This document shows, one piece after another, positions 1 through 43,880 of a stretch of DNA of 43,880 nucleotides (position 1 is its first letter; each line of letters begins with the position of its first letter). The DNA lies in the NCBI GenBank assembly GCA_029882975.1, contig JAOUJW010000015.1:70450-114329 (forward strand). Direction: 5' to 3'. This DNA is from Gammaproteobacteria bacterium. Lineage in GTDB: Bacteria; Pseudomonadota; Gammaproteobacteria; SZUA-152. The translations under genes were made by a program, and so were the position numbers. A model generated the notes under the pieces. That model was not told the DNA's origin, searched no databases, and worked only from the letters and a program-made list of their open reading frames with translations.

Positions 1-1164
1 AGCTGTCGCCGCTTCCAAAGAGGTCATATTTAACACCGTATTGGAAAATACCTCCCGTCCTGGTGAGTGCATCGGTAAATCAAAGATAGTCACTTTTTTC
101 CCATTACTCCAGCGGCTCACCTTGTCGGTATAAATATTGCGAATGTCACTTTTGCTCAAAGTTTCATGATTGTTTTTATGAACAATCACCACAATGGCCT
201 CCTCCTCAGAATTGACTTTGCTCGTTTGCGGTTGAGCTATCCGACCGGCGTCTAAAATACTTTGCTTTAAGCCGGCTATCACTTGGGATTCCGGGTCTGA
301 TTGGGATTCCGGGTTTGAACTGTCTTGCGCCTTTGGTGTGGATTTAACTTGAGCCAAATGAGCCTGAGGGAGCGTTCTAGCGTTTTTATCGGATTTTAAC
401 GCAATGGTTTTATTACGCGGTTTTGTTGTTGTGGGTTTGTTTTGCCGGTCGGTTTTTTGTGCCGCAGGCGGTTTCCCTTGCTGCGGTCGTTCTGACAAAA
501 CCGGTTTGGTTTGGGAAAGTTTTTGTACCGCGACTTGCTTTTCAGGTTTGGAAGAATTGGGACTTACCACTGTGGCAGTGATGTGTTTTTTTCGTTTTGC
601 AGCAGGTTTTGCTGTGACAGACGCAAGCGGCACCTCCGAGTCAGCAAAAGAGCCCCCCAATGCGCCGCTGGAAAAATGCTCAAAAGCCTGAAGATCTTCC
701 AGAGTTTCCTCATTTGCCAAATCCTCAGCAAAGCCGGCTTCGGCAGGATTTGCAACCGTGGCAGCCCCGATGCCGGAATCTTCGCCGGCTGTCATACCAA
801 TAGCCACCTCATTTAAAGAGACTTCCGCATCCGAGGCCACATCCGCATCAAACGACTTGCCCTCCGGAGGAACAGCCAACAGAACCACTTGTTTGCCTTG
901 TGCCAGTTCTTCGGATTGCGACAGATCCATATCTCCGGGAGATGTGCTCCCCGTCACCTCTTCTGAGTCCGCCTGTGACCGCGGTTCATTTATTACTACG
1001 GGAGCGATGTCTTCCTGTTCAAATATCTCCGATATAAGTGCCTGTTCCATCTCGGAGACTTTTTCCGGCACAATGACCGGCGGCAAAGGATCCCGCTTCA
1101 AAAGTACCAGGCTACTGACAACGATAGAAATCCCTAGAAATGAAAATATCCAGACAAATCGCAT
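1..1164 (-). CDS. membrane-anchored PstS-like substrate-binding protein (3' end outside window)
   Basis: Open from an ATG at 1164 to the window edge with no stop, so at least 388 residues; the C-terminus is missing. Residues 1-22 form one hydrophobic segment followed by KR, an N-terminal anchor or uncleaved signal. Residues about 30-180 are acidic and low-complexity, 185-280 are Lys/Pro/Thr-rich and basic, and 282-294 hold a short repeat (NPESQ/DPESQ). From about residue 323 the sequence becomes ordered: IVVIVHKNN, LSKSDIRNIYTDKVSRWSNG and PGREVFSNTVL, which match the start of PstS-like phosphate-binding (PBP-like) domains found beside porins in marine gammaproteobacteria. It lies 81 bases downstream of the porin-like gene on the same strand, so co-transcription is likely. 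A weak GGAA Shine-Dalgarno lies about 10 bases before the ATG. The domain call is from motif memory; ligand unknown. Confidence 0.72.
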   Translation of the reverse strand, partial: MRFVWIFSFLGISIVVSSLVLLKRDPLPPVIVPEKVSEMEQALISEIFEQEDIAPVVINEPRSQADSEEVTGSTSPGDMDLSQSEELAQGKQVVLLAVPPEGKSFDADVASDAEVSLNEVAIGMTAGEDSGIGAATVANPAEAGFAEDLANEETLEDLQAFEHFSSGALGGSFADSEVPLASVTAKPAAKRKKHITATVVSPNSSKPEKQVAVQKLSQTKPVLSERPQQGKPPAAQKTDRQNKPTTTKPRNKTIALKSDKNARTLPQAHLAQVKSTPKAQDSSNPESQSDPESQVIAGLKQSILDAGRIAQPQTSKVNSEEEAIVVIVHKNNHETLSKSDIRNIYTDKVSRWSNGKKVTIFDLPMHSPGREVFSNTVLNMTSLEAATA

Positions 1165-1245
1165 AATCTATTTTCCGGGGTTTAACGACAGTTTTCCATT
1201 AAAATTCAGGAACACGACAAGGGCCTACAGGGACCACATCAGCAC

Positions 1246-2415
1246 CTACTCACCCAAATGCACAGCTATAGACAATATGGTGGAATTGTAATTAGCCGAA
1301 ACACTTGAATCAACCACATGGTGCTCTAATTTCAACACCAGTTCATTACTGACACGATAGTTGAATATGGCACTGTGAATCAAATATTTCTCCCGCTGCC
1401 GCGGCGGTAATATTTTATAGTCCACAAACCGGTCGAAGCGATACCCTATAACATACTGATTTTTATTGTAAAGCAGCTGACCATAATAACCATCCTTGTC
1501 ATATTCATCACCATTGGGGCGCTTGTAGGTACCATAAGCATACTCTGTTTGAAAGGTAAAACCCGCACCCTGCGCTTTAGCATGCGCACCCACCACCGAT
1601 TTAGCCACGCCATCCATTCCGTCATTAATCGTATCGCGGTAGTAACTCCCTCCCAGTTCCCAACGATCGAACACCAATGCTGCACGCATGCCCACGGACT
1701 TTGAGCTATTGTTATCGCCGGCTCCAGCGGCCGACTCGCCGTTACCAACATATAAATTGTAATTTAAAAAGGCGTTACCGATGGCTGGATTACCAAATAC
1801 CATAGCACCATCTATGTATTGAGGAAATATTTGTCGTATGTGAGCCGGCCGCTCCTGAGTAGCCACGTATGGCGGATAGTAATCTGTAAGCCAAATTCCT
1901 GCGGGGGTATAAAACCTCCCGGCCTTCAGGTTCATTGCCGTTGTGTATAAGTAATCGATATTCATGGCTTCGAGGAAAAGCTGCCCACTGCAATTACTGC
2001 AGTTGGATCCTCCGCCGAAATCAATAAAAGGGCCATCCTCGTATTCCACTTCGGAAAACAAGCGCCAACGTTCACTGATGTTTTTAGAAACAAACAAGGA
2101 AAAATGGTGTAGTCGAAAGCCATCGTTGCTGCCTTCCAGCGAAGATTGGCGATACTCCACATCCGCATACCCGGACAATTTCACCCGGGATTGCAGTTGT
2201 TTTTCCAGGTCCATGCCCATCTCCTGAGCCACGGTATTGTCATCCAGCAGTTTGTTTAGTTTTTCTTCCTGCTCCTGTTGCGAGCGACGCAATTGTTCAT
2301 TTTCTTGCTGCAATCCCTCGATCAGTTGCCGTAGTTCACTTTCGGAAGCCTGCACCGAGCCTGATAAAAATAACAACATCCCGGTAAACACAAGCATTTT
2401 ATTTATTATTGTCAT
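1246..2415 (-). CDS. outer-membrane porin-like beta-barrel protein
   Basis: 389 residues. I chose the ATG at 2415 over an in-frame start nine codons upstream because GGGGA lies six bases before it and the protein then opens with a clean signal peptide (MTIINKMLVF..., predicted cleavage after VQA at residue 23). Residues 24-60 are a heptad-like, Gln/Glu-rich coiled coil (ESELRQLIEGLQQENEQLRR), as in trimeric OprO/OprP-type porins. From about residue 78 the sequence alternates short aromatic-rich strands and polar turns (LSGYADVEYRQ, ERWRLFSEVEYED, YVIGYRFDRF) and ends with a strand close to the C-terminus, as expected of a barrel. A CSNCSG pair (around residue 130) in an apparent loop is unusual for a porin. 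The downstream neighbour is a PstS-like protein, so phosphate or another anion is a plausible substrate, but that is inference. Confidence 0.75.
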   Translation of the reverse strand: MTIINKMLVFTGMLLFLSGSVQASESELRQLIEGLQQENEQLRRSQQEQEEKLNKLLDDNTVAQEMGMDLEKQLQSRVKLSGYADVEYRQSSLEGSNDGFRLHHFSLFVSKNISERWRLFSEVEYEDGPFIDFGGGSNCSNCSGQLFLEAMNIDYLYTTAMNLKAGRFYTPAGIWLTDYYPPYVATQERPAHIRQIFPQYIDGAMVFGNPAIGNAFLNYNLYVGNGESAAGAGDNNSSKSVGMRAALVFDRWELGGSYYRDTINDGMDGVAKSVVGAHAKAQGAGFTFQTEYAYGTYKRPNGDEYDKDGYYGQLLYNKNQYVIGYRFDRFVDYKILPPRQREKYLIHSAIFNYRVSNELVLKLEHHVVDSSVSANYNSTILSIAVHLGE

Positions 2416-2712
2416 TAGTAGTCCCCAATTTTTATATCCCAAAATCCATAACTCAAACGCTGCAATGTCCTACACACCCCCCTACACCTGCTCAGAAAAC
2501 CCCTAATAGAATCCCCGGTAAAACCCAGGCATTCTTTACGCATCAATACCGCACCTACGTAAGAACACCCTTACACCAAAAAATCTTGAATATGAGAGCA
2601 ATCTACAAAACGTGTATATTTTAAGGGAAGCGGTGAATTACCACAATCTAACGGATAACAGATAATTAAGGAACCGATATATATAACGTAGAACACATTC
2701 CGGAGGGCAAAA

Positions 2713-2781
2713 ATGTATAAGATTTCAGCAGTTTTTGGCGAAAGAGTGATATCGTTAAGAGTTATTACTACCATTTCGTGA
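2713..2781 (+). CDS. 22-codon leader ORF overlapping the GGDEF gene
   Basis: ATG at 2713 preceded by a near-ideal Shine-Dalgarno (GGAGGG at 2702-2707, five-base spacing). It encodes a 22-residue peptide (MYKISAVFGERV..., ending TTIS) and stops with TGA at 2779-2781, which overlaps the GTG start of the diguanylate cyclase (GTGA). The GTG has no good Shine-Dalgarno of its own, so coupled translation is the simplest reading. The alternative is that a one-base sequence error splits a longer N-terminus of the cyclase. Confidence 0.5.
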   Translation: MYKISAVFGERVISLRVITTIS

Positions 2782-3794
2782 TTAATGGTTTATTATTATC
2801 GTATCTGTCGACAGTTCTCGTCGTCTCCATTAATTTTCATACAATGCCACGGACCTGCATAAAATTGATTAAAACCAATCCATATACCGCTAAAAACCTA
2901 TGGTTATACAGTCTATATATGCTGGTGGCTTGCGCCGTAACCGCCGGCTTAAATATTGTACACACGAAATACGTTCTCAATATTGATCTTTATGCCAGCC
3001 TCTTTGTTGTCCCCACCGTTGCAGGCTTGTTGTTCGGATTCACGGTTGCAAGATCCAAAATCATGCACACCGAAAATCTGCGCGCCATACGATATAGTTG
3101 TGACGCTGGGGTGATCGCCAAGCATATCGTTCAAGCTTGCTTTGTCACCTGCGCCTTGAACGTAGTGCATACCGAATGGATTTTAAAACAACCCCTAAGC
3201 AGTGATTTGTTTGTCGCCCCTTTAATCGCCGGTATTTTCTTCGGTTATCTGATCGCTAGAGTCAATATCTTAAACAACAAACTGCTGCGCCTGGCCAGTA
3301 CAGATTTGCTCACACGTACCGCCAATCGCATGCAATTTGATAAATGCTTGAAACAGGAGCTGGAACAGGCCAAGAAATCGGGGAATACCTTTTCCTTGAT
3401 TTATTTTGACATCGACAATTTTAAGGAAATCAATGACCGATTCGGCCATTTGGCTGGAGACCATATACTGGTGGAGGTGGCCCATTGCGTTAAAAAAACT
3501 ATCCGCCGCCACGACGTCCTGGCACGCTATGGTGGTGACGAGTTCATCATTCTAGCCCGCTCGGCGAATTTGCAAACTTCATTGCAGCTGGCAGAAGAAA
3601 TCAAACACCAAGTTTGCACCAACGCTCGCGGTAATGCAGCTCACGGCAATGGAGAAGCCATAGCTGTCAGTTGCAGTTTTGGTGTCGTTGAGTATTCCCC
3701 TCAAAGGGACTCCGTACTCAGTCTGATAAAAGATGCTGACAACGCCCTTTACACGGCCAAAAACGAAGGTCGGAATTGCGTTGCCGCCGGTTAA
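2778..3794 (+). CDS. membrane-bound diguanylate cyclase (GGDEF)
   Basis: 338 residues from a GTG start. The GGDEF domain covers about 172-338: DxLT-like entry (STDLLTRTANR), substrate region FDIDNFKEINDRFGH, the intact active-site motif GGDEF at 252-256, and an inhibitory RxxD site (RRHD, 243-246) five residues before it. It should make cyclic di-GMP from two GTP at the inner membrane and be product-inhibited. Residues about 40-165 are a membrane region made of two copies of one unit: AGLNIVHTKYVLNIDLYASL...VAGLLFGFTVARSKI and CALNVVHTEWILKQPLSSDL...IAGIFFGYLIARVNI. No known sensor domain is recognised. Start choice rests on the GTGA overlap with the leader ORF; an internal ATG at 2844 lacks a ribosome site and would only remove the first 22 residues. 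Confidence 0.9.
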   Translation: MINGLLLSYLSTVLVVSINFHTMPRTCIKLIKTNPYTAKNLWLYSLYMLVACAVTAGLNIVHTKYVLNIDLYASLFVVPTVAGLLFGFTVARSKIMHTENLRAIRYSCDAGVIAKHIVQACFVTCALNVVHTEWILKQPLSSDLFVAPLIAGIFFGYLIARVNILNNKLLRLASTDLLTRTANRMQFDKCLKQELEQAKKSGNTFSLIYFDIDNFKEINDRFGHLAGDHILVEVAHCVKKTIRRHDVLARYGGDEFIILARSANLQTSLQLAEEIKHQVCTNARGNAAHGNGEAIAVSCSFGVVEYSPQRDSVLSLIKDADNALYTAKNEGRNCVAAG

Positions 3795-3842
3795 CCGGGG
3801 CCATTCGGCCCCAAACTATCACATTCAAATTTAAGAGTCTGT

Positions 3843-4052
3843 TTAAGCGACAGGCCGGTAAATCAAACCGGGCACAAATAAAAGCTCATCCTTATCCAGC
3901 TGATCCAGAGGACAACCATCTCGATCACATTGAGCTATGCGATCAAATACATATTTCTTGTCATACTGGGTTATGCTTTCGTAAATTGGTTTTCCCAAAT
4001 GGGTTCCAATGGCAGGACCGTATTCTCGTTTCACCACTTTAATTGCCCTCAT
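3843..4052 (-). CDS. small conserved-looking hypothetical protein, 69 aa
   Basis: I do not recognise this protein. It runs from ATG at 4052 to TAA at 3843. Codon choice and composition look protein-like: balanced charges, aromatic residues and no low complexity (MRAIKVVKREYGPAIGT..., DKKYVFDRIAQCDRDG, DELLFVPGLIYR). No signal peptide or membrane segment is present. No convincing Shine-Dalgarno precedes the ATG. It converges on the diguanylate cyclase gene with a 48-base gap and has no same-strand partner. It could be a chance ORF, but it fills an otherwise gene-free stretch and reads better than the shadow frames around it. Confidence 0.5.
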   Translation of the reverse strand: MRAIKVVKREYGPAIGTHLGKPIYESITQYDKKYVFDRIAQCDRDGCPLDQLDKDELLFVPGLIYRPVA

Positions 4053-4390
4053 TAGATTGGTGTCAAAGTTTTACTGTTCAAAACCAATGCGGATTACATT
4101 GATTCAATTCAATGGAACGTCAATAATGGAACGTCAATGAAAAGTATCGTCCATGCATCTTTCCGCTTTAATGGTTTAGACAACAGAAATTCTCAAGTTG
4201 AGAACCAACACCAAAACCGCCGAAATACATAAGTAATCACTAATATTCTACCTATGTAATAGTGGAACTCATGGCTCCATCTGGTGTAGTATGATCGTCA
4301 ACATCGAGCATTTTCGCGACAAAGTCGTTGGTTTTCTTGGTAACCATGACTGCAAATTACATAATGTGTGCCACTGGATATAAATGTGTC
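4053..4390. other. gene-free stretch with a short tandem repeat
   Basis: 338 bases without a supported gene. It holds a perfect two-copy 14-base tandem repeat at 4111-4138 (unit AATGGAACGTCAAT) and a small palindrome near 4189-4204 (TTCTCAA/TTGAGAA). A 31-codon ORF starts at 4138 inside the repeat but has nothing else in its favour. No convincing promoter was found. Confidence 0.5.
4111..4138. repeat. two-copy 14-base tandem repeat
   Basis: The unit AATGGAACGTCAAT occurs at 4111-4124 and again, identical, at 4125-4138. It lies between the small hypothetical gene and the endonuclease-like gene. It may be a simple duplication; a paired regulator site cannot be excluded. Confidence 0.7.
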
Positions 4391-5098
4391 ATGAATTTCA
4401 ATATTCCGAGAACATTACCCTTGTTATCCGCCTTTGTCTTCTTGTATGCCATTGCAGTAGAGGCGGAAGAAGTTGAGGTAGAGCCGGCTCCACACAATCA
4501 TCCTTTCTGGCAGCTCTATCCGGAAGGTGGCTGGACACTCTATTGCGGTGAGCACTTTACCGCTCAATCCAACATTGTGGCGGAGCCGGTGTACTCAGCG
4601 TATTGGATAAAACGTTTTTTTTCCTGCAGCAGCCTTGAAGAATGTAGAAGCAAACAAACATTTCGTGAAATTGAAAACGACTTACATAACCTCTATCCGG
4701 CACTGCCTATGATTGTATTGGCCCGTAAAGATGACGATTATGGCATAGTGGCAGGCGAATTTAGAGAATACTTTGAATGTGATTTTGAGCATGATGGCCA
4801 ACAACATGTGGTGGAACCTCGCCCTATTGCCCGTGGAAACATAGCTCGTTCTCTGTTTTATATGCACAAAAACTATGGCTTGCCGCTAAAAAGTACTCAG
4901 TTCAATTTATTTATGGACTGGCATAAAAACGACCCGCCCAGCAAAGATGAAATCCGGCGTAATGAACTGATTGAAAAACTCCAAGGCAACAGGAATCCTT
5001 TTATAGACCATCCTGACACGGCTGAAGACTTGCGTGCTTCCGTAGCCAGGTCGAGTGAAACACAGCCAAGCAACAATCAGGCAGCCGCAGGCCTATAG
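4391..5098 (+). CDS. endonuclease I family protein, probably catalytically inactive
   Basis: 235 residues from ATG 4391, chosen because it opens with a signal peptide (MNFNIPRTLPLLSAFVFLYA...); upstream in-frame ATGs at 4346 and 4364 cannot be excluded. The C-terminal half matches the EndA/Vvn endonuclease I family closely: ENDLHNLYPAL, EPRPIARGNIARSLFYMH, LFMDWHKNDPPS, RRNELIEKLQGNRNPFIDHP. Members of this family are secreted beta-beta-alpha-metal nucleases that cut DNA non-specifically, using a His in an EHV(Y/V) motif and an Asn metal ligand in a downstream NxxR-type motif. Here the expected EH is Glu-Pro (EPVYSAYWI; codons 4583-4588) and the NxxRxN region reads IVLARKD, so both the general base and the metal ligand appear lost. 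Cys pairs are kept. It converges tail to tail on yjdF with a six-base overlap. The fold assignment is strong; loss of activity is inferred. Confidence 0.8.
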   Translation: MNFNIPRTLPLLSAFVFLYAIAVEAEEVEVEPAPHNHPFWQLYPEGGWTLYCGEHFTAQSNIVAEPVYSAYWIKRFFSCSSLEECRSKQTFREIENDLHNLYPALPMIVLARKDDDYGIVAGEFREYFECDFEHDGQQHVVEPRPIARGNIARSLFYMHKNYGLPLKSTQFNLFMDWHKNDPPSKDEIRRNELIEKLQGNRNPFIDHPDTAEDLRASVARSSETQPSNNQAAAGL

Positions 5099-5707
5099 TC
5101 GCGGTAACTGTCTATCTTGAACGGTAGTCAAGCCTATCTGAGCAACAATAGCCCCCAAAAGAGCCAAGGCCATATCAGACTGAGTATCCCATTCATAACC
5201 CTGTGTTCCAAGAAAAGCATCGGCAGCACTACCGCTTGCCACCGCAACCCACCACTCAATCAACTCGTAAAATGCACTGATCGCCAGACATATACACACC
5301 ACGATAAAAAACAGCCATTTACCCGGCACTAATGGTGAACGACGCAGCAAGATTTCCCTCGCGACCATGGCAGGAATAAACCCCTGAGCAAAATGTCCTA
5401 ATTTGTCGTAGTGATTTCTCTCCCACCCCAAACTGTCACCAATCCAGTCAAATAAAGGAACTTCCGCGTAGGTGTAATGGCCTCCAACCATCAATATGAT
5501 GCAATGCACTAAAATCAATGCGTACACCAGTGGCGTCAGGGGAAACCGACTTAGTGTCAGCAACAAAATTAGAGCCGCTAGTAAGGCAGGTATGACCTCT
5601 AAAAACCAAATGAAATAGTCAGTCGGTTGCACCGCTGACCAAATCAGCACCGACAAGTACAAACCTGCCCAAGACCAAAACCATTGGGACCGAAGCTGTG
5701 GGTTCAA
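5093..5707 (-). CDS. yjdF: YjdF/DUF2238 family inner-membrane protein
   Basis: 204 residues with about six membrane segments and the family's charged signature between them (YAEVPLFDWIGD, RNHYDKLGHFAQGFIP, FYELIEWWVA, GTQGYEWDTQSDM). Function is unknown for the family; the conserved His and acidic residues face the membrane interface, which hints at enzyme or transport work but proves nothing. The start is TTG at 5707: it overlaps the MFS stop as TTGA and is preceded by a very strong purine site (AGGAGG, seven bases upstream), so translation is coupled to the MFS gene. Length fits the family (about 200 residues). Confidence 0.88.
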   Translation of the reverse strand: MNPQLRSQWFWSWAGLYLSVLIWSAVQPTDYFIWFLEVIPALLAALILLLTLSRFPLTPLVYALILVHCIILMVGGHYTYAEVPLFDWIGDSLGWERNHYDKLGHFAQGFIPAMVAREILLRRSPLVPGKWLFFIVVCICLAISAFYELIEWWVAVASGSAADAFLGTQGYEWDTQSDMALALLGAIVAQIGLTTVQDRQLPRL

Positions 5708-6864
5708 CTTGCCACCTCCTCCTTTACGTGAGTCATGTCCGGTCGCAGCCAGATCCAGCTAACCACCGCTCCCAGTATGACGCTGATACTGGCGATGGCA
5801 AACACTGTGGGAGCCCCCATACTTTCCCAGATTAATCCACTGTAGAAACTACCGATAGCGCCCCCCAACCCGAAACTCAAACTGCTGTAGAGCGCCTGCC
5901 CTTTACCCTGGTGATGGCCCGAAAAATATTGATGAATCAATTGAATAGCACTGGCGTGATATATTCCAAAACTGGCGGCATGGAGAATCTGCGCAACCAC
6001 CAACACAGCCAAACTGTCGACAAAATTGCCGATGAGCAACCAGCGCAATGCTGCCAGGACCAGGCTGATCCAAAGTAATAGCTTCACTCCCAAGCGAGGG
6101 ACCAAGCGATGCATTAATAAAAATGCCACCACCTCAGCAATGACCCCCAGAGCCCATAACCATCCGATTAACGAAGGACTGTAACCGGACTCCTCCAGAT
6201 AGATGGTATAGAAAGTATAGTAAGGTCCATGGCTCATTTGCATTAGCAAACATACTGCCAGTAAGGCCAACACTCGCGGCTGTTTCATCACACTGGTTAA
6301 GGATCGATTCTGTATCGACTTATGCCCTGCCGCTTGCTCCGGAACCAAAAGGCTCATGCCCCAAATACCAACAAACAATATCAGCAACACCAGCGGTAAC
6401 GTGTTAATCCCCAGCTGATGTAACACGTGCCCTAAGCCGGCTGCTGTAATAATAAATCCTATGGAACCCCAAAGGCGAATGCTGCTATAACGGTGGGTAT
6501 GGTTACCCAAAAAGGTAAATGTGGTGGCTTCAAACTGAGGTAAAGTGGCGTTCCAAAAAAAACTGAAACTCACCATAACCAGCAACAACCACCAATAGTG
6601 ACTACCGGCAAATACCCCTGCAAAACACACCGCACCTAAGGCGCACCCCCAACGTACAAAACGCATGCGCTTGCCGGTATGATCAGCAATCCATCCCCAT
6701 ACATTGGGAGAAATGATTTTAGTCCCCATCACAACAGCCATGAACAAACCTATGTCCTGTGCTGTGAAACCAACCGACTTGAGATACAGCCCCCAATAGG
6801 GCAACAAAGCACCTAAAGATGCAAAATAGAACAGATAAAATCCGGACAATCGCCAATAGGGCAT
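5704..6864 (-). CDS. MFS permease, HcaT/LacY-like family
   Basis: 386 residues, about twelve membrane segments. It opens LSGFYLFYFASLGALLPYWGLYL, typical of the PF12832 (MFS_1_like, HcaT/3-phenylpropionate) branch, followed by the cytoplasmic loop GWIADHTGKRMR and, in the second half, LGVKLLLWISLVLAALRWLL and a YHASAIQLIHQYF segment also common in this branch. It should act as a proton-coupled importer or exporter in the inner membrane; substrate cannot be read. Its ATG at 6864 lies 30 bases after the upstream membrane-protein stop and it overlaps yjdF by four bases, so it sits inside an aroC-mp-MFS-yjdF run. No strong Shine-Dalgarno is seen. Confidence 0.85.
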   Translation of the reverse strand: MPYWRLSGFYLFYFASLGALLPYWGLYLKSVGFTAQDIGLFMAVVMGTKIISPNVWGWIADHTGKRMRFVRWGCALGAVCFAGVFAGSHYWWLLLVMVSFSFFWNATLPQFEATTFTFLGNHTHRYSSIRLWGSIGFIITAAGLGHVLHQLGINTLPLVLLILFVGIWGMSLLVPEQAAGHKSIQNRSLTSVMKQPRVLALLAVCLLMQMSHGPYYTFYTIYLEESGYSPSLIGWLWALGVIAEVVAFLLMHRLVPRLGVKLLLWISLVLAALRWLLIGNFVDSLAVLVVAQILHAASFGIYHASAIQLIHQYFSGHHQGKGQALYSSLSFGLGGAIGSFYSGLIWESMGAPTVFAIASISVILGAVVSWIWLRPDMTHVKEEVAS

Positions 6865-6894
6865 AGGAAAGGTTGTGTTTTTGCTGATCCGGTT

Positions 6895-7449
6895 TTAATA
6901 AAACAACATGCCCATTACTAACAACAATGCAGCCGTTAGAAAAAAAGCCATGTTCATGGTTAATACATACTTACGATTAACGAAACTGCTACAAAATGCG
7001 ATTCGGGCCATGCTGTACAGCATTAGCACCGCTAAAAACAAACCCGCCGAATGCTTAAGAAAATCATCCATCAAAAAACTGATCTCAGCTTCTTGCCAGG
7101 GTAATATCCCACCATAATACAATTGACTGAATACCTGCTGCGACAGGATATCAAACAAAAAAGTGGCAAATAAAATAGCAATGGTAAACAGAAATAAAAA
7201 TGCTACCCCTTTGGGTCGCCGCCTCGCTTCCCACAAGACCCAAAACAAACTGAGTAAAACGCTAACCAGGACAGACAAAAACAATAAAATGGCCAACACA
7301 CAGTTCAAGCAATTGTCCGTGTGGTCCATTGGCTGAAGCAGTTGCCATTTAACCAGCAAAAACAGTGAAAAGCTCAGAAAAAACCAAGGTACGCCAAAGG
7401 GATCTTTCCTAAAAAGCGCAACGATTTTCTGTACATTCACACTCTGCAT
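6895..7449 (-). CDS. hypothetical inner-membrane protein, five predicted segments
   Basis: 184 residues from ATG 7449 (an in-frame TTG lies two codons upstream). I do not recognise the family. Hydrophobic segments cover roughly residues 20-40, 47-73, 83-105, 130-150 and 160-184, leaving short charged loops (DHTDNCLNC, WEARRRPKG, FVNRKY). The C-terminus is hydrophobic to the last residue. CLNC between the first two segments could form a disulfide if periplasmic. It follows aroC by 14 bases and precedes the MFS gene by 30, so it is very likely co-transcribed, which gives no functional clue. Confidence 0.75.
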   Translation of the reverse strand: MQSVNVQKIVALFRKDPFGVPWFFLSFSLFLLVKWQLLQPMDHTDNCLNCVLAILLFLSVLVSVLLSLFWVLWEARRRPKGVAFLFLFTIAILFATFLFDILSQQVFSQLYYGGILPWQEAEISFLMDDFLKHSAGLFLAVLMLYSMARIAFCSSFVNRKYVLTMNMAFFLTAALLLVMGMLFY

Positions 7450-7463
7450 GATCAAAACGGATT

Positions 7464-8561
7464 TTAATTGCCAGCCGGTACGATGGGGGTTTCCGATTTA
7501 ACATCCGGATTTTGGGCCCGGTGGCGCAAGGCATGGTCCATCAAAGTGATAGCAAGCATTGCCTCGGCGATGGGTGTGGCACGAATTCCCACACAGGGAT
7601 CGTGACGCCCTTTCGTCACCACCTCAACAGGCTCACCGTTTCGATCCACACTGCGGCAGGGAATTCTTAAACTGGAGGTGGGCTTCATGGCAATGCTGAC
7701 CAATAGATCCTGCCCTGTGGAGATTCCCCCCAATATTCCTCCTGCATGATTACTCATAAAACCCTCTGGTGTAATTTCATCACGGTGCTGTGTGCCCCGT
7801 TGAGCAATACTGGCAAAACCTGCCCCAATCTCCACACCTTTAACGGCATTGATGCTCATCATGGCGTGAGCAATATCCGCATCCAAACGGTCGAAAATGG
7901 GTTCCCCAAGTCCGGGAATCATACCGGTGGCCACAACATTGATACGGGCGCCGATGGAATCGCCATCTTTCCTCAGCTGATCCATGTATTGCTCCATTTC
8001 TGCTACTTTATCGGCATCGGGACAGAAAAAAGCATTGGTTTCGATTTGATCCCAATCACATCGCTGAATTTTAATGGGGCCCAATTCGCTGAGATAACCT
8101 CGAATACGAATTCCGTAGCGGTTTAAAAGGTACTTTTTTGCAATCGCCCCGGCGGCTACCCGCATGGCAGTCTCGCGGGCGGAACTGCGCCCACCACCAC
8201 GGTAGTCTCGAAAACCGTATTTTTGCTGGTAGGTATAATCCGCATGCCCCGGTCGAAAACTATTCATAATATTGGAATAGTCTTTAGACTTTTGATCCGT
8301 ATTGTGAATGATCAAGGCGATGGGTGTTCCCGTTGTCTTATTTTCAAACACACCGGAGAGAATTTTCACCTCATCGGCTTCTTTCCTCTGGGTCGTATGA
8401 CGGGATTGCCCGGGTTTGCGTCGGTCCAAATCAGGCTGCAAATCGGTCTCGGATAATTCCAGCCCCGGAGGGCAACCATCCACTATACAACCAATAGCAG
8501 GGCCATGACTTTCACCAAACCCGGTGACTGTAAAAATTTTTCCAAAACTGTTTCCTGACAT
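7464..8561 (-). CDS. aroC: chorismate synthase
   Basis: 365 residues. AroC removes phosphate from 5-enolpyruvylshikimate-3-phosphate to give chorismate, the last shared step to aromatic amino acids, folates and quinones; it needs reduced FMN. Family signatures are intact: GESHGPAIG near the N-terminus, [29 protein letters not shown] in the middle (the RGGGRSSAR flavin/phosphate loop) and [18 protein letters not shown] near the C-terminus. I start at ATG 8561 ([10 protein letters not shown]), which matches other AroC proteins; a longer frame to 8675 adds 38 residues with no family likeness. It is the first gene of a four-gene minus-strand run. AroQ of the same pathway lies at 27537 in this window. 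Confidence 0.97.
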
Positions 8562-8743
8562 CCCCTTATTGTAACTGTTTCCGAAGCCTGCAAAAACTTT
8601 TATTTTCAATGCCAAACAAGCCACTGGAGTACCGGGTTCACATTTTATTAACAATCCCCCAGCCAAATTCCACAATATTATTAAGTCTATAAATGCCGGT
8701 CGATATTGGCTGCCAAGCCTAAAACGATAACCCCCGGATATTG

Positions 8744-8774
8744 CCCCCTAAAAACAGCTTCACGTTTTTGGGGG
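8744..8774 (-). terminator. hairpin downstream of motB
   Basis: An 11-pair stem with one bulged base: CCCCCTAAAAAC at 8744-8755 and GTTTTTGGGGG at 8764-8774, loop of eight. It starts six bases past the motB stop. There is no U-run after it on the minus strand, so it is an mRNA 3'-end or stability hairpin rather than a classic intrinsic terminator. Confidence 0.35.
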
Positions 8775-8780
8775 ATGGCG

Positions 8781-9845
8781 CTACTGACCCAACATGCGAG
8801 GCGCAGGCAACGCCGGTTTCTCGGGTAACAAAATGGGCGCTGTACCTTGGGGCTTCTGACTCTGGTTTTGTCCGCTCTGGTTTTGTCCGCTCTGGTTTTG
8901 CCCACCTTGGTTTTGCCCACCTTGGCTTTGCCCACCCGGGTTTTGGAGGTCAGGGTTTGGGTTTACACTCTGTAATATTTCCTTCTCCGAACGACTCTCA
9001 TCCCAGTTCACATTATTTCCCTGCATGGCCATTTCGGCCTCTTTATTCATAACAATGATACTAATGCGCCGATTAACCGGATTACGAGGGTTTTCCTTAT
9101 CGAATAGCACCGTGTCCGCCAAACCGACCACCTTGGCGATTTTTTGTTTAGCCAAACCACCGCGCACCAGAGCTCGACGGGAGGCATTTGCCCGTTCAGT
9201 GGACAACTCCCAGTTGGTAAATCCCATCATGCTGCTATAAGGCGTGGCATCTGTATGGCCGGTCAAACTGATCTTATTGGGTACTTTATTAATAATCTTG
9301 GCTATTTCTTTCAGTATGACCTCGGTATAGTCTTTGAGATGGGAACTGCCCATGTCAAACATGGTACGGTTTTCCTTGTCTACAATCTGGATCCGCAGAC
9401 CTTCGGGTGTAATATCCAACAATAGCTGATCCTTGAAAGGTTTAAGTGCCTGACTGGCTTGGATCGCAGCTTCCAAATCCATTTTCAGAACCTCCAGGCG
9501 ACGTTTATCCATTTGTTGATCCCGTTCCACCAGTTTTTCCACAACTTTTTCTTCGCGTCGCTCCTGCTGTTCGGAGTCCGCTTGCTTCATATTATTGTCG
9601 GTCTTTCCCAACTGGATCATGCTGTTACTGGCGCCACCCGGGCCTCGTACCGCGCTGGGATTTTCGAAATAATCAGAAATAGCCGCTCTTTGTTCCGGTG
9701 TAGTGGAGCCCATTAACCACATGAGCAGAAAAAACGCCATCATCGCCGTTACAAAGTCGGCAAATGCCACTTTCCAGGCGCCGCCATGATGACCGTGGCC
9801 ACCCTTTATGATTTTCTTGATGATAATCGGTTGAGCTGAATCCAC
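8781..9845 (-). CDS. motB: flagellar motor stator protein MotB
   Basis: 354 residues from GTG 9845, with AAAGGA eight bases upstream. One membrane helix (about 25-47) carries the stator ion-binding aspartate, D30, in AFADFVTAMMAFFLLMWLMG. Residues about 150-270 are an OmpA-like peptidoglycan-binding domain (LTGHTDATPY, NWELSTERANASRR, NRRISIIV). MotB joins MotA as the proton-driven torque generator and is anchored to the cell wall. The tail, from about residue 300, is a Gly/Gln repeat: five units of (G/S)GQ(N/S)Q, encoded by a 15-base tandem repeat, then a Pro/Leu-rich end. The repeat makes the tail longer than in most MotB proteins. It follows motA by 69 bases. Confidence 0.95.
   Translation of the reverse strand: MDSAQPIIIKKIIKGGHGHHGGAWKVAFADFVTAMMAFFLLMWLMGSTTPEQRAAISDYFENPSAVRGPGGASNSMIQLGKTDNNMKQADSEQQERREEKVVEKLVERDQQMDKRRLEVLKMDLEAAIQASQALKPFKDQLLLDITPEGLRIQIVDKENRTMFDMGSSHLKDYTEVILKEIAKIINKVPNKISLTGHTDATPYSSMMGFTNWELSTERANASRRALVRGGLAKQKIAKVVGLADTVLFDKENPRNPVNRRISIIVMNKEAEMAMQGNNVNWDESRSEKEILQSVNPNPDLQNPGGQSQGGQNQGGQNQSGQNQSGQNQSQKPQGTAPILLPEKPALPAPRMLGQ
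8861..8935 (-). repeat. 15-base tandem repeat, five copies, in the motB tail
   Basis: Five consecutive 15-base units on the plus strand: TCTGGTTTTGTCCGC twice (8861-8890), TCTGGTTTTGCCCAC (8891-8905), CTTGGTTTTGCCCAC (8906-8920), CTTGGCTTTGCCCAC (8921-8935), then a partial unit. They encode GGQSQ/GGQNQ/SGQNQ pentapeptides. Unit length is a multiple of three, so copy-number change would keep the frame. Confidence 0.85.
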
Positions 9846-9914
9846 TACCCCAGTCCTTTACATTGCTTCTCTAAGCTTCTCTAATAACATCTGTACCAGC
9901 CCCTATCCGTAGGC

Positions 9915-10766
9915 TTATTTTTTCTTAATGTGGTTTTCCAACTCGATAAAACTGGGCCGCTCGGAGGAATACAGCGATTTGCGCCCAAACTCAACCGCAA
10001 TTTGTGGCGCATAACCATTCAAAGTGGCCATTAGACACACTTTGATGCACTCAAAAAACTTGGCCTCTTCATCTGCTATATGTTCCAGCGAATTTGCCAT
10101 TGGCCCCACAAAACCGTAAGCGAATAAGATCCCCAGAAACGTTCCCACCAATGCCGCCGCCACATGATGCCCCAGTATCTCCGGTGGACCACCGATAGCC
10201 GCCATGGTGATTACAATCCCCAATACCGCGGCAACAATCCCAAAGCCCGGTAACCCGTCCGAGACTTTAGTTAAGGCCGAATGCGCCAGTGCAGCCTCAT
10301 GATGGTGGGTCTCCAGCTCGATATCCATGAGGTTTTCCAATTCAAAGGGGTTCATATTCCCCCCCACCATGAGGCGCAGATAATCGGTAATAAAATCCAT
10401 TACATGATGGTCCGCGGCAATCTGCGGGTATTTCTTAAAAATAGGACTCTGTTTGGGCTCCTCTATATCCGCTTCCAGAGCCATCAAACCGTCTTTGCGC
10501 GATTTGGAAAAAATGTCAAACATCAAGCCCAATAAATCCAAATAGGCCTTTTTGTTGTACTTCGATCCCTTCAATAGCGACGGGATGGAACCAAAAACCG
10601 TCTTAATAACTTTCCCGGGATTGGCGATGATAAACGCTCCAAATGCAGCGCCACAGATGATCAAGATCTCATAGGGCTGCCATAAAGCCATGGGTTCGCC
10701 GTGCGAGAGGACAAATCCGCCCATCACACAAGCCACCACGACAATACAACCAAAAATTAATTTCAT
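9915..10766 (-). CDS. motA: flagellar motor stator protein MotA
   Basis: 283 residues, the usual length for long-type (E. coli-like) MotA. Four membrane segments are visible: two near the N-terminus (LIFGCIVVVACVMGGFVLS, EILIICGAAFGAFII) and two after the large cytoplasmic domain (GFGIVAAVLGIVITM, VGTFLGILFAYGFVGP). The cytoplasmic part carries the charged stretch (RKDGLMALEADIEEP, ADEEAKFFECIKV) that contacts the rotor protein FliG. It pairs with MotB, directly downstream. ATG 10766 follows an AGGGA-containing leader of about 40 bases and a FliA-type promoter. Confidence 0.96.
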   Translation of the reverse strand: MKLIFGCIVVVACVMGGFVLSHGEPMALWQPYEILIICGAAFGAFIIANPGKVIKTVFGSIPSLLKGSKYNKKAYLDLLGLMFDIFSKSRKDGLMALEADIEEPKQSPIFKKYPQIAADHHVMDFITDYLRLMVGGNMNPFELENLMDIELETHHHEAALAHSALTKVSDGLPGFGIVAAVLGIVITMAAIGGPPEILGHHVAAALVGTFLGILFAYGFVGPMANSLEHIADEEAKFFECIKVCLMATLNGYAPQIAVEFGRKSLYSSERPSFIELENHIKKK

Positions 10767-10812
10767 CGGTCCCTGCCTGTTCTCGGTGTTTGGTTTACGT
10801 AATGTAAGTCAA

Positions 10813-10839
10813 CTATCGGCCCCCGAACCTGCGTTTGAA
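10813..10839 (-). promoter_or_regulatory. FliA (sigma-28) type promoter before motA
   Basis: On the minus strand: TTCAAACG, 11 bases, then GCCGATAG. The -10 matches seven of eight bases of the GCCGATAA consensus; the -35 keeps only the TCAA core. The predicted start is near 10805, giving a leader of about 40 bases to the motA ATG. A second GCCGATA faces the other way at 10840-10846, making an inverted pair with no gene to drive on that side. Confidence 0.5.
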
Positions 10840-11007
10840 GCCGATACACAAACATTTAACATAATGATTAATCTTATTTAACAAACACTTACAGAGACAC
10901 CCTCAGACCATCACCCAATCCTTTTTGCGTCTCCAACTTGGCCCCAACCACCCCGCCTTAGAGTTGCACCTAGGGCCAATCTAGTTTAATCTTGCGCGTT
11001 CTCAAAT

Positions 11008-11098
11008 GGAGAGATGTCCGAGCGGTTGAAGGAGCACGCCTGGAAAGTGTGTATACGTTAATAGCGTATCGAGGGTTCGAATCCCTCTCTCTCCGCCA
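11008..11098 (+). tRNA. tRNA-Ser (anticodon GGA)
   Basis: 91 bases including an encoded CCA. Acceptor GGAGAGA (11008-11014) pairs with TCTCTCC (11088-11094). The anticodon stem CACGC/GTGTG encloses loop CTGGAAA with anticodon GGA at 11042-11044, which reads UCC and UCU. A long variable arm (ATACG/CGTAT) marks a class II tRNA, and the T arm is GAGGG-TTCGAAT-CCCTC. Gene order tRNA-Ser, ffs, dnaX is known from other gammaproteobacteria. Confidence 0.96.
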
Positions 11099-11150
11099 AA
11101 CATCCATAAAAAAAGGCCCCTGATGGGCCTTTTTTTATGGATGTTTGGCG
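11094..11150 (+). terminator. very long intrinsic terminator fused to the tRNA-Ser 3' end
   Basis: A perfect inverted repeat with 26-base arms (11094-11119 and 11125-11150) and a five-base loop CTGAT. The inner part is a standard terminator, A7-GGCCC / GGGCC-T7. The outer arm begins in the last acceptor base and includes the discriminator and CCA of the tRNA, so the downstream copy repeats the tRNA end as its complement. It should stop tRNA transcription after the T-run at 11130-11136. Confidence 0.9.
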
Positions 11151-11221
11151 CAAAGAGCTTGGTTCGAATACTCCGGCCCAACAAACTGTCGCAGCAGTTT
11201 GGCCGGTGGCGTAGCCCTCAC

Positions 11222-11250
11222 ATGACATTCCCTAAACTTTAGGCTATCCT
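11222..11250 (+). promoter_or_regulatory. probable sigma-70 promoter for 4.5S RNA
   Basis: ATGACA (11222-11227, five of six to TTGACA), 17-base spacer, TATCCT (11245-11250, four of six). The start would be near 11257, about 60 bases before the mature 4.5S RNA, so a 5' leader would be trimmed. No other candidate of this quality was seen between the tRNA terminator and ffs. Confidence 0.4.
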
Positions 11251-11319
11251 TAGCCCCCCGCAAGCAATCGGCCAAGCCATGCTTGCCTCTTGTGATGAAA
11301 TGGTGACAAGACAGTTTAT

Positions 11320-11431
11320 GGTGACTTGCTCCGGTCCCTTCGCAACGATAAGCTGTGAACCCCGTCAGGCCCGGAAGGGAGCAGCGGCAGCAGTGGACTT
11401 GTGTGCCGGGGTGTGGCTGGAGCGAGTCGCC
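11320..11431 (+). ncRNA. ffs: signal recognition particle 4.5S RNA
   Basis: About 112 bases. The ends pair over 13 positions (GGTGACTTGCTCC with GGAGCGAGTCGCC, with G-U pairs). The apical part carries the SRP domain IV core: GTCAGGCCCGGAAGGGAGCAGC holds the GGAA tetraloop, the asymmetric AGCAGC side and the matching CAGG side. It binds Ffh and guides nascent membrane proteins to FtsY. A T-rich stretch (11437-11442) follows. It lies 99 bases before dnaX. Confidence 0.95.
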
Positions 11432-11530
11432 GCCCAATTTTTAAACCATCCAATTTCTTCCCTGCCCCGGGGTGAATCCCAGGACAAAAGCGGCTATGAT
11501 TGAACGCTGGCATTTATCATGGGATGGGCA

Positions 11531-13222
11531 ATGAGTTATCAGGTTCTAGCAAGAAAATGGCGCCCTGGCAGCTTTAAAGAGCTGGTGGGCCAGGAACATG
11601 TACAACGGGCATTAATCAATGCCTTAGATAACAACCGCATCCACCACGCCTTTTTATTTACCGGCACTCGCGGTGTGGGCAAAACCACCATCGCCAGAAT
11701 TTTTGCCAAATCCCTAAATTGTGAGTCCGGTGTCAGTTCCCAGCCCTGCGGCCAGTGCAGCACCTGTACGGAAATCAGCGAGGGCCGTTTTGTTGATTTA
11801 ATAGAAGTGGACGCAGCCTCACGTACCAAAGTCGAGGACACCAGAGAACTGCTGGAGAACGTACAATACGCACCCACACGCGGTCGCTATAAAGTCTACC
11901 TCATTGACGAAGTCCACATGCTGTCCACCCACAGCTTCAATGCCTTGTTAAAAACCCTGGAGGAACCGCCTCCCCATGTTAAATTCCTGCTGGCTACCAC
12001 AGACCCGCAAAAATTACCGGTTACAATCCTTTCCCGTTGCCTGCAGTTCAACCTAAAACGACTTCCCGCGACGGATATAAAGAATTATCTGCAAAGCCTG
12101 TTACAGCAGGAAAATATCCCATGCGACAGCGACGGCCTCTCCCAAATCGCACGTGCTGCCGATGGCAGTATGCGCGACGCCTTAAGCTTACTGGATCAAG
12201 CCATCGCCTTTGGCGGCGGCAAGGTACACAGCGATGAAGTCCAGTCTATGTTGGGCAGCATAGATAACCACCATGTTATGGAATTGCTGCAATTATTACA
12301 CAGTGGCAACGGTAACGAGCTGATGCGAAAAACGGCGGAAATTGCTCAGGCCTCGCCTAATTATTCCTCTTTACTGGCAGATTTATTAACCGCATTAGAG
12401 CACATTGCGATTAAACAATTGGCACCGGAAGTAGATGTGGACAGTATCGAACCGCAAGCCATACTAGGACTGGCTCAAAGCCTATCCAAAGAAGATGTTC
12501 AACTCTACTATCAAATCGCGTTAAACGGGCGTCGCGACCTGCCCATTGCCCCCGATAGTAAAGGCGCATTTGATATGATTATGCTACGAATGTTGGCTTT
12601 TAAACCCTACGACAACAGTCGGCAAACTTATAACAGCACTACCGCCGGTCGCATTGAAAATACTACCGGCAAGAACGTCAACCGAACAGAATCGGTACGC
12701 CAATCCATACGCCCGAAACCGACCGCAACACCAAACCGGGTAGCCGATGAGCCTGTCTCAAGCGCTGCGCCCACCGTAAACACCAAATCGCAGGCCCATG
12801 CAGGCAGCATCAAACCGCTCAGGGAAAACAACGACACGGACCCGGTGTCAGGCAAAGAAATGCGCTGGGAACAATTCGTCAGCTCTTTGGCACTCAATGG
12901 TTTAATACAACAACTGGCAATGCACAGCGGACTCGTAGAGGAAGACGATCACACCATTCAGTTGATTCTGGCAGATTCTCATCAACATTTGTTCAGTAGT
13001 GCAAGGTTGAAAACCCTGCAAGATGCGGTTCAAAACCAGCGCCCGGGAATACAGATAAACATGAGCATTGGCCCTCATAAACACAACACACCGGCGATGA
13101 TTCAGGAGCAAAGAGCCGCTCAGCGTCAGCAACATGCGGAAAATGAAATCCAAAACGATGCGACGGTTCAATCGTTAATGGATGTATTTGATGCGAAAAC
13201 CGATTCAATAAATCCGGTCTAG
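11531..13222 (+). CDS. dnaX: DNA polymerase III subunit tau/gamma
   Basis: 563 residues from ATG 11531 ([12 protein letters not shown], the family's usual start); an in-frame ATG four codons upstream at 11519 is likely part of the ribosome-site region (GGGATGGG). DnaX is the clamp-loader ATPase that also couples the two polymerase cores and the DnaB helicase. Seen: Walker A GTRGVGKT (45-52), zinc Cys 64/73/76/79, Walker B VYLIDEVH (122-129), sensor SRC (168-170). Residues about 370-440 are a disordered linker and the C-terminal domain follows. The E. coli A-AAA-AAG slippery site for making gamma is not found, so tau may be the only product or another mechanism is used. First gene of dnaX-ybaB-recR. 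Confidence 0.97.
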
Positions 13223-13305
13223 GCATCGCTCAAAAACCGCACTTCGAGGAAATTTGCGGTATAATCGGCAACAGCAACTTTCGAACAAGCAACGAGGATT
13301 CACAC

Positions 13306-13626
13306 ATGAAAGGTGGTCTTGGAAATCTCATGAAACAAGCTCAGCAGATGCAGAAAGCACAGCAAAAGCTGCAGGAAGAGCTTGCCAACAAAGAGGTGAC
13401 GGGCACAGCCGGCGGCGGCCTGGTCTCTGTGGTTATGAACGGCAGACACGACGTCAAGCGGGTCAACATCGATGACAGTGTTATGGACGACAAGGAAATG
13501 CTCGAAGACCTGATTGCCGCAGCGGTTAATGATGCGGTTCGAACGATAGAAAAACAGTCTCAGGAAGCCATTTCCAGTATGCTCGGTGGTATTAACTTAC
13601 CTCCCGGATTCAAAATGCCGTTCTAA
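13306..13626 (+). CDS. ybaB: YbaB/EbfC nucleoid-associated protein
   Basis: 106 residues, the usual length. It has the typical N-terminal helix rich in Gln, Met and Lys ([21 protein letters not shown]), the central sheet with [15 protein letters not shown], and the C-terminal [17 protein letters not shown]. It forms DNA-binding dimers and is found between dnaX and recR in most proteobacteria, as here. GAGGA seven bases before the ATG supports the start. The gap to recR is 24 bases, so co-transcription is very likely. Confidence 0.95.
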
Positions 13627-13650
13627 CGTATTACACACCCGGACTCAACG

Positions 13651-14247
13651 GTGGACTCCAGTCCCTTATTACAAAAACTTATTAATGACCTGCGCTGCCT
13701 ACCCGGCGTAGGTCCTAAATCCGCGCAGAGAATGGCGTTCCATTTACTGGAGCACGACAAACAAGGCGCCATCGGCCTGGCGGAAAGCCTTATCAAGGCC
13801 ATGGAAAACATAGGCCATTGCAGCCGTTGTCGCACTTTCAGCGAACACAATATCTGCACCATTTGTCAAAGCCCTAAACGCGACAATCAACTGTTATGTA
13901 TTGTGGAATCGCCTGCCGATGTACGGGCACTGGAACAAGCTACCGATTATAAAGGCCTGTATTTTGTCTTAATGGGCCATTTATCCCCCATAGACGGAGT
14001 AGGACCGGAACAAATCGGCATCCCCCAATTACGACAAAAACTTCAAGATGAACCAATACGTGAAGTCATTTTGGCCACAAACCCCACAGTGGAGGGAGAA
14101 ACCACTGCCCACTACATCAGTGAACTGGTACGCAGTTTCAACATTGTGCCCACCCGAATTGCCCATGGCGTTCCAGTTGGTGGCGAGTTGGAATACGTTG
14201 ACATTAATACTCTATCGCACGCTTTTCAGGGCCGCCGCGAAGTCTAG
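13651..14247 (+). CDS. recR: recombination mediator RecR
   Basis: 198 residues, normal length, from GTG 13651. RecR with RecO loads RecA on SSB-coated single strands in gap repair. Domains in order: helix-hairpin-helix ([20 protein letters not shown]), Cys4 zinc finger ([16 protein letters not shown], about 56-71), Toprim ([13 protein letters not shown]...[17 protein letters not shown]), and a C-terminal Walker-B-like strand ([16 protein letters not shown]). The GTG has only a weak purine site, consistent with coupling to ybaB. Confidence 0.96.
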
Positions 14248-14332
14248 CTTTTAAACAATTGAGTTTTAAGTAATTTATTTCAGTTCCAAGAAAAAAATTT
14301 TCGATTCTCCCACATTCCGCACATCAGGCTAC

Positions 14333-14360
14333 TAAAGATTTATCCTTTATTTGCCGAAGG
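14333..14360 (+). promoter_or_regulatory. FliA-type promoter candidate before fliA
   Basis: TAAAGATT (14333-14340), 12 bases, GCCGAAGG (14353-14360). The -35 matches seven of eight bases of TAAAGTTT; the -10 keeps the GCCGA core only, and the spacer is one base longer than ideal. Start would be near 14368, 44 bases before the fliA ATG. It would let FliA drive its own gene. Confidence 0.4.
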
Positions 14361-14411
14361 TCTCTACTGATTCCATTGTTTCAACTGCTGTGACGGAGTA
14401 GGCCGGGCTTC

Positions 14412-15128
14412 ATGTACGATAATCTAAAAGTAGGATCCCACGACGAACTGGTTACCCGCTATGCATCCCTGGTTAAGCGCATAGCCTACCATCTTAAAGC
14501 ACGGCTACCGGCCACGGTTGTCATCGATGACCTGTTGCAGGCGGGGATGATCGGTTTGATTGAAGCCTCGCGAAAATATGATGCGGGACAAGGTGCCAGT
14601 TTTGAGACTTATGCGGGCATACGCATCCGCGGCGCTATGTTGGATGAATTACGACGTAACGATTGGGCTCCCAAATCGGTACATCGCAAAGTCAGAGACA
14701 TTACTGAAGCCATGCGTGCCATTGAAAATCGAGAAGGCCGCGATGCCCGTGTAGACGAAGTGATTGAACTACTGAATATATCCAAAGACGAATACTATAA
14801 AACCCTACAAACCATATCCAATCACCGTGTAGTAAGCTGGGAGGATCTAGGCGTTGATGAGGAAGCCATCAAACACAGTTTAGTAGAACATAACCCCGGC
14901 TTACAGGACGATTTGGAACGGCAACGATTGCAAGGAAAACTGGCAGAAGCCATTGCATCGCTACCGGAACGGGAAAAAATGATTGTTTCTTTATATTATG
15001 ACTCGGAGCTGAATCTGCGTGAAATTGGCTCTGTCTTAAGCGTAAGCGAATCCCGGATCAGCCAACTACTTAGCCAGGCCCACATCCGCTTGCGGGCCCG
15101 AATGCAGGACTGGGTTAAAAACAGTTAA
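14412..15128 (+). CDS. fliA: flagellar sigma factor FliA (sigma-28)
   Basis: 238 residues against 239 for E. coli FliA. Region 2: LVKRIAYHLKARLPATVVIDDLLQAGMIGL and FETYAGIRIRGAMLDELRRNDW, the FliA/WhiG hallmark. Region 3: RDITEAMRAIENREGRDARVDEV. Region 4: LPEREKMIVSLYYDSELNLREIGSVLSVSESRISQL, a helix-turn-helix for the -35. It directs RNA polymerase to late flagellar and chemotaxis promoters. Its place is unusual: recR is upstream and a yqiB-type gene downstream, not flhF/fleN and cheY as in many gammaproteobacteria. The ATG follows GGAGTAGG. A second, cluster-encoded FliA elsewhere in the genome cannot be excluded. Confidence 0.93.
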   Translation: MYDNLKVGSHDELVTRYASLVKRIAYHLKARLPATVVIDDLLQAGMIGLIEASRKYDAGQGASFETYAGIRIRGAMLDELRRNDWAPKSVHRKVRDITEAMRAIENREGRDARVDEVIELLNISKDEYYKTLQTISNHRVVSWEDLGVDEEAIKHSLVEHNPGLQDDLERQRLQGKLAEAIASLPEREKMIVSLYYDSELNLREIGSVLSVSESRISQLLSQAHIRLRARMQDWVKNS

Positions 15129-15180
15129 GCAAAACGCAGCGTTTGATGGTAAATTTACTGTCATGTCCGGTATTTTAACA

Positions 15181-15621
15181 ATGAAACCAAAGAATTTGCG
15201 CAAAAATCTCACTCGTGTGCATGAGTCCAACTACAGTAAACTGTTGTTGGTAATACCTCTTATTGCCCGTATCAAACAAGATGTGCGCATCAATTCAAAC
15301 CAGGATCATTGTGTAGAAATAGGCATACTGGAACGTACTAAATACACATCTTTGCTGAGTATTAGAATTAAACACCAATTCCTATCCGACTGGATACCTG
15401 ACCTGTCCATGACTATACGCAGCTACCATGACGCCCAAGTCGCCGAGGTTCTCAGTTTTCAGCAACACCAACGTTTTCGCAGCCGCTACACCTACCCCAA
15501 TGAAAAAATGTTCCAAAGTGATGAAAAACAGCAAGTGAACATTTTTTTGCATGAATGGCTCAACCATTGCGTGGCCTCACACCTGATTTTCAACGGAAAA
15601 ATTGAACCCATCGACGCTTAA
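15181..15621 (+). CDS. yqiB: YqiB/DUF1249 family protein
   Basis: 146 residues from ATG 15181, which gives the same N-terminal length as E. coli YqiB; an in-frame ATG at 15163 would add six residues, and neither has a clear Shine-Dalgarno. The family core is clear: ESNYSKLLLVIP, ERTKYTSLLSIRI, DLSMTIRSYHDAQVAEV, FRSRYTYPNEKMFQSDEKQQVNIFLHEWLNHC. YqiB is soluble and usually sits beside nudF and cpdA; its own biochemical role is not established. Here it follows fliA by 52 bases and precedes the Sel1-repeat gene. Confidence 0.9.
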   Translation: MKPKNLRKNLTRVHESNYSKLLLVIPLIARIKQDVRINSNQDHCVEIGILERTKYTSLLSIRIKHQFLSDWIPDLSMTIRSYHDAQVAEVLSFQQHQRFRSRYTYPNEKMFQSDEKQQVNIFLHEWLNHCVASHLIFNGKIEPIDA

Positions 15622-15669
15622 TCCATCGTTTACAACATCGATAAATACAACTACAAGCACTATAAGTTG

Positions 15670-15696
15670 TTAAGTTTCTGTCACAATTTTCGATAA
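15670..15696 (+). promoter_or_regulatory. FliA (sigma-28) type promoter before the Sel1-repeat gene
   Basis: TTAAGTTT (15670-15677), exactly 11 bases, TTCGATAA (15689-15696). Against TAAAGTTT-N11-GCCGATAA this is seven of eight and six of eight with ideal spacing, the best two-box match in the window. Predicted start near 15704, 31 bases before the ATG at 15735. Confidence 0.55.
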
Positions 15697-15734
15697 CCTT
15701 GATATGGCACTGTTGTTGTAGCCTGGTTAGTCAC

Positions 15735-16724
15735 ATGAATGCAGTTAAAATTATCAGTTTAGTGTTTATCCTGCTCCCAGCCCTCGCCCCAGCTTACACG
15801 GGCGATTACGTTTGGGAGGAAAAATTCAAAAAAACCATGAAGTTAGCAAAAGACAACAATCCCAAGGCGTTATACAGTCTTGGCGACATGTTCGAGCGTG
15901 GCCGGGGAACACCAAAAGACCTGGAACAAGCGGCTATTTGGTATAGCAAGGCAGCTGCCAAAGGTCACAAAAAAGCCGCTTTTAAACTGGGATTGGCTTA
16001 TTTGAAAGGCCTTGGTGTTACAGCAGACCAAATGCAGGCATTTAAATGGCTACAACTGTCAGCCGCTAAAGGATATGAAAGAGCCCAATTTTACCTGGCG
16101 GAAATGTTTGAAAATGGCCTAGGTGTCACACAGGATCTGGAAGAAGCCTTACGTTTGTACATACAGTCACGCGATGGCGGTTACTCTCCTGCCATTACCC
16201 GGGTGGAGCGGGTCAGCAACTCTTTGGCACACATGGCGGAAATCGTAAAAAAAGAAAAAGAACTTAAATCAAAAGCAGCTCTAGCGGTCAAAACCCGAGC
16301 CACACACGCTATACCCCAACCAACAGCGCCGCAGTTTGATACTCTCACAATTCTGATACAGGGAGGCTGGATGCGGAAGCAACATCCCATCGCTTATATG
16401 CCCTCAAAAACCACCGAATGCAAAACCACCGGCACTATGATCGAATGCCTTTCCGAGCAACAAACCCGAAACATAGGCACGACACAGATAAAATTCAACA
16501 CCAAAGCGGTGCTGTACAATATAAAGGACAGTGGCGAATTTAAGATATCCTATCGCAATAATGTCAGCGACATTGATGCAAAGGAAGATCAAGATAACAG
16601 CGCGACACACAATATTGACTTGGGATGGCAAGACATGGAACACTTATTGGACTGCAAACTGTTAACGGCTTCCGAGTTAAGCTGTATCAAAAACAAAACC
16701 CGCAAACTGCAAATAGTCCGCTAA
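15735..16724 (+). CDS. secreted Sel1-repeat protein
   Basis: 329 residues from ATG 15735; an upstream in-frame ATG at 15699 lies inside the promoter region and is rejected. Signal peptide 1-20 (cleavage APA-YTG). Three Sel1 (TPR-like) repeats at about 43-77, 79-113 and 115-149, each with the A..LG..Y..G.GV..D...A..W...AA..G pattern. Residues 160-200 are charged and linker-like; 200-329 form a further domain with four Cys (229, 238, 307, 317) that I do not recognise. Sel1 repeats are protein-binding scaffolds; the periplasmic motor protein MotX of Vibrio is one example. A FliA-type promoter and nearby fliA suggest a motility or envelope role, which is inference. Confidence 0.85.
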   Translation: MNAVKIISLVFILLPALAPAYTGDYVWEEKFKKTMKLAKDNNPKALYSLGDMFERGRGTPKDLEQAAIWYSKAAAKGHKKAAFKLGLAYLKGLGVTADQMQAFKWLQLSAAKGYERAQFYLAEMFENGLGVTQDLEEALRLYIQSRDGGYSPAITRVERVSNSLAHMAEIVKKEKELKSKAALAVKTRATHAIPQPTAPQFDTLTILIQGGWMRKQHPIAYMPSKTTECKTTGTMIECLSEQQTRNIGTTQIKFNTKAVLYNIKDSGEFKISYRNNVSDIDAKEDQDNSATHNIDLGWQDMEHLLDCKLLTASELSCIKNKTRKLQIVR

Positions 16725-16800
16725 AACTCCTTTACCTTTACTCACGCAATCGATATCTTTGCGCAAAGATATTGATGGAACAAACGGATAAAGGTGCTCT

Positions 16801-18780
16801 ATGCAAAGTTTGTGGAACTCCGGCGAAGCCGATGCGTGCAACGACGACCCCTTGTTGTTAAGAGTGTATTCTTCACGCCTTTTAGGGCAATACTCCCATT
16901 TAGTGTTGCACGGCGGTGGAAATACCTCTGTAAAAACCCAAGTTACCAACGTTTTCGGCGAACCCGAAGAAATACTCTATATCAAAGGCAGCGGCTGGGA
17001 TTTGGCGAGCATAGAAGCCGCCGGTTTTGCACCGGTTAAACTGCACACATTGCAAAAGCTAGCCACATTGGAACAACTCAGTGATGCACAAATGGTGACC
17101 CAACAAAAGTCGGCCATGACCGACCCAACTGCGCCAACCCCATCCGTTGAAGCCATTCTGCACGCCATTATCCCTTTTCAATACGTCGACCACACCCACG
17201 CTGATGCTGTTGTTACCATTAGTAATACCCCCCACGGTTTGGAAAACATCCAAAGCGTCTACGGTGACCGGGTCTTGATCATACCCTATATCATGCCGGG
17301 TTTTGCCCTGGCCCGGTTGGTCTACGAACAAACCCGCGATCTGGATTGGAGTAAACTGGAGGGCATGGTACTCATGAACCATGGTATTTTCAGCTTTGGC
17401 GACGATGCCAGGACCAGCTACGAACGCATGATCAGCTTGGTCACGGCAGCCGAAGAATTCATTGCAAACCGTAAGGTATCACTACCCACGCTGGCGGCAA
17501 CTGCTGTGCCGGCGGTACAACTTGTAAATCTGGCACGATTGCGACGTAGTATATCCACGCTAAGCCACACAGCCATGATTGTACGGCACTGTCAATCCGA
17601 GCGAGCGTGTGCCTTCAGCTCCCTGGAAAACGTTTCCCACCTGGCGTCACAGGGACCGCTAACACCGGATCATGTTATCCGCACCAAACGCACCGCACTG
17701 ATAACGTCTGACACAGACATGGAGCAAAGCTTACAACGGTATATTGACGATTACAGCAACTATTTCAGCATTCACAATAAGTCGCAATTAACACCGCTGG
17801 ATCCCGCACCACGCTGGGTTGTATGGAAAAACAGAGGTTTGCTCAGCATCGGCAGCTCGGATAAAGAGGCAGGTATTGTTGAGGATATTGTTTCTCATAC
17901 TATAGACGCCATAGAAACCGCTCAGCAAATTGAGGCCTGGCAGGCCCTGCCTGCAGCAGACATTTTTGATGTGGAATACTGGGAACTGGAACAAGCCAAG
18001 CTGAAAAAGTCCGGGGCCGCACTTCATTTTCAAGGAAAAATCGTGTTAGTCAGCGGCGCCGCAAGCGGCATTGGCAAAGCCTGCGTGGAGCACTTCCTAA
18101 ACCATGGCGCCTGTATCGCAGCCTTGGATCTTAATCCGTCGATTCATACGGCATTCTCACAACCTCAGGTTCTAACATTACAATGTGATATAACAGACGA
18201 GCAGCAAATTAAAGATGCACTACGTGCCACCATAGAGCGCTTTGGCGGATTGGACATTCTCATTAATAATGCCGGCTTTTTCCCCAATGGACAGACGATT
18301 GCCCAGATGGATCAAACCGTGTGGCAACGTAGCATGGACGTAAATCTCACCGGACATCAGCTATTGTTAAAAAACGCCATCCCCTTTCTGGAATTGGGCC
18401 TGGATCCGGCGATTGTCATGATTGCTTCAAAAAATGTTCCAGCTCCGGGCCCCGGCGCCGCCGCCTACTCTGCCGCCAAGGCGGGATTTACCCAGTTAGC
18501 AAGAATCGCCGCGCTGGAATTAGGCGATAAAGGCATTCGCGTCAATACACTGCACCCTGACGCTGTCTTTGATACCGGCATCTGGAATGATGAGGTCATC
18601 AGCACCCGCGCCAAACACTACGGTCTAACCCCGGAACAATATAAGACAAAAAACCTGCTCAAAACGGAAATTCGTTCTACTGATGTGGCCAGACTGGCTG
18701 CGACGCTGGCTGGAGACAGTTTCAGCAAAACCACCGGCGCCCAAATTCCTATTGATGGGGGTAACGATCGGGTGATATAG
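16801..18780 (+). CDS. bifunctional class II aldolase / short-chain dehydrogenase
   Basis: 659 residues. Residues 1-about 390 are a class II (zinc) aldolase domain: HGGGNTSVK (37-45) substrate loop, SVEAILH with the likely catalytic Glu, zinc His in HTHAD (131/133) and NHGIF (194). Residues about 410-659 are a short-chain dehydrogenase: SGAASGIG nucleotide loop, NNAGFF, active-site region ASKNVPAPG and YSAAK (Tyr/Lys). This fusion is the RhaD-like aldolase/dehydrogenase family, where a sugar 1-phosphate is cleaved and the aldehyde product is oxidised or reduced. No rhamnose or fucose pathway genes are near, so the substrate is unknown. It converges on the ABC exporter with a 12-base gap. Confidence 0.92.
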   Translation: MQSLWNSGEADACNDDPLLLRVYSSRLLGQYSHLVLHGGGNTSVKTQVTNVFGEPEEILYIKGSGWDLASIEAAGFAPVKLHTLQKLATLEQLSDAQMVTQQKSAMTDPTAPTPSVEAILHAIIPFQYVDHTHADAVVTISNTPHGLENIQSVYGDRVLIIPYIMPGFALARLVYEQTRDLDWSKLEGMVLMNHGIFSFGDDARTSYERMISLVTAAEEFIANRKVSLPTLAATAVPAVQLVNLARLRRSISTLSHTAMIVRHCQSERACAFSSLENVSHLASQGPLTPDHVIRTKRTALITSDTDMEQSLQRYIDDYSNYFSIHNKSQLTPLDPAPRWVVWKNRGLLSIGSSDKEAGIVEDIVSHTIDAIETAQQIEAWQALPAADIFDVEYWELEQAKLKKSGAALHFQGKIVLVSGAASGIGKACVEHFLNHGACIAALDLNPSIHTAFSQPQVLTLQCDITDEQQIKDALRATIERFGGLDILINNAGFFPNGQTIAQMDQTVWQRSMDVNLTGHQLLLKNAIPFLELGLDPAIVMIASKNVPAPGPGAAAYSAAKAGFTQLARIAALELGDKGIRVNTLHPDAVFDTGIWNDEVISTRAKHYGLTPEQYKTKNLLKTEIRSTDVARLAATLAGDSFSKTTGAQIPIDGGNDRVI

Positions 18781-18791
18781 AAAAAAGCACC

Positions 18792-20561
18792 TTATTCACT
18801 ATCCTCGCCATGCTCCCCTCCGCGGGCTTGCCAAGCCAGAGCGTGGCGGTATCCCTCATGTTCACGCAATAACTCATCATGCGATCCTATAAACATACTG
18901 CCATCACCGTTTAAATACATGATGCGATGCGCCAAGCGTATCGTGCTGTAGCGATGAGCAATAATCAAAGTAGTCCGCCCTTCGCGCAGGCGTTGCAGCG
19001 ATTCCACTATTACTTGCTCAGACTGGCTATCCAAAGCTGACGAAGCCTCATCCATAATTAAAATAGGAGCATCTTTTAAAAACGCCTGAGCGATACAAAG
19101 ACGTTGCCTTTGCCCCACGGATAAATCCTGGACTCCCAGCTCGGTATTTAGACCTTGCCGTAAATTGGAAACAAACTCCCACACCGAGCTCTGTTCACAG
19201 GCCTGCCGCATTTGCGCTTCGCTGGCGTCCGCTCTAGCCAGGCGCAAGTTAGCCGCTACCGTATCGTTGATGAAAAAAGGGTCCTGCCAAACTACCGCGA
19301 TACTATCCCTAAGAGACTTAAGCGTCACTGCGCCAATATCAACACCATCAATACGAATGCAGCCGGAATTGGGCTCGAAAAAACGCATCAACAAAACCGC
19401 CAGAGTGCTTTTCCCCGAACCGCTAGGCCCCACCAGCGCCACCGTTTCACCGGCGTGAACGGTCGCAGATAGATTTTTAAATACCGTTTCGCGTCCATAG
19501 GAAAAACTCAACTGATCAAAGCAGATTTCTCCTTGGCTGACTGTTAAGGGCAGGCTGTCAGCCTTTTCCTTCACATTTGGCTCCATAGTCATAACCTCGT
19601 GGACCCGTCGAGCTGCACCCATCTGTCCCTGCCACAAAATAGGTGCTTCGGCAAAACCTTTGACCGGGTAAGACAAATAACCCAGGTATAACAAAAAACT
19701 GATCAGCGTACCTATTTCCAGTGTCCCCTGCTGTACATCTTGAATACCGCGGTAAACAATCACCGCACCACAAGTAAATAGCAGCAAATTAAAAACCAAA
19801 ATATGGAAACCATCGATACTGCGCATACGCATGGCCCATTTGCGTGCATGTTCATAGGCATTTCGATGTAAACCACTTACCTGAGCCTCCACCACAAAGG
19901 AACTGACCCCACGCAAATTGGACAAAGCCTGTTCCTCAAATGCCAGTAATTCTCCGTTTCTTTGAAAAAACACAGACGACGCCTGTCCCTTTCGGGGTGC
20001 GAAATAACGCTGCTGGAGAAACAACAGCGGTGCAAATAATAAGGCAATTAGCGTTAGATCCAGATCGATCCACAACAACATGACGACATAAAACAACAAG
20101 GTAAAAAAATACGAAACCAAACCTAAAGGCACTTCCAACAAAAACGCCTGGGTTTGATCAATGTCATTGCTAAGCCTGGCCAACAAGTCGCCCTTAGGTA
20201 AGGTCGACATCACCGGAAAAGACAAATTGAGAACCGAACCAAACAAATAATTTCTGACTCGGCCGGTGTAACGCAATCCCAACCAATTGAAGGCTAAATG
20301 AACCGCCAGGCGTGCCAATTGATTGAACAACAACACTGCCAGCAATAACAGCAACGTGACGTTAAGTTGCTCCAACTTGCCCTGCTGCAACAATGTAACC
20401 GGAGTTCCCAATAACCAAATAACAGCTGTATTGGAAACGGTGTGGAAAAGTATGACAACCAGAGTAAACAGTAAAAACCAGCGATCGTTATGGACAAACC
20501 GGGAGAAATGCTTGAACACAAATCGAACTGATTCTACCGTGTTACTATATTCTTTAAGCAC
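18792..20561 (-). CDS. ABC exporter half-transporter (fused permease and ATPase)
   Basis: 589 residues, MsbA-like layout. Start is GTG 20561, supported by AAGGAG five bases upstream. Membrane region about 28-310 with six helices; the coupling region GDLLARLSNDIDQTQ is present. ATPase: Walker A GPSGSGKS (378-385), Q-loop WQD (Q426), signature LSVGQ (480-484; the usual LSGGQ has Gly for Val), Walker B ILIMDE (500-505), H-loop His 536. It should act as a dimer in the inner membrane exporting a lipid, peptide or drug; the substrate is not readable. Between it and its nearest strong promoter lies a leader with a full intrinsic terminator, which may control read-through. Confidence 0.92.
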   Translation of the reverse strand: MLKEYSNTVESVRFVFKHFSRFVHNDRWFLLFTLVVILFHTVSNTAVIWLLGTPVTLLQQGKLEQLNVTLLLLLAVLLFNQLARLAVHLAFNWLGLRYTGRVRNYLFGSVLNLSFPVMSTLPKGDLLARLSNDIDQTQAFLLEVPLGLVSYFFTLLFYVVMLLWIDLDLTLIALLFAPLLFLQQRYFAPRKGQASSVFFQRNGELLAFEEQALSNLRGVSSFVVEAQVSGLHRNAYEHARKWAMRMRSIDGFHILVFNLLLFTCGAVIVYRGIQDVQQGTLEIGTLISFLLYLGYLSYPVKGFAEAPILWQGQMGAARRVHEVMTMEPNVKEKADSLPLTVSQGEICFDQLSFSYGRETVFKNLSATVHAGETVALVGPSGSGKSTLAVLLMRFFEPNSGCIRIDGVDIGAVTLKSLRDSIAVVWQDPFFINDTVAANLRLARADASEAQMRQACEQSSVWEFVSNLRQGLNTELGVQDLSVGQRQRLCIAQAFLKDAPILIMDEASSALDSQSEQVIVESLQRLREGRTTLIIAHRYSTIRLAHRIMYLNGDGSMFIGSHDELLREHEGYRHALAWQARGGEHGEDSE

Positions 20562-20636
20562 ACCCGCTCCTTACCCTAGTCAACCCTGGCATACTAACAA
20601 AGTTAAAACTTTGGTGTAGAAAAAAATTTGGTGTAG

Positions 20637-20663
20637 AAAAAAAAAAGGCGCGGAACGCGCCTT
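20637..20663 (-). terminator. intrinsic terminator in front of the ABC exporter
   Basis: On the minus strand AAGGCGCG-TTC-CGCGCCTT followed by ten T (20646 down to 20637). Eight-pair, GC-rich stem with a three-base loop: a strong terminator. It faces the minus direction, ends about 75 bases before the exporter start, and does not follow any minus-strand gene, so it must end a non-coding transcript or a regulated leader. Confidence 0.9.
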
Positions 20664-20909
20664 GGTTATTGTATGAAAGATTGAATGAAGTTTTACGAGA
20701 AAACTTTCGGGATGATTAATTATTTTCCACAGTATCTTGTCCGTGATACTTCGTTGGTTGGGTGGCAGACCCATGCCCCAGATCTTATTGCCACCAGCCC
20801 CTACTTTGCCCCACTTACAGTCACTGTGACGCCGCCCTAGAATTAGTTACATTTTTACTACAGAAGGCCTATTCCTGCTGAATTCCACCTTCCTAAATGC
20901 TTACAGCGT
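20637..20909 (-). ncRNA. candidate small RNA or regulatory leader of the ABC exporter
   Basis: A promoter at 20916-20945 and a strong terminator at 20637-20663 bound a stretch of about 270 bases with no credible ORF. Minus-strand structure is visible: GGTGGCA/TGCCACC closing a 21-base loop region (20760-20794), AGTATC/GATACT around a loop ACGGACAA (an ANGGA CsrA-type site), and AAGTTTT/AAAACTT with loop CTCGT, then the terminator. Five GGA triplets occur in all. It does not resemble 6S, tmRNA, RNase P or 4.5S RNA. Two readings fit: a stand-alone sRNA, or an attenuated leader of the exporter gene 75 bases further on. Confidence 0.5.
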
Positions 20910-20915
20910 GGAACG

Positions 20916-20945
20916 AGTCTATCAACCTCGTGTCACAAGCGTCAA
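20916..20945 (-). promoter_or_regulatory. sigma-70 promoter with AT-rich upstream element
   Basis: Minus strand: TTGACG (20945-20940), 18 bases, TAGACT (20921-20916). Directly upstream is a long A/T-rich tract (about 20960-21020, with runs such as TTAAAAATAAAAT) that resembles an UP element, as found before rRNA and other stable-RNA promoters. Start expected near 20909. Confidence 0.55.
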
Positions 20946-21164
20946 GTATGTAAGCAAAGCCATTTTATTTTTAACATAAAATATATCTAATTGATATTTA
21001 TAGTATATTAACAATTTACCAATTAAGAAAACGCTGAAAACCTGGCGTCAAAAGCTTTATTAAACTGTTAATTTTTAAATGTTTAACCGAAATTTGAACC
21101 AAATGGCTAAATATTCTATTTATCCGACGAACGGTCGTGCAATTCCATTCTTAGTTACTTGAAC

Positions 21165-21207
21165 AAAAAAAACCGCTGCACCCGGTAACCGGGTCAGCGG
21201 TTTTTTT
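21165..21207 (-). terminator. intrinsic terminator of groESL
   Basis: AACCGCTG (21171-21178) pairs with CAGCGGTT (21195-21202), with an inner stem ACCCGG/CCGGGT and one bulged base. A-run before and T-run after make it work in both directions. It lies 17 bases past the groEL stop. Confidence 0.93.
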
Positions 21208-21223
21208 GTCAGAACGCGATGAC

Positions 21224-22897
<1,674 letters not shown>

Positions 22898-22910
22898 TTA
22901 ATCAGGCAAC

Positions 22911-23201
22911 TTAGCCCTCGATTACCCCGGTAATGTCTTCTTCGCGCATCACCAACAGCTCTTCACCGTCAACTTTCACTGCGGTACCGCCGTATTTATT
23001 AAACAAGACCCGATCGCCGACTTTCACATCCAGAGGACGAACTTCACCGTTATCAAGCAACTTGCCCTTACCTACGGCAACCACCTCACCTTGGTCGGGT
23101 TTCTCCGCAGCTGAACCCGGGATAACAATCCCCCCAGCGGAAGTAAGCTCTTCTTCCATGCGACGAACGATGACACGATCATGCAAAGGACGAATATTCA
23201 T
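22911..23201 (-). CDS. groS: co-chaperonin GroES
   Basis: 96 residues, the standard length. [18 protein letters not shown] opens the beta barrel, the mobile loop that docks on GroEL is [16 protein letters not shown], and [26 protein letters not shown] closes it. AAGGAG lies eight bases before the ATG. It is the lid of the GroEL chamber and the first gene of the groES-groEL operon. Confidence 0.98.
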
Positions 23202-23276
23202 GGACTATCTCCTTGAAAAAATTATAATTTTCAAAATTCAGTTACAACACACCGCGTAGTGCCAAGTTTCACCCCG

Positions 23277-23282
23277 GTTATA
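23277..23282 (-). promoter_or_regulatory. -10 box of the groESL promoter
   Basis: Minus-strand TATAAC, about 14 bases downstream of the CIRCE site. At normal spacing the -35 would fall inside CIRCE, so HrcA binding should block polymerase directly. No sigma-32 consensus is evident. Confidence 0.45.
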
Positions 23283-23295
23283 AAACACAAGACGA

Positions 23296-23322
23296 TTAGC
23301 ACTCGCACTCAATGAGTGCTAA
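23296..23322 (-). promoter_or_regulatory. CIRCE element, HrcA operator of groESL
   Basis: A perfect CIRCE: TTAGCACTC (23296-23304), nine bases, GAGTGCTAA (23314-23322). It binds the heat-shock repressor HrcA. Located about 95 bases before the groES start. The hrcA gene itself is outside the window. Confidence 0.96.
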
Positions 23323-23391
23323 TAATAGTGACGGAAAAAGGAATTTCAAGAGGTGTGTGGAGCATTTTCTTCAATTTAGGAACAATCCATG

Positions 23392-23847
23392 TCAATCCTC
23401 TCGTTTATACTCCCCTTCTATGGTCTTAGAACGGTGAGACGAACGCGGTTGAGCCCCGGCAAACGGCGTAGGCTCGCCCGAGCCACCGTGGAAAAAGCGC
23501 TTTAAGGCCCACTTTATGGCACCCTGGCGCAATCGGGGCACTAGGCACATAAACCCGATGGCGTCAGTAAAAAAGCCGGGGGTCAACAATAAAGCACCGG
23601 AAACGATTAAAACTGCCCCTTCTACTAGCTCGACAGCGGGAATTCCACCTTGGGCCGTGGTTTCCTGGATGCGCCGCAATGTAGAAAATCCTTGCCAGCG
23701 CAACAACCAGGCCCCTAAAACAGCTGTAAATACCACCAAGAATATTGTGGGGAAAACCCCTATCCATCCTCCCACCTCAATCAGCAGATAGATTTCGACT
23801 AATGGGACGCTAAGGAAGAGTATTAATAATATAGTAAAAGGATGCAT
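23392..23847 (-). CDS. fxsA: FxsA family membrane protein
   Basis: 151 residues. FxsA is a cytoplasmic-membrane protein that in E. coli, when over-expressed, relieves F exclusion of phage T7. Membrane segments: ILLILFLSVPLVEIYLLIEVG, FPTIFLVVFTAVLGAWLLR, and the conserved VEGAVLIVSGALLLTPGFFTDAIGF with LVPRLRQG after it. The tail (FHGGSGEPTPFAGAQPRSSHRSK) is polar and disordered. It lies directly upstream of groESL on the same strand, the standard gammaproteobacterial order; the CIRCE-controlled promoter lies between them. Confidence 0.93.
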   Translation of the reverse strand: MHPFTILLILFLSVPLVEIYLLIEVGGWIGVFPTIFLVVFTAVLGAWLLRWQGFSTLRRIQETTAQGGIPAVELVEGAVLIVSGALLLTPGFFTDAIGFMCLVPRLRQGAIKWALKRFFHGGSGEPTPFAGAQPRSSHRSKTIEGEYKRED

Positions 23848-24002
23848 GGGTTTTGCTGTCTGACAGGTTATGGTTGGACACTTTTCGCCTAATGTAACAC
23901 AGCTCGTATTATTACTGGCATTGGTGTGCTTGAAAAATGTAATATTCCCCGATTACAGACCACTGATATAAACGACATTGGTAAAACTTTGCGCAGTTAT
24001 CT

Positions 24003-24356
24003 ATGAACGAATCGCCGACCATAGCCATTATCACTACCTGCCCGGACGCCAAAAGCGCCCATGTGGTCGCCGATACTCTGGTAAAACAAAACCTTGCAGC
24101 CTGTGTGAATATTATCACCGGAGTAACATCAGTATACCGCTGGCAGAATCAGATTGAACACAGCACCGAACAATTACTGCTGATTAAAACGGTGAAAGCA
24201 AACTATACGGCGGTGGAACAATGCATTCTTAAGGTTCACCCTTATGAACTTCCTGAAGTCATCAGTGTCCCCATAGACAAGGGTTATGCCGCCTACTTGT
24301 CCTGGATCAGAGAAAATAGTCGGATGGCTCCAGAAACCCGCGACACCACTCAGTAA
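24003..24356 (+). CDS. cutA: CutA1 divalent-cation tolerance protein
   Basis: 117 residues. The family core is intact: TTCPDAKSAHVVADTLVKQNLAACVNI, YRWQNQIEHSTEQLLLIKT, YELPEVISVPIDKGYAAYLSWI. CutA1 is a very stable trimer; a role in copper tolerance was proposed in E. coli but its actual function is uncertain. It is 11 bases upstream of dsbD, and cutA-dsbD linkage is also found in E. coli, so co-transcription is likely. It diverges from fxsA. Confidence 0.95.
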   Translation: MNESPTIAIITTCPDAKSAHVVADTLVKQNLAACVNIITGVTSVYRWQNQIEHSTEQLLLIKTVKANYTAVEQCILKVHPYELPEVISVPIDKGYAAYLSWIRENSRMAPETRDTTQ

Positions 24357-24367
24357 ACGAGGTTTAA

Positions 24368-26641
24368 ATGAAAATTCATTCAATTCTGGCCGGACTGCTG
24401 GCCTTGCTGTTCTGCCACCCCAGTTTTGCCGCTGTCGGCAACCTCGGTATAAGCGACGAAGAACCCCTCCCGGTAGAACAAGCCTTTGTCATGAGTTCCC
24501 AGGTACTCAGCGCTGATATGGTGCGCATCAGTTTTGACATCACTGACGGTTATTACCTTTACCGCAGTAAATTTAAGTTTGACAGCAACACCCCGAGCGT
24601 AACTCTGGGCCAGGCGGTTTTTCCCAAAGGCAAAGTCAAAACCGATGAGTTTTTCGGCAAAGTGGAAACTTATCGCGGCCGGATCAATATCGATATCCCC
24701 GTTATTCGTAGCAATAATGACAGCAAGTTGGACCTCAGCGTCACCTCACAGGGCTGCGCCGATTTGGGTCTGTGTTACCCCCCACAAAAACAAATCGTCA
24801 GTTTAGTGCTCCCCTCTCAAGCCACCCAATCCGACAACGATGGATTTGACCCCTTGGGCGCGATAAAAAGCTTAGGCAACCGTCTGGGATTGGGAAACAA
24901 TGACGATGAATTTCTACGCCCGGAGCAAGCCTTTGTTTTCAGTGCCGAAGCGGAAAACGGAAATCTCATTCGCGCCCATTGGGATATAGAAGATGGCTAT
25001 TACTTGTACCGGGACAAATACAAGTTCACTCTAAAAAATGCTGAGGGAATCAGCCTGGGCGAAATCAGCATGCCCCCGGGCAAAGAAAAAGTGGACGAGT
25101 CCTTTGGTAAGATGGTGGTGTACTACAAAAGTGTAGATATTTACCTGCCCCTGGATCGCAGTCATACCGATGCAGTAAATCTGGAACTGGAAGCCAACTA
25201 CCAGGGCTGCGCCGACAAAGGTCTGTGCTACCCACCCCAAACCATGACTATGCCGGTCTCCCTACCTGCCGGACAATTGGGTTTGCCACAACAAACACCG
25301 GCGCAATCCGGTAACAGCAATAACCAAGACCTGTCCGAACAGGATCGCCTGGCTAACATGTTGCAAAATGGCAGCTTATTGTTAACCCTGTTGGCGTTCT
25401 ACTTCGCCGGTGTGGGGCTGGCCTTTACCCCCTGCGTGTTTCCCATGGTACCCATTCTTTCCAGCATTATTGCTGGACAAAAAAACGTTACTACCAAAAA
25501 AGCTTTCACCATGTCACTGGTATATGTCCTGGCCATGGCACTTACCTACACAGTCGCAGGTGTCGTTGCCGGACTCTTTGGCAACAATTTACAAGCGGCT
25601 TTCCAGAATCCGTGGATATTAAGTACTTTTAGCGCAGTATTCGTGGCGCTGGCCTTTTCCATGTTTGGCTTTTTTGAGATTCAGATGCCCGCGTCCATTC
25701 AAAGCAGGCTCACTGAAATCAGTAACCGCCAGGAAGGAGGAACATTAGCCGGCGTTGCGATCATGGGCTTGTTATCAGCACTGATTGTTGGCCCTTGCGT
25801 AGCCGCACCCTTGATGGGTGCTCTAATCTATATTGGTCAAACAGGTGATGCCGTGTTAGGCGGCTTTGCTTTGTTCGCCTTGAGCATGGGGATGGGCACA
25901 CCACTCCTGGCCATCGGCGCCTCCGCCGGCACCTTGTTACCCAAAGCCGGGCAATGGATGGACACTATTAAGGCGGTGTTTGGGGTATTAATGCTGGCTG
26001 TCGCTGTTTGGATGCTGGAACGCATTGTGCCGGCTGCCGTCTCTATGATCTTGTGGGCTCTGCTTTTGATCGTTCCCGCGATCTATATGGGCGCTTTGGA
26101 ACCACTCAACGGCGCTTCCGGCTGGAAAAAACTGTGGAAGGGCCTGGGCCTGTTCTTCCTGACCTACGGCATCTTGATTTTGATTGGAGTGAGCAGTGGC
26201 GGTCGTGATGTTCTGCAACCATTGGATAAGCTCATGCAATCCAGAGGCGGCAACAACATCGGCGGTAACAGCACCAAACTCAACTTCGTCACTATAAAGG
26301 GCATCGACGGACTGGAACGGGCACTGGAACAGGCCCGTACTCAACAACAAGTGGCCATGTTGGATTTCTACGCTGAGTGGTGTGTTTCCTGTAAGGAAAT
26401 GGAAAAATACACCTTTGGGGACCCAGGTGTGCAACAGGCTCTAAAAAACGTCATGCTACTGAAAGCGGATGTCACAGCAAACGACGCCGTGGACCAGGCT
26501 TTGATGAAAAAGTTGGGGGTGGTAGGTCCACCATCGATACACTTTTTCGATCGTAATGGGGAGGAACAACGCGCTTTACGTCTGGTGGGATTTCTGGACA
26601 AAGACAAATTTAAGGCGCTGGTTCAAAAAGCCACACAGTAA
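24368..26641 (+). CDS. dsbD: thiol:disulfide interchange protein DsbD with two alpha domains
   Basis: 757 residues, about 190 more than E. coli DsbD (565). It moves electrons from cytoplasmic thioredoxin to periplasmic DsbC and cytochrome c maturation partners. Signal peptide 1-21. Two tandem DsbD-alpha domains: 31-150 with Cys 130/136 (QGCADLGLCYPP) and 181-298 with Cys 281/287 (QGCADKGLCYPP); both keep the DGYYLYR and FGK motifs. Eight-helix membrane domain about 335-610 with the two redox Cys 356 (FTPCVFPM) and 477 (VGPCVAAP). C-terminal thioredoxin-like gamma domain with CVSC (672-675). The extra alpha domain accounts for the added length. Confidence 0.95.
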   Translation: MKIHSILAGLLALLFCHPSFAAVGNLGISDEEPLPVEQAFVMSSQVLSADMVRISFDITDGYYLYRSKFKFDSNTPSVTLGQAVFPKGKVKTDEFFGKVETYRGRINIDIPVIRSNNDSKLDLSVTSQGCADLGLCYPPQKQIVSLVLPSQATQSDNDGFDPLGAIKSLGNRLGLGNNDDEFLRPEQAFVFSAEAENGNLIRAHWDIEDGYYLYRDKYKFTLKNAEGISLGEISMPPGKEKVDESFGKMVVYYKSVDIYLPLDRSHTDAVNLELEANYQGCADKGLCYPPQTMTMPVSLPAGQLGLPQQTPAQSGNSNNQDLSEQDRLANMLQNGSLLLTLLAFYFAGVGLAFTPCVFPMVPILSSIIAGQKNVTTKKAFTMSLVYVLAMALTYTVAGVVAGLFGNNLQAAFQNPWILSTFSAVFVALAFSMFGFFEIQMPASIQSRLTEISNRQEGGTLAGVAIMGLLSALIVGPCVAAPLMGALIYIGQTGDAVLGGFALFALSMGMGTPLLAIGASAGTLLPKAGQWMDTIKAVFGVLMLAVAVWMLERIVPAAVSMILWALLLIVPAIYMGALEPLNGASGWKKLWKGLGLFFLTYGILILIGVSSGGRDVLQPLDKLMQSRGGNNIGGNSTKLNFVTIKGIDGLERALEQARTQQQVAMLDFYAEWCVSCKEMEKYTFGDPGVQQALKNVMLLKADVTANDAVDQALMKKLGVVGPPSIHFFDRNGEEQRALRLVGFLDKDKFKALVQKATQ

Positions 26642-26745
26642 CGCTAATACAGTAACGGCAAACCACGTTGTAACAAAACCACAAAACAAAATGACTAACG
26701 ATTAAGCTGCCAGGAGTGGCAGCATGACTGATGAGGGTGGAGACG

Positions 26746-27285
26746 ATGATTAAGGCAAAATATATTGCCATGGCAGTGATTTTTCTTTTCGGGATGTGGG
26801 GCGGTAACGAGCTGATCAAACGCCTTTCCAATGAACCGGAAGCGCAGCTGGCTGCCACTTCGATGGTGGGCAAACCTATTCCTGACTTTAGCCTACCGGA
26901 TCTGGACAACCATCAACACAATATCCACGAATGGGACGGTAATGTGGTGGTGTTGAATTTTTGGGCCACCTGGTGCCCCCCCTGCCTGAAGGAAACACCT
27001 CTGTTTGTAGAAATGCAGGAACAATATGGCCCCAAGGGATTACAGTTCATTGGTGTGGCCATTGACACGCTGGAGAAGGTCAAGGACTTTGTAGACACTT
27101 ACGGGGTCAATTACCCCACTTTAATCGCAACAGACAAGGATATTCATATTGCCGAAGCCTATGGCAACCGCTTTGGTGCCCTGCCCTATACAGTGGTTAT
27201 CAATCGTCAGGGGCAAATTTCTCATATCCATCGGGGCGAATTCTCCCGCGAAGCGGTCAAGGAAAACGTATTGTCATTATTGTAG
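26746..27285 (+). CDS. TlpA/ResA-like membrane-anchored thioredoxin
   Basis: 179 residues from ATG 26746, chosen for the AGGG/GGAG purines before it; an ATG five codons earlier is possible. One N-terminal membrane helix (about 6-20) anchors a periplasmic AhpC/TSA-thioredoxin domain: PIPDFSLPDLDN, NFWATWCPPCLKE with active Cys 77/80, GVAIDTLEKVKDFV, and the cis-Pro region GALPYTVVINRQG. Such proteins reduce apocytochrome c or other periplasmic disulfides and receive electrons from DsbD-type partners, which fits dsbD just upstream (104-base gap). Exact partner unknown. Confidence 0.9.
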   Translation: MIKAKYIAMAVIFLFGMWGGNELIKRLSNEPEAQLAATSMVGKPIPDFSLPDLDNHQHNIHEWDGNVVVLNFWATWCPPCLKETPLFVEMQEQYGPKGLQFIGVAIDTLEKVKDFVDTYGVNYPTLIATDKDIHIAEAYGNRFGALPYTVVINRQGQISHIHRGEFSREAVKENVLSLL

Positions 27286-27536
27286 CCGTATCCCTCAAGA
27301 ACCTTGCTGCAACTTTCGGCTAATTTGCTTAGAAATGCGGCGATACTTGACGCATCTCACGTTTTTCTAAAAATCGTGTAGACAAAAGCCATGCGTTAAG
27401 GGATAATCGCCGCAAATTTCAATGGAAATCGGGCAATAATACAAATTTACGTGATTTCGTGAAATTTAGCTGACTTTTGAGTGAAGTTTGCGGTATTTTT
27501 CACCGCTCATGTTCAGATTCATAACGTAGGTTGATT

Positions 27537-27989
27537 ATGGCAAAACTACTGGTGATTCATGGTCCCAACCTGAATCTATTGGGCAGCAGGGAGCCCAGGC
27601 ATTATGGCCACACGGACCTGGAAACCATCAATCAACAGATGCAGACTTTGGCAAGCGAGCACAAGCATGAGCTGGTGCACTTCCAAAGTAATGCAGAACA
27701 TGAGCTGATTGAAACAATACATGCAGCGGTAAATGACATCGATTTTATCGTTATCAATCCCGGCGCGTTTACTCATACCAGTATCGCACTGCGCGATGCC
27801 CTGAGTGGGGTAAACATACCGTTTATTGAAGTTCATTTATCCAATATTCATAACCGCGAGTCGTTTCGGCAGATTTCTTATTTTTCGGACATCGCCTCAG
27901 GCGTTATCAGCGGCCTGGGACCTATGAGTTATGAATTGGCATTGCTCGCAGCCATTAAACAATTGAAGGAACCGAGAGTTTCTGGATAG
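27537..27989 (+). CDS. aroQ: 3-dehydroquinate dehydratase, type II
   Basis: 150 residues, usual size. It dehydrates 3-dehydroquinate in the shikimate pathway as a dodecamer. Motifs: [17 protein letters not shown] (lid with Arg and catalytic Tyr), [45 protein letters not shown] (catalytic His), [15 protein letters not shown] 27537 has AGG six bases upstream; the TTG two codons earlier is rejected. It precedes accB-accC, the common gammaproteobacterial order. Confidence 0.97.
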
Positions 27990-28075
27990 CTACGAATAGT
28001 TCGCTATCCGTAACACATAAACTCCGGTTCAGATTAAAACCACTAACGATAAAACATGCAATCAGGTTTTCCACT

Positions 28076-28534
28076 ATGGACATACGCAAAGTTAAAAAAC
28101 TGATCGAACTACTTGAAGAATCCGGAATCGCAGAACTGGAAATTCACGAAGGCGAAGAATCGGTACGCATTAGCCGTCACAGCAATGTTGCCGTGGCAGC
28201 TCCGGCACAATATACCATTCCGGCATCTGTTGCCCCAGCGATGACTGCAAGTGCTCCTCCGGCAAGCGACACATCGGCAGAAGCAGAAACCCCTATTAGC
28301 GGTCACACCATTAAGTCTCCCATGGTTGGTACTTTTTACCGTGCTTCATCACCGGGCGCCAAAGCTTTTGTCGAAGAAGGGCAAAAAGTAAATGCGGGCG
28401 ACACTTTGTGCATTATTGAGGCCATGAAGTTGCTCAACCAGATCGAGAGCGACAAAACCGGTACAGTAAAAGCCATTTTGGTAGACAACGCGCAGCCGGT
28501 TGAATACGGCGAGCCGCTTTTCATTATCGATTAA
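28076..28534 (+). CDS. accB: biotin carboxyl carrier protein of acetyl-CoA carboxylase
   Basis: 152 residues. An N-terminal region ([33 protein letters not shown]), an Ala/Pro linker about 38-72, and a C-terminal biotinyl domain 77-152 with the biotin-accepting Lys 118 in [10 protein letters not shown] and the thumb region [12 protein letters not shown]. Biotin on AccB is carboxylated by AccC, then AccA/AccD pass the carboxyl to acetyl-CoA, the first step of fatty-acid synthesis. Operon with accC, 19 bases downstream. Confidence 0.97.
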
Positions 28535-28553
28535 TTACAAAACTCTTTATTCT

Positions 28554-29894
28554 ATGTTTGAAAAAATCGTCATAGCCAACAGAGGCGAAATAGCTCTGCG
28601 AATTTTGCGCGCCTGCCGTGAAATGGGCATACAAACCGTAGCCGTACACTCCACTGCCGATCGCGACCTGAAACATGTGCGCCTGGCCGATGAGTCCGTG
28701 TGTATCGGTCCTGCCCCATCGGTGGACAGTTACCTGAACATTCCGGCATTGATCAGCGCAGCCGAAGTCACCGATGCAGTTGCCATCCATCCAGGATACG
28801 GCTTTTTAGCTGAGAACGCAGACTTTGCCGAACGTATAGAGCAAAGCGGGTTTACCTTTATCGGTCCCCGCTCCGACACAATTCGCCTCATGGGGGATAA
28901 AGTATCCGCCATCGAAGCCATGCGTAGTTCAGGGGTACCTTGCGTGCCAGGCTCTGATGGCCCCTTGGGTGATGACCCGGGGGAAACCATGAAAATGGCC
29001 AAGTCAATCGGTTATCCCATCATCATCAAAGCCGCCGCCGGGGGCGGTGGGCGGGGAATGCGAGTGGTTCACAGCGAAGCGAGCTTACTCAATGCGATCT
29101 CCTTAACCAAGTCCGAAGCTGCCGCCGCCTTTGGCAGTGACGTGGTATATATGGAAAAATACCTGGAAAATCCCCGTCATATTGAAATACAGGTTCTGGC
29201 TGATACTCACGGCGACGCGATCCATCTGGGCGAACGTGACTGCTCAATGCAAAGACGCCACCAAAAAGTCGTGGAAGAAGCACCCGCACCGGGAATCACG
29301 CAGGAACTGCGCAACCAAATCGGCGGCCGTTGTGCCGAAGCCTGCCGTCAAATTGGCTATCTGGGTGCCGGCACCTTCGAGTTCCTATATGAAAATGGTG
29401 AATTTTATTTCATTGAGATGAATACCCGCATCCAGGTGGAACACCCGGTAACCGAGATGATTACCGGCGTGGATCTGGTTAAAGAGCAAATTCGTATTGC
29501 CGCCGGCCTCCCGCTGAGCTTCAAACAAGAGGATATTGTCATTCGTGGCCATGCACTGGAATGCCGTATCAATGCGGAAGACCCCAACTCCTTCATGCCT
29601 TCTCCCGGCACCGTGACACAGTTTCATGCACCGGGCGGTTTGGGTATTCGGGTGGATTCCCATATATACAATGGCTACCGGGTTCCGCCCTACTATGACT
29701 CTATGATAGGCAAAATCATTGCTCATGGAGACTCGCGAGAGACGGCTATCGCCCGTATGCGCACCGCACTAAGCGAATGCGTGGTTGAAGGCATTAAAAC
29801 CAATATTCCCTTGCATTTGGATATTATTAATGACTCCGCTTTCCAAACGGGTGGCACCAATATCCATTACCTGGAGAAAAAACTGGCTCTGTAA
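28554..29894 (+). CDS. accC: biotin carboxylase of acetyl-CoA carboxylase
   Basis: 446 residues from ATG 28554 ([17 protein letters not shown]), the universal AccC start; a longer frame reaches back into accB and is rejected. ATP-grasp enzyme: pre-ATP-grasp domain 1-110, glycine loop [10 protein letters not shown] (161-170), and the active-site stretch [16 protein letters not shown]. It carboxylates biotin on AccB with ATP and bicarbonate. There is no Shine-Dalgarno before the ATG (ACTCTTTATTCT), so translation probably depends on coupling to accB. Confidence 0.97.
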
Positions 29895-29910
29895 AAGGAG
29901 CCTGCTTCCA

Positions 29911-30795
29911 ATGCCTGCCTGGTTTCAAATTGTGATCGGCACGGATTCCAGTCAGGCAGAACCGCTGGCGGATATCCTGGAGTCTTTGGGTGCTGCATCC
30001 GTTACATTTATGGATGCAGCGGACCAACCTCTGTTTGAACCTCCGCTGGGCACCACTCCTCTTTGGCACAACACCAAACTCATCGGCCTATTCAAAGGGG
30101 ACACGGATATGAGTGCTATCATCAGCGCACTGGAAACCGCGTTACATCCCAAACTGTTGCCACCCTGGCGAGTGGAAGACTTGGAAGATAAAAACTGGGC
30201 AGCCGAGTGGATGAAGAACTTTCAACCCATTCGCTGCGGTGAACGACTATGGATTTGCCCCAGCTGGCACCAACCACCGGAACCTAATGCAGTGAATGTC
30301 CTACTGGATCCCGGAATGGCCTTTGGTACCGGGACCCATCCCACCACGGCCCTGTGCCTGAAATGGTTGGACCAGCACTTGCGTTCACAGGAACAGCTCA
30401 TCGACTTCGGTTGTGGCTCTGGCATACTGGCGGTCGCAGCACTTAAATTAGGCGCCGCCAAAGCCTGGGCGGTAGACCATGACCCGCAAGCGCTGCAAGC
30501 CACGCGAATCAATGCCGAAAAAAACCAGGTTGCCGAACGCCTGCAAATCACCCAGAATCCCAGCGAATGTCCTGCGGTGGACACGATAGTGGCAAATATA
30601 TTAGCAAACCCCCTATTAGAACTTGCACCGACTCTGGCCAATCTGGTAAAACCGCAGGGGCGTATTGTGTTAAGCGGCATACTCAAAAACCAAGCCGAAA
30701 GTGTTTCCAATCACTATCAAGCCTGGTTTCACATGGCCGACATACAAATACAAGACGACTGGACTCTGGTGCACGGCATCCGCCGGTCTGTTTAA
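29911..30795 (+). CDS. prmA: ribosomal protein L11 methyltransferase
   Basis: 294 residues from ATG 29911 (MPAWFQIVIGTDSSQAEPL), with AGGAG ten bases before it; the upstream in-frame extension overlaps accC and is rejected. N-terminal substrate-recognition domain about 1-100 (EDKNWAAEWMKNFQPIRCGERLWICP), then a class I methyltransferase with LLDPGMAFGTGTHPTTALCL, LIDFGCGSGILAVAALKLGA and the NILANPL catalytic loop. It trimethylates L11 using S-adenosylmethionine. accC-prmA linkage is typical; the gap is 16 bases. Confidence 0.96.
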   Translation: MPAWFQIVIGTDSSQAEPLADILESLGAASVTFMDAADQPLFEPPLGTTPLWHNTKLIGLFKGDTDMSAIISALETALHPKLLPPWRVEDLEDKNWAAEWMKNFQPIRCGERLWICPSWHQPPEPNAVNVLLDPGMAFGTGTHPTTALCLKWLDQHLRSQEQLIDFGCGSGILAVAALKLGAAKAWAVDHDPQALQATRINAEKNQVAERLQITQNPSECPAVDTIVANILANPLLELAPTLANLVKPQGRIVLSGILKNQAESVSNHYQAWFHMADIQIQDDWTLVHGIRRSV

Positions 30796-30868
30796 TACGA
30801 GAGCCTCTGATTCCCAGTATGCGTTTCAGAGATACCGACATGAACATTACACTTAGAATTTGGTAGCA

Positions 30869-32329
30869 ATGTACACTCAATGCCCACAATGCCTGACCTA
30901 TTTCCAGGTTACACCGGAGCACTTGAAAATCGCTCAAGGTAATGTGCGCTGCGGCCAATGCCGCACGGTATTCAGTGCCTTGGGTAATTTGACCGAAGAG
31001 CCTCCTCAAATCGAGGAGCAATACGATGACTTTGATGATGATATTTTCCTGGATGAAAGTGAACTGGAACAAGAACTGTTTGAAGCTTCCTTGCATGGGC
31101 AGGAATCCTCAGCCAAACCCACCAAATTGGGACAAGCCATTGCTGCTATCCAAGCCCTGAATCAAAATGCCCGACAAAGCAAAGTCACACCGGCACCTGC
31201 GGAAAACAAAGCCCCGCTGCCACTGATTAAGAACAAGAAACCGAAACCCGAAAAGAAGGCGGAAGCACCGCGACCATCACCCCGACTTCCAAGCGCGGAA
31301 CCGGCAGCAAAACCTTTGATTGATGACGATGATATTAATTACGATGAAGCCTTAAGAGCCCTGGACGAGCTGCGTTTTTCTGATGCCATGGAGCAGGATC
31401 AAACATTTATCCATACCTCCGCGCCGCAACAAGCACCCAAACAAGCACCCCAACAAGCACCAAAACCAGCGCCGCAAAAACCACCCGTCCCGCAGGAAAC
31501 TGCGCAACCGGCTGCTGCGGAACCAAAACCGCAACCGGCACCCAAACCCATGCCGTCAAAAGCTGCGACCAACGCTAAACAGGCCGAGGATTTTGATGGC
31601 CTGGACGCTACAAATATCAATTTGGATATAGCGAACCTGGAAGCCACCATTGTACAAAAGGCAGCAACACCCAATAAAGCAGCTCCAGGCGCAGCTGCAA
31701 CCAGACTTAAAACAACAAACGATGAACCCGAAAAAAGTAAGAAACCCGCAAACCGAGGCAAGAAGAAACGTTCCAACGCTTTCTCCAAACAAATCCTGGG
31801 CGACGTTTCCAATGCCACACCCCGCAAACGCAGAGGCAAACAAACCGCTATCTCTTGGTGGGGTGTGGGTGGCGTATGCCTTATGATGACGTTCCTGCTG
31901 CAAACCATATACTTCAAACACAATGATCTGGCTAAAAACCAAAGCTTACGCCCCTGGATCAGCACCTTTTGTAAAGCCTTATCCTGTGATGTCAAGCTGC
32001 CCAGTGACGTTAAAAAATTAGAACTCATTGGCCAGGACATTCGCAGCCACCCGGACGTCGATAGCGCCCTAAAGGTAAGCACCACCATAATCAACAACGC
32101 AGGCTATGCTCAATCCTACCCATTGCTCCAAATCACTTTCTCTGACATTAACGGACAACGCGTGGCGGAAAGACAGTTTAAACCTAAAGAATACCTACCT
32201 ATCGATACCAAATTTGACTTAGGCATGGCACCCGATACACCCATTAAAATTGAGCTGGAAATGCTGGACCCAGGCAGTCAAGCCGTTAACTTTGAATTTG
32301 ATTTCTTCCCGCTTCTAGAGAATGGTTAA
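30869..32329 (+). CDS. zinc-ribbon / DUF3426 membrane protein
   Basis: 486 residues from ATG 30869; a TTG three codons upstream is less likely. N-terminal MJ0042-type zinc ribbon: Cys 5/8 and 28/31 (QCPQC, RCGQC). Then a long disordered, Lys/Pro/Gln/Ala-rich region (about 75-310) with a QAPKQAPQQAPKPAPQ run, one membrane helix (WWGVGGVCLMMTFLLQTIYF, about 328-347), and a C-terminal DUF3426 domain (HPDVDSALKVSTTIINNAGYAQSYPLLQITFSD). The layout puts the zinc ribbon in the cytoplasm and DUF3426 in the periplasm. The family sits beside prmA and dusB in many gammaproteobacteria; its function is unknown. Confidence 0.9.
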   Translation: MYTQCPQCLTYFQVTPEHLKIAQGNVRCGQCRTVFSALGNLTEEPPQIEEQYDDFDDDIFLDESELEQELFEASLHGQESSAKPTKLGQAIAAIQALNQNARQSKVTPAPAENKAPLPLIKNKKPKPEKKAEAPRPSPRLPSAEPAAKPLIDDDDINYDEALRALDELRFSDAMEQDQTFIHTSAPQQAPKQAPQQAPKPAPQKPPVPQETAQPAAAEPKPQPAPKPMPSKAATNAKQAEDFDGLDATNINLDIANLEATIVQKAATPNKAAPGAAATRLKTTNDEPEKSKKPANRGKKKRSNAFSKQILGDVSNATPRKRRGKQTAISWWGVGGVCLMMTFLLQTIYFKHNDLAKNQSLRPWISTFCKALSCDVKLPSDVKKLELIGQDIRSHPDVDSALKVSTTIINNAGYAQSYPLLQITFSDINGQRVAERQFKPKEYLPIDTKFDLGMAPDTPIKIELEMLDPGSQAVNFEFDFFPLLENG

Positions 32330-32340
32330 TTATTAACCAT
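32322..32340. repeat. perfect 19-base palindrome over the DUF3426 stop codon
   Basis: ATGGTTAAT, one central T, ATTAACCAT. It covers the stop of the DUF3426 gene and lies 162 bases before dusB-fis. A/T-rich and without a T-run, so it looks more like an operator than a terminator. No known regulator box was recognised. Confidence 0.4.
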
Positions 32341-32501
32341 ACGTATTTACGGATTCCCACCACAACACACTTTGAGAACGGTTTATCTCTGTTAAGCTGT
32401 GAATAAATAAACCAAAAAACCTCGGTTTAAAACTTTATCATCACGCTCAGAACGAGTATTATTTGCACTCTTGATTTGGTCCCCTGAATGGTTTTTTCGC
32501 A

Positions 32502-33488
32502 ATGCAAATTGGTCCGTACAAACTGCACAACAATTTGGTTCTGGCTCCCATGGCCGGTGTGACAGATCGTCCGTTTCGTCAACTTTGCAAAAAGTTGGGC
32601 GCCGGTCTGGCTGTATCGGAAATGGTTTCCTCCAATTCCTTGTTGTGGGGCAGCACTAAGACCAAACGCAGAGCCAACCACGCAGGCGAGGTCGAACCCA
32701 AGTCTATTCAAATTGCCGGAGCCGATCCTGACATGCTGGCCGAGGCAGCCCGATATAATGTTGATAATGGCGCACAAATTATTGATATTAATATGGGCTG
32801 CCCTGCCAAGAAAGTTTGTAATGTCATGGCAGGTTCCGCCTTACTGACGAATGAGACTCTGGTGGGGCAAATACTTGATAAAGTAGTTGCAGCCGTAGAT
32901 GTCCCCGTGACTTTGAAAATTCGGACCGGTTGGGATAAGGCTAATCGTAACGGTGTAAGAATCGCCCGTATTGCTGAATCTGCGGGAATTCAGGCTCTGT
33001 CCGTTCATGGACGTACACGAGCTTGCGGTTATAAAGGGGATGCCGAATTCGACACGATTGCAGAAATAAAGTCGATGATCACCATTCCCGTTATCGCTAA
33101 TGGTGATATAACCACGCCGGAAAAGGCCAAATATGTATTGGAATATACCAACGCTGATGGCATTATGATTGGACGTGCAGCACAGGGCAGTCCTTGGATT
33201 TTTCGTGAAATAGATCATTACCTTAAAACGGGAACCAAGCTACCCAACATAGCAGTATCTGAAGTTCGCAGTATCATGCTCGAGCATTTGCAAAACCTGT
33301 ATGAGTTTTATGGGGAATACACCGGTGTCCGTGTAGCCCGTAAACACATCTCCTGGTACAGCAAAGGTCAAAAGCATGGCGCTGCGTTTCGGCAGAGCGT
33401 TAACCAGGTTGATTCTATCGAGGAACAACTGCGTATAACCAAGGAGTTTTTTGATCGACTAACGATGCAAGAGGGGTTAGCAGCATGA
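32502..33488 (+). CDS. dusB: tRNA-dihydrouridine synthase B
   Basis: 328 residues. FMN enzyme of the Dus family reducing uridines in the tRNA D-loop. Motifs: APMAGVTDRPFRQLC (flavin barrel start), INMGCPAKKVCNVMAGSALL with the active-site Cys after KKV, KIRTGWD, SVHGRTRACGYKGDAEF, VIANGDITTPEKA and IMIGRAAQGSPWIF. The C-terminal helical domain includes RKHISWYSKGQ. Its stop overlaps the fis start (ATGA), the standard dusB-fis operon in which fis translation depends on dusB. Confidence 0.97.
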   Translation: MQIGPYKLHNNLVLAPMAGVTDRPFRQLCKKLGAGLAVSEMVSSNSLLWGSTKTKRRANHAGEVEPKSIQIAGADPDMLAEAARYNVDNGAQIIDINMGCPAKKVCNVMAGSALLTNETLVGQILDKVVAAVDVPVTLKIRTGWDKANRNGVRIARIAESAGIQALSVHGRTRACGYKGDAEFDTIAEIKSMITIPVIANGDITTPEKAKYVLEYTNADGIMIGRAAQGSPWIFREIDHYLKTGTKLPNIAVSEVRSIMLEHLQNLYEFYGEYTGVRVARKHISWYSKGQKHGAAFRQSVNQVDSIEEQLRITKEFFDRLTMQEGLAA

Positions 33489-33781
33489 CAACAGAAATAA
33501 CAACTCCAAGCTTAGAAAAACCACTAGAAAAGCCACAGGAGCATAACGCCACGGTTCAGCCGTTGAGTGATCACATCAAAATGGTTCTGGAAAATTATTT
33601 CAAGGATCTGGATGGTCACGAGCCGGCTCACTTATATCAGTTGGTATTACAGGAGATCGAAAGACCTCTCCTGGAAACTGTTATGAAGTACACTCGAGGC
33701 AACCAAAGTAAGGCCTCTATTGTTTTAGGCTTGAACCGCGGTACATTACGTAAGAAGCTAAAACAATACGACATACGCTAA
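33485..33781 (+). CDS. fis: DNA-binding protein Fis
   Basis: 98 residues, the same length as E. coli Fis. The N-terminal 25 residues are polar and unlike the E. coli hairpin; the dimer core is PLSDHIKMVLENYFKDLDGHEPAHLYQLVLQEIERPLLETVM and the C-terminal helix-turn-helix is TRGNQSKASIVLGLNRGTLRKKLKQYDI. Fis bends DNA and regulates rRNA promoters, supercoiling and recombination during fast growth. It overlaps dusB by four bases (ATGA). Confidence 0.96.
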   Translation: MTTEITTPSLEKPLEKPQEHNATVQPLSDHIKMVLENYFKDLDGHEPAHLYQLVLQEIERPLLETVMKYTRGNQSKASIVLGLNRGTLRKKLKQYDIR

Positions 33782-34113
33782 ACCAATATAATAAAGGCAC
33801 AGGTAACACAAGCAGGGATACAGCTCAGCGAAACGAGTAAGACGGCTGTATTCCCTGCGGCAACAGCCATTTTTTCTTTCCCAAAAACTCAAAACCGTCC
33901 TGAGCGACTAGAATATGAACAACCGGATTACCGCTCGTACAGTGCGTCACAAAGGGAACTCAAGGATACTCTTCGGTTATACCGCAAACCGGGATCCCGT
34001 TCACAGCTCGTTCCAGAGACTGCTTCAGAGATTCATGAGTTAACTGCTTCTAACCTCGCACCTTACGACGCTAACAATCCAACAAATCAGCAATTAAAGG
34101 TTTTAATAAAAAT
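33782..34113 (+). other. long fis-purH intergenic region
   Basis: 332 bases. The first hundred hold the paired hairpins and T-run described separately. The rest has no clear promoter or known riboswitch (no ZTP or purine aptamer pattern was seen). A 42-codon ORF (33915-34043) lacks a ribosome site and looks like chance. It is long for this junction, so a purH leader or a promoter probably lies here. Confidence 0.4.
33812..33875 (+). terminator. fis terminator with a competing upstream hairpin
   Basis: Terminator: GGCTGT (33844-33849) pairs with ACAGCC (33863-33868), then a T6 run. The same 5' arm belongs to a longer stem: GCAGGGATACAGC (33812-33824) pairs with GCTGTATTCCCTGC (33845-33858) with one bulge. 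The two structures share 33845-33849 and exclude each other, the layout of an attenuator, though it may just be a bulky fis terminator. Confidence 0.55.
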
Positions 34114-35679
34114 ATGACTCAGGTTAAACGTGCTCTAATCAGTGTTTCCGACAAAACCGGCATTGTGGACTTTGCTCGCGGTTTGACAAATCTCGGCATC
34201 GAAATCCTGTCCACCGGTGGAACAGCCAAATTATTGGCCAGTAATAACATTCCCGTGATTGAAGTGGCCAGCTACACCAAGTTTCCCGAAATGATGGAAG
34301 GTCGGGTAAAAACCCTACATCCTCGTGTTCATGGCGGCATCCTGGCGCGTCGCGGAATTGATGATGCAGTGATGAAAGCCCACGGGATACAAGCCATTGA
34401 TATGGTGGTGGTTAATCTTTACCCCTTTGAACAAACTGTTGCCAAATCCGACTGCACCCTGGACATGGCTATTGAGAACATTGATATTGGCGGTCCTACC
34501 TTATTGCGAGCTGCGGCCAAAAACCATATCGCCGTTACTGTACTGGTGGACCCACGAGACTATAAAGTCGCTTTGCACGAAATGGTTGCTAATAAATGCC
34601 AAACCAGTGCCAAAACCCGCTTTAATCTGGCCGTTAAAGCCTTCGAACATACAGCGCAATACGATAGCGCTATTGCCAATTATTTAGGCACCCATGTACC
34701 GGGTACGGGAGAATCCAAATTTCCGCGTCATTTCAGTATTCAGGTTCGTAAAACCCAAGACATGCGTTATGGGGAAAACCCTCACCAAAGTGCCGCATTT
34801 TATACAGAGGAAAAACCCTCTGAAGCCAGCGTGGCTACGGCCAAACAGATCCAAGGCAAGGAATTGTCCTTCAACAATATTGCCGATACCGATGCAGCGC
34901 TGGAATGCGTCAAACAATTCGATGAACCGGCCTGTGTTATTGTTAAACATGCCAACCCATGTGGTGTCGCTGTGGACTCTAATATTTTAGAGGCTTACAA
35001 CCGAGCGTTTAGTACCGACCCTACTTCCGCTTTCGGTGGCATTATCGCCTTTAACCGGCCCTTGGACGTAAAAACCGCCGAGGCCGTCGGTGAACGCCAA
35101 TACGTCGAAGTCATTATCGCCCCCGTTGTGGAAGCCGCAGCCAAGGAATACTTTTCCAAGAAAAAACAAGTACGGGTACTGGAGTGTGGCCAATGGGGAC
35201 AAACCCGCCCTGCTTCATTGGAATACCGATGTGTGACTGGCGGTTTGTTGGTCCAAGATCGCGACCAGGGTATGATCACCATTGATGATCTCAAAGTGGT
35301 CACCAACCGGGCTCCTACGGAACAGGAAATCCGTGATTTGCTGTTCACCTGGAAGGTGGCAAAGTTTGTCAAATCCAATGCCATTGTCTTTGGAAAAAAT
35401 CGCATGACCATTGGTGTGGGGGCCGGACAAATGAGCCGGGTCTACAGTACCCGAATCGCGGCGATCAAAGCTGCGGACGCCGATTTGAAAGTGGCCGGTT
35501 CCGTTATGGCCAGCGATGCCTTTTTTCCTTTTCGGGACGGACTGGACAGCGCTGCCGACGTGGGCGTAACGGCCGTAATCCAACCCGGCGGCTCCATGCG
35601 TGACAATGAAGTTATAGAAGCCGCCAATGAACATGACATCGCTATGGTGTTCACAGGAATGCGCCACTTCCGCCATTAG
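34114..35679 (+). CDS. purH: bifunctional AICAR transformylase / IMP cyclohydrolase
   Basis: 521 residues, usual length. PurH does the last two steps to IMP. The N-terminal MGS-like cyclohydrolase domain covers about 1-195 ([44 protein letters not shown]) and the transformylase the rest ([29 protein letters not shown] with the catalytic Lys-His, [34 protein letters not shown]). It heads purH-purD-purE; purD starts 31 bases on. Confidence 0.98.
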
Positions 35680-35710
35680 TAACTGCTCACTAAAAGTTTA
35701 GGAAATCCTT

Positions 35711-37000
35711 ATGAAAGTTCTCGTTATTGGCAACGGCGGGCGCGAACACGCCCTGTCCTGGAAAGTAGCCTTGTCATCGAAAGTAAAGACCGTATTCGTA
35801 GCGCCCGGCAACGCCGGTACTGCCACGGAACCCAAACTGCAAAACGTGGCCATCGCCGCAGACGACATAGAGGGTCTCACCGCCTTTGCCACTAAAGAAC
35901 AAATCGATTTAACGATCGTGGGCCCGGAAATCCCCTTGGTATTGGGTGTGGTGGATGCCTTCAACGCAGCGGGATTGCCTTGTTTTGGCCCCAGCAAAGC
36001 GGCAGCGCAATTGGAAGGGTCCAAGGCCTTTAGCAAGGATTTTCTGGCACGTCACAACATTCCCACGGCACGTTATGGCAATTTCACTGAGATGGAACCG
36101 GCTATAGCCTATGTGAAACAAATGGGTTGCCCCATCGTCATTAAGGCGGATGGTTTGGCCGCCGGCAAGGGCGTTATTATTGCCCAAAGCGAACCCGAGG
36201 CTGTGGCAACTATAGAAGACATGTTGGCGGGAAACGCTTTTGGCGATGCCGGTCATCGCATAGTGGTTGAGGAATTCTTACAAGGTGAGGAAGCCAGTTT
36301 TATTGTCATGGCGGACGGTAAACACTGCCTGCCCTTGGCCACTTCGCAAGACCATAAGGCACGAGACAATGGCGACACCGGCCCCAACACCGGCGGCATG
36401 GGCGCTTATTCTCCCGCTCCGGTGGTGGATGAAACCATGCACCAACGTATTATGTCGCAAGTTATTTTACCTACCATAGAGGGTATGGCAGCAGACGGCA
36501 TGCCCTATACCGGCTTTCTTTATGCGGGAATCATGATTACAGCGGACGGTGAACCCAAAGTCCTGGAGTTCAACTGCCGTTTTGGCGACCCGGAAACTCA
36601 ACCCATTATGATGCGGTTGCAGTCAGATTTGGTAGAATTGTGTCAAAATGCGCTGGACGGCACATTGGATCAAAGTCATGCGGATTGGGATCCCCGTGTA
36701 GCTCTGGGTGTGGTTTTAGCCGCTGGAGGTTATCCGGAAAGCTATGCTAAAGGTGATGTTATTCATGGACTGGAGCAATTACAGCAACTGGACGACACCA
36801 AGGTCTTTCATGCCGGCACTGTCTCGCAAGATGGACAAATTGTCACGGCCGGTGGTCGAGTGCTATGCCTTGTGAGCCTGGCGGAAAACGTCACCAAGGC
36901 GCAAGCGAAAGCCTATGCAGCGATCGATAAAATATCCTGGGAAAAGATGTATTACCGCACTGATATCGGTCATCGAGCAGTAAGCAGAGAAATCAATTAA
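35711..37000 (+). CDS. purD: phosphoribosylamine-glycine ligase
   Basis: 429 residues. ATP-grasp enzyme joining glycine to phosphoribosylamine. Motifs: IGNGGREHALSWK at the N-terminus, VAPGNAGT, VGPEIPLVLGVVDAF, KADGLAAGKGVIIA, DHKARDNGDTGPNTGGMGAYSP, LEFNCRFGDPETQPIMMRL. ATG 35711 (MKVLVIGNGG) matches the family start; AGGAAAT precedes it. Directly after purH, the standard purHD order, with purE 18 bases downstream. Confidence 0.98.
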   Translation: MKVLVIGNGGREHALSWKVALSSKVKTVFVAPGNAGTATEPKLQNVAIAADDIEGLTAFATKEQIDLTIVGPEIPLVLGVVDAFNAAGLPCFGPSKAAAQLEGSKAFSKDFLARHNIPTARYGNFTEMEPAIAYVKQMGCPIVIKADGLAAGKGVIIAQSEPEAVATIEDMLAGNAFGDAGHRIVVEEFLQGEEASFIVMADGKHCLPLATSQDHKARDNGDTGPNTGGMGAYSPAPVVDETMHQRIMSQVILPTIEGMAADGMPYTGFLYAGIMITADGEPKVLEFNCRFGDPETQPIMMRLQSDLVELCQNALDGTLDQSHADWDPRVALGVVLAAGGYPESYAKGDVIHGLEQLQQLDDTKVFHAGTVSQDGQIVTAGGRVLCLVSLAENVTKAQAKAYAAIDKISWEKMYYRTDIGHRAVSREIN

Positions 37001-37018
37001 TCAGAAAGAGGAAAAACT

Positions 37019-37525
37019 ATGAGCAAGGCGTTTGTTGCGATCCTGATGGGATCTGACTCCGACTTACCTGTTATGCAAACCACCCTGGACACATTGAGTT
37101 CTCTCGGTGTTCCGTTTGAGGTAAAAATCACCTCGGCGCACCGCACGCCCGCGGCGACGCATGCCTATGTCAAAGATGCGGAACAACGCGGCTGTGACGT
37201 GTTTATCTGTGCTGCCGGTTTGGCCGCTCATTTGGCCGGTACGGTAGCCGGGCTAACATTGAAGCCCGTTATCGGTGTTCCTATGGACGGCGGCCCCTTG
37301 AAAGGCCAAGATGCCTTGCTGTCCACCGTTATGATGCCCGGTGGCATCCCCGTTGCGACTGTTGCAATCGGCAAAGCCGGTGCCAAAAACGCCGCCTATT
37401 TGGCCGCACAAATGCTCAGCCTGGCGGATGCGGAAATTGCCGCTAAGGTCAAAGCGGACCGGGAAGCCAATGCCCAGGCGGTTATAGATAAAGACGCGGA
37501 ATTACAGAAAAAACTGGGAAAATAA
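37019..37525 (+). CDS. purE: 5-(carboxyamino)imidazole ribonucleotide mutase family protein
   Basis: 168 residues. Motifs: ILMGSDSDLPVMQ, ITSAHRTPAATHAY, GVPMDGGPLKGQDALLSTVMMPGGIPVATVAIGKAGAKNAAYLAAQML. SAHRTP marks the class I mutase, which isomerises N5-CAIR made by PurK. The loop usually read AGGAAHLPG is AGLAAHLAG here (66-74), a variant I associate with PurE proteins outside the enteric group. No purK follows, unlike the common purE-purK pair; the next gene is tsaC. AGAGGAA before the ATG supports the start. Confidence 0.94.
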   Translation: MSKAFVAILMGSDSDLPVMQTTLDTLSSLGVPFEVKITSAHRTPAATHAYVKDAEQRGCDVFICAAGLAAHLAGTVAGLTLKPVIGVPMDGGPLKGQDALLSTVMMPGGIPVATVAIGKAGAKNAAYLAAQMLSLADAEIAAKVKADREANAQAVIDKDAELQKKLGK

Positions 37526-37529
37526 GCTT

Positions 37530-38081
37530 TTGAATTCCTGGCAACTGCGGCTTGCCGCACGTTGTATTCGTAACGGTGGGGTGATTGCCTACCCCACCGA
37601 AGCGGTTTATGGCCTGGGTTGCGACCCGTTTGATGCAAAGGCTGTAGATCGCTTATTGCGTTTGAAGCAGCGCCCCGCTGAAAAAGGTCTCATCCTCATT
37701 GGTGCCTGCTGGGAACACATCGCGCCTTTCATCCAGGAACCCACGGCTCAACAAAGGCAACTCCTGGAGCAAAGCTGGCCCGGCCCGGTCACCTGGCTCA
37801 TCCGAGCACAGGATTGGGTACCGGAGTGGCTACGGGGAAAACATCCCAGCATCGCGGTTCGACTGACGGCTCACCCCGTCGCAAAAGCCCTGTGTGATCA
37901 AACCGGACAAGCTCTGATCTCCACCAGTGCCAATCCCAGCCACCAAGCTCCTGCCAAAACCCCTTTCAAAGTACGCCAATATTTCAATGATTCTTTGGAT
38001 TATATTCTCAATGCTCCTTTGGGAAAAAACAAAACCCCATCAACAATCAAAGACTTAGAAACTGGCGCCGTATTGCGCTAA
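37530..38081 (+). CDS. tsaC: threonylcarbamoyl-AMP synthase (YrdC/Sua5 family)
   Basis: 183 residues, the short TsaC form without a Sua5 C-terminal domain. It makes threonylcarbamoyl-AMP for t6A37 of ANN-decoding tRNAs. Seen: GGVIAYPTEAVYGLGCDPFD, LKQRPAEKGLILI (the KRxxxKG-type nucleotide loop), WPGPVTWLI, SIAVRLTAHPVA, ISTSANPS. The start is TTG 37530, four bases after the purE stop, so translation is probably coupled to purE. The ORF runs to a single TAA at 38079. Confidence 0.95.
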   Translation: MNSWQLRLAARCIRNGGVIAYPTEAVYGLGCDPFDAKAVDRLLRLKQRPAEKGLILIGACWEHIAPFIQEPTAQQRQLLEQSWPGPVTWLIRAQDWVPEWLRGKHPSIAVRLTAHPVAKALCDQTGQALISTSANPSHQAPAKTPFKVRQYFNDSLDYILNAPLGKNKTPSTIKDLETGAVLR

Positions 38082-38143
38082 ATAGAACCATTAAATCCTT
38101 TAATAATTGCATTCACGCCCGATATATTAGTTATTATTAATAT

Positions 38144-38172
38144 TTGCATTTTCTTATTTATTGGGCTATAAA
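38144..38172 (+). promoter_or_regulatory. sigma-70 promoter of the unknown 147-residue gene
   Basis: TTGCAT (38144-38149), 17-base spacer, TATAAA (38167-38172). Among the best sigma-70 matches in the window. Start near 38180, leader about 42 bases to the ATG at 38222. Confidence 0.6.
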
Positions 38173-38221
38173 TAAGATTATTGTTGAGTTACCTACTAGG
38201 TTTTATCGAAGGAGCACTGAT

Positions 38222-38665
38222 ATGTCGTTTATCCCTAACTTTCCACATGACGGTGTAGTCACCATTAACCGGGTCATTCTCAAACCCCAATACAGCATTG
38301 ATGACTTGCAGGAGCGCGTCGCCATGTTGTGTGAAAACGTAAAAACCTACCACTCGGAAACCGGCTTTATCGGTGGCCTGGTTACACTGAACACCGGCAG
38401 CATTTCCAATGAAGGCAGCACCATCGGTCAGGCGGTAGAAAGCCCGCTGAAAAACAAGGAAGCGCTGATTATTACCTTTTGGCGCACCTTTGATGAACAC
38501 GAGGAATCTCATCGTAGTGATACCTTCCAACCCTTGTTCAAAGAAGTGCTGGAACTGTGTGAAAACGGTAACGAAGAAATCGCTTATGAAATGCTTTGGT
38601 CCGGTGCCGCCTATTCCCCGGAACAAGCGCAACAGGCTCAGCAGGCTAAAGCGCGTTATGCCTAA
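38222..38665 (+). CDS. unknown soluble protein, possible ferredoxin-like (ABM-type) fold
   Basis: 147 residues from ATG 38222, with AGGAG eight bases upstream; the longer frame to 38144 lies over the promoter and is rejected. I do not recognise the family. No signal peptide or membrane helix. The order strand (GVVTINRVILKP), helix (DLQERVAMLCENVKTYH), GFIGGLVTLNTGS, a loop, EALIITFWRTFDEHEESH, helix, EEIAYEMLWSG resembles antibiotic-biosynthesis-monooxygenase-like barrels, a weak guess. It ends with an Ala/Gln run. It has its own promoter and terminator, so it is monocistronic. Confidence 0.8.
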   Translation: MSFIPNFPHDGVVTINRVILKPQYSIDDLQERVAMLCENVKTYHSETGFIGGLVTLNTGSISNEGSTIGQAVESPLKNKEALIITFWRTFDEHEESHRSDTFQPLFKEVLELCENGNEEIAYEMLWSGAAYSPEQAQQAQQAKARYA

Positions 38666-38698
38666 TCACGGCTGCGTTTCCGTGTTTTAATACAATTG

Positions 38699-39544
38699 TT
38701 AACGCCGGTCCCGAACCGGCGTTTTTTTTGGCGCTATCAGACTCTCTAGTAACACATCATTACTCACATTGTGTAATAACACCCGCTGCTCCACGCTCAG
38801 CTCAGTAGGTGTCTCCACCTGATAGACGCGAGAACTGTAATGATTCCGGGCGTACAGCATAAAGGTACGCAGTTCCAGCACAGGCATCAACCGCTTGCCC
38901 ACATTAAAATAACCCTCGGTACGAGCGAAGCGACGCAGTTTAAACCCTTTTGACTTCACCGTCGCCACCAGGCCGTGTATCGCCGATAAATCTTCATTAC
39001 CATAGGTCACGGTGTAAAAAGCGTGCACATGATCCCGAGGGTCCTCATGATGATCGATCATAAGATCGTAATGTTTCCCCCGCAAGAAATTCTCCAGGAT
39101 CTTTACCTCCTTACCCTTGAGCAAATGGTACTGACGGTTAATATCTAATCCTTGCGCAGTTAAGCGGGTACAATCACGCCAGCCGGTGGGATTCACCAAG
39201 GGAATAAAATCCATGTTAAAACGCGCATATTGCTTTGGCTGTTCCAATACCCGTTCGATGAACTGTAACACCGATTCCACCGCGGCCGGTTCATCACCGT
39301 GTAAGCCTGCGCTGATGAATACTGAACTTGTGGCCCCCGTTGGACGGTACGACAACAGCACCAGCGGAAGATGTTCATCACGAGGAGCCAGATTACGATG
39401 CATTAACACAGGTGAACGATTTGAGAGAATTTGTAATTTCTCATAAAACATATCGGTATTGCGTGATAGTTCGCACGACGCCCACACATGGGTAACACAT
39501 AAGCTGCAAGCGATAAAAGCAATGAAAAACTTACGACTTAACAA
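38699..39544 (-). CDS. secreted M14-family zinc carboxypeptidase
   Basis: 281 residues from TTG 39544. GGGAG seven bases before the TTG and a signal peptide directly after it (MLSRKFFIAFIACSLCVTHVWA) decide this start; the longer frame to 39646 adds 34 unlikely residues. M14 zinc motif HGDE (His 82, Glu 85), substrate residues NPTGWRDCTR and DINRQY, and the third zinc ligand in DHHED (about 165-168). LELRTFMLY near the C-terminus may supply the catalytic Glu. It should trim peptides, perhaps of cell wall, in the periplasm. Its last codons overlap the terminator of the facing gene. Confidence 0.88.
   Translation of the reverse strand: MLSRKFFIAFIACSLCVTHVWASCELSRNTDMFYEKLQILSNRSPVLMHRNLAPRDEHLPLVLLSYRPTGATSSVFISAGLHGDEPAAVESVLQFIERVLEQPKQYARFNMDFIPLVNPTGWRDCTRLTAQGLDINRQYHLLKGKEVKILENFLRGKHYDLMIDHHEDPRDHVHAFYTVTYGNEDLSAIHGLVATVKSKGFKLRRFARTEGYFNVGKRLMPVLELRTFMLYARNHYSSRVYQVETPTELSVEQRVLLHNVSNDVLLESLIAPKKTPVRDRR
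38701..38729 (+). terminator. intrinsic terminator of the unknown 147-residue gene
   Basis: AACGCCGGT (38701-38709) pairs with ACCGGCGTT (38715-38723), loop CCCGA, then a T8 run. It works only on the plus strand and lies inside the last ten codons of the convergent carboxypeptidase gene. Confidence 0.93.
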
Positions 39545-39547
39545 TAA

Positions 39548-40639
<1,092 letters not shown>

Positions 40640-40648
40640 TCGGATTGC

Positions 40649-41236
40649 GTGGCAGCAAAACACCCCAACAGCTTACGTATTATCGCCGGTCAATGGCGGG
40701 GGCGTAAGCTGCACTTCCCCTCTATTGAGGGACTGCGCCCTACGCCGGACCGGGTCCGCGAAACCCTGTACAATTGGCTGCAAAACCATATTGCCAACCT
40801 TCGAGTGCTGGATTGTTTTGCCGGCAGTGGTGCCCTGGGGCTGGAAGCACTGTCCCGCGGCGCAGCCCATTGTACCTTTGCAGAACAAAACCGCGACGCA
40901 ACCCGTGCCATTGAACAACATTTACATCTACTGCAATGCGACCGGGGCCGCGTACTCAGTACGGATGTACTTAATTTATTAAAACAACCCGCCCCGCAAG
41001 CTTTTGACCTGGTATTGCTGGACCCACCCTTTCGAAAAAACCTGATCGAACCTTGCCTGCAACGGTTACAGCAAAACCATTGGCTGCAACCCCAGGCCTG
41101 GATTTACCTGGAATGTGAAAAAGAATTAACACCCTTGCCACTCCCTTCCCACTGGGAACTGTACCGCAGCAAGCAAGCGGGACAAGTCAGCTATCATTTG
41201 ATTCGAACCCACCCACCTTTGAAAAAGCCCACCTAA
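40649..41236 (+). CDS. rsmD: 16S rRNA (guanine-966-N2) methyltransferase
   Basis: 195 residues from GTG 40649. Motifs: RIIAGQWRGRKLHFP, LRPTPDRVRETLYNWL (the RsmD hallmark), DCFAGSGALGLEALSRGA (SAM site), FAEQNRDA, and the catalytic LDPPF. It methylates G966 of 16S rRNA. It lies nine bases after hemF and 55 bases before coaD; rsmD-coaD linkage is common in bacteria. Confidence 0.96.
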   Translation: MAAKHPNSLRIIAGQWRGRKLHFPSIEGLRPTPDRVRETLYNWLQNHIANLRVLDCFAGSGALGLEALSRGAAHCTFAEQNRDATRAIEQHLHLLQCDRGRVLSTDVLNLLKQPAPQAFDLVLLDPPFRKNLIEPCLQRLQQNHWLQPQAWIYLECEKELTPLPLPSHWELYRSKQAGQVSYHLIRTHPPLKKPT

Positions 41237-41267
41237 TTCGCTTTAATGGTTTGTGTTATGCTTTTAA

Positions 41268-41768
<501 letters not shown>

Positions 41769-41884
41769 GCTTTTCGAGGGACTTGGCAGGCACTGAGCCT
41801 TATTTTGTTGTACAATCGCCTGCCAAACCTGGGCTGCTGTGGCGTCAGAAACCGTCTTTAGTCGTCCAAAGGAAGAATCGTTAA

Positions 41885-42160
<276 letters not shown>

Positions 42161-42180
42161 TCCGGAGTTACAACATGAAT

Positions 42181-42207
42181 AAAAAGGCCTCACTTGAGGC
42201 CTTTTTT
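42181..42207 (+). terminator. bidirectional intrinsic terminator after yfhL
   Basis: AAGGCCTC (42184-42191) pairs with GAGGCCTT (42196-42203), loop ACTT, with A5 before and T6 after. It separates yfhL from ggt. Confidence 0.95.
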
Positions 42208-42254
42208 GTAAGGTAAGAAGTTTGATGGATTCAATTCAACTAACAGGAAGCTCT

Positions 42255-43880
42255 ATGTTGACAAACATTTCCCGTTTTTGGCTCAAAGCCACTCCTTTGC
42301 TGTTAGCCTTAATCTGGACATCCGCCTGCGCGCAAACCGCCAAACAAGCGGGAATCGCCACAGCCCACCCCATAGCCACCGAAGCCGGCCATGAAATTCT
42401 GCAAGCCGGTGGTAATGCCTTTGATGCTGCCGTTGCCATTACCGCCACACTGGCCGTGGTGGAACCCATGAGTTCGGGTTTAGGCGGTGGGGGTTTCTGG
42501 TTATTGCACCGACAACAAGACGCAATGCAAGTGTTCGTGGACGGTCGTGAAACCGCTCCGGGCAAGGCCCATCGTGACATGTATTTGGACAAAGACGGCA
42601 ATGTGATCCCCAACCTTTCCATGGACGGCCCTCTATCCGCCGGCATACCCGGACTTCCCGCAGCCATGGCCCACATCGCCCAAAAATACGGCAAACTGCC
42701 CTTATCTCAGTCACTGCAACCGGCGATTCGGGCTGCCAAGAACGGTTTTCCCGTGCGAACTTACTACACTCGCGTAGCCCAGTTCCGTTTAAAAGCTCTG
42801 CAGGATTCGCCCGCAGCCGCCAAGATTTTTCTAAACAACAACGAAGTTCCCCCTGAAGGCCATATTATTAAACAAACGGACTTGGCAAATACGCTGCAAG
42901 CACTGGCAGATCAGGGCGCGGCCGGCTTTTACCAAGGCGCGGTAGCACAAAAGCTGGTGCAAGGCGTACAACAGGCCAAAGGCATATGGACCCTGGAAGA
43001 TTTGGCTAAATACACCGTGGTAGAACGACAGCCGGTACAAGGCCAATACCAAGGTTTGAAAATCACCACGGCACCGCCGCCCTCCTCCGGCGGCATTGCC
43101 ATGCTCACCACCTTGAATATTCTGGCACCTTACCCCCTGGCCAAACTACCACGCTCGGAACAAGTGCACTTGACGGTGGAGGCCATGCGCCGTGCCTACC
43201 GGGACCGGGCCATTTATCTGGGTGATCCGGATTTCGTCGAAATCCCTCAAGAAACACTTTTGCACCCTTTCTATGCTGATGGCTTGAGAGCCGCGATTCG
43301 GGAAGACCAAGCCACCCCCAGCAACACATTACCGGGACTGCCCGCGGGGAAGGGCAGGGATACAACCCATTTTTCAGTTCTGGACCAAGACGGTAATCGA
43401 GTTTCAGCAACTCTCACCATCAATTACCCTTTTGGCTCGGGTTTCGTGCCACCGGGTACGGGGGTATTGCTCAATGACGAAATGGACGATTTTTCCGCCA
43501 AACCGGGGGTACCCAATGCCTACGGCCTGGTCGGTGGCGAGGCCAATGCCATTGCAGCCGGCAAACGCCCCTTGTCCAGCATGTCGCCGACGTTTATCGA
43601 AAGCGACCGTGGTGTGGCTATACTGGGAACTCCCGGTGGCAGCCGCATCATTTCCATGGTGCTGTTGGCCATACTGGATTATGCCCAAGGCGGCAATGCC
43701 CTATCCATGGTGTCTTTGCCTCGTTATCACCACCAATATTTACCGGACCAGATCCAACATGAAGAAAACACCTTCACTCCCACGGAAATTCAAGCCTTAA
43801 AAACAAAAGGGCACGAATTCAAACAAGTACCCTGGCCATACGGCAATATGCAGGCGGTATTGTGGGAACAGAAAGACAAT
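42255..43880 (+). CDS. ggt: gamma-glutamyltransferase (3' end outside window)
   Basis: Open from ATG 42255 to the window edge, 542 codons without a stop; most of the protein is present. AGGA lies six bases before the ATG. Signal peptide about 1-27 (cleavage ACA-QTA). The large subunit starts GIATAHPIATEAGHEILQAGGNAFDAAVA and includes EPMSSGLGGGGFWLL. The autoprocessing and nucleophile Thr is residue 370 (GRDTTHFSVLD), followed by small-subunit motifs NDEMDDFSAKPG, GKRPLSSMSPT and LGTPGGSRI. It cleaves gamma-glutamyl bonds of glutathione in the periplasm. Missing part: the last small-subunit strands. Confidence 0.96.
   Translation, partial: MLTNISRFWLKATPLLLALIWTSACAQTAKQAGIATAHPIATEAGHEILQAGGNAFDAAVAITATLAVVEPMSSGLGGGGFWLLHRQQDAMQVFVDGRETAPGKAHRDMYLDKDGNVIPNLSMDGPLSAGIPGLPAAMAHIAQKYGKLPLSQSLQPAIRAAKNGFPVRTYYTRVAQFRLKALQDSPAAAKIFLNNNEVPPEGHIIKQTDLANTLQALADQGAAGFYQGAVAQKLVQGVQQAKGIWTLEDLAKYTVVERQPVQGQYQGLKITTAPPPSSGGIAMLTTLNILAPYPLAKLPRSEQVHLTVEAMRRAYRDRAIYLGDPDFVEIPQETLLHPFYADGLRAAIREDQATPSNTLPGLPAGKGRDTTHFSVLDQDGNRVSATLTINYPFGSGFVPPGTGVLLNDEMDDFSAKPGVPNAYGLVGGEANAIAAGKRPLSSMSPTFIESDRGVAILGTPGGSRIISMVLLAILDYAQGGNALSMVSLPRYHHQYLPDQIQHEENTFTPTEIQALKTKGHEFKQVPWPYGNMQAVLWEQKDN

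Follow-up and report, generated by a model that had tools for sequence, protein, structure and literature searches.

Between groEL (21224 to 22861, minus strand) and an ABC exporter gene (18792 to 20561, minus strand, with a GTG start at 20561), the window, by which we mean the whole 43,880-nucleotide stretch of DNA analyzed here, holds a predicted small RNA gene that we call RNA-A. Its transcript, about 273 nt with predicted ends at 20909 and 20637 on the minus strand, was delineated from a promoter, a terminator, the fold, and comparison with relatives. The promoter (20916 to 20945, minus strand) consists of TTGACG, an 18-base spacer, and TAGACT, with TG before the -10 element. The intrinsic terminator (20637 to 20663, minus strand), AAGGCGCG UUC CGCGCCUU followed by a T run, has eight pairs at 20663 to 20645 and a T run reaching to 20637, 75 bases short of the exporter start on the same strand. 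A first-pass annotation of this DNA had reported the promoter, the terminator, its distance from the exporter, and a hairpin with ACGGA in its loop; all of these are present, the hairpin, as judged by eye, with arms AGTATC and GATACT around the loop ACGGACAA (20750 to 20731, minus strand). Two copies of TTTTTCTACACCAAA lie between the terminator and the exporter start (20605 to 20645), and Pfam places a class II aldolase fused to a short-chain dehydrogenase at 16801 to 18780.

Taken alone, the promoter, terminator, and fold say little. In 2.5 kb there are four promoter-like sites, where shuffles average 3.2, and eight terminator-like sites, where they average 3.5 (sd 1.9), and the fold of the whole RNA-A is not more stable than that of shuffled sequences (z -0.81, with 40 of 200 as stable). 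We judge the stretch to be real because the promoter, the terminator, and two short words are common to three genomes. The same region had been described as free of open reading frames, which is not literally so, as a 64-codon frame on the minus strand (20774 to 20580) crosses the RNA-A terminator. However, this frame looks like chance, since the corresponding frames of the two relatives are shorter (21 and 25 codons), have other sequences, and none is shared; a small coding gene was rejected because no frame is common to the three copies. At the locus, the Rfam covariance search gave no match at gathering scores, and whatever scored lower fell far short of the family cut-offs, in keeping with the first-pass remark that the element fits no stable RNA. 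6S RNA was also rejected, with no RF00013 match at RNA-A and the 6S gene of this genome located elsewhere (G000:C58:7714-7893).

Counterparts of RNA-A in related genomes

The genome of the window (G000, 5.18 Mb) was compared within a set of 24 genomes of its family. Reading the sequence downstream of groEL in family members revealed counterparts of RNA-A in G001, of the same genus (locus L033), and in G002, of another genus (L034). The upstream neighbor is groEL in all three genomes; the exporter, which lies outside the RNA gene, is the downstream neighbor here and in G002, and not in G001. The three copies, with lengths of about 250 to 370 nt, have a common promoter with an extended -10 element (TTGACG, 18 bases, TANACT, read as TAGACT or TACACT, with TG), and each keeps the terminator arms AAGGCGC and GCGCCTT followed by a T run. 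With these signals conserved and no common frame, RNA-A is predicted to be an independent, non-coding transcription unit, in line with one of the two alternatives of the first-pass annotation, a new sRNA.

Within the transcript, the words AGGGYGGC and GGCATGGGT, neither of which had been flagged earlier, are kept in the same order in all three copies, and the remainder has mostly drifted or cannot be aligned. With the promoter and terminator excluded, 7 of 5000 dinucleotide shuffles produced a word of at least nine letters common to all three. In each copy, GGCATGGGT forms the top of a hairpin, which in the window runs from 20795 to 20761 on the minus strand as GGUGGCA and UGCCACC with GGGGCAUGGGU at its top. 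Between G000 and G001, the two genomes on which pair counts were made, all 20 cells are paired and two of ten pairs are compensatory, although a two-sequence shuffle control is powerless here (138 of 500). The stem has a quite different sequence in G002, whose outer stem stands about three columns off in the alignment (A2). By eye, the ACGGA hairpin has no counterpart in either relative.

Searches beyond these three genomes yielded no further RNA-A. DNA similarity found RNA-A in its own genome only (one of 57) and in none of the others, and a DNA search among phages gave no match. A covariance model of the RNA-A hairpin (R1) gave no accepted copy among the 24 family genomes outside its three training genomes; weaker matches occurred, three of them in G000, and the 14 loci inspected by eye looked coding-like or unrelated. 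The sole other R1 match in 369 genomes of the class, in G208, was rejected as an apparently conserved coding region near-identical to the matches in G011 and G009. R1 found no RNA-A in four loci (L095-L098) of the six from an FxsA scan of named genomes. Patterns built from the word pair also matched, in turn, G005 and G016; G013, G020, G005 twice, and G000 once more; and G013 and G005. From the matched strings we took these extra matches as chance, and reversed-pattern controls matched at a similar rate (0, 4, and 1). Two features were seen in single copies: a near-perfect triple repeat of TTTTCAAGACAAGAA within RNA-A of G001 (L033, about 2810-2865), with none seen in G000 or G002, and, by eye, a GTAAG-N6-CTTAC palindrome upstream of the G002 promoter (L034), with none seen in G000 or G001.

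RNA-B and its relatives

A search of the family for the two RNA-A words placed closer together gave one match each in G000, G001, G002, and G004, in which the antisense strand of a second RNA, RNA-B, carries both words. The four copies are nearly identical; the matches of the same search in G013 and G005 proved unrelated. In G000, RNA-B lies at C28:36002-36116 on the minus strand, a match that includes promoter sequence, and the promoter of RNA-A is unrelated to that of RNA-B. From its predicted start, RNA-B is about 73 nt long and consists of two hairpins with C-rich loops. Hairpin 1 has the arms GACAAACAUA and UAUGUUUGUC around the C-rich apical loop ACCCAUGCCCCC, and hairpin 2 is the terminator, with the C-rich loop GCCGCCCU followed by eight T. 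The fold is far more stable than chance in all four copies (z -4.97, -4.00, -5.91, and -4.20, with 0 of 200 shuffles reaching it in each). RNA-B had no match in Rfam. It has the marks by which C-rich-loop sRNAs are recognized, namely C-rich hairpin loops, a terminator, and conservation.

A covariance model of the four copies gave matches in 19 of the 24 family genomes at E 1, with none in G005, G009, G011, G017, or G023 at that threshold. Among the 32 rows recovered, 20 were aligned: the four of the G000 type and 16 with a CCCCC loop from 14 further genomes (A6, A7), the RNA-B relatives together standing at L143-L157, L159-L161, L163, and L165. The 16 accepted diverged copies scored between E 6e-6 and 0.024; every one has the loop CCCCC, and many have a C- or C/U-rich terminator loop. 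Their alignment has 91.9% of cells paired and 33 two-sided changes over 18 pairs, where shuffles give 9.1; slid versions of the alignment all fell far short. RNA-B and its relatives are thus present in 18 of the 24 family genomes (4 and 14), mostly without a detected RNA-A. The 12 rows left out comprise a second RNA type (L158, L162, and L164), one long row (L170), two that looked unrelated (L172 and L166), L167, L168, L169, L171, and two weak rows in G014. A model built from the 16 relatives only (R3) recovered the RNA-B of G000 (2.3e-5) and G004 (2.4e-5), both independent of its training; the strong scores of G003 and G006 are not independent, since both helped build it. In the 369 class genomes, under stricter filters at which weak matches are lost, R3 gave four matches, all of them family members.

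Some relatives stand in tandem (G014:C132:7223-7685, G010:C11:31750-32077, and G020:C123:2686-3074). In some, a palindrome, TCACTTCCAGTGA, lies near the -35 position, followed by a -10 element like TGCTAAATT; it is exact in L152 and L165 and is perhaps the site of a regulator, so RNA-B may answer to a control signal of its own. The second C-rich-loop type, found in G012, G008, and G018 (L158, L162, and L164), pairs ACATG with CATGT in one hairpin and has the terminator hairpin AACGCCCCCATCGTT. It was the only type that the RNA-B search found in G012, and it is possibly a sibling of RNA-B.

Complementarity between RNA-A and RNA-B

The two C-rich loops of RNA-B complement the two words of RNA-A, AGGGYGGC and GGCATGGGT, in antiparallel order. 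In G000, the first block, AGGGCGGCGUCAC (20826 to 20838, minus strand), whose conserved core is AGGGYGGC, is complementary without mismatch over 13 nt to the terminator hairpin of the same genome's RNA-B. The third block, GGGGCAUGGGU (20769 to 20779, minus strand), complements the apical loop over 11 nt, again without mismatch. Between them, a short second block, GGCUGG (20794 to 20799, minus strand), is predicted to pair with CCGGCC in the linker between the two RNA-B hairpins; in the three RNA-A copies this block reads GGCUGG, GGCC, or GGCCU. A longest perfect match of 13 nt was reached in 0 of 1000 shuffles. In G001, GGGCAUGGGU gives a 10-nt perfect match, and the other word makes 13 pairs including one G-U, extended to 14 by a second G-U. 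The perfect matches of G002 are 9 nt. By the strict Watson-Crick measure of longest match, the 10 nt of G001 were equaled in 37 of 1000 shuffles and the 9 nt of G002 in 91 of 1000.

The duplex energy is -75.5 in G000, -64.1 in G001, and -70.5 in G002, and shuffled RNA-A reached these values in 0, 1, and 0 of 1000 cases. Only 3 of 1454 tiles of the window reach -75.5 with RNA-B, every one over RNA-A. Once accessibility is taken into account, GGGGCAUGGGU or a shorter version of it comes out on top (-15.5, -13.0, and -12.7; 0, 2, and 3 of 200 shuffles did as well), and AGGGYGGC ranks next among distinct sites in each of the three genomes. The 700 nt after groEL fit the RNA-B of the same genome with z -6.1, -5.4, and -6.9 in G000, G001, and G002, whereas 13 other genomes have no such fit (z -2.2 to +1.2; 60 shuffles each). 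One change in the first block is answered in the partner: GUCAC:GUGAC in G000 is GUCGC:GCGAC in G001, an A-U pair turned to G-C. This covariation is limited to two genomes, as the GUC part is not kept in G002, where pairing covers 8-9 nt. A weaker candidate, with less certain alignment, is found in the second block, where the RNA-B linker of G002 has A for C and RNA-A has U.

Some calculations were less favorable. Nested co-folding gained above shuffles in G000 only (-15.5, 0 of 100), with G001 (21 of 100) and G002 (24 of 100) at chance, a result that counts against the pairing even though the method is unable to form loop-loop contacts. In the predicted fold of G002 RNA-A, the first block is largely buried, with an opening cost of 10.6 that leaves a net -6.0. 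G001 RNA-A pairs slightly better with the RNA-B of G002 (-66.5) than with its own (-64.1), and among 16 RNA-B copies from other genera (mean -49.1) one gives -64.1 with G000 RNA-A.

A putative sponge for a C-rich-loop sRNA

We consider it probable that RNA-A is a stand-alone sponge RNA for RNA-B, itself a new C-rich-loop sRNA. The computed basis for this is that both RNAs are conserved, that they are complementary beyond the level of the controls, and that one compensatory change links the two, with a second candidate. From this we infer transcription of both RNAs, pairing in the cell, titration, a direction of control, and an action on mRNAs, along the following lines. A sigma70-type promoter of its own, between groEL and the next gene, would drive RNA-A, which would present GGGGCAUGGGU at the top of its hairpin and AGGGCGGC further 5'. 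RNA-A could then occupy both RNA-B loops simultaneously, in antiparallel orientation. RNA-B probably represses mRNAs through its C-rich loops, as other C-rich-loop sRNAs do, so that when RNA-A is made, RNA-B would be titrated, and possibly degraded, and its targets relieved.

The pairing as such is symmetric, and it could be real and run the other way, with RNA-B controlling RNA-A, the G-rich words serving as a shut-off site, and RNA-A having a job of its own as an sRNA or a protein-binding RNA. The length of RNA-A, with regions beyond the pairing core, would suit this reading, which we regard as unlikely. RNA-A is poorly conserved outside its promoter, pairing words, hairpin, and terminator, and G004 keeps an RNA-B with the same loops without a detected RNA-A, which points to a role of RNA-B's own and hence to RNA-B as the regulator and RNA-A as the antagonist. 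The 14 further genomes with RNA-B relatives agree, though less firmly, since their RNA-B loops differ and a fitted RNA-A was sought there only right after groEL. RNA-A was detected in three genomes only. A groEL tree groups G002 with G004 (96/92) and sets G000, G001, and this pair apart from 16 other family rows (91/100), with the order among them unsettled; depending on that order, RNA-A was lost in G004 or never arrived there. It is less probable still that the complementarity has no function and is a relic, the core of RNA-A being an inverted copy of the RNA-B locus in decay. An inverted copy would give just such a collinear match over three blocks, but across the three genomes the loop words have kept their complementarity despite divergence of the stems and spacers, every copy retains its promoter and terminator, and one change is answered in the partner, with a second candidate.

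Two further readings go back to the first-pass annotation. One was an attenuator or 5' leader of the ABC exporter, with a terminator opened conditionally to allow read-through, as its position 75 bases upstream on the same strand and the same gene order in G002 might suggest. This now appears very improbable: an unrelated gene follows RNA-A in G001, five genomes (G004, G005, G010, G013, and G020) have groEL followed by the exporter, separated by some 180-393 bases where no RNA-A was found (the intervening sequences of G004 and G013 were among those read), and inspection by eye turned up no partner stretch for the 5' arm of the terminator. The other arose from the ACGGA loop, taken as a CsrA-type site, by which RNA-A might sequester CsrA/RsmA in the manner of CsrB or RsmZ. 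Several GGA triplets in the RNA-A of G000 and G001 would fit, as would the palindrome upstream in G002, which we take to resemble a GacA box. However, by eye the G002 RNA has a single GGA, and the ACGGA hairpin is not conserved in G001 or G002. No CsrB, RsmY, or RsmZ match falls on RNA-A, and the only RsmY hit, a weak one of 21.5 bits where the cut-off is 57, falls largely on the groEL 3' end in L033, off RNA-A. We can give this possibility hardly any credence.

The best reading is that RNA-A would work like two known sponges, a likeness in kind drawn from sequence. RosA of Bacillus subtilis is described as a stand-alone sponge that measures about 229 nt, has three G-rich regions, and acts on the C-rich sRNAs RoxS and FsrA (PMC8216469). 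RNA-A is likewise predicted to be stand-alone, with G-rich regions complementary to C-rich regions of its partner. It differs in belonging to another lineage and in a predicted pairing that is collinear, antisense-like, and includes the terminator loop of its partner. CrfA of Caulobacter crescentus is described as a sponge of four sibling sRNAs, SisA-D, through a G/A-rich stem-loop; the siblings belong to the alphaR8 family and share the pyrimidine-rich core UUUCCUCCCU (PMC12559287). Like CrfA, RNA-A is a separate sRNA with a stem-loop predicted to pair with a pyrimidine-rich element of a conserved sRNA family, but it is predicted to take two loops at once, against one site in CrfA (PMC12559287). 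For RNA-B, rather than RNA-A, the model is sX13 of Xanthomonas, which is reported to have stable stems with C-rich apical loops and to act on G-rich motifs near translation starts (PMC3771888). Both RNAs have C-rich apical loops, sX13 on three stems and RNA-B on two hairpins.

The sponge principle is thus already known, and what is new here is the partner family and the unusually complete, collinear fit. Among open-licence PMC papers searched by subject rather than by organism name, none described a sponge or sRNA at the RNA-A locus. RosA and CrfA are reported to have been found by cross-linking or RIL-seq in model bacteria (PMC8216469, PMC12559287); here, comparing genomes was enough to predict a sponge and its target, and a change in one of the two is matched by a change in its partner. 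The comparison also brought to light RNA-B, a C-rich-loop sRNA family without an Rfam match, spread through 18 of 24 family genomes and at times in tandem. Clear predictions follow from the pair, which could also shed light on the origin of sponges.

A more elaborate history is rather unlikely, in our estimate. RNA-A may have been born as an inverted copy of RNA-B, or by convergence on it, and the two may have co-evolved as a lock and key that grips both loops, including that of the terminator, with the genes changing together between genera. RNA-A might moreover decoy RNA-B away from the groEL mRNA, an idea that comes from the complementarity of the RNA-B loops to groEL Gly-Met codons and from the place of RNA-A just downstream of groEL. 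At the groEL 3' end (21224 to 21340), the Gly-Met repeat codons contain GGCATGGG and GGGCGGC, complementary to the RNA-B loops. This repeat ranks fourth of 2918 window tiles for pairing with RNA-B, next after RNA-A and tied with one other tile, and it is similar in G006, whose RNA-B loops differ.
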